Shown: positions 1-64,000 of the stretch, piece by piece
Layout of the letters: the number at the start of each line of letters is the position of its first letter
How positions within the stretch are numbered: position 1 is the first letter of the stretch
Source of the DNA: an uncultured Alphaproteobacteria bacterium
Lineage (GTDB): Bacteria > Pseudomonadota > Alphaproteobacteria > Methylaequorales > Methylaequoraceae
DNA length: 64,000 nt
Direction: 5' to 3'
Assembly: GCA_902579395.1 (NCBI GenBank)
Contig: CACHGK010000003.1
Coordinates: 1 to 64,000 of the forward strand
Made by a program: the position numbers and the translations under genes
Notes under the pieces: model-generated
The model's input: the letters and a program-made list of their open reading frames with translations, nothing else
Database searches by the model: none
What the model was told of the DNA's origin: nothing

Positions 1-1
1 G

Positions 2-163
2 TTCGTAAGAGACTGGATACTTGAATGTAAATCAGGACAATTAAATTTTAAAGCAGAAAAAAGGATTCAAAATCAAAAACAAATTGAAGTTGTTGGAGAA
101 AAACTAAGAAAAATGATGCCTTGGATAAGCTCTAATAAACTGGTAAATAAAAATAAAAACTAG
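2..163 (+). CDS. ilvC: Ketol-acid reductoisomerase, C-terminal fragment (runs off the left edge)
   Basis: Frame 2 reads [53 protein letters not shown], the typical IlvC C-terminus (EVG.KLR.MMPW). Confidence 0.85.
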
Positions 164-175
164 TATTTTATTATT

Positions 176-1756
176 ATGAAAAAGGAAAGAATTTTAATTT
201 TTGATACTACATTAAGAGACGGGGAACAGTCTGCAGGAGCTTCCATGTCTGTTGAGGATAAAATTGAGATCGCAGAAAGACTAAACGAAATGAAAGTTGA
301 TATTATTGAAGCTGGATTCCCATTCGCATCAAAAGGAGATTTTCAAGGAGTGAAAAAAATTTCAGAGATTTCAAATTATTCTGTTGTTTGCGGATTAGCT
401 AGGGCGCAATTCAAGGATATTGACGCTGCTGGAGAAGCTCTTTCAAAAGCCAAAAGAAAAAGGATTCATACATTCATTTCAACAAGTGACTTACATATGA
501 AATATAAACTAAGAATGACAAAAAAAGAAGTTTTAGAATCCATAAATAAAAGTATTAATAGAGCATCTAGATATACCGATGATATAGAGTGGTCACCAGA
601 AGATGCCTCAAGGACTCAAGAAAGTTTTTTGTTTAAAAGTATAGAATATGCTATATCTTCAGGCGCAAAAACTATTAATATTCCTGATACTGTTGGTTAT
701 GCTATTCCAAAAGAATTTGGCGATTTGATTAAAAAGATTAAGAATAACGTTTCTAATATAGATAAGGCGGTAATCTCTGTGCACTGTCATAATGATTTGG
801 GTTTAGCTGTTTCGAATTCAATTTCTGCAATAAATGAGGGTGCTAGGCAAGTGGAATGTACAATTAATGGAATTGGGGAAAGAGCTGGAAATGCTGCTTT
901 AGAAGAAATAGTAATGTGCTTAAAAACACGAAGAGACAAATTACCTTTTTACACAAATATAAATTCAAGAAAAATAACTTTAATTTCACATCTTGTTTCA
1001 ACAATCACTGGCTTTTCTGTTCAACCAAATAAGGCAATAGTGGGAAAAAATGCATTTGCCCATGAATCTGGAATTCATCAAGATGGAATGCTAAAGAATT
1101 CAAATACATATGAAATAATTACTCCTGAAAGTATTGGTCTTTCTTCATCGGAGTTAGTTTTAGGTAAGCATTCTGGAAGGCATGCATTTAAAGTAAAGTT
1201 AAATGAGTTGGGCTTTAGTTTTGAAGAAAATAGTGTTAATAAATTATTTAAAAAATTTAAAGCTCTTGCTGATAAAAAGAAACAAATTTTTGAGGAAGAT
1301 CTTTACTCGTTGGTGGATAATGAACAAAAATTTAAGAAAAAATTAAATGTTGAGCTACTAAACCTTTCAGTCAAATGTGGTACTGACAAAGAATCAGAAG
1401 CAAACATTAAATTAAACATATTTGGAGAAACAAAGACTATAAAAAAACATGGAAACGGTCCTATAGACGCAATTTTCAATGCTTTAAAATCATTGATACC
1501 AAATAAAGCTAATCTAATTATATATCAGGTGAACGGAATTACAAAAGGTACTGACGCCCAAGCAGAGGTAAATGTCAGACTTGAAGAGAAATCAATAACC
1601 GTCCAAGGTCAAGGAAAAGACGTAGATACCATGGTTGCGTCGGCCAAAGCATATATTAATGCAATGAATAAACTGATAATGAAAAGAAAAAAAGCTCAGG
1701 ATTCAAAGTCTTTATTACAAATCTCAAATACAAAATTGAATAAACATGTAATTTAA
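176..1756 (+). CDS. leuA: 2-isopropylmalate synthase
   Basis: LIFDTTLRDGEQSAGASM, HCHNDLGLAVSNS, HESGIHQDG; full-length with C-terminal regulatory domain. Confidence 0.95.
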   Translation: MKKERILIFDTTLRDGEQSAGASMSVEDKIEIAERLNEMKVDIIEAGFPFASKGDFQGVKKISEISNYSVVCGLARAQFKDIDAAGEALSKAKRKRIHTFISTSDLHMKYKLRMTKKEVLESINKSINRASRYTDDIEWSPEDASRTQESFLFKSIEYAISSGAKTINIPDTVGYAIPKEFGDLIKKIKNNVSNIDKAVISVHCHNDLGLAVSNSISAINEGARQVECTINGIGERAGNAALEEIVMCLKTRRDKLPFYTNINSRKITLISHLVSTITGFSVQPNKAIVGKNAFAHESGIHQDGMLKNSNTYEIITPESIGLSSSELVLGKHSGRHAFKVKLNELGFSFEENSVNKLFKKFKALADKKKQIFEEDLYSLVDNEQKFKKKLNVELLNLSVKCGTDKESEANIKLNIFGETKTIKKHGNGPIDAIFNALKSLIPNKANLIIYQVNGITKGTDAQAEVNVRLEEKSITVQGQGKDVDTMVASAKAYINAMNKLIMKRKKAQDSKSLLQISNTKLNKHVI

Positions 1757-1782
1757 TTGATTTTTGTTATTTATATGGTTAA

Positions 1783-2838
<1,056 letters not shown>

Positions 2839-2841
2839 TTT

Positions 2842-3681
2842 ATGGTAAACAAGTCGTCTTTCGGAAGAGGATTTAATTCAAGTATACTTAACAGTTATGT
2901 AATTAATTCTTTTTTGTGCATTGTAGTATCCTTTTTTTTATTTTTCTTATCAATAACAAATAATTCTTCACTTCAATCGCTCAGGTTTGCAACAATCTCA
3001 TTATGCAAACCTTTTTTTATTGCTGTTGGCAAGCCATTTAAAATTTTAAATAATTCATTTGTCTACCTAAGAGAGTTTAGAAATGCAAAAAATGAGAATT
3101 TAACTTTAATAGAAGAGAACAAAAATTTAAAAAAACAATTAGAAAAAAATAATTTCCTTTTACTGGAAAATCACAGACTTAGAAATCTGCTTAAAATTGA
3201 TGAAGTTGATTATGTGAAGAAAATAACAGCGAGGATTTTGATAGATGCATATAAAGATGATGGTTCATTAATTTATATAGATGTTGGCTCTGAAGACGGA
3301 TTAAAAATAAACGATATAGTATTTAATGAAGAAGGATTAATAGGAAGAATAATTGAACTAGGTAAAAACTCTTCGAAGGTACTAACAATTTTTAATGAAA
3401 ATTCAGTAATACCAGTTATTTCATTAAATTCTAAAAAGTCATTTTTTGTTCAGGGTCATGAAAGCAGACTAAAACTTCAGCACATAGATAAAAAATTTGA
3501 TTTGCACCACGGTGAAGTGGTTGTTTCGACTGATGCTGCAGGTTATTTTAAAGAGAATATAAAAATTGGAAGGGTTTTTAAAACATTAAATGATGTCTTC
3601 ATCATCCCATTTGCAAAAAAAACAGATTCAATCTATGTTAATGTTTTAATATATAACTTTAGAAACGAGTTTAGGGACTAG
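2842..3681 (+). CDS. mreC: Rod shape-determining protein MreC
   Basis: Follows mreB; N-terminal TM, coiled coil, IDVGSEDGLKINDIVFNEEGLIGRI. Confidence 0.9.
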   Translation: MVNKSSFGRGFNSSILNSYVINSFLCIVVSFFLFFLSITNNSSLQSLRFATISLCKPFFIAVGKPFKILNNSFVYLREFRNAKNENLTLIEENKNLKKQLEKNNFLLLENHRLRNLLKIDEVDYVKKITARILIDAYKDDGSLIYIDVGSEDGLKINDIVFNEEGLIGRIIELGKNSSKVLTIFNENSVIPVISLNSKKSFFVQGHESRLKLQHIDKKFDLHHGEVVVSTDAAGYFKENIKIGRVFKTLNDVFIIPFAKKTDSIYVNVLIYNFRNEFRD

Positions 3682-3687
3682 GTTTTT

Positions 3688-4185
3688 GTGATAAACAGTC
3701 TAATTTTTAAATCCTTACCATATCTTTTTATTTTGTTATTCATTTTTTTCGAGTTCACACCAGACTATCTCTTAGATGATAATTTAATAAAACCTTATAT
3801 GTTTTTCACTGTTTTATATTGTTGGGTTAACAATGACTATAGAAAATTTTCTCCATTTTCATTGCTTTTTTTATGCACACTATATGATTTATTGAATGGT
3901 GATATTGTTGGAATAACATGTTTGTTCTTTTTATTTTCTCAATATTCAAGAAGAAAGCAATTTAATGAACTAATTATTCTGGATCTTAAAGAAACGTGGG
4001 TTAAATATATTTTAATGCTAACAACTTATATTTGTACTATTTTATTATTGAAATTATTTTTATATAATGATGAAATAATTTTTAAGAATGTAACGATAAG
4101 TTTTATAGCCAGTATTGCATTCTATCCATTATTTTTTTCTATTGTAAACAAGTTAAGTCATAAATTTAGGAGCTATAATGAATAG
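3688..4185 (+). CDS. mreD: Probable rod shape-determining protein MreD (multi-TM)
   Basis: Position between mreC and mrdA; hydrophobic 165 aa; sequence divergent. Confidence 0.7.
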   Translation: MINSLIFKSLPYLFILLFIFFEFTPDYLLDDNLIKPYMFFTVLYCWVNNDYRKFSPFSLLFLCTLYDLLNGDIVGITCLFFLFSQYSRRKQFNELIILDLKETWVKYILMLTTYICTILLLKLFLYNDEIIFKNVTISFIASIAFYPLFFSIVNKLSHKFRSYNE

Positions 4186-5947
4186 AGAAGTAAATTTAGA
4201 GAGAAGGATAAGGAGAAGGTCATTGTTATTAGGAATTTCAAAGTCTTTTTTTACCTTATTAGTCCTCGGAAAGTTATTTTATCTTCAGATTTTACAAAAA
4301 TCAAAATATGGAGAACTTTCAGATCATAATAGAATTAAAGTAAAAATCTTATATCCAGAAAGAGGAACAATTTTTGACCTTTATAATAAGCCAATCGCAA
4401 CAAATAGAACAGATTATCAATTGAGTGTGTTTAAAGAAAAAAAATCTCTTATTAACAGCTATATTTCAAAATTATCAGGACATATTTCTTTTTCAGATAA
4501 AGAATTAAAGGAGATAGGGGAGAATATAAAAAAACAAGACTTGTCTGATTTTATTACAATTAAAAGGAATTTAAGCTGGAATGAACTTGAGTTTTTTGAA
4601 TTTATGAAAAATAAATTCCCTTTTCTAATTATAACTAAAGAAAAAGTAAGAAGTTATGAAAATGATTTAATTTACTCACATGTTCTTGGTTACGTTGGAT
4701 TTAAAAAAGATGTTGGAAAAAATAAATTATCTAATCTTAAAGTTGGAATTGCAGGAATTGAGAAAAAACTTAATTCGAAATTACTTGGTTCAGATGGATG
4801 GATAAAGTTTGAAACAAACTCAAAAGGAGTTGTGAATAAAGAATTGAATAAAAAAAATGCTATTCCAGGAAGAAATGTAAAAACTTTTTTGATTAGTGAA
4901 ATTCAAGAAAAAGCATACATGGAAATGAGAGGAATCAGAGGAGCAGTCGTCATGTTGGATTGTATTAGTGGTGGAATTAATTGTTTGGTATCATCACCGA
5001 CTTTTAACAATAATGAATTTAGTGACGGGGTGAGTGTGGATGAATGGAATGCATTATTGAAAAATGAGTTTAATCCTCTGCTTAATAGATCAATTGCTGG
5101 GTTATATTCTCCTGGTTCAACTTATAAACTTATAACAGCTTTATACGCATTGGAAAATAAAGGTTTTAACCCTAGAACAAAATTCAATTGTAGTGGGCAT
5201 ATTTCTTTTGGAAATAGAAAGTTTCATTGCTGGAAAAAAGAAGGACATGGAAATATTGACCTTCAGGATGCTATAAAAAAATCTTGTGATTGTTATTTTT
5301 ATAATTTAGCAAAAAGTATAGACATTGATGGGCTCGCAAACTTTTCGAATATTTTTTCTTATGGAAGACAGACTGGCATTGATATTCCAAATGAATTAAG
5401 AGGAATAATGCCTAATAAAGAATGGAAAATAAAAAATAGAGGAGAAAAATGGCAAAGAGGAGAGACACTTAATACTGTCATTGGTCAAGGTTTTATGTTG
5501 TCTACTCCATTACAAATCGCAATTATGACTGCAAGACTAGCTACAGGTAAAAAGATTGAGCCACGTATCATCTATGAAAATAAAACATTCGAAAAACTTA
5601 ATTTAAGTCAAAGCAATCTTGATTTCATAAAAAAATCTATGTATTTGGTTGTTAATGATAATAAAGGAACTGCTTTCAATTCAAGAATATTTGGAAAAAA
5701 AATGGCTGGAAAAACAGGTACATCTCAAGTAAGGAAGATTACCTCTGCGGAGAGAGAGGACAGAGTTTTAAAGAATGAAGAATTATCTTATAAACTTAGA
5801 GACCACTCCTTGTTCACATGTTTTGCTCCATTTGATAAGCCTAGGTTTGCACTATCAGTAGTAGCGGAGCATATGGGAAGTGGATCTAAAGTTGCCGCTC
5901 CAATAGCAAAAAATATAATCAATCTAGCTTTAAGAAAATATATTTAA
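4178..5947 (+). CDS. mrdA: Penicillin-binding protein 2
   Basis: PERGTIFDLYNKPIATN, SPGSTYKLITALYALE (SxxK), KSCDCYFY, KTGTSQV. Confidence 0.93.
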   Translation: MNREVNLERRIRRRSLLLGISKSFFTLLVLGKLFYLQILQKSKYGELSDHNRIKVKILYPERGTIFDLYNKPIATNRTDYQLSVFKEKKSLINSYISKLSGHISFSDKELKEIGENIKKQDLSDFITIKRNLSWNELEFFEFMKNKFPFLIITKEKVRSYENDLIYSHVLGYVGFKKDVGKNKLSNLKVGIAGIEKKLNSKLLGSDGWIKFETNSKGVVNKELNKKNAIPGRNVKTFLISEIQEKAYMEMRGIRGAVVMLDCISGGINCLVSSPTFNNNEFSDGVSVDEWNALLKNEFNPLLNRSIAGLYSPGSTYKLITALYALENKGFNPRTKFNCSGHISFGNRKFHCWKKEGHGNIDLQDAIKKSCDCYFYNLAKSIDIDGLANFSNIFSYGRQTGIDIPNELRGIMPNKEWKIKNRGEKWQRGETLNTVIGQGFMLSTPLQIAIMTARLATGKKIEPRIIYENKTFEKLNLSQSNLDFIKKSMYLVVNDNKGTAFNSRIFGKKMAGKTGTSQVRKITSAEREDRVLKNEELSYKLRDHSLFTCFAPFDKPRFALSVVAEHMGSGSKVAAPIAKNIINLALRKYI

Positions 5948-5948
5948 A

Positions 5949-7043
5949 ATGACTGATATTTTTTTTAAATTAAAGCAATTAAACTGGCTTTTGATTTCAC
6001 TTATTCTTTTTTTATCCTTTGTGGGTTTTGTTATGATTTATAGTGCGACCTTTGAAGAGGAGAATAAAATTTTCATATCTCATATCTATAAAATATTTAT
6101 TGGATCTCTTTTGATGATTTTTTTAAGTCTTTTAGATATTGATTTTTGGAAAAGATATTCATATTTTTTTTATTTTTTGGGATTAATTTTATTAATCTGG
6201 GCTTCTTTTTATGGTTATTTGGGTAAAGGTGCCAGAAGATGGATAAGTATTTTTGGAATTAACCTTCAACCGTCTGAAATCATGAAAATTTTTTTAATTT
6301 TATCACTTGCAAAATTTTTTGATGAAAAAAAAATTCAAGAACCCAGAGATTACTTTTTTCTCATTTTACCTGTATTACTAGTTATAATCCCGTTTTCCTT
6401 AATTCTAATACAACCTGACCTTGGGACAGCAATGCTTGTGCTTTTTGTCAGCATAGTAATTTTTTTTATTTCTGGAATAAATTGGAAATTTTTTTTTTCA
6501 TTTGGAATAATTTCTTTAATAGTAACACCATATTTTTGGAATGGTTTAAAAGAATATCAAAAGCAAAGAATTTTAACACTTTTTAATCCAGAAAATGATC
6601 CATTGGGTTCGGGTTATCATATAATACAATCGCAAATTGCAATTGGATCTGGTGGAACATTTGGAAAAGGTTGGTTGAAAGGCACACAGTCACATTTAGA
6701 TTTTTTACCAGAAAAGCATACAGATTTTATTTTTTCAATGTTAGGTGAAGAATTTGGTTTTATTGGAACTTTATCAGTTATTGGTTTGATATGCCTTATT
6801 ACCTTCATAACTTATAATATTACAGGAAGGTTTATACATGATATATATTGTAGAATTGTAGGTTATGGAATTATAACCAACTTCTTTTTTGCATCTTTTA
6901 TAAATATGTCAATGGTAATTGGAATTTTGCCTATTGTAGGTCTGCCTCTACCTTTAGTTTCTTTTGGTGGTTCATCTATGATAACATACTTCATAGGTTT
7001 TGGGATAATACTATCTATCGATCGAAATCTAAATTCGCGTTAG
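5949..7043 (+). CDS. rodA: Rod shape-determining protein RodA (SEDS glycosyltransferase)
   Basis: GARRWISIFGINLQPSEIMKI, LPEKHTDFIFSMLGEEFGFIG, LPLPLVSFGGSSM. Confidence 0.95.
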   Translation: MTDIFFKLKQLNWLLISLILFLSFVGFVMIYSATFEEENKIFISHIYKIFIGSLLMIFLSLLDIDFWKRYSYFFYFLGLILLIWASFYGYLGKGARRWISIFGINLQPSEIMKIFLILSLAKFFDEKKIQEPRDYFFLILPVLLVIIPFSLILIQPDLGTAMLVLFVSIVIFFISGINWKFFFSFGIISLIVTPYFWNGLKEYQKQRILTLFNPENDPLGSGYHIIQSQIAIGSGGTFGKGWLKGTQSHLDFLPEKHTDFIFSMLGEEFGFIGTLSVIGLICLITFITYNITGRFIHDIYCRIVGYGIITNFFFASFINMSMVIGILPIVGLPLPLVSFGGSSMITYFIGFGIILSIDRNLNSR

Positions 7044-8071
7044 GAAGATCCTTTATCAGATAAAAGAATAGAAAATTTTTTAGTTTGCTTAAATCTACTC
7101 AGTGTTATTGATATTACAACAAGAATAGGAACGCTAAGAAACATGCCAGCAATTCCCCAAATTTTGCCCATAATACTTAAAAAAATAATCATAACTATTG
7201 GGCTTATATTCAATGTGTTTCCCATGAGCTTTGGTTCTAAGATGTTTCCAATAAATATTTGAGTTAGAGTTAAAAGTAATAATGTGATAGTGGGTTCAGG
7301 AATATTAAGAAATTGAATCAATGAAAATAAAGTGGGGATTATGATGGCAAGTAATGATCCTATAACTGGAATGAAATTTAATAAAAAAGAGAGTACTCCA
7401 AAAGTAGGAGCTAAGTTATTATTTAAGAGGTAGAGAACTATAAAAGTTAACAAGCCCGTTAAAAAACTGGTTAAAGTTTTTAATTTAAAATAGTAAAAAA
7501 TATCTGAGTTAATCTTTTTAAATATCTGAACATTTTTTTTTTTGAATATTATATTTACCTTTCTCAAAAAATATTTTTCTTCAATGATAAAGAATATCAA
7601 GAAAATAATAATAAATGAGAAGTTCCCAGCAAATGACGTTAAATTATTAAGGACTTTTGAAAAAATTGAAAGTAGATTTAGTGAACCAAATAAATTTTCC
7701 GTTGGAATAAAATTACCTACTGGAGATTTTAAGAACATTTGAAGAATTAACTCTAGATTCTTTTGATACATAATCGAGTTGTTTATTACTTGAGTAATAT
7801 TTAACTTTAGAATAATCCAGAAAAAGTAAAAAATAGTAAAAATTGTTATAAACATAAATAACATTGCAAAAACTTCGTGAAAATTTATTTTCAGATGTTT
7901 GTTTGAAAATAACAATAATTGATTTGATAGAGACTTTATTACAATAAAAATAAAAAGTGCAAGAAATAAAGGGAGGAGAATAAATTTTCCATAATGAAGT
8001 AAAATAGTAAAAAGAAAAAAAAATAATAATGTTGAGTTAATATTCATTTTTTTATTTTTTATAATCTTCAA
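7040..8071 (-). CDS. AI-2E family transporter / PerM-like permease
   Basis: Multi-TM; LNFIPVIGSLLAIIIPTL and GNILEPKLMGNTLNISPIVMI motifs of the AI-2E/PerM family. Confidence 0.85.
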   Translation of the reverse strand: MKIIKNKKMNINSTLLFFFLFTILLHYGKFILLPLFLALFIFIVIKSLSNQLLLFSNKHLKINFHEVFAMLFMFITIFTIFYFFWIILKLNITQVINNSIMYQKNLELILQMFLKSPVGNFIPTENLFGSLNLLSIFSKVLNNLTSFAGNFSFIIIFLIFFIIEEKYFLRKVNIIFKKKNVQIFKKINSDIFYYFKLKTLTSFLTGLLTFIVLYLLNNNLAPTFGVLSFLLNFIPVIGSLLAIIIPTLFSLIQFLNIPEPTITLLLLTLTQIFIGNILEPKLMGNTLNISPIVMIIFLSIMGKIWGIAGMFLSVPILVVISITLSRFKQTKKFSILLSDKGSS

Positions 8072-8744
8072 GAATTTGTGTCATTTTTGTTGTGCCGAAT
8101 AAGTCAGAATCAGTTTCTTCAATCCTTTCACTCTTAATTAATCCTACACCTTTTGCATACCACTCTTTAGAGATAATTTTAATTTTTATTGAACCAATTT
8201 CACTATCACCTATAAACTTTGTTTCACCCTCACCTATAAGGAATATACAATCTTTAAACTTTCCCAATGGAGTTGAAATAATTGCATTATTTGAAATTAT
8301 TTCATAATTGATTTGAAAGTTCGTTGTTGCTCTGTAATCATAGTACGGATACCTTTTAAGGATTAAATATGTTTTGCTTTCAACTTCCCACTTCTTGCCA
8401 ACATCTAATGGGAAAGGCAAAACAAGTCTTTTTTTTTCACTAAAATTTATTGATTTATCTTTAGCAAATGAAATTCCGTTTCTGTAGATTCCATTTTTGT
8501 CTGTTTCATAATAGAAAATAGAACCATCTTCTCTAAGAAGAGGAAAAATTATTTTTTTTTTACCATCAATTTCAATTTTTTTTTTTCCAAGTGATAAATT
8601 AACTTTTTTATAAGTTGTTTTCTTTTCTACTTCTGGTTCTATTTCAACTTTGTACGACCAAGATTTTTTTCTTTCAAGCGGAAAATATGAATTATCATTT
8701 TCTGAGCATCCAGTAATAAAAAAAAACAATAATAGATATAGCAT
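8052..8744 (-). CDS. Putative lipoprotein of unknown function
   Basis: Lipobox FFITGC; similar to the 34437..35132 product. Confidence 0.7.
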   Translation of the reverse strand: MLYLLLFFFITGCSENDNSYFPLERKKSWSYKVEIEPEVEKKTTYKKVNLSLGKKKIEIDGKKKIIFPLLREDGSIFYYETDKNGIYRNGISFAKDKSINFSEKKRLVLPFPLDVGKKWEVESKTYLILKRYPYYDYRATTNFQINYEIISNNAIISTPLGKFKDCIFLIGEGETKFIGDSEIGSIKIKIISKEWYAKGVGLIKSERIEETDSDLFGTTKMTQILEDYKK

Positions 8745-9265
8745 TATTTTTCTGGCAAAAGTTGATTGGGCATATCAAAAAAATTAAGTTTTGAACTTAC
8801 TGATGATGCCTTTTCTTTCTTTAAAACAGAAGATATTATATTTTTTTTATTTTCATCGACTTGCTCTCCCATTTGCGGAATACCATTTTTTATATTTACT
8901 TGTGCTTTAGAAATTTTCTCATGCACTTCCTTATTATATTTTAAACTATATGACCTAGGAGTACTTAAACCAGCAAGATCGTCCATATCAGCAATCCAAA
9001 TATAAATAAATCCCTCTGAATTTATAAGTGCATTTGGTTCATAAATCTGCGCAGCTATAAGTCTAAATCTATCTGGCAAGGAGTCACTAGAGGGCCAACC
9101 TAAAAGATTTTTAAATGAATCGTAGGTCAAAACATAGAATAGAGTTGTCAAAATAATCATGGTTGACTTTATGCTCCAATGAAAATTTGTTCTTAAGTTA
9201 AATAGCACCAACAGGAATGCTAAAATTACATAACATATAATTATTAAAAAAATCTCTGAGCTCAT
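8744..9265 (-). CDS. Membrane protein of unknown function
   Basis: Two N-terminal TM segments and a C-terminal soluble tail; abuts neighbours. Confidence 0.7.
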   Translation of the reverse strand: MSSEIFLIIICYVILAFLLVLFNLRTNFHWSIKSTMIILTTLFYVLTYDSFKNLLGWPSSDSLPDRFRLIAAQIYEPNALINSEGFIYIWIADMDDLAGLSTPRSYSLKYNKEVHEKISKAQVNIKNGIPQMGEQVDENKKNIISSVLKKEKASSVSSKLNFFDMPNQLLPEK

Positions 9266-9277
9266 ATAATCCTTTCG

Positions 9278-9874
9278 TTAATTTTCTGGAACCAATTTTT
9301 TAAATAAGTTGCCAGATATACTTACTGTTCCATCTTGAGTAATATTAAATCTTGTGGCAGTTTTTTCTACACCTTTTTTTTCTAAATTTAATGTTCCGTA
9401 GTAAATTACTTCAAGTTGTGGATTAACTTTTTCTACCTTTACATTAACATCAACTGGTTGTTCTGTTTTTGTAGCATAATAGTGGATATTTACAATATAT
9501 TCTCCAGGAACTACTGCCCTAACAGTGACAACTTCTTGATTAAGAGGATTTTGAACTTTTTCTCCATTTATTTCAATAGTATCATTTAAAAGTCCTCTGT
9601 CATCCCTATCCAGATGAACAAAACCTGCCTCTTTACCACGAAACCAGACTAATTCACCTGTTGGGCTCTGAACATATGTGTCGATATCGTCAGGACTATT
9701 ATCCTTCCAACTTACAGTTATTATATATTCAGCTTTAGGATTTATTACACCGGTTTTGGGTATTGGATTCATAAAAATAATTGCCAAGAACATAAGTAAT
9801 GTAAAAGACAGTAAAATATTAAACAGTAAATCTGTAAATGGGTCTGCTTTTAATCTTCTACCTGAATAAGACAT
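9278..9874 (-). CDS. ExbD/TolR-like single-TM protein with DUF2135/YfaP-like periplasmic domain
   Basis: N-term SGRRLKADPFTDLLFNILLSFTLLMFLAIIFM; then ITVSWKDNSPDDIDTYVQSPTGELVWFRGKEAGFVHLDRDDRG...VPGEYIVNIHYYA. Confidence 0.65.
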   Translation of the reverse strand: MSYSGRRLKADPFTDLLFNILLSFTLLMFLAIIFMNPIPKTGVINPKAEYIITVSWKDNSPDDIDTYVQSPTGELVWFRGKEAGFVHLDRDDRGLLNDTIEINGEKVQNPLNQEVVTVRAVVPGEYIVNIHYYATKTEQPVDVNVKVEKVNPQLEVIYYGTLNLEKKGVEKTATRFNITQDGTVSISGNLFKKLVPEN

Positions 9875-10584
9875 TATAAACTATTATCAATACTAACTTC
9901 TGAAATTTGGTTAAGAACAGAAAACAATTCTTCACATCCACTTTCTAGATTATAATATTGAATTGCAACCATTACTCCAGCAACTAAAGCTGATAAAGTT
10001 GTGTATAATGCAACCCCCATTCCACTTCCCATTGTTGTTAATACACCCTGCAAAAGTGTCACATCAAAGGTTGTTATATCTGATAAAGATCCCAGCATTA
10101 TAATAAAACCAATCACGGTCCCTATCAAACCTAGCTTCAGCATAATATCAGAACAGAACCAACCAAACTCATAAAAACCAACAGTTCTCTTAATATAACT
10201 ATCTAGAATTTGAGCATGTGAAGTTGCGCCATTTTTTTTTAAACCTATTAAATCTTTAAAGTAATCGCAAACTATTCCATCAGAAATTTCACCCTTCGAC
10301 GTAAGAATAAGTGAGTCCTCAATAATTCTAAGTTTAACATTTTCATTTAATAGACTTTTTTTAATTATATGAGCTTTATTAAGTTCTCCTGAAATAAGGA
10401 AAGTATAATAAAAACAATGCATGCTTATTGCTATAAAAGATAAAATAATCAAGCTGGTGATATAGCTTTTATCAGAACTTACAATTTTTATAATTAGTCC
10501 CTGGTCATAAATGAAGAAAATAAAAAAACTCATTAGACTGATTTGAAGTAGCCATTTAAGAAATAATTTATGTGCTTTTGTCAT
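9874..10584 (-). CDS. MotA/TolQ/ExbB proton-channel family protein
   Basis: LKLGLIGTVIGFIIMLGSL...VLTTMGSGMGVALYTTLSALVAGVMVAIQ. Confidence 0.85.
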   Translation of the reverse strand: MTKAHKLFLKWLLQISLMSFFIFFIYDQGLIIKIVSSDKSYITSLIILSFIAISMHCFYYTFLISGELNKAHIIKKSLLNENVKLRIIEDSLILTSKGEISDGIVCDYFKDLIGLKKNGATSHAQILDSYIKRTVGFYEFGWFCSDIMLKLGLIGTVIGFIIMLGSLSDITTFDVTLLQGVLTTMGSGMGVALYTTLSALVAGVMVAIQYYNLESGCEELFSVLNQISEVSIDNSL

Positions 10585-10600
10585 AAAAAAATCTCCTCTA

Positions 10601-11113
10601 TTAATAATGAATTAAACTTTCAACAGGAGTTTCTAATTTTTTTCTTCCTTCCAGAAAATCTAATTCAATCAATGAAAGAAAACAAGATACCGATCCGCCT
10701 GATTTTCTTATTAACTCCGAAGAAGCGTGTGCAGTGCCTCCAGTTGCAAGAAGGTCATCAACTAATAATACCTTCTTTGTATCAAGATCTATATTTACCT
10801 CAAGGATATCCTTCCCGTATTCAAGCTCATATTCATGACTAATCTTCCTACCAGGTAATTTATTTTCTTTTCTTATCATAATGAAACCTTTATTAAGCAA
10901 ACATGATAAAGTGGATCCAAAAATAAAACCTCGAGCATCAATTCCTGCTACCAAGTCAAACTCATATTTGGAACATAAAGTTTCTAAATGATTTATAGCA
11001 GATTTAAAAGCTCTCCCATTTGATAAAAGTGTTGAAATATCATAAAATAATATACCTGGTTTTGGGTAATCTGGTATCTTACTTATAAAGGTTTCGATTT
11101 CTTTGACCTGCAT
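10601..11113 (-). CDS. apt: Adenine phosphoribosyltransferase
   Basis: DYPKPGILFYDISTLL; VLLVDDLLATGGTAHASSELI. Confidence 0.96.
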   Translation of the reverse strand: MQVKEIETFISKIPDYPKPGILFYDISTLLSNGRAFKSAINHLETLCSKYEFDLVAGIDARGFIFGSTLSCLLNKGFIMIRKENKLPGRKISHEYELEYGKDILEVNIDLDTKKVLLVDDLLATGGTAHASSELIRKSGGSVSCFLSLIELDFLEGRKKLETPVESLIHY

Positions 11114-11265
11114 TTAAAAAATAAAATTTTGTTAATTATTAATTATATTCTATAAAATTTAAAAGTTTAACTTACATTATAAATTTAATATCATTATAAC
11201 TACTTAAATTTTTATATACAAAAGATCAAGAATATATATATATATTTCATTTACAACTTAAATGT

Positions 11266-11850
11266 ATGAATTCACAAGATATTAAATTTGAACTAATTGA
11301 TAGATCTTTCATGATTATTGATAAAGATGGCTGGGAAGAATTCTCATTTAAAAAGCTGGCTTATGAAAAAAAAATAGATGTTAGTAAAATTAATCAATTT
11401 TTTGGATCAAAAAAACAATTACTAAAAGAGTTTTCAAAGATGATTGACTTGCGAGTCGAAAAAGAATTTGACTTTAAAAGTTTAGAAGACTCTTCAACAA
11501 AAGATAATCTTTTTGAGTTGATAATGCTGAGATTAGATCATTTACAACCATACAAAAATTCACTTAAAAAGATCATTGTTTCTATCAGTAAAAGCCCAAG
11601 TATGTTAAAGTCAGTTTCTGAGAATATTTCTGACTCCCTAGACTTTTATTTAGAACTTACGAAAGCATATGATAGTTCATGTTTTGATTTATTTAAAAAG
11701 AAAACAATTCTTTTGATTTATAGCTATATTTTTAAAGTTTGGCTTGATGATAATTCTGAAGAGCTTTCAAGAACAATGTCTGAACTTGATAAGGTTTTAT
11801 CACTTTCAGAAAAAGTAGCTAATAGAATTAAAAATTTCGCTTTATTTTAA
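11266..11850 (+). CDS. TetR/COQ9-like protein
   Basis: N-terminal HTH-like FSFKKLAYEKKIDVSKINQFFGSKKQLL; C-term VWLDDNSEELSRTMSELDKVL; converges on an ABC1 kinase gene. Confidence 0.65.
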   Translation: MNSQDIKFELIDRSFMIIDKDGWEEFSFKKLAYEKKIDVSKINQFFGSKKQLLKEFSKMIDLRVEKEFDFKSLEDSSTKDNLFELIMLRLDHLQPYKNSLKKIIVSISKSPSMLKSVSENISDSLDFYLELTKAYDSSCFDLFKKKTILLIYSYIFKVWLDDNSEELSRTMSELDKVLSLSEKVANRIKNFALF

Positions 11851-13159
11851 ATTTTTGTAAAACAGTTTTTTGTTTTTTATTTAAAGCTTTTTCATTAAAA
11901 TTTTTTATTAGATTATGAAATAAATTATACCAATTTACCTCTGCATTTAAATGTAGAAACACAGATCCAAGTCCTATCGCAGCTCTATCCATAAAGACAA
12001 ATTCACGAGGCGGTTTGACACCTCCTATTCTTTTTAATTCCTTATGAACCTTTGCAGCAGCTTCAGCTCCGTAAGTAGTTGAATTAGTGTCCTGCATCTT
12101 TCTTACTTTATTTTCCATAAGTGGAGAATAGAGAAATTTAGCCCATATGTTAAGAATTTCAATCATATCGTTTGAAATATTTTCAAATCCCCAACTTTGA
12201 TAAGCATGAACAGCCAGTTCTTGATTATTATTTTTGATGGCGTAATAAAGATCAATTACTCCTTTTACAAAAGAAGGTTTAAAAATTCTAATACAACCAA
12301 AATCTAGAAGATTAATATTTCCCTTTTCATCGGATGAGTAATTACCCAAATGAGGGTCGCCATGTATTATTCCATAATTATAGAAAGGAAAGTACCAAGC
12401 CTTAAACATATTTATTGCAATTTTTTTTCTAATGTTATGAGGATGATTTTTAAAATGAAGAAGTTTGTAACCTCTCAAATAATTCATACTAATCAATCTT
12501 TGAGTTGAAATATCTTGGAAAACTTTAGGTATTTGGACTTCTTTAGATTTTTCAAAAATCAATTGAAATAAACTGATATTTTTTTGTTCTTCATTATAAT
12601 CGAGTTCTTCTTTAATTCTTTCACTAATTTCTTTTTGGATCTCTGATGTATCAATACTACTATCTATTTTCTTATAAATAGAAAAGATTAGTTTTAATTG
12701 ATTGATGTCAGCGTCTACAATTGAAATCATGTCAGGATATTGAAGTTTGCAGACTATATCCTGTTTCTTGTGTTCAGCTCTATGAACTTGGCCTAGCGAT
12801 GCAGCTGCAAAAGGTTGTTTCTCAAAAGAATCAAAAGAATCCAACCAATTAAAACCTAACTCATTTTTCATTCGTCTTTTCACAAAATTCCAACCCATCG
12901 GTGGCGCGTTAGATTGTAGCTTGGTAAGTTCTTTTACATATTCTTCAGGCAAAAGATCAGGAACCGTCGATAGAAGTTGGGCGATTTTCATAATTGGACC
13001 TTTTAGCCCTCCTAAAATATTTTTCAAATCCACTGCGTTTCTGTCATGTTCTTTATTCAGAAATTTTGTTCCAAATAGTTTTATTGCAATATTTCCAGCT
13101 GAAGTGCCCAGATTGGCGTATCTTATTACTCTTTTTGAAAATTTATTAATTTCGTCCAT
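11828..13159 (-). CDS. ABC1/UbiB (COQ8/ADCK)-family atypical kinase
   Basis: KGPIMKIAQLLSTVPDLLPEEYVKELTKLQSNAPPM (KxGQ-like), AAASLGQVHRA, GIIHGDPHLGNY, LLDFGCIR. Confidence 0.92.
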   Translation of the reverse strand: MDEINKFSKRVIRYANLGTSAGNIAIKLFGTKFLNKEHDRNAVDLKNILGGLKGPIMKIAQLLSTVPDLLPEEYVKELTKLQSNAPPMGWNFVKRRMKNELGFNWLDSFDSFEKQPFAAASLGQVHRAEHKKQDIVCKLQYPDMISIVDADINQLKLIFSIYKKIDSSIDTSEIQKEISERIKEELDYNEEQKNISLFQLIFEKSKEVQIPKVFQDISTQRLISMNYLRGYKLLHFKNHPHNIRKKIAINMFKAWYFPFYNYGIIHGDPHLGNYSSDEKGNINLLDFGCIRIFKPSFVKGVIDLYYAIKNNNQELAVHAYQSWGFENISNDMIEILNIWAKFLYSPLMENKVRKMQDTNSTTYGAEAAAKVHKELKRIGGVKPPREFVFMDRAAIGLGSVFLHLNAEVNWYNLFHNLIKNFNEKALNKKQKTVLQKFKIKRNF

Positions 13160-13189
13160 ATTTGATAAGTTAATGGAAAAAAAAAAAAA

Positions 13190-13309
13190 TTAAATGAAAA
13201 TCATCAGAACTAAGAAAAATATAGAGATAAAAACATAATTTTTTGAGAGGAATTCAAGTGACTTGGCAGTTATATATCTTTTATATGTGAATTGATTAAA
13301 TTTATCCAT
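13190..13309 (-). CDS. Possible small single-TM protein (39 aa)
   Basis: Manual translation MDKFNQFTYKRYITAKSLEFLSKNYVFISIFFLVLMIFI*; fills the gap between two same-strand genes. Confidence 0.35.
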   Translation of the reverse strand: MDKFNQFTYKRYITAKSLEFLSKNYVFISIFFLVLMIFI

Positions 13310-13340
13310 ACAGGTTTTTCTGCAAAATTTATTCCAAAAA

Positions 13341-14351
13341 TCAGGTATTTCTCTTTGTCAGAAAATCCACTAGACTTAGTATTTTTTCTTTTTCTCGAGA
13401 ATCTGAAAAAACTCCAAGACTGTCCTTTGCCATAGTTGAAAAATGACCGGCTTTTTTTATACAATCATTTTTAACATTATATTTCCTCATAATTTTTACA
13501 ATGGTTTCAAAGTCATTTTGTGTAGGAGGGTTTTTAAAAATTATATGCTCAATTAATTTCTTTTCTTTCTTATTTGACCTTTTGTAACAAATAATTAAGG
13601 GAAGTGACATCTTCCCTTCTTTCAAATCATTTCCAGTACTTTTACCTGAAGTATTAGAATCGGAAAAGTAATCCAATGTATCGTCAATGATTTGGTATGC
13701 AACTCCTAAGAAAGTTCCAAATTCCGAAAGACCATTTTTTTTTTCAGAATCAACTTCGCTTATTATGCCGCTAATTGTGCAGGCTGCTGAGAATAATTCT
13801 GCTGTTTTATGATTTATAATATCCAAATATTCTGATTCGCTAGTTAAAAAATTTCTTATTGATGCTAGTTGCTTAACTTCACCATTTGAGATCCGTAGAG
13901 AAGCTTTGGAAATTACGTCCAGGCATAGGGTTGATCCATCGTCAATTAGCATCCTAAATGCCTTACTTAAAAGATAATCTCCTACAAGTATACTAGATTT
14001 GTTATCCCAAATAAGATTTGCAGTTAACTTTCCTCTTCTTTTTTTACTGTTATCAACAACGTCATCATGAAGGAGTGTGGCAGTATGAATAAATTCTATT
14101 ACTGCTGCGAGATTAATATGCCTTTCGCCTGTGTATTTACATAATTTTGCACACGCTACTGTAAGTAAAGGTCTAATTCTTTTTCCTCCGGAATTAATTA
14201 TATGATTTGACAAATCTATGATTAGTGAAGCACTTCCGTGAAGATTTTTTATTATCTCATGATTAATTTTAAGAATATCATTTTTGAGCCAATTAAAGAA
14301 AGCTTCGTTGAGACCTTCTGAGGTTTTTTTTGTAAGCCTGATGATATTCAT
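13341..14351 (-). CDS. ispB: Polyprenyl diphosphate synthase
   Basis: GGKRIRPLL, TATLLHDDVVDNSKKRRG, YQIIDDTLDY. Confidence 0.93.
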   Translation of the reverse strand: MNIIRLTKKTSEGLNEAFFNWLKNDILKINHEIIKNLHGSASLIIDLSNHIINSGGKRIRPLLTVACAKLCKYTGERHINLAAVIEFIHTATLLHDDVVDNSKKRRGKLTANLIWDNKSSILVGDYLLSKAFRMLIDDGSTLCLDVISKASLRISNGEVKQLASIRNFLTSESEYLDIINHKTAELFSAACTISGIISEVDSEKKNGLSEFGTFLGVAYQIIDDTLDYFSDSNTSGKSTGNDLKEGKMSLPLIICYKRSNKKEKKLIEHIIFKNPPTQNDFETIVKIMRKYNVKNDCIKKAGHFSTMAKDSLGVFSDSREKEKILSLVDFLTKRNT

Positions 14352-14456
14352 TATTGATTAATTATAATTCGAAAAATTATTTAAATGCGTATCTTTAAGT
14401 AAAATATAATATTCTACAATTGAATTTTAAATTAAAATCTTATAATAAAGTCTGTA

Positions 14457-15305
14457 ATGCTAACATTTCAAGAAATTATTGATAATCTCCAAAGTTATTG
14501 GGAAGACAAAGGTTGTACTAAAATCCAGCCTTTTGACATGGAAATGGGTGCCGCCACATTCCATCCGGCGACAGCTTTGAAAGCAATTGGAATTCAGCCG
14601 TGGAGGGTAGTTTTTGTCCAACCCTGTAGAAGGCCTTCAGATGGAAGATATGGTCAAAATCCTAATAGACTCCAACATTATTATCAGTTGCAAGTGTTGA
14701 TTAAACCTAACCCCATCAATTCACAAGAACTTTTCCTTAACAGTCTTGGGGCAATAGGAATCAATAAAAAATTTAATGACATAAAATTTATTGAAGACGA
14801 TTGGGAAAGCCCTACGCTTGGTGCTACAGGTCTTGGTTGGGAGATACAGTGTAATGGGATGGAAATTAGTCAATTTACATATTTTCAACAGATTGGGGGA
14901 TATGAATGTAAACCTGTTAGTTTGGAAATTACTTATGGGCTGGAAAGAATTGCAACTTTTGTTCAGAATATAGAAAGTGTATACGATATTAAAATTGACA
15001 AGTCAGGTCTTACTTACAAAGATATTTTTCTTGAAAATGAAAAACAAATGTCTTTTTTCAACTTTAAATATGCTCCTAAGGATTATTTATATGAATCATT
15101 TAGACATTTCGAACAAAATTCAAAAATTTTAATTAATCAAAAACTTCCAATACCAGCTTATGAACAATGTATAAAAGCGAGTCACTCATTCAATTTATTA
15201 GATTCGAGAGGTCTTGTTTCTGTATCTGAAAGACAAGCTTACATTCTAAGGATAAGATCTTTAGTTCAAGAATGTTGCAAGCTTGTAATAGGTAATGATG
15301 AGTGA
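14457..15305 (+). CDS. glyQ: Glycyl-tRNA synthetase alpha subunit
   Basis: FQEIIDNLQSYWEDKGCTKIQPFDMEMGAATFHPAT. Confidence 0.97.
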   Translation: MLTFQEIIDNLQSYWEDKGCTKIQPFDMEMGAATFHPATALKAIGIQPWRVVFVQPCRRPSDGRYGQNPNRLQHYYQLQVLIKPNPINSQELFLNSLGAIGINKKFNDIKFIEDDWESPTLGATGLGWEIQCNGMEISQFTYFQQIGGYECKPVSLEITYGLERIATFVQNIESVYDIKIDKSGLTYKDIFLENEKQMSFFNFKYAPKDYLYESFRHFEQNSKILINQKLPIPAYEQCIKASHSFNLLDSRGLVSVSERQAYILRIRSLVQECCKLVIGNDE

Positions 15306-17331
15306 TTTTATCTTAGAAATTTATGGAGAAGAAATTCCCTCATCGGCACAACTGCTAATAGAAAAATCATTGCTGGGTTCATTCAATGATTTATTTAAAA
15401 GCTTTGAAATAAAATACGAAAGAATTTTTTCTTATTCTTCATCTAGGCGAGTAGTAATTTTTATCAAAGCACTCTCCAAACAAACCTCTTCAACTATTAA
15501 GGAAATTAGAGGTCCAAGAACCAATGCAAATCAAAATGCAATAAATGGTTTTATGAAATCTAACAAAATAACTAATAAGAAAATATTAGATAAAAAAGAA
15601 ATTAATGGGAAGTTATATTTTGTATTATTGAAAAAATCCAATGTTAAAAAAGTAGATATTATTCTTCAAAAAAATCTTCCTGAAATTCTTAGTTCAATAG
15701 GGTGGATTAAATCAATGAGATGGGGATCAAATAATGATCGATGGATTAGACCGATTAAAAATATTTTATGTGTCTTTGATAAGAAAGTGATCAAATTTAA
15801 TTATGCAGGCGTAACTTCAAATTTTTACACCTTTGGAAATTACAATATCAATGAAAAGAAAATTAAATTTACAGATTTTCAAAAATATAAAAAGGATTTA
15901 CAAAAAAATAAGGTAAAATTAGATAGAACTGATAGAAAAAAATACATAATGGCTCAGCTTGAAAGTTATTGTACTAAAAATAGTCTTAAAAAGGACTTTA
16001 ATGAATCATTAATAGATAGAGTTTCTAATTCTGTAGAATGGCCAAATGCTTTTTTTGGGTCATTTAGTTCAGAATATTTTGAGTTACCTGATTTTCTAAT
16101 TGAGAATATTCTTTCAGACAAACAAGATTATTTTTCATTTAAGGATATGAAAAATAAATTAACTAATAAATTTTGTTTTGTTTCAAATCTTGAAAAAAAA
16201 AATAAAAATAATTTAATTAAAGGAAATCAAAGCGTTTTAAAAGCTCGATTTAGCGATGCAAAGTTTTTTATTCAAGAAGATAAAAAGAAAAAATTACATG
16301 AAAGAATCGATGACCTAAACCATATAGTTTTTTATGAGAAAATAGGATCACTTCTGCATAGATCCCATAGAATTAGCAATCTAGTAAATGAAATTTATAA
16401 GTCATTAGGTATGAAATTAGATAAAAAACTAAATAATTTATTAATTTCAAATGCAGATTTATCAACTGAGTTAGTCAAGGAATTCCCAAATTTGCAAGGA
16501 AGAGTTGGAGGTTTTTTGGCTACTCAAGAGGGCCTGCCTAAAAGTCTATGCACTGCTATCTCTGACCAATACAACTATGAATTTCCAAGCTCTTATAAAA
16601 ACTTATTAACTTTTGTTCTTTCCATAGCCCAAAAATTTGACGGAATAGTGGGTTGTTTTATTTCAAAAAAGAAAATTAGTGGTTCAGGTGATCCTTTTGG
16701 AGTAAGACGTTCAACACTATCGATTATCAAGATTTGTATTGAGAAAAAATTAGGAATTAATTTTTTAAATCTATTTAATTACCTAAAAGAGTTATATGTT
16801 AACCAAAGAATTGAAATCGACATAGAATACAAATTTTTGGATGATTATTTTAGAAAAAGAATAATAATTTTACTGGTAGAGCTTGGCTTTAGACAAGATG
16901 TTGTTAAGAGTTCTATTCTTGGGTACGATCTCAATCCATACTCAATTTTTCAGAGAGTCTCAAAACTATCTGCTTTTGTAAAATCAAGTGATGGAAAAAA
17001 GTTTCTTAGAGCTTATAAGAGAATTGATGCGTTGGCTGAAGATTTACATATTGAAAATCTGCAAAGCAACATGTTAATAGAAGCAGAAGAGTTAAATTTA
17101 AATAGATTATTACAGGAGATAGATAAAAAAATTAAGAATAAGGATAAGAATTTTATATTTGACGATCAAAGTATCCTTAACAAAATTACGTTTGTTCTAA
17201 ATGATTTTTTTGATAATGTTACCGTAAATGTTGAAGATGCTAGAATTAAAAGAAATAGAAAAATTTTAATTAGTAAATTTAATTCTTGTATTAAGAATTT
17301 ACATAATTTTTCTTTAATTGAAACAAAATGA
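15295..17331 (+). CDS. glyS: Glycyl-tRNA synthetase beta subunit
   Basis: Follows glyQ; LEIYGEEIPSSAQ, SIGWIKSMRWGSNNDRWIRPIK, ISGSGDPFGVRR. Confidence 0.95.
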   Translation: MMSDFILEIYGEEIPSSAQLLIEKSLLGSFNDLFKSFEIKYERIFSYSSSRRVVIFIKALSKQTSSTIKEIRGPRTNANQNAINGFMKSNKITNKKILDKKEINGKLYFVLLKKSNVKKVDIILQKNLPEILSSIGWIKSMRWGSNNDRWIRPIKNILCVFDKKVIKFNYAGVTSNFYTFGNYNINEKKIKFTDFQKYKKDLQKNKVKLDRTDRKKYIMAQLESYCTKNSLKKDFNESLIDRVSNSVEWPNAFFGSFSSEYFELPDFLIENILSDKQDYFSFKDMKNKLTNKFCFVSNLEKKNKNNLIKGNQSVLKARFSDAKFFIQEDKKKKLHERIDDLNHIVFYEKIGSLLHRSHRISNLVNEIYKSLGMKLDKKLNNLLISNADLSTELVKEFPNLQGRVGGFLATQEGLPKSLCTAISDQYNYEFPSSYKNLLTFVLSIAQKFDGIVGCFISKKKISGSGDPFGVRRSTLSIIKICIEKKLGINFLNLFNYLKELYVNQRIEIDIEYKFLDDYFRKRIIILLVELGFRQDVVKSSILGYDLNPYSIFQRVSKLSAFVKSSDGKKFLRAYKRIDALAEDLHIENLQSNMLIEAEELNLNRLLQEIDKKIKNKDKNFIFDDQSILNKITFVLNDFFDNVTVNVEDARIKRNRKILISKFNSCIKNLHNFSLIETK

Positions 17332-18227
17332 TTAATAGTTTAAAGAAAAAAATAGAATTATCAGAATTATTAGGAGAGATAGAGTCTAATTTTGATTCAG
17401 AAAAAATCACAAAAAAACTTGACCTTCTTCATTCTAAATCAAAAGCACATGTAATTGGAATTACCGGTTCGCCTGGTGCAGGGAAGTCATCATTAATTGA
17501 CAAGTTGGTAAGATTTATAAGGAAAAAAAAAAAATCTGTTGGAATCATAGCAATTGATCCGTCCTCAGAAAAATCTGGTGGAGCATTGCTAGGTGATAGA
17601 ACACGCTTCCTACTCAACCCCTCGGATAATGAAGTTTTTGTAAGGTCGATGGCCTCAAAAAGTTTTTTAGGAGGAGTATCTGAATTTACCTATCCATCAA
17701 TGATTGTAATGAGATCAATATTTGATTTTTTAATTATTGAAACAGTAGGCGTTGGACAATCTGAAACTTTTATAAAAGATATAAGTGATAGTGTTATTTT
17801 ATGTATTCAACCGGGGAGTGGTGATACTGTACAATTTATGAAATCTGGTATCTTTGAAATTCCAGATATTATAGTTATAACAAAGACAGATTTAAATAAT
17901 TTATCTGATATAACTTATGCAGACTTAAGTGGAAGTAAGTCATATTTTCAGAATAATAACAAATGGGAAATTAATATTATAAAAACATCTTCGTCTCAAA
18001 ATATTGGTTTTGATCAATTATATTCAGAAATACTATCTAGATGGAAATGGTTAAATATTGGAAATAGAAAAAAGAAATTAAGAATCAAACAAGATGAAAA
18101 ATGGGTTGAAAAAAATATTATTAAAGAATTTGGTGATAGAGGACTTAAAAAAATTAAAAATACCATATCTTGCAAAAGAAATCCATTTTCAACTTTAAGA
18201 AAAATAAAAAATAGTATTAATTTTTAA
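17328..18227 (+). CDS. meaB: MeaB/ArgK-family GTPase (methylmalonyl-CoA mutase chaperone)
   Basis: HVIGITGSPGAGKSSLIDKL, IAIDPSSEKSGGALLGDRTR, IIETVGVGQSE. Confidence 0.93.
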   Translation: MINSLKKKIELSELLGEIESNFDSEKITKKLDLLHSKSKAHVIGITGSPGAGKSSLIDKLVRFIRKKKKSVGIIAIDPSSEKSGGALLGDRTRFLLNPSDNEVFVRSMASKSFLGGVSEFTYPSMIVMRSIFDFLIIETVGVGQSETFIKDISDSVILCIQPGSGDTVQFMKSGIFEIPDIIVITKTDLNNLSDITYADLSGSKSYFQNNNKWEINIIKTSSSQNIGFDQLYSEILSRWKWLNIGNRKKKLRIKQDEKWVEKNIIKEFGDRGLKKIKNTISCKRNPFSTLRKIKNSINF

Positions 18228-19087
18228 TTTGTAATACTCCACCAAGGATCTTCAATTCTAATTTCGGAATTCCCACATATTAAAACGATATGCTTATTTT
18301 TTTTAATAAAGTTTAGATTAAAATATGCAAGACCATTTTTTTTATTGTGACTAGTAATATTCCCAACTACATCATCTTCAAATCTAATTTCATCATCAAT
18401 AAAAGTGTTGTATTCGATCTTTATTACAAATAATTTTCTTTTTTGGAGATTTCTATGTTTCATTCTTGCTGTTATTTCCTGACCCATATAACAACCTTTA
18501 GTCCATGAAATTCCATTTAATTCATCAAACCTCATTTCCATAAGCAATGATTTATTTTTTAATGCATCTTTACTAAAATCTGGGATAGAATTTTGGATTC
18601 TTAGATTATTAAATTTTTCATCTGAAATTTTATTTAACTTTAAATCTCTATATATTTTCCCAGCATTATTATTGAAAATATAGAGTCTCTTAAAAAGATT
18701 TTTGAATCTAGGATCATTGAAACATAATGAGTCTTTCATCGAATTTGAAAGGATATCTTCTAAATTGTTTGAAATCAAATATACTTTACCTTTACTAACT
18801 GAAAGTTCAACTTCTGAGCGTAGTTTATACATTTTAAATTTTTGTAAAATCAAATCCTTTTCATTTTCACAGATTTCAATCAAAAAGTGATCTTTGTAAT
18901 TTGATAAAAAAAAATCTGTAATAAACCTTCCTTGTGGTGTAAGAATAGAAGAGTAAATTGAGGTATTATTTTTTAGATTATATACATCATTTGAAATGAT
19001 TCCTTGGAGAAATGTGAATCTGTCTTTACCATGTATTTCTATAAGAGATTTATTTTTAAAAAAGGTATAGCTATTTTTTTGAAACAT
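18224..19087 (-). CDS. ygfZ: Folate-binding protein YgfZ (GcvT-like)
   Basis: GKDRFTFLQGIISNDV, LTPQGRFITDFF, GISWTKGCYMGQEITARMKHR. Confidence 0.9.
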   Translation of the reverse strand: MFQKNSYTFFKNKSLIEIHGKDRFTFLQGIISNDVYNLKNNTSIYSSILTPQGRFITDFFLSNYKDHFLIEICENEKDLILQKFKMYKLRSEVELSVSKGKVYLISNNLEDILSNSMKDSLCFNDPRFKNLFKRLYIFNNNAGKIYRDLKLNKISDEKFNNLRIQNSIPDFSKDALKNKSLLMEMRFDELNGISWTKGCYMGQEITARMKHRNLQKRKLFVIKIEYNTFIDDEIRFEDDVVGNITSHNKKNGLAYFNLNFIKKNKHIVLICGNSEIRIEDPWWSITN

Positions 19088-19122
19088 AACTTTAATCTAT
19101 TAAAAATATTTAATTAAACAAG

Positions 19123-20088
19123 ATGATTAAAATGAAAAATATTCTAGTTGTGTCTTCAAATAGACTAGGGGATTGTATTTTGTCTTCAGGCTTACATCAG
19201 TATTTCAAAAAAAATGAGAAAAATTCAAAGGTTACACTGGTTTGTGGTGAAATCCCATCTGAATTATTTAAATATTGTAATTATGTTGATGAATTAATAA
19301 TTCTTAAAAAAAAAAAATTCGCATTACATTGGTTTTTTCTTTGGACAAAGATATTCCTTAAAAAATGGGATAGGATTGTTGATTTAAGAGGAACAATAAT
19401 AAGTTTTTTTTTATTTTCAAAAGAAAATTTTAGATATAAAAATAGTAAAAAAAGCAAAAATCATAAAGTATATGATATAAGCCAAAGTATTACCAAGCAA
19501 ATTCTCCCCCCCTCTATAAACTTACAGAATAATAAAAAGCTTAAGGGGACGAATTTTAAAAAAATAAAAGATTTATCCAAGACTAATAACTTTATTATGA
19601 TCGCACCAACAGCGAATTGGACTGGTAAAATATGGCCACAAGATAGATTTCTGAAATTGATAACAATCTTAAAAAAAAAATCAAAATTTAAAAAAACTAT
19701 TTTCATTATAGTTGGCCCTTTAAAAGAAAAACATTTAGTTCAAAATATTTTTAAATCAAATCAAACATATATATATGATTTATTTGGTAAATCTTCATTA
19801 ATAGAAATCTTTTATATAATGAAGTTATGTAACTTATTTATTGGAAATGATTCTGGATTAATGCATATGGCATCCTTGGCTAAAATAAAAACCATAGGTT
19901 TGTTTGGACCAAGTGATAGAGATAAATATAGACCTTGGGGTTCCCAAAATGTTGTAATTTCAAGTTCTAAAGGTCCTGATGATTTAATGGGGCATAAAAA
20001 TTTTAAAGCTAAGGGTTCTGATTCATTAATGCTAGACTTATCGGTAGATAAGGTTTTAAAAGAAGTTATGAATAATTCTGGTATGTAG
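19123..20088 (+). CDS. Glycosyltransferase family 9 (heptosyltransferase-like)
   Basis: NRLGDCILSSGLHQYF; FIGNDSGLMHMASLAKIKTIGLFGPSD. Confidence 0.88.
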   Translation: MIKMKNILVVSSNRLGDCILSSGLHQYFKKNEKNSKVTLVCGEIPSELFKYCNYVDELIILKKKKFALHWFFLWTKIFLKKWDRIVDLRGTIISFFLFSKENFRYKNSKKSKNHKVYDISQSITKQILPPSINLQNNKKLKGTNFKKIKDLSKTNNFIMIAPTANWTGKIWPQDRFLKLITILKKKSKFKKTIFIIVGPLKEKHLVQNIFKSNQTYIYDLFGKSSLIEIFYIMKLCNLFIGNDSGLMHMASLAKIKTIGLFGPSDRDKYRPWGSQNVVISSSKGPDDLMGHKNFKAKGSDSLMLDLSVDKVLKEVMNNSGM

Positions 20089-20090
20089 AA

Positions 20091-20846
20091 ATGACAAAAT
20101 TATCTGTTTTGATAGTTATTAAAAATGAAGAAAAGCAAATCGAAGAATGTTTAAAAACAATTAAATTTGCTGATGAGATAATTGTTATACTAGATAAATG
20201 CACAGATAACTCTGAAAAGATTGTAAAAAGATATACAAAAAAAATTTTTAGTGGTAATTGGAAGTTAGAGGGTGAAAGAAGAAATTTTGGTCTGGATAAA
20301 TGTTCTAAAAGTTGGATATTAGAGATAGATGCCGATGAAAGAGTCCCAAATGCTCTTAGGAAAGAAATAAAACAAATTATAAAATACAGTAAAAAAGATT
20401 GGCATAAAATTAAAGTAAACAACTACATTGGAAATAACATTATTAAAAACGGATGGGGAGCATATTTTGGAAAATCAGCTTATTCTGGTTTATTTAGAAA
20501 AAATAAAAAAAAATGGGGAGAACAGAGAGTGCATCCTGAGATAAGACTTTTTGGTAAAGAAGGAAAAACATTAGAAAACAAAATTGATCATTTTTACTGC
20601 AAAAATATATTTGATTTATTTTCAAAGTTAGATAGTTATTCAACTGCCAGAGCTCTTGATTTAACCACTATGAAAAATACAGAGACTGTAATAAAAAATA
20701 TTAAGAGAATTTTTTCCAGGTTCTGGAAGTGTTTTTTTTTAAGAAAAGGCTATAAGGAAAAAGAAATTGGATTTACAATAGCTCTTGTTGCTTCAATCTA
20801 CCCATTAATATCTTATTTAAAATACAAAAATATAATTAATGACTAA
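20091..20846 (+). CDS. Glycosyltransferase family 2 (WaaE/KdtX-like)
   Basis: SVLIVIKNEEKQIEECLKTIKFADEIIV...GERRNFGLDKCSKSWILEIDADERV. Confidence 0.9.
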   Translation: MTKLSVLIVIKNEEKQIEECLKTIKFADEIIVILDKCTDNSEKIVKRYTKKIFSGNWKLEGERRNFGLDKCSKSWILEIDADERVPNALRKEIKQIIKYSKKDWHKIKVNNYIGNNIIKNGWGAYFGKSAYSGLFRKNKKKWGEQRVHPEIRLFGKEGKTLENKIDHFYCKNIFDLFSKLDSYSTARALDLTTMKNTETVIKNIKRIFSRFWKCFFLRKGYKEKEIGFTIALVASIYPLISYLKYKNIIND

Positions 20847-21876
20847 AGTTTTATTTATAGATAATGGAATTGAGTTTGATTCAAAATTATTGAGAGAAAA
20901 ACCGTTTGGAGGAGCAGAGGTAGCATTTGTCTCGTTGGTAGAAAATTTAGCAAGTATTGGTTTGAAAGTAGTTGTTTATAACAATTGTATTAATGAAGGC
21001 AGAATTAACAATGTAGAGTGGAGAAAAATTAGTAGTGAATTATATTTTGAATCATTTGACACATTGGTTGTAAATAGAGGTGATAAATACTTAAATTTTA
21101 GAAAGGAATGTAAAAACAGGGTTTTTTGGATTCACAACCCAGCGTCATATCTTCTTAAATATAGATATATATCAAAATTAATCTTAAATGATTTTAAGAT
21201 TGTCTTTTCAAGCAATTATCATTTAAAAACTTATCCTTGGTGGGCTCCATCACAAAAAAGAATAGTAATACCATACGGTATGGACAACTATTTATTCAAG
21301 AAGAAGTCCAAGAAAATAATTCCTAGAAAAAATGCTATTTTTACTTCCAATCCAATGAGAGGTCTGGATTGGTTGTTAGATCAATGGGACAAAAATATTT
21401 ATCCTCAGTGTCCAGATTCAAAATTAATAATTTTCTCAGGATTTCAAACTTATGGTTCTTTTGGTAGAAAACACGCTGATCGGATAAATAGGATTTTATT
21501 GAAAGCTAGATCTCTGAAAAATAAAGGTGTTCTATTAAGAGATCCTGTTAATCGAAAGAAGCTTTTTAAAAACATAGAGTCTTCCAGAGTTTTTTTATAT
21601 AAAGGTAGTAAAGATGAAACTTTTTGTATGGCTTTAGCAGAATCACAATTGTTGGGAGTTCCTGCTATAGTTTGTGATTTTGGGTGTATGAATGAAAGAG
21701 TAATCAATAATAAAACTGGTTATGTTTGTAAAAATGATTCTGAATTTTGTTCTAGAACTGTTGATTTGCTTCAAAATGACAGGTTATGGAGTAAAATGAA
21801 CAAGGAATCATTGAAAAGAAAAAACTATTTCAATTGGAATGAAGTGGCAAAAAAATGGCAAAAAATTCTAAATTAA
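20839..21876 (+). CDS. Glycosyltransferase, GT4-like
   Basis: NPMRGLDWLLDQWDKNIYPQCPDSKLIIFSG; CMALAESQLLGVPAIVCDFGCMNERV. Confidence 0.82.
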   Translation: MTKVLFIDNGIEFDSKLLREKPFGGAEVAFVSLVENLASIGLKVVVYNNCINEGRINNVEWRKISSELYFESFDTLVVNRGDKYLNFRKECKNRVFWIHNPASYLLKYRYISKLILNDFKIVFSSNYHLKTYPWWAPSQKRIVIPYGMDNYLFKKKSKKIIPRKNAIFTSNPMRGLDWLLDQWDKNIYPQCPDSKLIIFSGFQTYGSFGRKHADRINRILLKARSLKNKGVLLRDPVNRKKLFKNIESSRVFLYKGSKDETFCMALAESQLLGVPAIVCDFGCMNERVINNKTGYVCKNDSEFCSRTVDLLQNDRLWSKMNKESLKRKNYFNWNEVAKKWQKILN

Positions 21877-22904
21877 AGATTTTGAACATGGTAAGTGGTT
21901 CAAAATTTGGAGGTGCGGAACTATTTTTTGAAAGGCTAGCCCTATCATTTGAAAAACAAAAAAATATAAAACAAAAGCTTGTTATAAAGACAGATGAAAG
22001 AAGGTTCAATTTTTTAAAAGATAAGATCAATGATATAAAACAAATTAATTTTTTTAAAAGTTATAACTTTTTAATACCTTTTACTTTAGAGAAAATTATT
22101 AATGATTTTAAACCTGATATAGTTCTTTCTTGGATGAATAGAGCTTCAAATATTCTCCCAGCATCGAAAATTATGAACGAAGTCAATGTTGGAAGGCTTG
22201 GAGGATATTATAAAATTAAAAATTATGCTAAGTGTGATTATTTAATAACAAACACACTAGATTTAAAAGAATACATTATTTCTCTAGGTTGGGATCCCAC
22301 AAGCGTTGAGTTTATTCCTAATTTTGTTTCTGAAAATAGGATTCCAAAAAAAAAGTTAGTTGATAATGGTAAAAAATTGTTATGTATGGGAAGATTTCAT
22401 GAAAATAAAGCAATAGATATACTCATAAGAGCAATGACTTTTTTATCAAGTTTTTCACTTACAATTGTGGGAAACGGTCCTCTAAAAGAATTTTATGATT
22501 CTCTAATAAATAAGTTTAATTTAGAAAATAGAGTTAAAATTTTTGGATGGAGTGAGAACATCTCAGAATTTATAAATTCTTCTTCTATATTAGTTTGTCC
22601 ATCACGGCATGAACCATTCGGAAATATAGTGGTTGACGGATGGGCTCACAAGATTCCTGTGGTTGTATCAAATGTTGGTGGACCTGGAAAAATGGTCAAA
22701 CATAAAACTAATGGGATAAAATTTGAAAAGGAAAACATTTTCGATTTAGTATCTAAAATCAAGGAATTAGGCTCTGATCCAAAATTGAAAGGAAAGATAG
22801 TCAAAAATGGCTATGAGGTTTTTAAAAATAATTATTCAGAGGATGTAGTAACGGAGAAATATATTAAATTTTTTGAAAGAATAAAAAAAAAATGTGTGGA
22901 ATAG
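21855..22904 (+). CDS. Glycosyltransferase family 4
   Basis: GSKFGGAELFFERLA, LLCMGRFHENKAIDILIRA, CPSRHEPFGNIVVDGWAHKIPVV. Confidence 0.9.
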   Translation: MAKNSKLKILNMVSGSKFGGAELFFERLALSFEKQKNIKQKLVIKTDERRFNFLKDKINDIKQINFFKSYNFLIPFTLEKIINDFKPDIVLSWMNRASNILPASKIMNEVNVGRLGGYYKIKNYAKCDYLITNTLDLKEYIISLGWDPTSVEFIPNFVSENRIPKKKLVDNGKKLLCMGRFHENKAIDILIRAMTFLSSFSLTIVGNGPLKEFYDSLINKFNLENRVKIFGWSENISEFINSSSILVCPSRHEPFGNIVVDGWAHKIPVVVSNVGGPGKMVKHKTNGIKFEKENIFDLVSKIKELGSDPKLKGKIVKNGYEVFKNNYSEDVVTEKYIKFFERIKKKCVE

Positions 22905-24628
22905 CTGGCATCTCGTTTTTAAAACCAAATCCAAAGTTATCTTCAAATTTTTATAAACTTAGAAAACTTTTGGATCATAGAGGACCAGATTACTATGGAA
23001 GATATACAAACAGTCATTTATCCCTCTTACATACCCGGTTATCAATAGTTGACATTAGTAGAGGTAATCAACCAATTACAAACAAGAAATATGTTTTGAT
23101 TGCTAATGGTGAAATTTATAATGATTTGGAAATAAGAAAAAATAATAAAACATATAAATACAAAACAAATTCAGATTCTGAATCAATCTTAGCATTATAT
23201 GACAAGTATGGAATTGATGGTCTTAAAAAACTTAGAGGGATGTTTGCATATGCTATTTTCGACAAAAAGTTGGATCAATTAATTATTGGTAGAGATGAAT
23301 TTGGAATTAAACCGCTTTATTTTAGTTTGATTGATGACGGGATTATTTTTTGCTCTGAAATGAAGCCTATAATTTCATTAAAATCAAACAAAAATCTTAT
23401 AAATAATTTTAAAATTATGGAGTATATGCAGTTTCAGTATTGTAGTGGGTATGGAACTATATTTGATGATATTAAGAGGGTAGAACCTGGACAGATACTT
23501 GTCATAAAAAAAGGAAGGATTTCAAACAGTATAAAAAATAAGCTTCCATCAAAAACAAAAAATATCAAAGTAATTGATGAAAAATATATTAATGCAAGTG
23601 TGCTTGAATCTATTTCAAGTCATTTGAGAAGTGATGTTCCTTATTGTTTGTTTTTTTCAGGCGGAATTGATTCGATGTTATTATTGCATTATCTCAATAA
23701 GCTAAAGAAAAACATCACTGCTTTTTCAATTTATTTTGCGTCGGAAAATTCTAATGATTTAAGTAAAATTACTAAAGATTATAATATTGAGTTAGTTAGA
23801 CAAAAATTTTCAGAAGATGATTTCTGGAATTCAATTTTTTTTGCTGCAGATAAAATTGATGAGCCAGTCGCCGATTATGCAATTTTACCAACTTTAAAAT
23901 TAGCATCTATTGCTTCAAAAAATTTTAAGGTTGCTTTGACTGGAGAGGGTGGGGATGAATTATTTGGTGGTTACGGAAGGTATAAAAAGAATCAAAGATT
24001 TTTTTTTAAGAAAAAGAGTTTTTTTCCAAAAGGTGCATTTAGCAAGATTTTTAAGGATTCAAAACTAAATAAGTTATTTATTTATTCTCATGATTATGAA
24101 AGACTTGAATTAACTGATGGATTAACCGATTTACAAAAGGCACAATTATTTGACTATCACAACTGGTTGCCAAATAATCTTCTTGTTAAGCTTGATAGAT
24201 GTTTAATGACGTTTGGGATGGAAGGAAGAACACCTTTTATCGATAAAAAATTATTTGAAAAACTTTTTTTTATAGATGATAAATATAAAATTAAAAGTGG
24301 CTTTGGTAAATATTTTCTTAGGAAGTTTTTACAATCTAAAATTCCGATATATGATGCTTTTGAGAAAAAAAGAGGATTTACAGTTCCAATTTATGATTGG
24401 ATTCCAAAAAGAATAAAGAATTTGGAAGATCTTCTAATGAAACAAGATTTTCTTTATGAATATTTTAGTAAAAATGAATTAAAACTGTTATTTAAAGGAG
24501 TTAGAAAAAATAAGAAGTTAGCAAAGCCAATTTGGCATATCATTTTTTTTACATCGTGGTATCTTGTAAATATAGAAGGATTAAAGAAAAAAGGAAACTT
24601 TTTTGATTTGTTATCTAGTTTCAATTAA
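22892..24628 (+). CDS. asnB: Asparagine synthase (glutamine-hydrolysing)
   Basis: MCGIAGISF Ntn start; LFFSGGIDSMLLLHYL; LTGEGGDELFGGYGRY. Confidence 0.93.
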   Translation: MCGIAGISFLKPNPKLSSNFYKLRKLLDHRGPDYYGRYTNSHLSLLHTRLSIVDISRGNQPITNKKYVLIANGEIYNDLEIRKNNKTYKYKTNSDSESILALYDKYGIDGLKKLRGMFAYAIFDKKLDQLIIGRDEFGIKPLYFSLIDDGIIFCSEMKPIISLKSNKNLINNFKIMEYMQFQYCSGYGTIFDDIKRVEPGQILVIKKGRISNSIKNKLPSKTKNIKVIDEKYINASVLESISSHLRSDVPYCLFFSGGIDSMLLLHYLNKLKKNITAFSIYFASENSNDLSKITKDYNIELVRQKFSEDDFWNSIFFAADKIDEPVADYAILPTLKLASIASKNFKVALTGEGGDELFGGYGRYKKNQRFFFKKKSFFPKGAFSKIFKDSKLNKLFIYSHDYERLELTDGLTDLQKAQLFDYHNWLPNNLLVKLDRCLMTFGMEGRTPFIDKKLFEKLFFIDDKYKIKSGFGKYFLRKFLQSKIPIYDAFEKKRGFTVPIYDWIPKRIKNLEDLLMKQDFLYEYFSKNELKLLFKGVRKNKKLAKPIWHIIFFTSWYLVNIEGLKKKGNFFDLLSSFN

Positions 24629-25969
24629 ATGACTAAAAATAAAAAAAATTTCGATTTAATTTTAATTGGTGGAATGGTAGTGCTACCAGAATTAAAGATT
24701 GAAAAACTAGATATTGGTATTTCTGATTCAAAGATTGTAAGTTTGGGTGACTTATCTGGTAGTAAATCAAAAGAGATTTTGAATATCGATGGCTTAATTG
24801 TAATGCCCGGAGTAATAGATTCGCAAGTTCACTTCAGAGAACCTGGGTTAACTCAAAAAGAGGATATATTTCACGGAACCAAAAGTGCTGCAATGGGTGG
24901 TGTAACTTCAATATTTGAGATGCCTAACACTAAGCCTCCAACAACAAACGAAATTGAATTTAAAAAAAAAATAAAAATTGCAGAAACAAATGCGAACTGT
25001 AATTTTAGTTTTTTTATTGGAGCAAGTAAGAATAATATTAACATGATTAATAAATTAGAAAATTTGTCAGGTTGTTGTGGAGTGAAGATTTTTATGGGTT
25101 CTTCAACTGGTGATCTATTGGTTGAAGACGATGAGAATATAATCAAAATACTTAAAAATACACAAAAGATGATTGCTGTACATAGTGAGGATGAATATAG
25201 ACTAAAGGAAAGAAAAGAAACTTTTAAAAAAAAAAAGCTATCTGTTCATGATCACCCTATTATTCGGGATGTTACCTCTGCGGTTCAAAGTACAAAAAGA
25301 TTACTTAATTCTGCTTATCAGGCAAAAAAAAAGATTCATATTTTACATTTATCAACTTCTGATGAAGTCTCTCTTCTTGAAGCCAACAAAAATATAGCAA
25401 CTTGTGAAGCAACACCCCAACATTTATTTTTCTGTTCGCCTGAATGTTATGATGATCTCGGTACTTTTGTTCAAATGAATCCTCCTATAAGAGAAAAATC
25501 GCATAGAGAAAAATTATGGGAAGGTATTTCACGTGGAATTATTGATGTGATAGGTTCTGATCATGCTCCACACACTATTGCAGAAAAAGAAAAAGATTAT
25601 CCAGATTCACCGTCGGGAATGACTGGAGTTCAAACTCTATTACCCATAATGTTGAATTTTGTCAACGAGGGGAAATTAACAATTTTTGATTTGGTAAGAT
25701 TACTATGTGTAAATCCTTGTAAAATATATGATGTATTAAACAAAGGTAAAATCAAAATTGGATATGATGCAGATCTCACTATAATAGACCTAAACAAAGA
25801 ATTTATTATTTCAAATAATTGGATTGCAAGTAAGTCAAAGTGGACTCCTTTCGATAACCAAAAGATCAAAGGGATGCCAATTTTTACAATTGTAAATGGA
25901 AAAATAGTAATGTCTGAGAATGAAATAGTTTCCCAACCTTCAGGAAAAGTTGTTAGATTTAGAAATTAA
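24629..25969 (+). CDS. pyrC: Dihydroorotase
   Basis: VMPGVIDSQVHFREPGLTQKED, MPNTKPPT, DVIGSDHAPHT. Confidence 0.92.
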   Translation: MTKNKKNFDLILIGGMVVLPELKIEKLDIGISDSKIVSLGDLSGSKSKEILNIDGLIVMPGVIDSQVHFREPGLTQKEDIFHGTKSAAMGGVTSIFEMPNTKPPTTNEIEFKKKIKIAETNANCNFSFFIGASKNNINMINKLENLSGCCGVKIFMGSSTGDLLVEDDENIIKILKNTQKMIAVHSEDEYRLKERKETFKKKKLSVHDHPIIRDVTSAVQSTKRLLNSAYQAKKKIHILHLSTSDEVSLLEANKNIATCEATPQHLFFCSPECYDDLGTFVQMNPPIREKSHREKLWEGISRGIIDVIGSDHAPHTIAEKEKDYPDSPSGMTGVQTLLPIMLNFVNEGKLTIFDLVRLLCVNPCKIYDVLNKGKIKIGYDADLTIIDLNKEFIISNNWIASKSKWTPFDNQKIKGMPIFTIVNGKIVMSENEIVSQPSGKVVRFRN

Positions 25970-26132
25970 GTTTTTTAATTTTTATTACCAATAATCTATC
26001 TTTAGGAAAGTTATAATTTAATTCTGTTTTTCTCAGTGCGATTAGTTTGGCCGTCTTTTTATCTGGTGCCTCCACAGTTTCAAAATGTTTTCCATAAATT
26101 GGGATTTCTATTTCTATATCAAACCAACTCAT
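25959..26132 (-). CDS. Possible small protein (57 aa) coupled to the upstream symporter
   Basis: Manual translation MSWFDIEIEIPIYGKHFETVEAPDKKTAKLIALRKTELNYNFPKDRLLVIKIKKLNF*; ATGA overlap with the symporter stop. Confidence 0.45.
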   Translation of the reverse strand: MSWFDIEIEIPIYGKHFETVEAPDKKTAKLIALRKTELNYNFPKDRLLVIKIKKLNF

Positions 26133-27340
26133 TTACTTTCAGATTTATTGACAACTATTGTTACCATTGTATCCCCAGTGATATTAACTGAAGTTCTAAG
26201 CATATCAAGGAATCTGTCAACACCCATTACAATTGCTATTCCCTCCAAAGGCAAACCAACTTGCCCTAATACCATTCCAAGCATAATGATTCCGACCCCT
26301 GGAACGCCTGCAGTTCCTATTGATGCTAATGTTGCGGTGAGAATAATTGAGACGTAGTCAAAAAACAAAAGATTTACTCCATATAGATTTGCTATAAAAA
26401 CTGTTGCCACACCCTGCATTATGGCTGTTCCATCCATATTGATAGTTGCTCCAAGTGGAACTGTAAAAGAAGCTATATTATCTTTAACTTCAAAGTTTTT
26501 TTTAACACAGTCTAATGTAACCGGAATAGTCGCACTACTACTGGAAGTTGAAAAAGAAAATAATAGTGCCTCTTTAATACCCATAAAAAATTTTTTAACC
26601 TCAATTTTTCCATAAAACTTTATTAATGGAAGATAAATGAAGAAAACATGAAAAAGTAAAACTATAATAACAAGTGAAAAATATTTAATTAATTCTACAA
26701 TCGAAGAAGCCCCTTGTGTTGCGAATGTTTTACCTATTAGGCAAAATATTCCAAATGGTGCGATAATCATAATAATTGAAAGGATTTTCATAATTACGTC
26801 ATTGAAATCAGAAAAAAATTTCTTCAATGAATTCATATTTTTTAAAGATGATATTGCAATTCCGATAAGGATTGCAAAAAGAATTACCTGAAGCATTTGC
26901 CCTTCAACTAATGATAGAAAAGGATTTTCAGGAATTATATTTAAAAGTACTTCTAAAAATTTTGGGGGATTAGAGACATTCAATTCTTCTGTTTCAAAAT
27001 TTTGAATTAACCCTTTTCCAGGGTTTACTATATTGGAAAATAATAATGAAATTGAGATAGCCAAAAAAGTTGTGGAAATATAAATTCCTATAGATTTAAC
27101 TCCTATTCTTCCCAAAGCACTAATATTTTTTAAATTTGCCACACCATTAATAAGTGAGAAAAAAACAATAGGAACTACCAGCATCTTGATTGTTTTTAAG
27201 AAAACCTCACCACCGAAATTAAGAAACCCAATCAAAGCTTCTTTTATATTTAGATTTGGTGGTAAGTACCCCAGTACAATGCCAAAGATGATTCCTAATA
27301 AAAATGCATAAAAAATTTTTTTAGTTAAATTATTAGCCAT
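26129..27340 (-). CDS. Dicarboxylate/amino acid:cation symporter (DAACS family)
   Basis: SSSSATIPVTLDCVKKN, TINMDGTAIMQGVATVFIA, GVDRFLDMLRTSVNITGD. Confidence 0.95.
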   Translation of the reverse strand: MANNLTKKIFYAFLLGIIFGIVLGYLPPNLNIKEALIGFLNFGGEVFLKTIKMLVVPIVFFSLINGVANLKNISALGRIGVKSIGIYISTTFLAISISLLFSNIVNPGKGLIQNFETEELNVSNPPKFLEVLLNIIPENPFLSLVEGQMLQVILFAILIGIAISSLKNMNSLKKFFSDFNDVIMKILSIIMIIAPFGIFCLIGKTFATQGASSIVELIKYFSLVIIVLLFHVFFIYLPLIKFYGKIEVKKFFMGIKEALLFSFSTSSSSATIPVTLDCVKKNFEVKDNIASFTVPLGATINMDGTAIMQGVATVFIANLYGVNLLFFDYVSIILTATLASIGTAGVPGVGIIMLGMVLGQVGLPLEGIAIVMGVDRFLDMLRTSVNITGDTMVTIVVNKSESK

Positions 27341-27342
27341 TG

Positions 27343-27416
27343 TGGTGCCCTCTACTGGTTACGCTCCAGTGGCTGAGTCTTACCAAGACCCTGTTTTACT
27401 ATTAAACTAAGAGGGC
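27343..27416 (-). tRNA. tRNA-Thr(GGT)-like cloverleaf, atypical elbow; possible divergent tRNA or tRNA-like leader element
   Basis: GCCCTCT TA GTTT-AATAGTA-AAAC A GGGTC-TTGGTAA-GACTC AGCC ACTGG-AGCGTAA-CCAGT AGAGGGC ACCA; all four stems pair (one G-U); T-loop is not TTCRANY. Confidence 0.6.
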
Positions 27417-27513
27417 ATTGTTGGAAGTCTTCAAAAACTAATTTATTTTTTATCATTATTAATTAATATTAAACAAACACAGTTTAAACAATAACGTATT
27501 TTATTTTGTTATT

Positions 27514-29145
27514 TTATTTGGAAATATAATTAAAACTATTTGGTGAAACTTTATTCCAATAAACATTTAATCTGGGATCTGCCACTTTAATTTTCCCCTT
27601 TTTCATCAATTCACCTTTTTCAACTTTTGGATATATTTGATCTGCTAATCTAATCTCACTTTCAGAAAGCCTTCTAACTATGTGTCTTCTATTTAGCTCG
27701 GAAGGATGATTTACACCTACAGATTCAAGCAACTCTTTTAACACGAATAATGTATTATAATGAAAATTATATGCTCTTTCTGACCTATCTTCAATATCTA
27801 TTGCCCTGTAACGCATTGGATCCATTGTTGCAATTCCACTTGGGCATTCACCTGTATGACAAGACCTACACTGAATACAACCAATTGCAAACATAAATGG
27901 TCTTGCCATATTTATCCAATCTGCTCCCAAAGAACACATATGAGCAATATCAAAAGCAGAAACGACTTTACCAGAAACTCCAATTTTTACTCTTTCTCTT
28001 AATTTTGAACCAATTAAGGCATTATCAACAAATATTATTGCATCTTTAAGAGGTGAACCGAGATGATCGGTGAATTCAGCAGGAGCAGCACCAGTTCCAC
28101 CTTCAGCTCCATCAATAGTTATAAAATCAATGTATTTCTTTTTTAAAACCATGGTTTTAACAATTGATATTAACTCCCATGGATGACCTATACACATTTT
28201 AATTCCTACAGGTTTATTTCCAGATAGTTTTCTCAATTTCTCAACAAAATTTAGTAATTCCAATGGATTTGAAAATTCTTTATGTTTGGAAGGTGATATA
28301 CAATCTTTTCCAACATCAATTCCTCTTGTTTGCGCAATTTCATCAGTAACTTTAGGAGCTAATAGCATGCCACCGTGGCCAGGTTTTGCACCCTGACTTA
28401 TTTTTATTTCGATCATTTTAATCTGATTTTTTTTTGCCTTTGCTGAAAAACTTTTTGGACAGAAATTACCTTTTTTGTCTCTACATCCAAAATAACCAGA
28501 AGATACTTGCCAAATGGTATCACCCTTACCATCTTCATGATATTTGGACAAAGAACCTTCCCCAGTATTGTGGGCGAAACCGCCAAGTCTGGCTGCTTTA
28601 TTTAAGGAGGTTATTGCAGGTGGTGATATTGCACCGAAGGATGTTCCCGAAATATTTAATACTGACATTTCATATGACTTAATTCCTAAACCAACTTTGG
28701 TTCTAAAGTTCTGGCTTTTAATAGTCGTAGGCGTTATCGAGTGATTTAGCCAAACAAAGTCATCATCATACATTTTTTCTAAGGACCCGAAGGGTCTTAC
28801 ACCGCTAATATTTTTTGATCTTTGATAAACCATTGTTCTTTGGTTTCTAGAATATGGCACTTCATCATCATCTGATTCCCAATAGTATTGTCTTAATTCA
28901 GGTCTTATACTTTCTAATAAGAACCTAAACCTTCCTATAAGAGGAAAGTTTGAAAGAATTGATCTTTTCTTTTGAAAAAAATCCTTTAAAGAAATTAAAA
29001 ATAAAAGAAAACTGAAAAGAAAAACGATAACAAAAGCTGGATAATGAAAGGATGCTACCAGCGAGAAAGCCGATAGAGCACCCGAGTATACTAGTAATGA
29101 ATATCTTCCCCAAATAATGTCAATCATACAAGCAAATTTTATCAA
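27514..29145 (-). CDS. FMN-binding glutamate synthase family protein (true start may be the Met at 29127)
   Basis: GEGSLSKYHEDGKGDTIWQVSSGYFGCR, SQGAKPGHGGMLLAPKVTDEIA, IDGAEGGTGAAPAEFTDHLG, CIQCRSCHTGECPSGIAT. Confidence 0.9.
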   Translation of the reverse strand: MIKFACMIDIIWGRYSLLVYSGALSAFSLVASFHYPAFVIVFLFSFLLFLISLKDFFQKKRSILSNFPLIGRFRFLLESIRPELRQYYWESDDDEVPYSRNQRTMVYQRSKNISGVRPFGSLEKMYDDDFVWLNHSITPTTIKSQNFRTKVGLGIKSYEMSVLNISGTSFGAISPPAITSLNKAARLGGFAHNTGEGSLSKYHEDGKGDTIWQVSSGYFGCRDKKGNFCPKSFSAKAKKNQIKMIEIKISQGAKPGHGGMLLAPKVTDEIAQTRGIDVGKDCISPSKHKEFSNPLELLNFVEKLRKLSGNKPVGIKMCIGHPWELISIVKTMVLKKKYIDFITIDGAEGGTGAAPAEFTDHLGSPLKDAIIFVDNALIGSKLRERVKIGVSGKVVSAFDIAHMCSLGADWINMARPFMFAIGCIQCRSCHTGECPSGIATMDPMRYRAIDIEDRSERAYNFHYNTLFVLKELLESVGVNHPSELNRRHIVRRLSESEIRLADQIYPKVEKGELMKKGKIKVADPRLNVYWNKVSPNSFNYISK

Positions 29146-29295
29146 ATTAATTTAAAAAAAGAATTTTTTTTTTTTTACTAAATTATATAAAAAATTTTTT
29201 AACAAATATTTATGTTTTATCTTTTTAACTTAAAGTATATATTTAACATGCCATAAATAATTTACTATGATTACAAAAACTTCCTCTTATCTATT

Positions 29296-29673
29296 ATGAA
29301 TGAATTAAAAATTCAAGAAGAACTCAGGAAGTTTGCAAATGACAGAAACTGGGGACAATTTCATACGCTTAAAAATTTGGCAATTTCAATCAGCATTGAA
29401 TCATCTGAATTGCTTGAAATATTTCAATGGGAAAATGATAAAAATGACTCTTTAAAAAAAAAAAAATTGAAAATGATTAATGATGAATTTGCAGATGTTA
29501 TGCTTTATTTATTGAGGTTTGCTGATATAGCAAACTTAGATATCGAAAAAGTTTGTTTTGAAAAAATAGCGAAAAATAAAAAAAAATACCCAGTTATGCT
29601 TTCAAGAGGAACGTCAAAAAAATATACAGAATTTAAAAAAAAAATTAAAATAAAAAAAAATGAAAAAAAATAA
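29296..29673 (+). CDS. MazG-like nucleotide pyrophosphohydrolase
   Basis: LRKFANDRNWGQFHTLKNLAISISIESSELLEIFQW; ...DEFADVMLYLLRFAD. Confidence 0.88.
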   Translation: MNELKIQEELRKFANDRNWGQFHTLKNLAISISIESSELLEIFQWENDKNDSLKKKKLKMINDEFADVMLYLLRFADIANLDIEKVCFEKIAKNKKKYPVMLSRGTSKKYTEFKKKIKIKKNEKK

Positions 29674-29752
29674 TAGATTTGAAAGATTGTCAAAAGCGTT
29701 AAGAAAAAATTTATTGAAAAGGAAGGAAAAAAAAAATGGGAATAATGCCTGA
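29660..29752 (+). CDS. Possible small basic protein (30 aa)
   Basis: Manual translation [30 protein letters not shown], overlapping mazG-like 3' and dcd 5' ends. Confidence 0.4.
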
Positions 29753-30290
29753 TTCATGGATTCGTAAAATGGCAGTATCTAATAAAATGATTGACCCATT
29801 TGTAGACAAATTAGAAAAAAAAAATGTACTTTCTTATGGACTTTCTTCTTACGGATATGATGCAAGAGTATCAAGGAGTTTTAAAGTTTTTACAAACGTA
29901 AATTCCGCGACTGTTGATCCAAAGAAATTTTCTGAATCAAGTTTTGTGGATAGAGATGTTGATCAATGCATCATCCCACCAAATAGTTTTGCGCTTGCAA
30001 GAACAGTAGAGTATTTCAGAATACCAAAGGAAACACTTGTAGTTTGTGTTGGAAAATCAACATATGCTAGATGTGGAATAATAGTGAATGTTACTCCACT
30101 TGAGCCAGAATGGGAAGGACATGTTACCTTGGAGTTTTCAAACACTACTCCTCTTCCAGCTAAGATTTATGCTAACGAAGGAGCTGCTCAGTTCCTTTTT
30201 TTTAAAGGCGAAAAAATATGTGATTTATCTTATTCGGATAGGAAAGGAAAATACATGTTTCAAAAAGGAATAACACTTCCAAAGTTGTAG
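29736..30290 (+). CDS. dcd: dCTP deaminase (start possibly 29745)
   Basis: [72 protein letters not shown]. Confidence 0.96.
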
Positions 30291-30291
30291 A

Positions 30292-31560
30292 ATGGATAAA
30301 ATAGAAATAGTCGGTGGAAAACCTTTGACTGGTGCAATAAATATAAGTGGTGCAAAAAATGCTGCACTTCCAATAATGGCTGCGTCCTTGCTCACGAATA
30401 AGAGGCTAACGATTTCAAATATTCCTTTTTTGTCAGACATTGAATCAATGATAAAGTTACTCCAATCATTAAATGTAAGAATTAAAAGAAGTGGAAATTC
30501 TCTAAGCCTTATTTCGTCCAAACCTAATTCCCTGTCAGCATCTTATGATTTAGTAAGGAAAATGAGAGCATCATTTTTGATTTTAGGTCCGCTAATAGCC
30601 AGGTATGGTAAAGCGTCTGTATCATTACCTGGCGGTTGTGCTATAGGCACCCGACCAGTTAATTTACATATAGAGGGTTTAAGACAAATGGGAGTAAATT
30701 TTGAAATCGAAAATGGTTATGTTTCTGGAAAAATAAATGGAAGTTTAAGGGGTGCAGAAATCAAATTAGAAAAGGTTTCAGTTGGTGCGACAGAAAATCT
30801 TATTTTAGCTGCAACTTTAGCTAGAGGAAAAACAATAATTAAAAATGCAGCAAGAGAACCAGAAATATCAGATTTATGTAATATGCTTATTAAAATGGGG
30901 GCAGAAATCAATGGAGTTGGGACAAAGAAAATAATAATTAAAGGGAAAAAAAAGCTCGAAGGATGTACTTATAAAATAATGCCAGACAGAATTGAGTCAG
31001 GTACATTTGTACTTTGTGTTTTTGGATGCACTGGTACTGTCTTACTCAAAAATTTAAATATGGAAGTATGTAATCATTTGATAAAAATATTTAAAAAACT
31101 TAAATCATTAGAATTAAAAATTTTGAAAGAAGGCAGAAATCTTTTAGTAAAAAGATTAAATGATAAGAAAATTTTTCTTTCTATTAAAACAAAGGAATAT
31201 CCAGGTTTTCCAACTGACCTTCAAGCCCAACTTACTTCTGCCTTACTAAAAACTAAAGGTAAGTCTGAGATAGAAGAGAATATTTTTGAAAATAGGTTTA
31301 TGCATGTAAGTGAATTAATTAGAATGGGAGCAAAATTGAGACAAAAGGGGTCTAAGGTCATTATAAATGGAACTGATAGATTAAATGGTGCTGAAGTGAT
31401 GGCTACAGACTTAAGGGCATCATCTTCTCTTGTTATTGCAGGGTTGATGGCTCATGGGAAAACGATTATAAACAGAGTTTACCACCTTGATAGAGGCTAT
31501 GAGAATATAGAAAAAAAACTAAAGCAGTGTGGTGCAAATATTAATAGATTAAAAAAATGA
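30292..31560 (+). CDS. murA: UDP-N-acetylglucosamine 1-carboxyvinyltransferase
   Basis: GGKPLTGAINISGAKNAALPIMAASLLT; LPGGCAIGTRPVNLHIEGLRQMG. Confidence 0.97.
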   Translation: MDKIEIVGGKPLTGAINISGAKNAALPIMAASLLTNKRLTISNIPFLSDIESMIKLLQSLNVRIKRSGNSLSLISSKPNSLSASYDLVRKMRASFLILGPLIARYGKASVSLPGGCAIGTRPVNLHIEGLRQMGVNFEIENGYVSGKINGSLRGAEIKLEKVSVGATENLILAATLARGKTIIKNAAREPEISDLCNMLIKMGAEINGVGTKKIIIKGKKKLEGCTYKIMPDRIESGTFVLCVFGCTGTVLLKNLNMEVCNHLIKIFKKLKSLELKILKEGRNLLVKRLNDKKIFLSIKTKEYPGFPTDLQAQLTSALLKTKGKSEIEENIFENRFMHVSELIRMGAKLRQKGSKVIINGTDRLNGAEVMATDLRASSSLVIAGLMAHGKTIINRVYHLDRGYENIEKKLKQCGANINRLKK

Positions 31561-32210
31561 AAAAATTGATAATAGCAGTTCCCAAGGGAAGGATTTTAAA
31601 TGAATTAATTCCACTTATGAGAAAAGTCAATATTGATCCAGAGAAAGATTTTTTTAAAAAAGATTCAAGAAAATTAATGTTTTCTACCAATAAAAAAGAT
31701 TTAAATATTATTAGAGTACGTTCTTTCGACGTCGCAACCTTTGTTGCATTAGGTGCGGCACAGATAGGAATTGCAGGTGATGATGTCTTGAATGAGTTTG
31801 ATTATAAGGAAATTTATAAAGTTTTGGATTTGAGAATTGGAAAATGTAGATTATCAGTAGCTAGAAAAAAAAACTCAGAAAAAAAATTTCAAAATAATGG
31901 ACATCTTATGGTCGCTACCAAATATAAAAGCACAGTTACAAATTACTTCGCTGATAAAGGTATTAGAGCTGAATGTGTCAAACTTAATGGTGCAATTGAA
32001 TTAGCTCCAAAATTAGATATTTGTTCAACGATTGTTGATTTAGTTTCCACAGGAAAAACTTTGAAAGAGAATAATTTGATTGAACAAGAGGTTTTATTTA
32101 ATATAACTTCTAAATTAATAGTTAATAAAATTTCTTATAAGCTTATGAACAGTGAAATTTCAAAAATAATAAAAAAATTTACAAAGGTTTGTGATGGTAA
32201 GAATTCTTAA
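31557..32210 (+). CDS. hisG: ATP phosphoribosyltransferase (short form)
   Basis: LIIAVPKGRILNELIPLM; LGAAQIGIAGDDVL; STIVDLVSTGKTLKENNL. Confidence 0.95.
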   Translation: MKKLIIAVPKGRILNELIPLMRKVNIDPEKDFFKKDSRKLMFSTNKKDLNIIRVRSFDVATFVALGAAQIGIAGDDVLNEFDYKEIYKVLDLRIGKCRLSVARKKNSEKKFQNNGHLMVATKYKSTVTNYFADKGIRAECVKLNGAIELAPKLDICSTIVDLVSTGKTLKENNLIEQEVLFNITSKLIVNKISYKLMNSEISKIIKKFTKVCDGKNS

Positions 32211-33489
32211 TACAAAAAAAAAGGATTTTGAAACAAAATTTCAAAATCTTCTAGAAAAAAGAGATAAAGATGACAAAAGAATTGACTCTATAGTTTTAAA
32301 AATTATTGATCAAGTTAGAACTAACTCTGATAATGCACTTGTCAAGCTAACAAAAGAATTTGACAGATTTGATATAAAAAAAATTGATGAGTTAGTTGTC
32401 AAAGATACAGAGCTTAAAAAATGTTATGATATTTTAAAAAAATCAACAAGGAGTTCTCTCAGAAAAGCAATTTCAAGAATTAAATCCTATCACTCTCGAC
32501 AAAAACCCTTAAATACAATGTATAGAGATAAGGAAGGAATTCTGCTTGGGGGTATTTGGAATCCCATCGATTCTGTAGGCCTTTATGTTCCTGGAGGTAC
32601 AGCAGCATACCCTTCATCATTGATTATGAATGCAGTCCCAGCGATTGTAGCTGGAGTGAGAAGAATTGTGGTTACAGTACCAGCAACAAATGGTAAATTA
32701 AACCCCTCAGTACTAGCATGCTGTAAAATGCTTGGAATAAAAGAAATATATAAAGTTGGTGGGGCACAAGCTATAGCTGCACTTGCCTTAGGCACCTCAA
32801 CAATTAAACCTGTTGATAAAATATTTGGACCTGGCAATGCATTTGTAGCCTCGGCAAAAAAACAGTTTTTTGGAAAAGTTGGCATAGATATGATAGCAGG
32901 GCCATCTGAAATTTTAGTGATTGCAGATTCAAAAAACAATCCAGATCATATAGCTATCGATTTATTGTCTCAGGCAGAACATGATAAGCTCGCCCAAGCA
33001 ATACTCATAACCGATAGTGAATCTTTTTCTAAGAAAGTTTTAAATTGTATAAAAAAATATTTATTGATTATAGAAAGAAAAGAAATAGCTAGAAAAAGTT
33101 GGGATGATTATGGTGCAATAATTATTTGTCAAAACTTAATAAATTCAACTGATCTAGTAAATAGGATTGCACCGGAACACCTTGAGATTGCAGTTGATAA
33201 ACCAAAAACTTTTCTTAAGAGAATTAAAAATGCAGGAGCAATTTTTCTTGGACGGTTTACTCCTGAAGCAATAGGCGATTATATTGCTGGCCCCAATCAT
33301 GTTTTACCCACCGATAGGACTGCCAGATTTTCATCAGGTTTAAATTTATTAGATTATTTTAAAAGATCATCAGTAGTAGAGTGTAATAAAAAAAATATTA
33401 CTCAAATTGGGAGTGATGCTGTAAACCTTGCTTATGAAGAGGGTTTACAAGCGCATGCTTTATCAATAGAATGCAGACTTAGTAAGTAA
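32191..33489 (+). CDS. hisD: Histidinol dehydrogenase
   Basis: [59 protein letters not shown]. Confidence 0.97.
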
Positions 33490-33497
33490 TTTATTAT

Positions 33498-33716
33498 ATG
33501 GCAAAAGACGAATTAATGGAGTTCACAGGTACGGTTAAGGAGCTGTTACCTAATGCAATGTTCAGAGTTTTATTGGATAATAATCATGAAATAATTGCTC
33601 ATACTGCAGGGAAAATGAGAAAATTTAGAATCAGAGTCCTTGCCGGAGATAGAGTTACCGTTGAGATGACACCTTATGATTTGACAAAAGGTAGAATTAC
33701 TTTCAGACATAAATAA
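33498..33716 (+). CDS. infA: Translation initiation factor IF-1
   Basis: [66 protein letters not shown]. Confidence 0.98.
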
Positions 33717-33719
33717 CCT

Positions 33720-34301
33720 TTGAGATTTTCAAAAAAAATAATACTTGCATCTGAATCCCCTAGAAGGAAGAAACTTATTTTACAGTTAGGTATAAAGAAT
33801 CTTGAAGTTGTTAAACATGGTATTAATGAAACAAAATTTACATTCAATCACCCCATATCAAAATCAGTAAAGAAACTTTCAGAAATGAAAGCCACTTCAG
33901 TCAAAGATAATCCAAGATATAAGAAAAATATTATTATTTCAGGTGATACAATAGTAATAAGAGCTGGTAAGATTTTTCACAAAACAAAAAAAATGACGGA
34001 AGTAAATAAATATTTAAAATTACTTTCAAATAGGAAACATTTCGTATACGGGGGGTTATGTGTTATTTCTAGTGATGGCAAAATTTTTTCTAGAGCTATT
34101 AAAACCGAAGTCTATTTTAATAAGATTGAAGACTCTGATATTACAAAGGAGGTTCTTCAAGATGGTTTAGGAAAGGCTGGGGGCTATGCAATTCAGAGCC
34201 TTGGTGCTAAATTTGTTAAAAAAATTCGTGGTTGCTATACAAATATAGTTGGCATATCTATCCCAGAGTTGTATAAAATATTAAAAAGTTCAGAGATTTG
34301 A
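33720..34301 (+). CDS. maf: Maf-like nucleotide pyrophosphatase
   Basis: ILASESPRRKKLILQLG; IIISGDTIV; GGYAIQSLGAKFVKKIRGCYTNIVGI; TTG start. Confidence 0.93.
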   Translation: MRFSKKIILASESPRRKKLILQLGIKNLEVVKHGINETKFTFNHPISKSVKKLSEMKATSVKDNPRYKKNIIISGDTIVIRAGKIFHKTKKMTEVNKYLKLLSNRKHFVYGGLCVISSDGKIFSRAIKTEVYFNKIEDSDITKEVLQDGLGKAGGYAIQSLGAKFVKKIRGCYTNIVGISIPELYKILKSSEI

Positions 34302-34356
34302 TTAATATTTCAGAAAACTTGTTATATTTTGAAATAATTTTTACGCTTTTTGTTAA

Positions 34357-34429
34357 GCCCAGGTAGCTCAGTTGGTAGAGCAAGCGACTGAAAATCGCTG
34401 TGTCGGTGGTTCAATTCCTCCCCTGGGCA
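34357..34429 (+). tRNA. tRNA-Phe (anticodon GAA)
   Basis: GCCCAGG...GCTCAGTTGGTAGAGC...AGCGA-CTGAAAA-TCGCT...TTCAATT...CCTGGGC-A; full CCA not encoded (ACCT). Confidence 0.95.
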
Positions 34430-34436
34430 CCTTGTT

Positions 34437-35132
34437 ATGAAGAAAATACTAAGAATTACAATCCCTTTCATTTTTCTGGTTATTTCTTGTGATTTTAAAC
34501 CAAAAAATTATTTCCCTCACATTGATGGATTAAAATGGATTTATTCAGTTGCATTGGAATCGTCTTACACTGGTAAAAATCAAATTAAAAGAATAATGGT
34601 TACAAATTTAAATGTTAAAAAAAAAGGGGACGTAACAGAGTTATCTAAACTTTATTCAGATGGAAGTTACTATACCTATAAAAAGGAAGATGGTCGATTA
34701 CAGAGGACTTCAGTTATACTTGCATTTTCAGATGGTATTGATGAACCAGTTGAAAAAATTGTTTATCCAGATCTTCAATTTAATCAAAATGAATGGGTTG
34801 TGAAAGAACAACTTTTTTTAGTTAAAGGTTTTCAACCACCACTTTTAAATGTAAAACCCAGTTCACAATTTGATATGAAATATAAAGTTAATAGAAAATA
34901 TGAAAGATTAAAAGTCAAGGGTATTTTTTATAATGATTGTATTGAATTGATTGGTAAAGGATCAACAGATTTTATTGGAGATACAAGATCCGGTCCAATT
35001 AATGTTGAAATAGATAATTTGGAGATCCTATGTAACAATGTTGGTTTAGTAAAACAAGTTAGAAATGAGAATACTAATGCATCAGCATTCGGAAATATGA
35101 AATTTGTAAAAGAATTAATGAGTTTTAAGTAA
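34437..35132 (+). CDS. Putative lipoprotein, paralog of the 8052..8744 product
   Basis: Lipobox FLVISC; shared YFP...W.Y.V and G.....FIGD...G.I... GL(V/I)K pattern. Confidence 0.7.
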   Translation: MKKILRITIPFIFLVISCDFKPKNYFPHIDGLKWIYSVALESSYTGKNQIKRIMVTNLNVKKKGDVTELSKLYSDGSYYTYKKEDGRLQRTSVILAFSDGIDEPVEKIVYPDLQFNQNEWVVKEQLFLVKGFQPPLLNVKPSSQFDMKYKVNRKYERLKVKGIFYNDCIELIGKGSTDFIGDTRSGPINVEIDNLEILCNNVGLVKQVRNENTNASAFGNMKFVKELMSFK

Positions 35133-36040
35133 TGAGTTCAGTTTCTTTTATTATACCTGTTTATAATAAATCTAGATTCTTAAATTCGGTAGTCGATTCA
35201 TTAAAATCTCAAAAGGGAAAATTTAAAAAAGAGTTTATATTTGTCGATGATGGATCTACAGATGACTCTTATAATAAATTACAAAAGTTAACAAAAAATC
35301 TCAAAAATTGTAAAATTCTCAGACAGAAGAATAAAGGTTCTGCAAACGCTACAAATGTAGGTATACAATTGGCAAAAATGAAGTATATAAAGTTTCTCGA
35401 TGCAGATGATATTCTTTTGAGTGATGCTACAGCATCATTAATACGAATCTTAGAAAATAATAAAAGTTTAATTTTAGCGTATGGTTTACAAAGAAAAGTT
35501 TCTAATTTGGAAAGTGTAAATTTGTCAGAAACATTTAATTTTCACGATGTTTCAATAATCAAAAATACTATTAAGAAAGCAATGAGAAATTCTATGTTTA
35601 ATCCATCGCAATGTCTAATTCGAACAGAGTGTTGCAAAGAAATTGGTGGTTGTGATGAGAGAATAAAATACAGTCAAGAATATTCTCTTACTTTGAGACT
35701 TTCAATTTTAGGAAGTTTTGCAAGACTCAATTTTCCTATAGCAATATTACCGCTAAAATCTCCAGGACAAATTTCAGAAAAGAAAAACAATCAAATATTC
35801 AGGGTTTCTAAAGCATTAGAGTTGTTTATAAAAGATAATCCTAATCTGAATTTAGATTATAAATTATATGCTCAGAGAAGATTAACAGCTAGATCCTGGA
35901 GATTTGCTAGAAGATATAAAAAAGCTGGAATCTTTTCTTCTTGGTTTAAACTTTACCTAAAGGGATTTTTTAGAATTAAGTCTGGACTGCTGGAGAACTG
36001 CAAAAATGCAAATAAAGTTTATGAGGATTTTTTAGATTAA
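35132..36040 (+). CDS. Glycosyltransferase family 2
   Basis: SFIIPVYNKSRFLNSVVDSLKSQ; IFVDDGSTDDS; YIKFLDADDIL. Confidence 0.92.
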   Translation: MSSVSFIIPVYNKSRFLNSVVDSLKSQKGKFKKEFIFVDDGSTDDSYNKLQKLTKNLKNCKILRQKNKGSANATNVGIQLAKMKYIKFLDADDILLSDATASLIRILENNKSLILAYGLQRKVSNLESVNLSETFNFHDVSIIKNTIKKAMRNSMFNPSQCLIRTECCKEIGGCDERIKYSQEYSLTLRLSILGSFARLNFPIAILPLKSPGQISEKKNNQIFRVSKALELFIKDNPNLNLDYKLYAQRRLTARSWRFARRYKKAGIFSSWFKLYLKGFFRIKSGLLENCKNANKVYEDFLD

Positions 36041-37431
36041 ATTACTTTGCCTGGGTTAAGAATATTCTTTGGATCGAAAGCCTTTTTTAGAATCTTCATC
36101 TTTTCAATTTCACTTTTATTTTTGGAAAGTCTAAGTTCATCTCTTCTTAATTGACCAATTCCATGCTCAGCACTTATTGCTCCATTAAATTGATTTACAT
36201 TATCAAAAACAATTCTGTTTATTGAATTGACAAAACTCTTTTTAGAGTCGGAAGAATAAGAGTTAACTAAAATATTAAAATGAAGATTATTATCACCTAA
36301 ATGACCAAAGTTAATTATTCTAGTATTTTTTTCAAATTTTTTTATTTCAATTGAAGTTTTCTTCACAAATTTATTTATCATGATAAGAGGTATTGAAACG
36401 TCGTGAGCAATAATAAATTTTTCTTTTTTTTCGGCTAAAGGTATTGATTCTCTATAACTCCAGAGTTTTGAATTCTCTGATTCTGATTTTGAAATTATGA
36501 TATCGTTAGTTTTTAAATTATTAAAGTTAATATTTGAGATTAAAAAATTATGAAAATCTTTTATCTTTAAAAAATTAGAGATTTCAACTAAGCAATAGCA
36601 TTGATTTTTTTTAAGACCATCCAATTTCATTTCATTCTTTTCCAATAATTCAATTGATTCTTTATTCATGAACTCAAAACTTGTAATTAAATCATTAAAG
36701 CTATTCGTTATTTGTTGATAGAATTCTAAAACATCACTAAAGTTTTTAAACGATGCCCAGATAACTATTCTTTCTTTTGGTAATGGAAAGACTTGAACAG
36801 TTGCTGCTGTAATTATTCCAAGAATACCCTCCGAACCTATAAGTATATGCTTTAGATCAAGACCAGTATTATTTTTCTTAACATTTTTTAATGAATTGTA
36901 AATTGTGCCATCTGGAAGTACTGCTTCAATTCCTAAAATATTTTTTCTAATTGTACCGTATTTAATAACATTAACACCTCCAGCATTCGTTGCAATATTT
37001 CCCCCAATTTGACAATTTCCTCTTGAACCCATAGATAATGGAAATTCTAGATTAAATTTTTGTAATTTATTTTTTATGTTTTCAAGTATGCAACCACTTT
37101 CAATTGTAATTGACTTTCCAACTAAGTCTAAATTTCTAATTTTATTTAGTTTTGATAAGTTTAAAATTACCTCATTTTTATTTTTTCTCGGAACTCCACC
37201 TCCTACAAGACCGGTGTTTCCTCCTTGAGGGACTAGCGGAATACTATTTTTTTGACATAAATTCATAATTTTACAAATACTTTGAACTGATTTTGGAAAT
37301 AATATCAAATCTGAACTTCCTTGGTATACTCCTCTCCAATCAAGTGAATACTTCTTTATTATTTCTCTATCTAAAGAATATTCACTTGGTTTAAGAATAC
37401 TAAAAATTTTTTTTAATTGTTTTATTCCCAT
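36037..37431 (-). CDS. FAD-binding oxidoreductase (GlcD / D-2-hydroxyacid dehydrogenase-like)
   Basis: PLVPQGGNTGLVGGGVP; GGNIATNAGGVNVIKYGTIR; GAISAEHGIGQLRRDEL. Confidence 0.9.
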   Translation of the reverse strand: MGIKQLKKIFSILKPSEYSLDREIIKKYSLDWRGVYQGSSDLILFPKSVQSICKIMNLCQKNSIPLVPQGGNTGLVGGGVPRKNKNEVILNLSKLNKIRNLDLVGKSITIESGCILENIKNKLQKFNLEFPLSMGSRGNCQIGGNIATNAGGVNVIKYGTIRKNILGIEAVLPDGTIYNSLKNVKKNNTGLDLKHILIGSEGILGIITAATVQVFPLPKERIVIWASFKNFSDVLEFYQQITNSFNDLITSFEFMNKESIELLEKNEMKLDGLKKNQCYCLVEISNFLKIKDFHNFLISNINFNNLKTNDIIISKSESENSKLWSYRESIPLAEKKEKFIIAHDVSIPLIMINKFVKKTSIEIKKFEKNTRIINFGHLGDNNLHFNILVNSYSSDSKKSFVNSINRIVFDNVNQFNGAISAEHGIGQLRRDELRLSKNKSEIEKMKILKKAFDPKNILNPGKVI

Positions 37432-38391
37432 TTATATCGATGCTCTGAAGAGTCTTTCATTAATAGTTTTTCCGATTCCAGTATTTGGGATGGGTGCAAC
37501 AACAATTCTCTTTTTTTTTAACTTATCTAGTTTTCTTAAGAAGTCGAATAGATTATATGCTGCTTCGTCCAAATCTGCTGATACAGACAAATTTAGAGAT
37601 GCTTGGTGATTAATGCTCTTTTTTCCAAAATTTAAGAATGCATCGTCTTGCATAGGTTCTGTAACATTTGTAAATAGAGGAGTTTTTGGGGCATAATGTT
37701 TTAAAAGTTGTCCAGGAGAATTTGGTTTTTTTAAATCTATTTTTCTTGGATCTTCTTCAACTATTTTAATCCCTGTTTTTTTAGAAATTATTTTATAGTC
37801 TAACACTCCATGCCTTTTTAATTGATATGGTTTTTTTGTCAGGTCTAAAATAGTAGATTCTAATCCATAGTTTGTTCTTCCAGAATCAATTACTAGATCA
37901 ATCTTATTACCAAATGAATCTATTACATGGTTAGCATCTGTAGCAGAGATATATCCACTTTCATTTGCACTCGGTGCTGCTATTGGTTTTTGAAACTTTG
38001 TGATAATCTTACTCATTATACCTGATTTTGGAAACCTTATTGCAACTGTTTGTAATCCTGAAAGTGCTAAATCGTGAATAAGATTATTTAGTTTTCTTGG
38101 AAGAATTAATGTCAAAGGTCCAGGCCAAAAATTTTTCATCAGATATTCTGCATCTTTAGAGGTATGAACAATTTTTTTTGCTAAATCAATTGAATTTACA
38201 TGAATTATCAAAGGGTTATAAAAAGGCCTTTGTTTTATCTTATAAAGTTTTTTAAGGGCATAAATATTTCCTGGGTCACAAGCTATCCCATAAACGGTTT
38301 CTGTTTTAAGTGCAACTAATTTTTTTTTCTCAAGATATTCCACAGCTTTATTAATTGACTCATTTGATTCTTTCATTAGATTTTGTTTCAT
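37432..38391 (-). CDS. L-threonylcarbamoyladenylate synthase (Sua5/YrdC/TsaC with C-terminal Sua5 domain)
   Basis: LVALKTETVYGIACDP; KQRPFYNPLIIHV; IAAPSANESGYISAT; SPGQLLKHYAPKTPL. Confidence 0.93.
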   Translation of the reverse strand: MKQNLMKESNESINKAVEYLEKKKLVALKTETVYGIACDPGNIYALKKLYKIKQRPFYNPLIIHVNSIDLAKKIVHTSKDAEYLMKNFWPGPLTLILPRKLNNLIHDLALSGLQTVAIRFPKSGIMSKIITKFQKPIAAPSANESGYISATDANHVIDSFGNKIDLVIDSGRTNYGLESTILDLTKKPYQLKRHGVLDYKIISKKTGIKIVEEDPRKIDLKKPNSPGQLLKHYAPKTPLFTNVTEPMQDDAFLNFGKKSINHQASLNLSVSADLDEAAYNLFDFLRKLDKLKKKRIVVAPIPNTGIGKTINERLFRASI

Positions 38392-38489
38392 TTTTTTAAT
38401 ATATGGAAAAAATAATATAGTTTAAAGTGTTGATTCATTTACTGAAAGTTTAATTAGTAAACAACAAAAATAAATGATTAAATAAAAAA

Positions 38490-38615
38490 ATGGATCCAAG
38501 ATTTCACAAATATTTGTATATAATTGCAATTTGCGCTTTGGTTATTGCTATGATGACAATTTATAAAGGGTTAAACGAAATTAATTTATTCTTTACAGAA
38601 AGAATTAAAATTTAA
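38490..38615 (+). CDS. Possible small membrane protein (41 aa)
   Basis: Manual translation MDPRFHKYLYIIAICALVIAMMTIYKGLNEINLFFTERIKI*; shares TTAA stop overlap with gph. Confidence 0.4.
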   Translation: MDPRFHKYLYIIAICALVIAMMTIYKGLNEINLFFTERIKI

Positions 38616-39268
38616 CTTAAAATTTCACATACTTTATTAAATTCTTTAATGATAAAATCTGGTTTCATTAAATTGTCTAATTCTCCATATCCATAAGTGA
38701 CAAAAACTGATGTCATTCCTAATTCTTTTGCAGGTGTTATATCGTTTCCACTGTCTCCAACCATTACTGAATGTATTGGGCTACAGTTTAGTTTTTTTAA
38801 TGAAAAATCAAGCATTTCAGTATCAGGTTTAAGTTTTAGATTAGTGCTTGAGCCAAGGATAAAGTCAAAATACTTTTCTATTTTAAAGTCTCTTAATATT
38901 TTCTCAGTAAGGTGTTGTTTTTTGTTGGTACAAAGACCAATTTTAAATTTTGGTTTAATAATTTGCAGTGTGGAAATAACATTTCCATAAAGTTTTGATT
39001 TGATTGAACAGTTTTTTAAGTAGAATTCCAAAAAACTTGAAATCATTAATTCTAACTTATTTTTATTTACTTCTTTGTTAAGATGTTTTAGAGCTTTTTC
39101 AATCATTGCTTTTGCACCACCTCCAACCAATGAACCCAAAATATTTTCATCAATATGATTGAAGTTTTCGAGCTGGAGAGCGTAATTTAAGGAATCAATT
39201 AAGTCAGGCCCACTATCAATTATTGTCCCGTCAAGATCAAAAAGAACACATTTATAATTTTTATTCAT
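38612..39268 (-). CDS. gph: Phosphoglycolate phosphatase (HAD family)
   Basis: CVLFDLDGTIIDSGPDL; IGLCTNKKQ; MVGDSGNDITPAKELGM. Confidence 0.9.
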   Translation of the reverse strand: MNKNYKCVLFDLDGTIIDSGPDLIDSLNYALQLENFNHIDENILGSLVGGGAKAMIEKALKHLNKEVNKNKLELMISSFLEFYLKNCSIKSKLYGNVISTLQIIKPKFKIGLCTNKKQHLTEKILRDFKIEKYFDFILGSSTNLKLKPDTEMLDFSLKKLNCSPIHSVMVGDSGNDITPAKELGMTSVFVTYGYGELDNLMKPDFIIKEFNKVCEILS

Positions 39269-39335
39269 AAAAAAATATTTCTCTATAAGAAAAATGTTAT
39301 ACTATTATATTAATTTTTATATCAAGTTTATTTTA

Positions 39336-40646
39336 ATGTCTTTATCAATAATTGTATTAGCCGCTGGAAAAGGTTCAAGGATGTTAAGTAAAACCCCAAA
39401 GGTTTTACATGAAGTCGGAAATTATCCAATGTTGTTTCATGTTTTAGATACGGCTTACTCAATTAAAAAAAGTAAAATTTGTCTTGTTATTTCTAACCCA
39501 CTTTTAAAATTTAAAGAATTCTTAAAAAAAAAATATAAAAATTTGAATTTTTGTGTTCAAAATCAACAAAAAGGTACAGCTGACGCTGTTAAGACCGCAA
39601 TTATAAAGAATAAAAATAAGTCTTCAGTTAATACCTTAGTTATTTATGGTGATACACCACTAATAAAAAAGAGAACGCTGAACAATGCTTTAAAAAAATT
39701 TAGGGAAAATAATTTGGATTTATGTGTTATTTCAATGATGCCAAATAAAAAAGAAAACTCATATGGGAAATTAAAGTTTTCAAAAAAAAAATTAGTAGAA
39801 ATTATTGAACAAAGTGAATTAAAAAATAACAACTCTGATTTAGATATGTGTAATTCTGGTATAATGATTTTTAAGAATAAATATTTAAATGAAAACATCA
39901 GACTTGTTAAAAATAAAAATAATAAAAAAGAATTTTATTTAACTGACTTAGTAAAAATTTTTAATAAAAAAAACTTATCAATTGATCACTACACGTGTTG
40001 TTATGAAGAAACTCTAGGAGTAAATAGTATGATTGATTTAGCTTTAGTAAATGATGAGTTTCAAAAAGAAAAAAGAAACTATTTTTTAAATAAGGGTGTT
40101 TGTATGCTGGCTCCAGATACAGTATACTTTAGTTTTGATACAAAGATAGGTAGTAATGTAACTATTGAACCAAATGTTTTTTTTGGTCCATCTGTTGAAA
40201 TAAAAAATGATGTCTACATCAAAAGTTTTTGTTACATGGATAATGTCAAAGTTCATGACTTTGTTACAATTGGACCCTTTGCAAGAATAAGAGATGGAGT
40301 TCAAATTGAGAAAGAGTCTAAACTTGGAAATTTTGTTGAGATAAAGAAATCAAAAATTGGAAAAAATGTCAAACTGTCTCATCTTTCATATATAGGAGAT
40401 TCTGTAATAAATGAAAACAGTAATATTGGGGCTGGTGCTATTACATGTAACTATGATGGTGTGAAAAAAAATAAGACTATTATTGGTCAAGATTGTTTTA
40501 TTGGATCTAACACCTCATTAGTTGCACCACTAAAGATCAAGAAAGGTTCAATTATTGGTGCTGGAACAGTTGTAAATCAAGATATTCCAATTGAGACAGT
40601 TGTATATCGTAAATCAGAATTAATAAAAAAACATAAGAAAAAATAA
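39336..40646 (+). CDS. glmU: Bifunctional UDP-GlcNAc pyrophosphorylase / GlcN-1-P acetyltransferase (track ORF starts at 39294)
   Basis: SLSIIVLAAGKGSRMLSKTPKVLHEVG at N-term; C-terminal hexapeptide repeats SNIGAGAITCNYDGVKKNKTIIG. Confidence 0.95.
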   Translation: MSLSIIVLAAGKGSRMLSKTPKVLHEVGNYPMLFHVLDTAYSIKKSKICLVISNPLLKFKEFLKKKYKNLNFCVQNQQKGTADAVKTAIIKNKNKSSVNTLVIYGDTPLIKKRTLNNALKKFRENNLDLCVISMMPNKKENSYGKLKFSKKKLVEIIEQSELKNNNSDLDMCNSGIMIFKNKYLNENIRLVKNKNNKKEFYLTDLVKIFNKKNLSIDHYTCCYEETLGVNSMIDLALVNDEFQKEKRNYFLNKGVCMLAPDTVYFSFDTKIGSNVTIEPNVFFGPSVEIKNDVYIKSFCYMDNVKVHDFVTIGPFARIRDGVQIEKESKLGNFVEIKKSKIGKNVKLSHLSYIGDSVINENSNIGAGAITCNYDGVKKNKTIIGQDCFIGSNTSLVAPLKIKKGSIIGAGTVVNQDIPIETVVYRKSELIKKHKKK

Positions 40647-42466
40647 TGTGTGGAATTTTTGGTATTTTTTCAGATAGTCCAGTAGTTGATTCAATTTTAG
40701 AAGGGCTTACTAAATTAGAATATAGAGGATATGATTCATCAGGTATAGCCGTTTTAAAAAGTAATAACTCTATAAGAACAGAAAGAGCAAAAGGAAAACT
40801 TAAGAATTTAAGTCAAAAAATCAAAAATAAAGATTTAGTTGGGAATATAGGTATAGGACATACTAGATGGGCTACTCATGGTATCCCTTCTACAAATAAT
40901 GCACACCCCCATTCATCAGAGGATGTTTCAATTGTACATAATGGCATAATAGAGAATTACTCAAAATTGAAGATAACACTAAAAAAAAAAGGTTTTAAAT
41001 TCCAATCTCAAACAGATAGTGAAGTAATAGCTCATTTATTGAGTTATCATTTGAGGAATAATGATCCTAAGAAAGCAATAAAAAATACTTTAAGCAGTTT
41101 GGAAGGAGCATTTGCTATAGCAATTTTATTCAAGGGTTTTAATTTGCTTGCGGGTGCAAGAAGAGGAAGTCCTCTTGCAATTGGGTTATCTAAAAATTCA
41201 ACATATATTGGTTCAGATTCATTGGCATTAGCTCCATTCACTCAAAAAATTATTTTTATGAATGAAGGAGACAGCGTAATAATTCAAAAAAATAGAATTG
41301 ATATTTATGACAAGAATTTTCAAAAAGCAAAAAGAAAAATCACCATATCATCCTTCTCTAGTTCAAAATTGGATAAAGGCAATTTTAATCACTTTATGCA
41401 AAAAGAGATATTTGAGCAACCGTTAATAATCGGAGACTCATTATCAAGATTTTTAGATCCTATAAATAAGAGAATAAATATTTCTGATCTCAGAATCAAA
41501 TGGAAAGACATAAAAAAAATTGAACTTATAGCTTGCGGCACTTCATATTATGCATGTCAAGTCGCAACTTACTGGTTTGAAAAATACTTAAGACTTTCTG
41601 CTAATGCTTTTCTTGCATCTGAATTTAGGTATAAAACATATATAAGGTGTAATGGTACATTATCAATTTTCATCTCTCAATCCGGAGAAACAGCAGATAC
41701 ATTAGCAGCTTTAAAATTTGCTAAAGAAAATAAAAGTAAAATCTTTGGTATAGTTAATAATGCTGAAAGTAGTATTGCAAGAGAGTCAGATCATTTTATC
41801 ACTATTGCAGCCGGCCCGGAGATTGGAGTTGCCTCCACAAAAGCATTCACCTCTCAATTAAGTGTTTTAGCTTGCTTATGCTTAATTGGAGGTCGTGAAC
41901 GAAAGACAATAAAAGTTGAACATGAAAAAAGTCTTACTGAAAATTTACTCGAAATTCCTTCAAACATGTCATCAATTTTTGATTTAACAACTCACATAAA
42001 AAAAATCAGCAAACTAATTGTTAAAGCTAAGAGTGCTCTTTTTCTTGGCAGAGGTTGTTTATTTCCCATAGCACTAGAGGGTGCCTTGAAATTAAAAGAA
42101 ATATCTTATATACATGCAGAAGGTTACGCTTCTGGAGAAATGAAGCACGGACCTATAGCATTGGTAGACGATAAAGTGCCTGTTGTGGTAATTGCGCCAA
42201 AGGACTCTTTATTTAAAAAAAACATATCAAATATGCAAGAAATCCTTGCAAGAGGAGGTAAAGTTATTCTCATCACTGACAAAAAAGGAGATAAAGAAGT
42301 ACATGATAAGAATTTGAAAAGGATTGTGATAAATAATATGCCTGAATTTGTACAACCTATAATACTAACTCTGCCGGTCCAATTATTGGCATATTATGTT
42401 GCAGTGTTTAAAGGAACTGATGTTGACCAACCTAGAAACCTTGCTAAATCAGTAACTGTAGAATGA
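40646..42466 (+). CDS. glmS: Glutamine-fructose-6-phosphate aminotransferase
   Basis: MCGIFGIFSD; GHTRWATHG; ACGTSYYACQVA; C-term QPRNLAKSVTVE. Confidence 0.97.
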   Translation: MCGIFGIFSDSPVVDSILEGLTKLEYRGYDSSGIAVLKSNNSIRTERAKGKLKNLSQKIKNKDLVGNIGIGHTRWATHGIPSTNNAHPHSSEDVSIVHNGIIENYSKLKITLKKKGFKFQSQTDSEVIAHLLSYHLRNNDPKKAIKNTLSSLEGAFAIAILFKGFNLLAGARRGSPLAIGLSKNSTYIGSDSLALAPFTQKIIFMNEGDSVIIQKNRIDIYDKNFQKAKRKITISSFSSSKLDKGNFNHFMQKEIFEQPLIIGDSLSRFLDPINKRINISDLRIKWKDIKKIELIACGTSYYACQVATYWFEKYLRLSANAFLASEFRYKTYIRCNGTLSIFISQSGETADTLAALKFAKENKSKIFGIVNNAESSIARESDHFITIAAGPEIGVASTKAFTSQLSVLACLCLIGGRERKTIKVEHEKSLTENLLEIPSNMSSIFDLTTHIKKISKLIVKAKSALFLGRGCLFPIALEGALKLKEISYIHAEGYASGEMKHGPIALVDDKVPVVVIAPKDSLFKKNISNMQEILARGGKVILITDKKGDKEVHDKNLKRIVINNMPEFVQPIILTLPVQLLAYYVAVFKGTDVDQPRNLAKSVTVE

Positions 42467-42561
42467 GGTTGTAAGTATGCGTTATGTAGAAAAGTTACAA
42501 AACTTATGAGTGATTTTTTTTTACATGAGAATATTTTGATCAAATATTGGGATAGAGATGA

Positions 42562-42804
42562 ATGATTTTTAATTATGTTGTTATGATTTTAATAATCATT
42601 TTTTTAAGTGATGAATCTTACGGAAAAAAAAAAATTAATATTGATGGAGTATTTTACGAATGTAAATCACCGAAAAATTCTTTTGAAAGAACAAGAGGTG
42701 TTAGAAATAGAATATGTATGTTTAGTAGTGAAGACAAAAATGAAATTAACAAAAGAATTAAAGATAAAAATTTAAATTTAAAAAGAAAATTCAAAAAACG
42801 TTAA
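42562..42804 (+). CDS. Small secreted protein of unknown function
   Basis: Signal-peptide-like N-terminus, two Cys, basic C-terminus. Confidence 0.5.
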   Translation: MIFNYVVMILIIIFLSDESYGKKKINIDGVFYECKSPKNSFERTRGVRNRICMFSSEDKNEINKRIKDKNLNLKRKFKKR

Positions 42805-42891
42805 GTTTCAAATAATGAAAAAACTATTACTTGCTTCTAACATGTTGGTTTTTATGTTTTAATTAAATTATCAACCTTCAGAGTAATTGGA

Positions 42892-43089
42892 ATGAATAAA
42901 AGTAGAATAATGGAAGAAAAGATTGGTCTAGATAAATTTTGTGATTTGCTTTCAAAAATTAATATGGAGTTTACGGACTTCATATTAGAGGATTGGGAAT
43001 CAGAGGAAGAGGGGAATGTAAAATTGAATGGTTTGACTAAAAAGGAATGGATGGATTTATATTTTAAATTTTTAGAAAAAAAGTCTTAA
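42892..43089 (+). CDS. Small acidic protein of unknown function (65 aa)
   Basis: Intergenic ORF with W-rich acidic composition; no recognised family. Confidence 0.45.
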   Translation: MNKSRIMEEKIGLDKFCDLLSKINMEFTDFILEDWESEEEGNVKLNGLTKKEWMDLYFKFLEKKS

Positions 43090-43154
43090 TAGAATTTATT
43101 TTAACAAATGAAAATGATATTAATAGTTTTTAACAATTAGGAAGATTTGAATTG

Positions 43155-43331
43155 ATGAAAATAAATATTGGACTCATTGGAATTTTAGTAATTATTATAT
43201 TTACATCACTTTCTTTTTTTTACTTGAACACCAAAACTGAAAAATTACTTGAAGAATTAAATATAATCAAAGGGTATGTAATTGATATCGATGATGATAT
43301 TCATGAAATTGAAAAAAATTTAGATCAATAG
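43155..43331 (+). CDS. Possible small single-TM protein (58 aa)
   Basis: Manual translation MKINIGLIGILVIIIFTSLSFFYLNTKTEKLLEELNIIKGYVIDIDDDIHEIEKNLDQ*. Confidence 0.4.
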   Translation: MKINIGLIGILVIIIFTSLSFFYLNTKTEKLLEELNIIKGYVIDIDDDIHEIEKNLDQ

Positions 43332-43350
43332 CAATTTATAACTCTTGATA

Positions 43351-44136
43351 TTAATTTATTTTTTTACACTTCAAAGGATATGTAATCGTACCTTTTTTAT
43401 ATTTTTTGTTTTTTTCAAAACAAGAAATTTTATTTGGTCCATTAGCCCAATAATTATGGGGATTTAAAGAGCGATAAAAATCTTTTATAAAATATTTACA
43501 TCCCCAATTATCTTTTTCCTCTTTTTTACAATATCTTTGTCCAATCTGTAAATGTAGATGGCGAACTCTAGCCATACATCGATAATTAGTTTTTTCAGGT
43601 AATTTTGCTAAGAGACCACCTCTTTTAATGATTTCATTTTCTTTAACAAGGAACTCACCTACATGACCATAAATAACAATCAAGTTTTTACCGTCAATAG
43701 ATTTTCCATGATCAACAATAACTGTTGCTCCCCAACAATCTTCAACTGTAGTTTCAAGAACTTTCCCGTCGGCAATAGCTATTATTGGTTCGTTCTTTGA
43801 ACCAATAATGTCTATTCCTTGATGGATATGATCTCTAGGGCGAGTATTAACTCCATTCATAGCTCCAAAATCCGATAATATAGGGTTGATTAAAAATTTT
43901 TCCGTACTCAAATCCTTTGCATATTTTTTGCAATAGTCAAGTACTCGTTGGTATTCTCCTTTAAGTTGTGGATTATCCTGATACCATTCTAAAGCATTAA
44001 CACATATCTGATCTTTATTATCTGATTGTAAATTTTTAGAAATTAAATAATCTTGAGATGAGGTTTGGAAAGCTAGTAATATAATTACTAAAAAGAAGAA
44101 TAAATTAACTTTTTTTTGTAGTTTAAAATTTGACAT
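43351..44136 (-). CDS. M23 family peptidase-like secreted protein
   Basis: HQGIDIIGSKNEPIIAIADGKV, TVIVDHGKS, YGHVGEFLVKENEIIKRGGLL, HLHLQIG. Confidence 0.85.
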   Translation of the reverse strand: MSNFKLQKKVNLFFFLVIILLAFQTSSQDYLISKNLQSDNKDQICVNALEWYQDNPQLKGEYQRVLDYCKKYAKDLSTEKFLINPILSDFGAMNGVNTRPRDHIHQGIDIIGSKNEPIIAIADGKVLETTVEDCWGATVIVDHGKSIDGKNLIVIYGHVGEFLVKENEIIKRGGLLAKLPEKTNYRCMARVRHLHLQIGQRYCKKEEKDNWGCKYFIKDFYRSLNPHNYWANGPNKISCFEKNKKYKKGTITYPLKCKKIN

Positions 44137-44240
44137 ATTATTAATATGAGTGTCTTTATTTTTAAATAAAGTATTTACTTAAACTTTTCAATTATTATAA
44201 ATATGAAAAAGTTTAATTTGGTCAATGAAAGGAGCATTAA

Positions 44241-44687
44241 ATGCTAAATGTTTATCTGTCAGGAGAAATTCATACAGATTGGAGAGAAGAAATTATTAAA
44301 CTTTGTAAAGAGGAATCACTTGAGATAAAATTTACTTCTCCAGTAACAAATCACGAAGCCTCAGATAATTGTGGTGTAGAAATTTTAGGAGTTGAAGAAA
44401 AAAACTTTTGGAAAGATAATAAAGGGGCTAGGATAAATTCTATTAAAACAAAAAAATCAATTAAAGATTCAGATTTAGTTATAATAAAATTTGGTGAAAA
44501 GTATAAACAGTGGAATGCTGCGTTTGATGCTGGATTTGCCTCGGCTCTAAATAAATCTGTAATTGTTATTCACAATGATGAACATCAGCACGCACTTAAA
44601 GAGGTGGATGCTTTTGCTTCAGCAGTAGCAAAAGATCAGTATCAAGTTGTAAGAATATTAAAATATATTTTAAACGAATCACTTTAA
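44241..44687 (+). CDS. YtoQ family protein
   Basis: VYLSGEIHTDWREEI; FTSPVTNHEASDNCG; ADAFASA-type C-terminus (EVDAFASAVAKDQYQVVRIL). Confidence 0.85.
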   Translation: MLNVYLSGEIHTDWREEIIKLCKEESLEIKFTSPVTNHEASDNCGVEILGVEEKNFWKDNKGARINSIKTKKSIKDSDLVIIKFGEKYKQWNAAFDAGFASALNKSVIVIHNDEHQHALKEVDAFASAVAKDQYQVVRILKYILNESL

Positions 44688-44698
44688 ACTAATATTTT

Positions 44699-44812
44699 AT
44701 GAAAAAGTTTATTCCCATGATAATTCTATTGTTTTTGATTTTGTTAGGTATTTTATCAAGTTACAAAAAAAAAATTGAGAGGCTGGATTGGCCTATTTTT
44801 TTTATGAAATAA
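44699..44812 (+). CDS. Possible small membrane protein (37 aa)
   Basis: Manual translation MKKFIPMIILLFLILLGILSSYKKKIERLDWPIFFMK*. Confidence 0.35.
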   Translation: MKKFIPMIILLFLILLGILSSYKKKIERLDWPIFFMK

Positions 44813-44822
44813 TCTCATTTTA

Positions 44823-45212
44823 TTACTTTATTTTACAAATAATTTTAATTATTTCTCCACCTGAGCTTCCTGGTGGAAAATATTGCCATTTTGAATTTTT
44901 TACCTGACCTGATCCTCTACTTTTTTCTCCCTTTCCCAGATTTTGTCTGAAGAAGTTGGTTTCAAGATCTTTATACATCATTTCGTTACAATTGATTATA
45001 CGCTTAACAATTAGAGATAAATCTCCTTTAGAATCTTTTGCATTATAGTCGATCATCATGTTTACTTCTCGGAGTTTATTATTAATTAAAAGACTATTAT
45101 AGTCAAAATAAAATGTTGTTCCTTTTCGGTCAAATAACTTTGTCCATTCACACTTACCATCTATTGGAAAAATTAAAAGTAAAGAAAAACAAATAAATTT
45201 TATATTAAACAT
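44823..45212 (-). CDS. Secreted protein, surface-adhesin E-like
   Basis: Signal peptide then W.KLFDRKGTTFYFDYNSLLINNKLREVNMMIDY. Confidence 0.6.
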   Translation of the reverse strand: MFNIKFICFSLLLIFPIDGKCEWTKLFDRKGTTFYFDYNSLLINNKLREVNMMIDYNAKDSKGDLSLIVKRIINCNEMMYKDLETNFFRQNLGKGEKSRGSGQVKNSKWQYFPPGSSGGEIIKIICKIK

Positions 45213-45247
45213 CCTAATTAAATAAATTTTTATAATATCATGAGAAT

Positions 45248-45634
45248 TTATAATCTAATCTTTTTTTTTTTTTCTGGCGGAAACCTAAACCAAATAAAAA
45301 TTGTCCAAAATAAACATAAAATGTACAAAATCATAAAAAACAATCTTGGTAACTCCCAAAATATAATTTTTGAAACTAATGAACCTAAGAAACTATTTGA
45401 AATATAAATCCCACGCAAATGACTCTCGATGATAGTTAGAGGACAAGTAATTCCAATAATTGTTTCAATAGTGATCAAAGTCATCAGGCCTAGATGAATT
45501 AACCTGAGTTTCAATTTTTTAACCCATTTCCAATAGAATTGATATCCCATAGGAATTAATAAAAATAATGAAGAAATAAATACAACTATCATAAAGTGAA
45601 TTATTAAAACTAGGTCGGCAGTAATTTCTCTCAT
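45248..45634 (-). CDS. DUF2784 family membrane protein
   Basis: ADLVLIIHFMIVVFI; IHLGLMTLITIETIIGITCPLTIIESHLR. Confidence 0.8.
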   Translation of the reverse strand: MREITADLVLIIHFMIVVFISSLFLLIPMGYQFYWKWVKKLKLRLIHLGLMTLITIETIIGITCPLTIIESHLRGIYISNSFLGSLVSKIIFWELPRLFFMILYILCLFWTIFIWFRFPPEKKKKIRL

Positions 45635-45691
45635 CTTATTGATCCTAAAAAAATAAAAACTTTTTATTTTTAAATTCTTAGATTTTAAGTT

Positions 45692-46084
45692 TTATGGTCT
45701 ATAAACCCTGTCACAAAGTAATTTGTTTACAAGGTTAGCACTAGTCCCTTCAGAATATTTTTTCCATTTTTTATTTGGCTTTCCTCTATAAATATTTTTG
45801 CCTCTCCCCATTTCATATTCAAATAACTCATAATTAAGGTCTCTTATTTTTAAATTTGTACAATCTAGTTCAGAATATGAAATGAGTGAGAAAATACCAT
45901 TTGCTTTTTTTTTTTTATAATTTACCAACTGACTGTAGAATATTCTATTTTTCTTTCTTATAATTGAACTGCTATCAATGAATAAATCACCTTCATTTAT
46001 TGAGAAAAGCATAATCCAGTCTGCATTTGAAGCTTTAGGAATAAGATTGGTGAGAAATAATATTAGAATTATTATAAATTTCAT
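45692..46084 (-). CDS. Secreted protein, surface-adhesin E-like; paralog of the 44823..45212 product
   Basis: ADWIMLFSINEGDLFIDSSSIIRKKNRIFYSQLVNYKKKKANGIFSLI. Confidence 0.6.
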   Translation of the reverse strand: MKFIIILILFLTNLIPKASNADWIMLFSINEGDLFIDSSSIIRKKNRIFYSQLVNYKKKKANGIFSLISYSELDCTNLKIRDLNYELFEYEMGRGKNIYRGKPNKKWKKYSEGTSANLVNKLLCDRVYRP

Positions 46085-46169
46085 ATAAGGATTTTAAATG
46101 AAGTTACTTTTTTTTCAAACAATTATATGTTTACTTGACACTTCACTAAAAAATCTAAAATATGAACTT

Positions 46170-46568
46170 ATGAAGTGGTGTGTTTTTTTGTTAATTTTTT
46201 TACAGTGTTTTAACTCTTCATTTGGAAAAGATCCTCATGATGATAATTTGAAGGGTAAAAATCTGATTTGTTTCAATGATTCTTTTAGTGTAGAAGATTG
46301 GGGTATAAGATTTTTAGGAAATAAAAATGTTGAATTATTTTCATTAAATAAATCTTTTTATGAAATTTACAAATATTCAAGAAAATACAGAACTGATGTT
46401 AACAATATTTTTATTATGAAATCAGACAAAGTTGAGTACGTAATTAGTAGATCAAGATTAAAATTGGGTAACAAACAATGTAAAATTGTAAATGGAAACC
46501 CTGCAGTTCTTCTGCAAGAGAGAATTAAAAGTTTAAAATTAAAAAAAATAGAGGGTAATAAAATTTAA
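46170..46568 (+). CDS. Small secreted protein of unknown function (track start 46098; signal peptide favours 46170)
   Basis: MKWCVFLLIFLQCFNSSFGKDP; paired Cys. Confidence 0.5.
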   Translation: MKWCVFLLIFLQCFNSSFGKDPHDDNLKGKNLICFNDSFSVEDWGIRFLGNKNVELFSLNKSFYEIYKYSRKYRTDVNNIFIMKSDKVEYVISRSRLKLGNKQCKIVNGNPAVLLQERIKSLKLKKIEGNKI

Positions 46569-46573
46569 AATTT

Positions 46574-47050
46574 ATGAAGATCATATTTTTTTTGCTTTTT
46601 TTTCCACTTTCGGTACATACAAAAGTTCTACTTACATGTGAAACTCACAAGCATGTAGGTTTAAACTTTTTTGGTAATGATTTCAATGAGATTCTTGACC
46701 ATGTAAAATTAAAAAAATTTGATATAAAACTTACTAGTACTAGGAAAAAAATTTTTGAACGGGAAAAAAAAAAATTAAAAAAAAATGTCCCGCTCAAAAC
46801 TTCTCATTTTATAGAAATTGTTTTAATAAGATCTTCAGGCTACGCTATTCCTATGCACTGCTCATGGATATTTGACGTTAGGAATGATCAAATTAGCCAA
46901 AGAGATTTTAACTGTATTGGATACCCTAAGAATGATAGAATTTTAAGTTTAGATTATAATGGAAATTTTATGTTTTCTTCAAAATTTGATGAATTTTTTC
47001 CTAATAAGAGAAACCAAACACTTCATTCATTATTAGGAATTTGTAAATAA
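46574..47050 (+). CDS. Secreted protein of unknown function
   Basis: MKIIFFLLFFPLSVHTKVLLTCE; tandem with the preceding gene. Confidence 0.55.
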   Translation: MKIIFFLLFFPLSVHTKVLLTCETHKHVGLNFFGNDFNEILDHVKLKKFDIKLTSTRKKIFEREKKKLKKNVPLKTSHFIEIVLIRSSGYAIPMHCSWIFDVRNDQISQRDFNCIGYPKNDRILSLDYNGNFMFSSKFDEFFPNKRNQTLHSLLGICK

Positions 47051-47107
47051 TTAATATTCTTCAAGTTCCTCTTTTTTAATAAATTATTATATAGTAGGAA
47101 TATTGAT

Positions 47108-47302
47108 ATGAGTAAATTTAAATATAAGGTAATAGACTATGTTAATATAGAGCATCATAGCAACTTGGACGTGGAAAATTTTTTAAATAATTTAGGTCTT
47201 GATTGTTATGAGCTTGTTGAGGTTTTAGATATGGGAGAGAATAATACAAATAAGGAAGGAAAAAGTTCAAGATATAGATATGTATTTAAAAAAAAATTAT
47301 AA
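47108..47302 (+). CDS. DUF4177-like small protein
   Basis: FKYKVIDY...ENFLNNLGLDCYELVEVLDMG...RYRYVFKKKL resembles the DUF4177 pattern. Confidence 0.5.
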   Translation: MSKFKYKVIDYVNIEHHSNLDVENFLNNLGLDCYELVEVLDMGENNTNKEGKSSRYRYVFKKKL

Positions 47303-47483
47303 AGAATTAAAAATTAAAGATTTAAATAATAATTATTATGAGGTTAAAAATATAAAAAACTTTATTTATCATATTGAAAACTTTCATTCGAATGGCACTT
47401 CAATTCACGAAGAAGAGGGTTTTTATTTTAAAGTTGATGACAACTTCAGAAAAAAATTAAAGAAAATTAAAAAAATTTTATAA
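47280..47483 (+). CDS. Small protein of unknown function
   Basis: Overlaps the preceding ORF and abuts the cysS start. Confidence 0.45.
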   Translation: MYLKKNYKELKIKDLNNNYYEVKNIKNFIYHIENFHSNGTSIHEEEGFYFKVDDNFRKKLKKIKKIL

Positions 47484-48860
47484 ATGAAGTTTTTTATATT
47501 TGATAGTTTATCGAGAACAAAAAAAGAATTTGTTCCTATTGATTCAAATAAAGTTAGAATTTATGCATGTGGTCCAACTGTCTATGATTATGCTCATATA
47601 GGTAATGCACGAATGGCTGTGGTTACAGACCTCTTGGTAAAAACTCTAAAAAAAAAATTTAAAAATGTCACTTTTGTATCTAATATTACCGATATTGATG
47701 ATAAAATTATCGATGCCTCTAAGAAATCTGGTGTGCCAATATCAAAATTAACATCAAAATTTCATGAAATATACAATAAGGAAATGAATGCTTTAAATGT
47801 TAGCCCCCCAGATTTTCAGCCAAAAGCATCTGATCATATTAATGAGATGATTGAAATGATAGAAGAGTTAGTGAATAAAGATTGTGCATATTTCTCAAAT
47901 AATCACATTATTTTTAGGGTTGAAAGTTATAAGTATTATGGGCAATTGTCTGGAAGAAGTTTAGATGAGCAGCTTGCTGGTTCTAGGATTGAAATTGCAG
48001 ATTATAAAAAAAATCCTAGAGATTTTATTTTATGGAAACCAAGCGAATCTAATGAACCAGGGTGGGACTCTCCTTGGGGAAGAGGAAGGCCTGGATGGCA
48101 TATAGAATGTAGCGCGATGTCAAAAAAATGTTTAAATATTCCATTTGATATTCATTGTGGTGGGGTGGATCTTACATTTCCACATCATGAAAATGAAATT
48201 GCTCAAAGCTGTTCTGCAATAAAAGTAGATTGTGAACCTCAAAATTTTTGCAGATATTGGTTTCATAATGGATTTGTTACATCAGATGGTGAAAAAATGT
48301 CAAAATCATTGGGTAATATTAAGTTAGTGAATGAAATATTAAAAAAATATAGTGGAGAAGTAATAAGACTTAGCCTATTAAGTGCTCATTACAGGCAACC
48401 GTTAAATTGGACAGAGGCTATTCTCCAACAATCAGAAAAAACACTTTCAAGGATCTTTAAAAACTTAGAGAAAATTAAAAAAGATGAAATTGAGGATTCA
48501 CAAATTAAAAAAAATGAATTTTTTTTGGAATTTCAAGAGAGTTTATTTGATGATTTAAATACTCCAAAATCACTTAGTATTCTGAACGTACTTATAAATA
48601 AATTAAAAGAATCTAATAAAAAACAACAGTCAAAAATCTACACTGCAATAATCGAGGCGATGAAGTTGTTGGGAATAGGTAAAAACAAAGAAATTATAAT
48701 AGAAAATTTTGATTTGATAAAAAAATTGATTGATGAAAGAGATCGAGCACGACAAAAAAAAGATTTTGATAGAGCAGATGAGATTAGGCTAGAATTATCT
48801 AAAATAAACGTTGAAATCGAAGATACAAAAGAGGGAACAAAGTGGAAAAAATTAAAATAA
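47484..48860 (+). CDS. cysS: Cysteinyl-tRNA synthetase
   Basis: YACGPTVYDYAHIGNARMAV; GRPGWHIECSAMS; DGEKMSKSLGN. Confidence 0.97.
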   Translation: MKFFIFDSLSRTKKEFVPIDSNKVRIYACGPTVYDYAHIGNARMAVVTDLLVKTLKKKFKNVTFVSNITDIDDKIIDASKKSGVPISKLTSKFHEIYNKEMNALNVSPPDFQPKASDHINEMIEMIEELVNKDCAYFSNNHIIFRVESYKYYGQLSGRSLDEQLAGSRIEIADYKKNPRDFILWKPSESNEPGWDSPWGRGRPGWHIECSAMSKKCLNIPFDIHCGGVDLTFPHHENEIAQSCSAIKVDCEPQNFCRYWFHNGFVTSDGEKMSKSLGNIKLVNEILKKYSGEVIRLSLLSAHYRQPLNWTEAILQQSEKTLSRIFKNLEKIKKDEIEDSQIKKNEFFLEFQESLFDDLNTPKSLSILNVLINKLKESNKKQQSKIYTAIIEAMKLLGIGKNKEIIIENFDLIKKLIDERDRARQKKDFDRADEIRLELSKINVEIEDTKEGTKWKKLK

Positions 48861-49513
48861 GAATACAATTAATTTATTTAATCATTATCCCGATAAAAAT
48901 ATATCAATTATTTATTTCACCGTTAATTTCAAATAATTGTAGATTTTATCCTAGTTGTTCTAATTATTGTATTGAATCACTATTAAAGTTTGGCTTTATT
49001 AAAGGATCATTTCTTACTTTTTTAAGATTAATAAAATGTCACCCATTCGGAAAAAGTGGTTTTGATCCTGTAAAAAAAAAAATTACTTTTAAACCAGTTA
49101 AATTAGAAAGAATTAAAAATTACAGAAAAGAAAACCTTTACTATAACCTACCAAACAAATTGGCTTCATATAAAGAAGATAATTATTCAAGTACTAAGCA
49201 TTTTGGTTTGTTTTCTGATGATAAATTGATTTCTGGTTTGACTTTAATAGAAGATCGGTCTGCTTATAAAAATAACAAATCAATTCAAATAAGAGGAATG
49301 TTTACAATTAAAGGTGAATATAATAAAGGTTATGGAACTTCTTTAATAAACTTTTTAATTGATTACTCAAAAAAAAGAAAAATTAAAAAAATCTGGTGTA
49401 ATGCAAGATTTACTGCAATTAACTTTTATGAAAAAAATAGCTTCCATTCATATGGAAACACTTTTCAAATAAAATTTATTGGGAAACACAAAAAAGTAGT
49501 AAGGGAAATTTAA
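48842..49513 (+). CDS. YidD (membrane insertion efficiency factor) fused to a GNAT-like N-acetyltransferase domain
   Basis: N-term IYQLFISPLISNNCRFYPSCSNYCIESLLKFGFIKGSFLTFLRLIKCHPFGKSGFDPVK; C-term RGMFTIKGEYNKGYGTSLINFLIDYSKKRKIKKIWCNARFTAINFYEKNSF; GTG start. Confidence 0.85.
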   Translation: MEKIKIRIQLIYLIIIPIKIYQLFISPLISNNCRFYPSCSNYCIESLLKFGFIKGSFLTFLRLIKCHPFGKSGFDPVKKKITFKPVKLERIKNYRKENLYYNLPNKLASYKEDNYSSTKHFGLFSDDKLISGLTLIEDRSAYKNNKSIQIRGMFTIKGEYNKGYGTSLINFLIDYSKKRKIKKIWCNARFTAINFYEKNSFHSYGNTFQIKFIGKHKKVVREI

Positions 49514-49888
49514 GTGAAAAAATATCAAATTAATGTTTTAGGAGAAAAATTAATTAAATGTTCAACAGACCCGGTTACTGGTTTTAGAAGGAATGGATGT
49601 TGTGAGTCATTTAAAGATGATCCTGGAAAACATATTCTTTGTGCTGTTATAAACCAAAAATTCTTAGATTTTCAATTTGCAATAGGAAATGACCTTATAA
49701 CTCCATCAAAAGAGTTTAATTTTCCTGGATTGATTTCAGGCAACAGATGGTGTGTTTGCGCAAACCTTTGGTTAGAAGCATATAAATACTCATGTGCAAC
49801 CTCTGTGATTCTATCATCAACGAATATTGAAGTTTTAGAAATTATTGATCTTGAAATATTAAAAAAGTTTGCATTAGATTTAAACTGA
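49514..49888 (+). CDS. DUF2237 family protein
   Basis: NVLGEKLIKCSTDPVTGFRRNGCCE...HILCAVI...GNRWCVCANLWLEA. Confidence 0.85.
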   Translation: MKKYQINVLGEKLIKCSTDPVTGFRRNGCCESFKDDPGKHILCAVINQKFLDFQFAIGNDLITPSKEFNFPGLISGNRWCVCANLWLEAYKYSCATSVILSSTNIEVLEIIDLEILKKFALDLN

Positions 49889-49903
49889 AATTATTATCTT
49901 GAA

Positions 49904-50431
49904 ATGAAAAAAGTACTTATTATTTCATCTACAAGAAATTCTAATCTTGACTTATCCAAAGATATAAAAAACTACTTGATGGATAAGGATGAATTAGAGA
50001 CAGAGGTAATCGCTTTAGAGGATTTTGAACTTCCCCTATACACTCCTACTCTTGAGGAACAATTTAAAAGTACTGAATCTTTCCCAAAAAATATAAGTAA
50101 AATAAAAGATTTAATTTGTTCTTCTGATGTAATGATATGGTGTAGCCCTGAATACAATGGAGGAATTTCTCCAATTGTTACGAACACGATTGCATGGATT
50201 AGTAGAGCAACTGATGATTGGAAAGAAGGATTTAAGGATAAACATTGCCTAATTTGCACATCATCTGGGGGTAACGGGAAAAACTTTATTAAAGGTTTTG
50301 AAATGCAACTAAAATACTTGGGCTCTAATGTTTTTGATAGATCTTTAATAAAAACTAAAGCTAAGAATATTGAAGAATTTGAATTCACTTCTGTTTTAAC
50401 TGATTTTTATAAAAATATTTTTAGCGAATAG
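49904..50431 (+). CDS. NAD(P)H-dependent FMN reductase family protein
   Basis: VMIWCSPEYNGGISPIVTNTIAWISRA. Confidence 0.85.
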   Translation: MKKVLIISSTRNSNLDLSKDIKNYLMDKDELETEVIALEDFELPLYTPTLEEQFKSTESFPKNISKIKDLICSSDVMIWCSPEYNGGISPIVTNTIAWISRATDDWKEGFKDKHCLICTSSGGNGKNFIKGFEMQLKYLGSNVFDRSLIKTKAKNIEEFEFTSVLTDFYKNIFSE

Positions 50432-50488
50432 TAAATAAATTCTAATCAAGTCGTTATTGTATATGCAAGCTTGCTTTCCATTAACTGC

Positions 50489-50514
50489 AAAAAGGGGTGG
50501 CAACACCCCTTTTT
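50489..50514 (+). terminator. Rho-independent terminator-like hairpin
   Basis: AAAAAGGGGTG-GCAA-CACCCCTTTTT, perfect 11-bp stem with GNRA tetraloop and T tract. Confidence 0.75.
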
Positions 50515-50588
50515 ATAAATGTTCTTTACTATTTTTAACTTTACATAATATAAAATAAATTAATATATAAAGTTTGTGAGATATTTAC

Positions 50589-51923
50589 ATGGCTGAAAAA
50601 TTTGATTTATTTGTCGTTGGGGGTGGATCAGGTGGAATAAGGGCAGCAAGATATGCTTCATCCCATGGAATTAAAACTGGACTTGCTGAGGGGTGGACAT
50701 TGGGTGGAACTTGTGTGAATAGAGGTTGTATTCCAAAAAAACTTTATGCCTTTGCTTCTCATTTTGCTGATGAACTTCAAATCATGAAATCGTATGGATG
50801 GAGCACTTTGGAATCAAGATTCGATTGGAAAAAACTCACTGCTAACAAGAAAAAAGAAATAAAAAGATTAAACTATATCTATTGCAATTTACTCAAGAAA
50901 TCTAAAGTAAGGGTTTACAATAATTATGCACAATTTTTAGATGATAAAATTTTAAAAATTGGTAATAAACTTATTGAGGCAAAAAAAATATTAATTTCAG
51001 TTGGAACAAAACCAAAAAAGCTTGAACAATTTAAAGAATTAAATTTAATTTCATCTGATGAGGCATTTGATTTAAAATCTCTTCCCAAAAATATCCTTAT
51101 TCTTGGTGGTGGGTACATTGCTGTTGAATTTGCAAGTATATTTAATGGTTTAGGAGTGAATACAAGTTTATGTATAAGAGGCAAAAGAATTTTAAAAGAT
51201 TTTGATTCAGAGATTTCTGAATTCTTGATGGAGCAAATGTCACATAAAGGTATAAAAATAATAAGAGAGGACTTTCCTAAAAAAATTGAATTTAAAAACA
51301 ATAAATTTAATGTATGTTTTAGTAGAAAAAGATTGAGTTATGATAGGATTATGGAGGCTACTGGAAGAGTCCCAAATCTTGATAAATTAAAGATTCATAA
51401 TGCAAATGTTAAATTAAACAATAATGGGGCAATACTTATAGATAAAAATTTTAGAACCTCACAAAAACATATATTTGCTATTGGTGATGTAGTTGATAGA
51501 GTCCAATTAACACCTGTAGCAATTGCAGAGGCCATGGTTTTTGTAAAGAATTTGTTATCTAAAGATAATCATAAACTAAGTTATAAAAATATACCTACTG
51601 CTGTTTTTTCGAATCCAAATTATGCATGTATTGGCTATAATGAGAAAGAAGCAAAAAAACTATTTGGTAAAATAAAGATATATAAATCTACTTTCAAAGC
51701 TTTAAAACTTTCAATTACAAATTCAAATGAAAAAGTTTTTATTAAACTAATCACCCACAAGTCAAGTGATAAAATTCTTGGTCTTCATTATATAGGTGAA
51801 AATGCTGCTGAAATTGTACAGGGGTTTTCTGTTGCGGTTGTCAATGGTTTGACGAAAAAACAGCTCGATAAAACAATTGGGATACATCCATCAAGTGCTG
51901 AAGAGATTGTTACTTTAAAATAA
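50589..51923 (+). CDS. gor: Glutathione-disulfide reductase
   Basis: FVVGGGSGGIRAARYAS; GGTCVNRGCIPKKLY; FAIGDVVDRVQLTPVAIAEA. Confidence 0.93.
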   Translation: MAEKFDLFVVGGGSGGIRAARYASSHGIKTGLAEGWTLGGTCVNRGCIPKKLYAFASHFADELQIMKSYGWSTLESRFDWKKLTANKKKEIKRLNYIYCNLLKKSKVRVYNNYAQFLDDKILKIGNKLIEAKKILISVGTKPKKLEQFKELNLISSDEAFDLKSLPKNILILGGGYIAVEFASIFNGLGVNTSLCIRGKRILKDFDSEISEFLMEQMSHKGIKIIREDFPKKIEFKNNKFNVCFSRKRLSYDRIMEATGRVPNLDKLKIHNANVKLNNNGAILIDKNFRTSQKHIFAIGDVVDRVQLTPVAIAEAMVFVKNLLSKDNHKLSYKNIPTAVFSNPNYACIGYNEKEAKKLFGKIKIYKSTFKALKLSITNSNEKVFIKLITHKSSDKILGLHYIGENAAEIVQGFSVAVVNGLTKKQLDKTIGIHPSSAEEIVTLK

Positions 51924-51966
51924 AGAATATTAAGAGTTTGAATTTTAAATTATAAATTATTATAAA

Positions 51967-53325
51967 GTGAATAGAATGAAAGAAAATTGGAATCCAAATT
52001 CTTGGCAAAATAAAAAAGCTCTTCATCAACCAATTTATGAAGATCAAGGAAAACTTAAAAAGGTTTCAAATAAAATGAAGAGGTTGCCACCACTAGTTTT
52101 TGCTGGTGAAGTAAGAGAACTCAAATGTGAATTGTCTAAATGTGTAGATGGTAAAGGTTTCTTATTACAAGCAGGAGACTGTGCAGAAAGTTTTGCAGAA
52201 TTTCACCCAAATTATATAAGAGATACTTTTAGAGTAATAATGCAAATGGCTGTGATTTTATCCTTTGCCTCAGGAGTGCCTGTTATAAAACTTGGAAGAT
52301 TAGCTGGACAATTCGCTAAGCCAAGATCTTCTCCAATTGAGAAAAAAGATGGAATGGAACTTCCAAGTTACTTAGGAGATATGATAAACTCTATTGATTT
52401 TACTCAATCAGCGAGAAAACCAGATCCTGAAAGAATGATAAGTGCATATAATCAAGCAGCATCTACTCAAAACTTACTAAGAGCATTCGCTTACGGCGGT
52501 TACGCAGATTTATCAACCATTCAAAGTTGGAATTTAGATTTTGTAAAAAAATCAAAGCAAGGATCAAAATTTAAAATCTTGGCAAATAGGATTTCAGAAT
52601 GTTTAACATTTATGAATGCTTGCGGAGTAAATAATCATAATGTTAGGCAACTATCAGAAACAAATTTTTATATATCTCACGAAGCTCTTCTCCTTCCCTA
52701 TGAAACAGCATTTACCAGAATAGACAGTACTACAGGTGATTGGTATAATGTTGGAGCACATATGTTATGGATTGGAGATAGAACAAGAGGACTTGATAGT
52801 GCTCATGTTGAGTTTTGTTCAGGGATAAGTAATCCTATCGGTATAAAAGTTGGCCCTTCAACAGATCCAAATGTGTTAATAAAAGTAATTAGAAAAATTA
52901 ATCCAAAGAATGAGAAAGGAAAGATAGTTTTGATTATAAGAATGGGTGCCGAAATGATTAATAAACTTTATCCAAAAATTTTAAGAACTGTGTCAAAAGC
53001 CAAGTTGCATGTTGTTTGGTCTTGTGATCCAATGCATGCAAATACAGAAAAAGCAAAGAGTGGATTTAAAACAAGAGTATTTAAAAAAATTTTGTCTGAG
53101 GTAAAGTCATTTTTTAAATTACACAAAACTGAGGGTGTTTACGCTGGAGGCATACATCTGGAAATGACTGGTCAGAATGTAACAGAATGCGTTGGTGGTA
53201 TGCAGAAAATTTCCCATAAGGACTTAAGCAGCAGATATCATACTCACTGCGATCCAAGATTAAATGCATCTCAATCTATTGAGTTAGCTTTTCAGATTGC
53301 ATCAAATCTAAAAAAATTTTTATAA
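51967..53325 (+). CDS. 3-deoxy-7-phosphoheptulonate synthase class II
   Basis: LLQAGDCAESFAEF; GRLAGQFAKPRSSP; WSCDPMHANTEKAKSGFKTR; THCDPRLNASQSIELAF; GTG start. Confidence 0.95.
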   Translation: MNRMKENWNPNSWQNKKALHQPIYEDQGKLKKVSNKMKRLPPLVFAGEVRELKCELSKCVDGKGFLLQAGDCAESFAEFHPNYIRDTFRVIMQMAVILSFASGVPVIKLGRLAGQFAKPRSSPIEKKDGMELPSYLGDMINSIDFTQSARKPDPERMISAYNQAASTQNLLRAFAYGGYADLSTIQSWNLDFVKKSKQGSKFKILANRISECLTFMNACGVNNHNVRQLSETNFYISHEALLLPYETAFTRIDSTTGDWYNVGAHMLWIGDRTRGLDSAHVEFCSGISNPIGIKVGPSTDPNVLIKVIRKINPKNEKGKIVLIIRMGAEMINKLYPKILRTVSKAKLHVVWSCDPMHANTEKAKSGFKTRVFKKILSEVKSFFKLHKTEGVYAGGIHLEMTGQNVTECVGGMQKISHKDLSSRYHTHCDPRLNASQSIELAFQIASNLKKFL

Positions 53326-53341
53326 TGACAGGAGATCTACT

Positions 53342-54973
53342 ATAAAAATCTTCATTTCTCAAAAAAATTCAACTGTTGGTGATATTGAGGGAAATTTTAA
53401 GATATTAAAAAAATCATATAATATTGCCATTTCCAAAAATTGTGATTTATTTTTGACGTCAGAGTTATCACTTACTGGCTATCCACCTCAAGATCTTCTT
53501 TTAAGAGAGGATTTTAATAAAAAAATAGAATTTTATAAAAAAAAAATTATTGGTTTAACGAAAAGTCAAGAAACAATTTTTGCTTTAAGCATTCCAGTAG
53601 TTGAAAATAAAAAAATTTTAAATTCATTAATATTAATTAAATCAGGAAAATTGATATATTCTACACATAAAAAAGAATTACCTAATTATGGTGTGTTTGA
53701 TGAATTAAGATATTTTAATTCTAAATCCTCAAAAAAAAATTATTTTAACTATAAAAATAAGAAAATTGATTTTTTAATTTGTGAAGATATGTGGTCAGAA
53801 AAATATTTAATGGATAGAACTTACGAAAAATTAGACTTAATAATTATAATTAACGCATCACCTTACGAGATTGGTAAGTTCGATATAAGAAAAAAACTAG
53901 CATCAAAAAGAGCAAAATATTGTAGTGCAAATTTAATATACTTAAATTTAGTGGGTTCTCAAGATGATCTTATTTTTGACGGAGGATCTTTTGTAATGAA
54001 TAACTTAGGAAAAATTATCATGCAAAGTAGTTTTTTTAAAGAATGCGAAGAAATCATTGATCTTGATAAAAAAATTGAAGAGAGAAAAATAAAAAAAATT
54101 AATAAATATGAACACATATATAAAGCCTTAATGGAAGGTTTGAGGAATTACATAATTAAAAATAACTTTAAATCTGTAACACTTGGTTTATCAGGTGGAA
54201 TTGATTCAGCCTTAACTCTTGCAATTTTAGCTGATACGCTCGACAATGTTGAAATCTCTTCTTTTTTTCTTCCATCGATTTATACTTCTGACGAAAGTAG
54301 AGAAGACGCATATGCTTTATCAAGAAATGTTTCGATAGACACTAAGGAAATATCAATTGAGATGTTAAGAAAAAATATTTCTAAACACTTACAACCTATT
54401 TTTAAAAATTTAAAAGAGGATATTACGGAAGAAAACATTCAGTCGAGGTTAAGAGGTTTAATTTTGATGGCCATATCTAATAAATTTGATTCTCTATTAA
54501 TTACAACTGGAAATAAATCTGAACTTGCCGTTGGATATTCAACCTTATATGGTGATATGTGTGGAGGTTATTCTTTATTGAAAGATATATATAAGACAAA
54601 AGTAATTGAACTATGTGAATGGAGAAACAAAAATTTTTTCGATGACTTTAAAATCAAAAAGTTAAATATTATTCCTGATAGAATAATTACCAAAGAGCCC
54701 TCAGCAGAGCTAAAATTTAATCAATTTGATAAGGATTCGTTACCTCCTTATAAAATTTTAGATAAAATCTTAGAGTATTTAATAGATCAGAATCGCGATT
54801 TAAAATTTATAGTTAATCAGGGCTACAATAAAAAAATAGTAAAAAGAATCTGGTCAATGATAAAAAAATCAGAATTTAAGAGATACCAAAGTGCTATTGG
54901 TCCAAAGATTACAAAAATGTCTTTGTCATCTGATAGAAGATTCCCATTAACTAATAAGTTTGATTTACAGTAA
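53342..54973 (+). CDS. nadE: NAD+ synthetase (glutamine-hydrolysing); coding frame extends upstream of the track ORF (53453) to a probable ATA start
   Basis: (ATA)KIFISQKNSTVGDIEGNFKILKKSYNIAISKNCDLFLTSELSLTGYPPQDLL; VTLGLSGGIDSALTL; TTGNKSELAVGYSTLYGDMCGGYSLLKD; AGGAG at 53330. Confidence 0.88.
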   Translation: MKIFISQKNSTVGDIEGNFKILKKSYNIAISKNCDLFLTSELSLTGYPPQDLLLREDFNKKIEFYKKKIIGLTKSQETIFALSIPVVENKKILNSLILIKSGKLIYSTHKKELPNYGVFDELRYFNSKSSKKNYFNYKNKKIDFLICEDMWSEKYLMDRTYEKLDLIIIINASPYEIGKFDIRKKLASKRAKYCSANLIYLNLVGSQDDLIFDGGSFVMNNLGKIIMQSSFFKECEEIIDLDKKIEERKIKKINKYEHIYKALMEGLRNYIIKNNFKSVTLGLSGGIDSALTLAILADTLDNVEISSFFLPSIYTSDESREDAYALSRNVSIDTKEISIEMLRKNISKHLQPIFKNLKEDITEENIQSRLRGLILMAISNKFDSLLITTGNKSELAVGYSTLYGDMCGGYSLLKDIYKTKVIELCEWRNKNFFDDFKIKKLNIIPDRIITKEPSAELKFNQFDKDSLPPYKILDKILEYLIDQNRDLKFIVNQGYNKKIVKRIWSMIKKSEFKRYQSAIGPKITKMSLSSDRRFPLTNKFDLQ

Positions 54974-56307
54974 TGTTAAGATTTGCACCAAGCCCAACTG
55001 GATACCTTCATATTGGTAATATAAGAGTTGCATTATTGAATTATCTTTTTGCAAAAAAAAATAACTTAGATTTTTTTTTAAGAATCGATGACACAGATAA
55101 AGAAAGATCAAAAGATGAATTTTCGATTTCTATTATGGAAGATCTTAATTGGCTTGGGATTAATTACACAAATGTAATTAAGCAGTCTGATAGAATAAAA
55201 AAATATAAAGATATATTTAATTTTCTAAGAAATAGAAATTATATTTACCCTTGTTTTGAATCAGCTGATGAACTCTCAACGAAAAGAAAAATTCTCTTAA
55301 AACAAGGAAAACCTCCTATTTATGATAGATCATCACTCTATTTAACAAAAGAAGAAGTAAATATTAAAATCAAATCTGGAATAAAACCGCATTGGCGACT
55401 TAAACTAGACGAAGAACCCATAGAGTGGAACGACATGATTCACGGAAAAATAACTTTCAATAATTTATCAGTTTCAGATCCAGTAGTGTTTCGATCAGAT
55501 GAAATGCCTCTTTTCACAATAACATCGGTTGTAGATGACTCTGAAATGAATGTTAGTCACATCTTAAGAGGAGATGATCACATAACAAATACTGCCGCGC
55601 AAATAAAGTTATTCAAGTTGTTAGAGGCGAAAATTCCTAATTTTGGACATTTCCCTTTAGTTAAATCAAAAAGTGGAAAGGGGTTATCAAAAAGGACTGA
55701 TTCATATTCTGTCAAAGAATTTAAAAAAAAAAAAATTTTCTCAATAGTGATTTTAAATTTTTTGAATAAAATTGGATCAAGTCAATCCATTGAGGAAATT
55801 CATGGTTTAGATTCATTGATCGAGTTGTTCGATCTAAATAAGTTTTCCAAAAATTCAGTATTTTTCGATCCATCTGATATTGAGAGATTAAATTCAAAGT
55901 ATATAAAAAGGATAAATATTGAGTATTTAGATAATAATTATTCTACTGGTATAAGTAAAAAATTTTGGGAAATTATTAGATCGAACGTTGACACTGTGGA
56001 TGAGGCTATCGAATGGGATAGTTTAATAAAAGAAGAGTTTAATATAATAAATAGAATCATTGTTGAGAAAAATCTTAAAAAAGTTATCAAAGAATCTGTA
56101 CCAACAGAGATCAAAGACAACTTTTGGGACTTGTGGACATCTGAAATACTAAAAAAATTTAATATAAAACCCAAAAAATTGTATGTGACCTTAAGATTAA
56201 TATTAACAGGAAAAAAATTTGGTCCTAGCATGAATGACTTGCTGACATTGATGAAAAAAGATGAGATTATAAGAAGAGTGGAATTTAATTGTGAAGAAGA
56301 AAATTAG
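54973..56307 (+). CDS. gltX: Glutamyl-tRNA synthetase
   Basis: RFAPSPTGYLHIGNIRVALLNYLFAKK; GKGLSKRTDS. Confidence 0.95.
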   Translation: MLRFAPSPTGYLHIGNIRVALLNYLFAKKNNLDFFLRIDDTDKERSKDEFSISIMEDLNWLGINYTNVIKQSDRIKKYKDIFNFLRNRNYIYPCFESADELSTKRKILLKQGKPPIYDRSSLYLTKEEVNIKIKSGIKPHWRLKLDEEPIEWNDMIHGKITFNNLSVSDPVVFRSDEMPLFTITSVVDDSEMNVSHILRGDDHITNTAAQIKLFKLLEAKIPNFGHFPLVKSKSGKGLSKRTDSYSVKEFKKKKIFSIVILNFLNKIGSSQSIEEIHGLDSLIELFDLNKFSKNSVFFDPSDIERLNSKYIKRINIEYLDNNYSTGISKKFWEIIRSNVDTVDEAIEWDSLIKEEFNIINRIIVEKNLKKVIKESVPTEIKDNFWDLWTSEILKKFNIKPKKLYVTLRLILTGKKFGPSMNDLLTLMKKDEIIRRVEFNCEEEN

Positions 56308-57865
56308 ATTATACGATAGTACACTGAGAGATGGGGCTCAAACTAAAGGAGTAAACTTTAGTTTAGACGACAAAATAAGAATTTCTAATATCTTAGATGA
56401 AATTGGAATAGATTATATAGAGGGTGGATGGCCCGGAGCAAACCCTACTGATGATAAGTTTTTTAGATCATTACCAAAACTTAAAAATGCAAAAGCAGTT
56501 GCCTTCGGAATGATGAGAAAAAGAGGTGAAAGCTCTCATAATGATCCTGGTCTTAATGCAGTACTAAACTCTGGAGTTTCTTCAGTTTGTTTAGTTGGAA
56601 AATCTTGGGATTTTCATGTAGAAAATGCCTTAAAAATCTCACAAAATGAGAATTTAGATATGATAAGTGACACCATTTCTTTTGCTGCCACAAGAATGGA
56701 GGAGGTGCTTTTTGACGCAGAGCATTTTTTTGATGGATACAAGAACAATCCACTTTATGCAATACAAACAATCAAAAGAGCTTTTGAATCAGGTGCAAGT
56801 TGGATTATTTTATGTGATACAAATGGTGGTACATTGCCTTACGAACTTAAAAATATAATAGAAAATGTAAAAAAAGAAATTCCAGAAAAACAATTAGGCG
56901 TTCATTTTCATAATGATACAGATAACTCCACCTATAATTCGATTGAATCAATAAGAAATGGAGTTGCTCAAGTTCAAGGAACTTTTAATGGTTTGGGAGA
57001 GAGATGCGGAAATGCAAACTTAGTAAATGTTGCTGCAAATTTAGTACTCAAGATGGGTTATGAATGTAATTTAAAAAAAAATATTTCAAAACTAACTAGA
57101 ACTAGTAGATTAATTGACGAAACATTGAATAAGGAATCTTCAGGAAACTTACCTTTTGTAGGTTCAGCTGCATTTGCTCATAAAGGCGGACTTCATATAT
57201 CTGCTGTTGAGAGGGATCCAAAATCATATGAACATATTGATCCAAAAGAGATCGGAAATGAGAGAGTATTAGTAGTATCGAATCAATCAGGAAAAAGTAA
57301 TATTTTCAATAAGTTAAAAAAACTTAAAATTAATTTGAACTCAAAAGATAAGAAAGTTATTGATTTTTTAGAAACAATAAAAAAACAAGAATTTTTAGGA
57401 TATGCCTATGACGGAGCTGAAGCTAGTTTTGAACTACTAGCGATTAGAAAATTCAAGAAATTAAAAGAATTTTATAGTCTGGAGAGTTTTAAGGTTTCTG
57501 ATGAAAAAAGAAAAGACTCTAATAATAATTTTTCTCCATTTTCAGAGGCTAGTGTAAAGATTCTAGTTGATAACAAAGAGTTCTATAGTGCTGCAGAGGG
57601 AAATGGTCCCATACATGCACTTGACCTGGCCTTAAGAAATGCATTAACTAAATTTTATCCCAATATTAAAAAACTTAATTTGATTGATTACAAAGTAAGA
57701 ATATTAACACCCCAAGATGGAACGAAGGCTTTGGTGAGAGTGAGAATTGAATCAAAAAATGAAGAAGCAAAGTGGTCTACAATAGGTGTTTCATATAATG
57801 TCATCGATGCATCATATATAGCACTTCATGATAGTATTACTTATCATCTTTTAAAATCACAATAG
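56291..57865 (+). CDS. cimA: (R)-citramalate synthase
   Basis: IRLYDSTLRDGAQTKGVNFSLDDKIRI; YIEGGWPGANPTDDKFF; GVHFHNDTDNSTYNS; GTG start. Confidence 0.92.
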   Translation: MKKKIRLYDSTLRDGAQTKGVNFSLDDKIRISNILDEIGIDYIEGGWPGANPTDDKFFRSLPKLKNAKAVAFGMMRKRGESSHNDPGLNAVLNSGVSSVCLVGKSWDFHVENALKISQNENLDMISDTISFAATRMEEVLFDAEHFFDGYKNNPLYAIQTIKRAFESGASWIILCDTNGGTLPYELKNIIENVKKEIPEKQLGVHFHNDTDNSTYNSIESIRNGVAQVQGTFNGLGERCGNANLVNVAANLVLKMGYECNLKKNISKLTRTSRLIDETLNKESSGNLPFVGSAAFAHKGGLHISAVERDPKSYEHIDPKEIGNERVLVVSNQSGKSNIFNKLKKLKINLNSKDKKVIDFLETIKKQEFLGYAYDGAEASFELLAIRKFKKLKEFYSLESFKVSDEKRKDSNNNFSPFSEASVKILVDNKEFYSAAEGNGPIHALDLALRNALTKFYPNIKKLNLIDYKVRILTPQDGTKALVRVRIESKNEEAKWSTIGVSYNVIDASYIALHDSITYHLLKSQ

Positions 57866-57867
57866 AG

Positions 57868-58590
57868 ATGAAACCAAAAATAATGCCTGAGATAGTTTTA
57901 GTAAACACTCAAATACCAGAGAATTTAGGTGCAACTGCAAGATCAATGCTCAATTTTGGATTAAAGAAATTAAGATTAGTAGCACCAAGTTTTGATTTAC
58001 AAAATGAAAAGATTATTCCTCTGTCCGCAGGAGCTGATAGTGTAATTCAAAACTTAAAAAAATTTGATTTTTTCGAAGACTGCGTAAAAGATTTTAATAT
58101 TTTAGTTGCTACTACAAATAGAACAAGATCTATAAAAAAAAAACAAATTAATTTTGTGGATCTGAATGATATTATTTTAAAAACTCCAAATAAAGTTGGA
58201 ATAGTTTTTGGTCCTGAAAAATCTGGTCTAGACAATAATCATATATCAATTTGTGACTTTGTTTTAAAAATTGAATCAAACCCCCTCTTTTCTTCTTTAA
58301 ATTTATCACATGCAGTTTCGATTGTTGCATATGAAATGATGCAGAGCACAAAAAATACCATGAAAAAGAAATCAAAAAGAATCATAGAAAAATTTGCTAG
58401 TAAGGACGAATTAATTAATTTTTACTCAATTTTAGAAAAAAATCTAGATGAAACTAAGTTTTTTATGGTTGAGGAACGTAAAAAGATAATTAAGCAAAAA
58501 ATAAGAAATATTTTCAACAAACTAGAATTAACTTCAAAGGATATTAAAACTTTACTAGGTGTTATTAAAAGTCTAAGGAAAAACAGATAA
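57868..58590 (+). CDS. trmJ: tRNA (cytidine/uridine-2'-O-)-methyltransferase TrmJ-like (SPOUT family)
   Basis: VLVNTQIPENLGATARSMLNFGL; VGIVFGPEKSGLDN; LNLSHAVSIVAYEM. Confidence 0.88.
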   Translation: MKPKIMPEIVLVNTQIPENLGATARSMLNFGLKKLRLVAPSFDLQNEKIIPLSAGADSVIQNLKKFDFFEDCVKDFNILVATTNRTRSIKKKQINFVDLNDIILKTPNKVGIVFGPEKSGLDNNHISICDFVLKIESNPLFSSLNLSHAVSIVAYEMMQSTKNTMKKKSKRIIEKFASKDELINFYSILEKNLDETKFFMVEERKKIIKQKIRNIFNKLELTSKDIKTLLGVIKSLRKNR

Positions 58591-58634
58591 AAGTGAATTG
58601 ACATCGGAGAAATTAAAAGTATATTCCGTAAGAT

Positions 58635-59252
58635 ATGACACGAATTCTAAAATCAAAATATAAAATAGACAGAAGACTTAGATGTAATCTTTGGGGTAGG
58701 CCCAAGAGCCCTTTTAACAGAAGAGATTATCCTCCAGGTTTGAATGGTCAAAATAGAAAGAAAAAACCGTCTGACTTCGGGATCCAATTAATGGCTAAGC
58801 AAAAACTAAAGTGTCATTATGGTTATATTACAGAAAAACAATTTAGAAACATCTTTTTTAAAGCCTCAAAAGTCAGAGGTAATACTAGTGAAAATTTAAT
58901 AGAGTTATTAGAGAGACGTTTAGATGCAACTGTCTATAGAATGAAATTTGCAACAACTATTTTTGCGGCCAGACAATTTGTTAGTCATGGACACATTTTA
59001 GTCAATGGGAAAAAGGTTACTATAGCTTCTTATTCCCTCAAGGATGGAGATGTGGTCGAGGTAAAAGAAAAAAGTCGGGAGATTCCAGTCGTTTTAGAAG
59101 CTATAAGTTCAACTGAAAGAGAAACCCCTCAATATTTATCTGTTGATTATGATAAACTTAAAGGTACTTTTCTGAAAGGACCAAAGCCCGATGAGGTTCC
59201 ATACCCTGTAATAATGGAACCAAATTTGGTAATTGAATACTACTCTAGATAA
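58635..59252 (+). CDS. rpsD: 30S ribosomal protein S4
   Basis: [63 protein letters not shown]. Confidence 0.98.
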
Positions 59253-59308
59253 GTTATTAATAATTAGTTTTGTTTTTATTTATTCCTTAAATCTTGTATC
59301 TTGGCCTT

Positions 59309-60058
59309 ATGTCAATAAGTGCACTTATAATTGCTAGAAATGAAGAAGAAAAAATTGAGCGAACTTTAAAATCAATTAGTTTTGTTGATGAAATTGTTGT
59401 TGTTTTAGATAGATCGATAGATAAAACTAAATCTATATCAAAAAAATTTACAAATAAAATATATCAGGGATCCTGGGAATCAGAGGGAAGTAGAAGGAAT
59501 TATGGTCTGTCAAAATGTAATTCCAAATGGATTTTTGAAATAGATGCTGATGAAGTAGTTAACAATTTATTAAAAAAAGAAATAAATGATAAGATTAAGA
59601 ATAAAAAGTATGATTTTCACTATATTCCTTTAATTAACTATATTGGAAAGAAAAAAATTACTAATGGTTGGATGGCTTGCATGGCACCAGATGGAAAATT
59701 TTGTTTGTTTAGAAAAAATTCTAAGATTTGGGATGATGGTTCAGTACATCCTAATTATAAATTAAATGGAAATAAAGGACTTAAATTTTCAAATAGTATT
59801 GATCATTATATGTCAAAAGATATCTCAGAACTTCTATCTAGATTCAATAGAAATACAAGTTTGAATGCTAAAGACTTGAAAAAAAGAAATGAAAAACTAG
59901 ACAAATTATTTTCAAAAAGAAAAATTATATCACGTTTTTTAAAATCTTATTTTGTTAGAGGAGGATTTAAATCAGGTGGTATTGGTGTGCTAATTGCATT
60001 TTTATGTTCAATTTATCCATTCGTTTCTGCAATTAAATCGAAACAAGATAGCTATTAA
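59309..60058 (+). CDS. Glycosyltransferase family 2 (paralog of 20091..20846); track start 59294
   Basis: [36 protein letters not shown]...[25 protein letters not shown]. Confidence 0.9.
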
Positions 60059-60393
60059 CTATTAAGACTAAATTTAATATCTTTTTTATTTAGAAGATCG
60101 CTAATTTCTCCATTTTCAAGTAATTCCTTTAAAATATCAAAACCTCCTATAAACTCTTTCTTAATATAAATTTGTGGAATAGTTGGCCACTCCGAATATT
60201 TTTTGATTCCTTCTCTTAGTTCCATATCTTCAAGTACGTTATAACTTTTGAAGTCTATACCTAAATGATTTAAGATTCCAACTACATTAGCTGAGAATCC
60301 ACATTGAGGAAAGTCTGGTGTGCCCTTCATAAATAGAACAACATCATCACTTTCAATCATTTCATCAATCTTTTTGTCAATTTTATTAGTCAT
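60055..60393 (-). CDS. grxD: Monothiol glutaredoxin Grx4 family
   Basis: [21 protein letters not shown] (CGFS); [19 protein letters not shown]. Confidence 0.96.
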
Positions 60394-60407
60394 ATTCTTT
60401 CCTTTCT

Positions 60408-60638
60408 TTATGTATCTGAGGTTGTAAGCATTAAAGCATGAAGTGTTGTGCCCATATGATGTCCAATTGCATCGTAAACCATCTTATGTTGTTTTAGTTT
60501 TGAGATTCCTTTGAATTCAGATGAGATGATTTTTGCGTGATAATGGTTGTTGTCCCCTCTGATATCTTCTATTGATACTTTAGCATCTGGGATTTTCTTT
60601 TTTATAAGTTTAGTAATTTCTTCAGCGCTGAGAGTCAT
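60408..60638 (-). CDS. BolA family protein
   Basis: [45 protein letters not shown]. Confidence 0.94.
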
Positions 60639-62815
60639 TTTTCTATATAATTATTAAACCAAGCATTATTATAATTTATAAGCTTTTTAATTGGAATTTC
60701 AAACTTATTTATAATTGAAAAAGAATTTCCTTTCACTTCACCTACTTTTTGAACTTTAATATTTTTTATTTTTGCAATCTCATTTAATTTTTTATCATTT
60801 TTTACTATTAAAAGATATCTTGCCTGATCCTCAGAAAAATACCATCTTTCATAATTTTTAACATGATCAGGAGTTTTAACTTTAATACCTTTTTTATTGC
60901 TTATTGCAAGCTCTGCCAAAGCGATGATAAGTCCTCCCTCTGAAATATCATGACACCCGCTCACAATATTATTATTCTCTTGAATAAAATTTCTAATAAA
61001 TCTTCCATTTCTTAGTTCTTTTTTTAAATCTAACTCTGGTGGTTTTCCTTCATTATTATTGCATGCTCTATTATACTCTGATAATTCGAGGTGACCTTTA
61101 CACTCTCCGACCAAAAAAATACTATCATTTTTATTAATTTTCATCGATGTAGCTTTTGAGAGATCTTTGATTAAACCAACACCACCAATAACTGGGGTAG
61201 GAAATATTGATTTTTGATTAGTTTCATTGTATAGAGATACATTTCCAGAAACCACAGGATAGTTTAGTGCCTTGCAGGCAATTCCTATGCCATTTATTGC
61301 TTCTTTGATTTGAAACATAATTTCTTCTTTTTCTGGATTTCCAAAATTAAGATTATCTGTTATTGCTATTGGATCTGCACCTGTAGCAATCAAATTTCTC
61401 CATGATTCAGCTACTCCAATTGCTGCGCCTAACTTTGGGTCTGAATTACAGTAAATTGGATTACAGTCACATGTAATCGCTATTGCTTTATTAGAATTGT
61501 GAACTCTAATGACGGCAGCATCTGCTTGTTCGGAAAAAAATAAAGTATCACACATAACTAATTTATCGTATTGATTAAAAATCCATTTTTTTGATGAATG
61601 ATTAGGACTTGAAATAATTTTTATAAGCGCTTCCTGTATTGAAAGATTACAAGTAACAGATTTAAATTTCTTTTTTGCTGGTTTTTTTGCTGGTCTGTCA
61701 TATTCAGGTGAAGAATCAGCTAATGGTTTAATTGGTAATTTACCGACTATTTTTTTTTCAAAAAATATCTCCATATTTCCGGTATCTGTAATTTTTCCAA
61801 TTTCTTGAGCATCGAGTCCCCATTTTTTAAATATTTCAAATGTTATTTTTTTTTTAGAAGGTTTCACTATCATCAACATTCTTTCTTGTGTTTCAGATAA
61901 CATAATTTCATATGGTGTCATATTTTTTTCCCTGCATGGAACCTTTTCTAAATTTAATCTCACGCCACAAGATCCTTTTGAAGCCATTTCAAATGATGAG
62001 GAAGTTAATCCGGCTGCCCCCATATCTTGTATAGCAATTATAGCATCTTCCTTCATCAATTCTTGGCAAGATTCTAATAATAGTTTTTCCATAAATGGAT
62101 CACCAACTTGAACTTGAGGCCTGTTAGATTCAGAGTTATCATCAAATTCTGCTGAGGCCATAGTTGCTCCGTGAATTCCATCTCTTCCAGTTTTTGAACC
62201 AACATATATAATTGGATTTCCAACTCCCTTTGCTATGGAGTAAAAGATTTTATTTTTTTTAACAAGACCAACGCACATAGCATTAACAAGAATATTATTA
62301 TTGTAAGATTCATGGAAAAAACATTCACCCCCAACTGTTGGAATACCAACACAGTTACCATAATCACCAATACCTTTTACAACTCCAGATAACAGGTTTT
62401 TTGTTTTAGAGTGTTTTGGGGAACCAAATCTTAAAGAATTTAAATTTGCAATAGGTCTAGCTCCCATTGTGAATACATCTCTCATAATGCCACCAACCCC
62501 AGTTGCAGCACCTTGATAAGGCTCAATAAATGATGGATGGTTATGACTTTCCATTTTAAAGACTAGAGCATCTTCTTCGCCTATATCAATAATACCAGCA
62601 TTTTCTCCAGGTCCGCAGATTACATTTTCTCCCTTTGTAGGGAGAGTTTTTAACCATTTTTTTGTTGATTTATAAGAGCAATGTTCACTCCACATGACCG
62701 AAAAAATACCTAGTTCAAGTAAGTTGGGTTTTCTTTTTAAAATTTTTTTAATTAACAAATATTCTTCTTTACTCAAGCCGTGGTCACTAATAATCTTCTT
62801 TGAAATTTCTTTCAT
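60635..62815 (-). CDS. purL: Phosphoribosylformylglycinamidine synthase subunit PurL
   Basis: [52 protein letters not shown]. Confidence 0.97.
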
Positions 62816-63501
62816 AGCAATTCACCCAAGCCTTTAAAAAAGAGAATTCCGTCTTGACTTCCAAATTTGTCAACAGCTCTTTCTGGATGAGGCATCATAC
62901 CTAATATATTTTTTTTTTTATTTATGATTCCTGCTATGTTATTAAGTGACCCATTTGGATTGCTCTCTTTGTTAATATTACCGTTTTTTGAAGAATATTT
63001 AAAAATGATTTGATTATTATCTTCTAATTCTTTTAGTGAATCTGGTGTTGTATAAAAATTTCCTTGTGCGTGAGCAATTGGAAATTCAACGACTTTCTTT
63101 TTTAGATTTTTTGAAAAAATAGATTCTTTATTTTCTACTTTTAAGTGTGTATTTTCGCATTTAAATAATTGATTATTATTTTTCAACAAAGTTCCCTTAA
63201 GAAGATTACACTCTGTTAAAATTTGAAAACCATTACATATACCGATTATAGGAAAACCTTTTTTAGCATATTTTATTACTTCATGAATTGCTGGAGATTT
63301 GGTGGCAATCACTCCAGCCCTCAAATAATCACCAAATGAGAACCCCCCTGGAAGAAATATCATTTCATAATTTTCTATCTTTGAATCATTGTGCCAAACA
63401 TATGATACCTTTACGTTAAGATATTTTTGAATTGAAACTGATAAGTCTCTATCACAATTAGAGCCTGGGAAAACGATAATTGAGACATTTTTTTTTGACA
63501 C
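62812..63501 (-). CDS. purQ: Phosphoribosylformylglycinamidine synthase subunit PurQ
   Basis: [45 protein letters not shown]. Confidence 0.97.
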
Positions 63502-63504
63502 AAC

Positions 63505-63738
63505 CTATTTCTTTATAATTTTAAAATTTTCAATTACAGGATTTGATAGTAGATCTTTACTTATTTTCCTTATTTCATCTAGTCCTTTATTTGAATCAAT
63601 GATTTCAATATCAAAATACTTTCCTTTTGATAGATTTTTCATTGATTTGAAGCCCATATTTGAAATTGTTTTTTTTAATGCTTCAGCTTCAGGATCAAGA
63701 ATCCCTTCTTTATAACTAATATAAATTCTATAAATCAT
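63505..63738 (-). CDS. purS: Phosphoribosylformylglycinamidine synthase subunit PurS
   Basis: Small protein between purQ and pur[19 protein letters not shown]...[12 protein letters not shown]. Confidence 0.93.
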
Positions 63739-64000
63739 TCTTTATAACCTTTTTAAATTCTTTTTCTGATAAGACTCCTAGCCTATACGCCACTTCTTTG
63801 TATGCTTTATCTACTTCGCCTAAGTTCTGCCTAAACCTATCCTTATCTAGTTTTTTGTTAGTTTTAAGATCCCACAGTCTGCAATTATCTGGACTAATTT
63901 CGTCTGCAAGTAAAATAGAGGCTTCATCACTTTTCCAAAACCTGCCAAATTCTAATTTAAAGTCAACCAATCTGATGTTTATGGAAAAAAAATATCCAGT
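63728..64000 (-). CDS. purC: Phosphoribosylaminoimidazole-succinocarboxamide synthase, C-terminal part (runs off the right edge)
   Basis: [11 protein letters not shown]...[16 protein letters not shown]...[23 protein letters not shown]. Confidence 0.93.

Follow-up and report, generated by a model that had tools for sequence, protein, structure and literature searches.

The T-loop of tRNA is held by a trans Watson-Crick/Hoogsteen pair between U54 and A58 and by the contacts U55-G18 and C56-G19 (PMC7912444), and proteins, RNase P and the ribosome all make use of the exposed G19-C56 pair (PMC4810234). G18, U54, U55 and A58 are regarded as highly conserved, and conserved modification enzymes are said to act on them. 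Working tRNAs that depart from this arrangement are known: eukaryotic tRNA-Ala(AGC) carries A54/A58 together with R15/A48, unusual pairs that, according to that study, do not occur in bacterial or archaeal tRNAs (PMC7566577), and metazoan mitochondrial tRNAs tolerate non-consensus D- and T-loops in translation (PMC4394434, PMC4810234). As both of these deviate from it, the consensus elbow appears to be typical of elongator tRNAs, not defining for them. The tRNAs of HIMB59 were annotated in an earlier study, in which no mention of an odd elbow was found (PMC3937112). The literature searched yielded no earlier report of HIMB59 tRNA oddities or of non-canonical bacterial T-loops, which is not proof of absence.

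The window analysed here, a single stretch of DNA of 64,000 nucleotides, contains a gene that shares with the bacterial elongator tRNA-Thr(GGU) (RF00005) the cloverleaf, the anticodon, the G1-C72 and C2-G71 pairs, an encoded CCA and the position of the only G34 species in the Thr box, but in which A18, A54, G55, U58, A60 and A15/C48 replace the usual letters. Like eukaryotic tRNA-Ala(AGC), it would be a working tRNA in which positions 54/58 and 15/48 have changed together and position 60 is a purine (PMC7566577); the eukaryotic species has A54/A58 and A48, whereas A54/U58, G55 and A18 are found here. It also resembles metazoan mitochondrial tRNAs in its non-consensus loops, but here a single tRNA is concerned, in a free-living bacterium whose tRNA set is otherwise canonical and which also has TruB, and it has full-length arms and keeps G19-C56. 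An altered D-loop GG and an A49-U65 pair are shared with the non-proteinogenic tRNA-Gly of S. aureus, in which a similar pair is weak for EF-Tu (PMC4052509). Those tRNAs, however, are extra copies beside proteinogenic ones, whereas the present gene is the only GGU tRNA-Thr and retains G19. Very probably, it encodes the sole elongator tRNA-Thr(GGU) of its lineage, which ThrRS would charge and which would decode ACU and ACC, with an elbow that has been remodelled in a family probably of HIMB59/AEGEAN-169 type.

Structure of the tRNA-Thr(GGU) gene

ARAGORN called a tRNA-Thr(ggt) at exactly 27343-27416 on the minus strand, and the Rfam tRNA model RF00005, whose gathering cut-off is 29 bits, matched 27346-27416 end to end with 49.4 bits and with every stem paired (Table 1). 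The gene was missed by a fast whole-window Rfam scan and came above the cut-off in a whole-genome search, in which it scores below the other near-complete tRNA matches of the genome. At minimum energy the sequence folds into the cloverleaf (z = -2.6), composed of the acceptor stem GCCCTCT/AGAGGGC, the D-stem GTTT/AAAC, the T-stem ACTGG/CCAGT and the anticodon stem GGGTC/GACTC, which includes one G-U pair; an A49-U65 pair is also present. The sequence has the Thr identity positions G1-C72, C2-G71, G35 and U36. Thr identity resides in the acceptor stem and the anticodon (PMC9976931), and both are intact.

Table 1. Positions of the tRNA-Thr(GGU) gene, its parts and its neighbours in the window
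Feature	Position	Strand	Basis or remark
tRNA-Thr(GGU) gene, 74 nt, CCA encoded	27343..27416	(-)	ARAGORN; Rfam RF00005; identical in 19 genomes
D-loop AATAGTA with A18 and an unchanged G19	27397..27403	(-)	Sequence; alignment with sister forms AATGGTA
Anticodon GGU, loop TTGGTAA	27382..27384	(-)	
T-loop AGCGTAA (A54 G55 C56 G57 U58 A59 A60), non-canonical	27359..27365	(-)	Fixed in T1 clade
Discriminator A73 and CCA end, encoded	27343..27346	(-)	Sequence
tRNA-Phe(GAA), canonical loops; control for conservation and synteny	34357..34432	(+)	
DAACS-type symporter ORF, 403 aa	26129..27340	(-)	Start codon 2 nt past CCA; DAACS name from the original sequence-only prediction

In standard numbering, the tRNA keeps U8, A14, A15, G19, G53-C61, C56 and G57, and it is altered at positions 18 (A in place of G), 54 (A), 55 (G), 58 (U) and 60 (A), with A/C at 15/48. 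From the consensus elbow, G18G19 / T54 Psi55 C56 R57 A58, it retains only G19, C56 and R57. The changes hit positions that contact one another (18/55, 54/58 and 15/48), and G19-C56, G53-C61, purine 57 and U8-A14 are unchanged. The D-loop numbering was set by alignment with the sister forms described below; the simplest reading of the single D-loop G would be G19, reached by one substitution from AATGGTA to AATAGTA, and a reading as G18 is also possible. All other tRNAs called by ARAGORN around the Rfam matches of the genome have a TTCRANY T-loop. The original prediction, which described intact stems and Thr identity positions combined with non-canonical T- and D-loops and held that this was not a genome-wide change of the T-loop, is in each of these respects borne out.

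Three elbow states at one locus

Three states of the elbow occur at the same orthologous locus upstream of the symporter. The first (T1), with T-loop AGCGTAA and D-loop AATAGTA, is found in 19 genomes; the second (T2), with T-loop GTCAGTA and AATGGTA or a close variant, in genera g2, g4, g10 and g12; and a canonical T-loop, TTCGACT, together with AATGGTTA, in G007 (genus g5). The public alphaproteobacterial MAG and single-cell records that share the 5' half of the tRNA, which include 'alpha proteobacterium MED-G10 HIMB59', are T1 in 19 of 23 cases and T2 in 4 of 23. In an unrooted symporter tree, the T1 genomes make up one side of a branch with 100/100 support and the T1 state is fixed there; G007 is placed among the T2 genomes with moderate support (94/86), and an origin of T2, a reversal, or a replacement in G007 all fit this tree. 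In T1, positions 18 and 55 are changed, as are 54 and 58, and positions 19 and 56 are unchanged; T2 has G at both 54 and 58, with G18 and U55 unchanged. The loop changes coincide with tertiary partners, which is suggestive, rather than statistical, evidence of compensation within the elbow, with very few independent events.

A pattern that requires an encoded CCA and the TTGGTAA loop was searched in 387 alphaproteobacterial genomes, and among the matches listed, which were read by eye, the other alphaproteobacterial GGU tRNA-Thr keep U54 and A58. Also among the matches listed, a tRNA-Thr(GGU) with C55 (T-loop TCCGATT or similar) was seen in several unrelated small-genome families (f21, f24, f37, f73 and f90), from which position 55 of this tRNA appears to drift in other alphaproteobacterial lineages too. 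A phage origin of T1 was rejected, the T1 pattern being present on no viral contig when one near-exact pattern was searched.

The tRNA-Thr(GGU) is identical at 74/74 nt across 19 genomes from 7 genera, and in ten of these 19 genomes the mean ungapped identity of its 60-nt flanks is 37% upstream and 52% downstream. The tRNA-Phe and the tRNA-Thr(UGU) are likewise identical or nearly so over most of the T1 clade; the constraint on tRNA-Thr(GGU), odd loops included, is about equal to that on ordinary elongators, and exceptional conservation was accordingly rejected as a special sign. All four stems covary across the T1, T2 and canonical forms. In the alignment of seven distinct sequences, 98.6% of the cells are paired and 14 of the 21 pairs show a double change; none of 500 shuffles reached as high, the shuffle test being generous owing to relatedness, and slid controls drop to 32-48% paired. 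The compensatory stem changes among the seven sequences argue that the helices are real and under selection.

The symporter gene and tRNA-ORF packing

A symporter ortholog lies downstream of tRNA-Thr(GGU) in 26 of the 27 family genomes where it was found, within about a dozen nucleotides in 22; in the remaining genome (G005), the symporter match is limited to residues 125-402. Such proximity, together with a GAGG in the 3' acceptor strand about 9 nt before the symporter ATG, would be expected if the tRNA doubled as the 5' leader of the symporter mRNA (leaderless after maturation, or with the acceptor GAGG as a Shine-Dalgarno sequence), so that the two outputs were coupled and the elbow was shaped by the double role. 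We consider this improbable. Tight tRNA-ORF junctions are general, some 13 of the 30 tRNAs of the genome having an ORF start 2-20 nt downstream of the CCA, and a block of about 6-9 kb from tRNA-Phe to tRNA-Thr is kept in most of the genomes compared. Moreover, another small ORF intervenes in 4 genomes, SD-like motifs are found before only 6 of the 52 window ORFs, and the junction is tight in G007 with its canonical loop too, which leaves the elbow unexplained. In view of the conserved gene block and the many tRNAs that abut ORFs, a second role as leader need not be invoked: the adjacency is general packing and conserved synteny, for which a regulatory role is superfluous. Coupling between tRNA maturation and symporter translation is possible and is not needed for the elbow.

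Several further features of gene packing were observed. A small hydrophobic, membrane-like ORF that begins directly behind the tRNA separates it from the symporter in T2 genomes of genera g4, g10 and g12 (L126, L129, L130 and L131), and is absent from this gap in g2 and in the T1 genomes. The tRNA-ORF gaps of the window are 27341-27342 and 34433-34436, and the genome-wide loci are L001-L030 (G000); many mRNAs look as if they started at tRNA 3' ends, somewhat like mitochondrial tRNA punctuation, which may simply be tight packing. The 3' 50 nt of tRNA-Thr(UGU) have a second copy, which is separated from the complete gene by about 2-30 kb where the two are on one contig, in G030 (L138, G030:C2:101500-118000), G005, G013, G014, G015, G017, G018, G019 and G024, and, at 85% identity, at G000:C1:8205-8251. 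An integrase-like ORF (L138 14422-15777) adjoins the tRNA in G030, and the arrangement resembles that of genomic islands which have integrated into the 3' end of tRNA-Thr(UGU).

Probable role of the tRNA-Thr(GGU) in the decoding of threonine

The assembly comprises 1.30 Mb in 25 contigs, is about 80% complete and gave 31 tRNA matches in the whole-genome Rfam search. Apart from the gene at 27343-27416, no GGU tRNA-Thr was found in this assembly, whose missing part might hold a second copy, and ARAGORN called one tRNA-Thr(UGU); the one weak partial Rfam match (29 bits) is a tRNA-Leu(CAA). Since the Val, Pro, Gly, Leu and Ser boxes of the genome each have a U34 and a G34 tRNA, tRNA-Thr(GGU) takes the G34 place that would be expected in the Thr box and that no other tRNA fills. 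In the long ORFs of the window, ACU and ACC amount to 361 of 715 Thr codons, or about half. No CmoB match over the cut-off was obtained in 32 family genomes, and tRNA-Thr(UGU) is therefore unlikely to carry the cmo5U34 with which to read ACU and ACC. A search of the 32 family genomes for a canonical GGU tRNA, with a pattern that assumes the TTGGTAA anticodon loop and then GTTCRA, gave control-level counts and one genuine tRNA, that of G007. Given its copy number, the constraint on it and the codons to be read, we infer that tRNA-Thr(GGU) is charged and used in translation.

These data bear on the function that was originally proposed for the element. Its maintenance by selection is upheld by the identity of all 74 nt in 19 genomes and by the compensatory stem changes in the sister forms. 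The further idea, that the element might have ceased to act as a standard elongator, is not supported, as it is the sole GGU tRNA-Thr in the assembly and the same loop is present in relatives. A specialised non-elongator, comparable to the peptidoglycan tRNA-Gly of S. aureus, would escape EF-Tu and give its threonine elsewhere, and both the replaced G18 and the A49-U65 pair recall the non-proteinogenic tRNA-Gly of that species (PMC4052509). S. aureus, however, has other, proteinogenic tRNA-Gly genes, whereas no other GGU tRNA-Thr was found here (a genome count of one, in an assembly that is ~80% complete); in addition, ACU and ACC make up half of the Thr codons, CmoB has no match over the cut-off, and G19 is kept. 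On copy number and constraint, this reading was rejected as very improbable. A decaying copy or pseudogene, which the original prediction had offered as an alternative and with which the consensus departures at 18, 54, 55 and 58 and the comparatively low tRNA score would agree, has practically no chance of being correct, refuted as it is by the identity across genera, the intact stems and lack of stem decay in relatives, the double compensatory changes in the sister forms and the single GGU copy. The other alternative that had been named, a functional but divergent tRNA, is the one supported by the sole GGU copy and by the loop kept in relatives; the gene would accordingly specify an elongator tRNA that works with a non-canonical elbow, specific to the lineage and fixed in it.

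Modification enzymes and remodelling of the elbow

TruB was matched in 30 of the 32 family genomes, and loss of TruB was rejected on these grounds as the cause of the odd elbow; Psi55 is absent from the T1 tRNA because there is no U55, not because TruB is missing. For TrmFO, none of the 32 family genomes had a match that exceeded the curated cut-off, and the search returned only a stretch of ORFs below the cut-off, mostly of ~620 aa, which are probably an MnmG paralogue. Consequently, unless TrmA is present, the whole tRNA set of the family may lack m5U54.

The T1 elbow seems to retain exactly the exposed G19-C56 pair and purine 57 and to lose the remaining contacts. The D- and T-loops would still dock by G19-C56, with purine 57 and G53-C61 as its stacking partners, and the G18-Psi55 and T54-A58 contacts would be replaced by A18/G55 and A54/U58, or else their loss would merely be tolerated. 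With its elbow letters replaced, the T1 tRNA could not bear Psi55, m5U54 or Gm18 and would work without them. We tentatively raise a bolder possibility, to which we would give well under an even chance: that selection remade the elbow as a whole, with A18/G55, A54-U58 and A15/C48 forming a mutually compensated docking that keeps only G19-C56, as a second working architecture for the elbow of bacterial elongators. The driver may have been the evasion of an enzyme that recognises the elbow, or a release from the need for T-loop modification.

Conclusions

Bacterial tRNAs seldom have their normally near-invariant elbow letters replaced throughout a group, as here in ocean bacteria with small genomes, and the present case illustrates that fast-filter searches can overlook real bacterial tRNAs. 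The series of canonical, GTCAGTA and AGCGTAA forms at one orthologous locus makes the need for the elbow testable by swaps. The T1 elbow, fixed in at least 7 genera, offers a natural experiment to learn which of the elbow contacts are needed by RNase P, EF-Tu and the ribosome: a free-living bacterial lineage appears to read half of its Thr codons with a tRNA that lacks G18, U54, U55 and A58.
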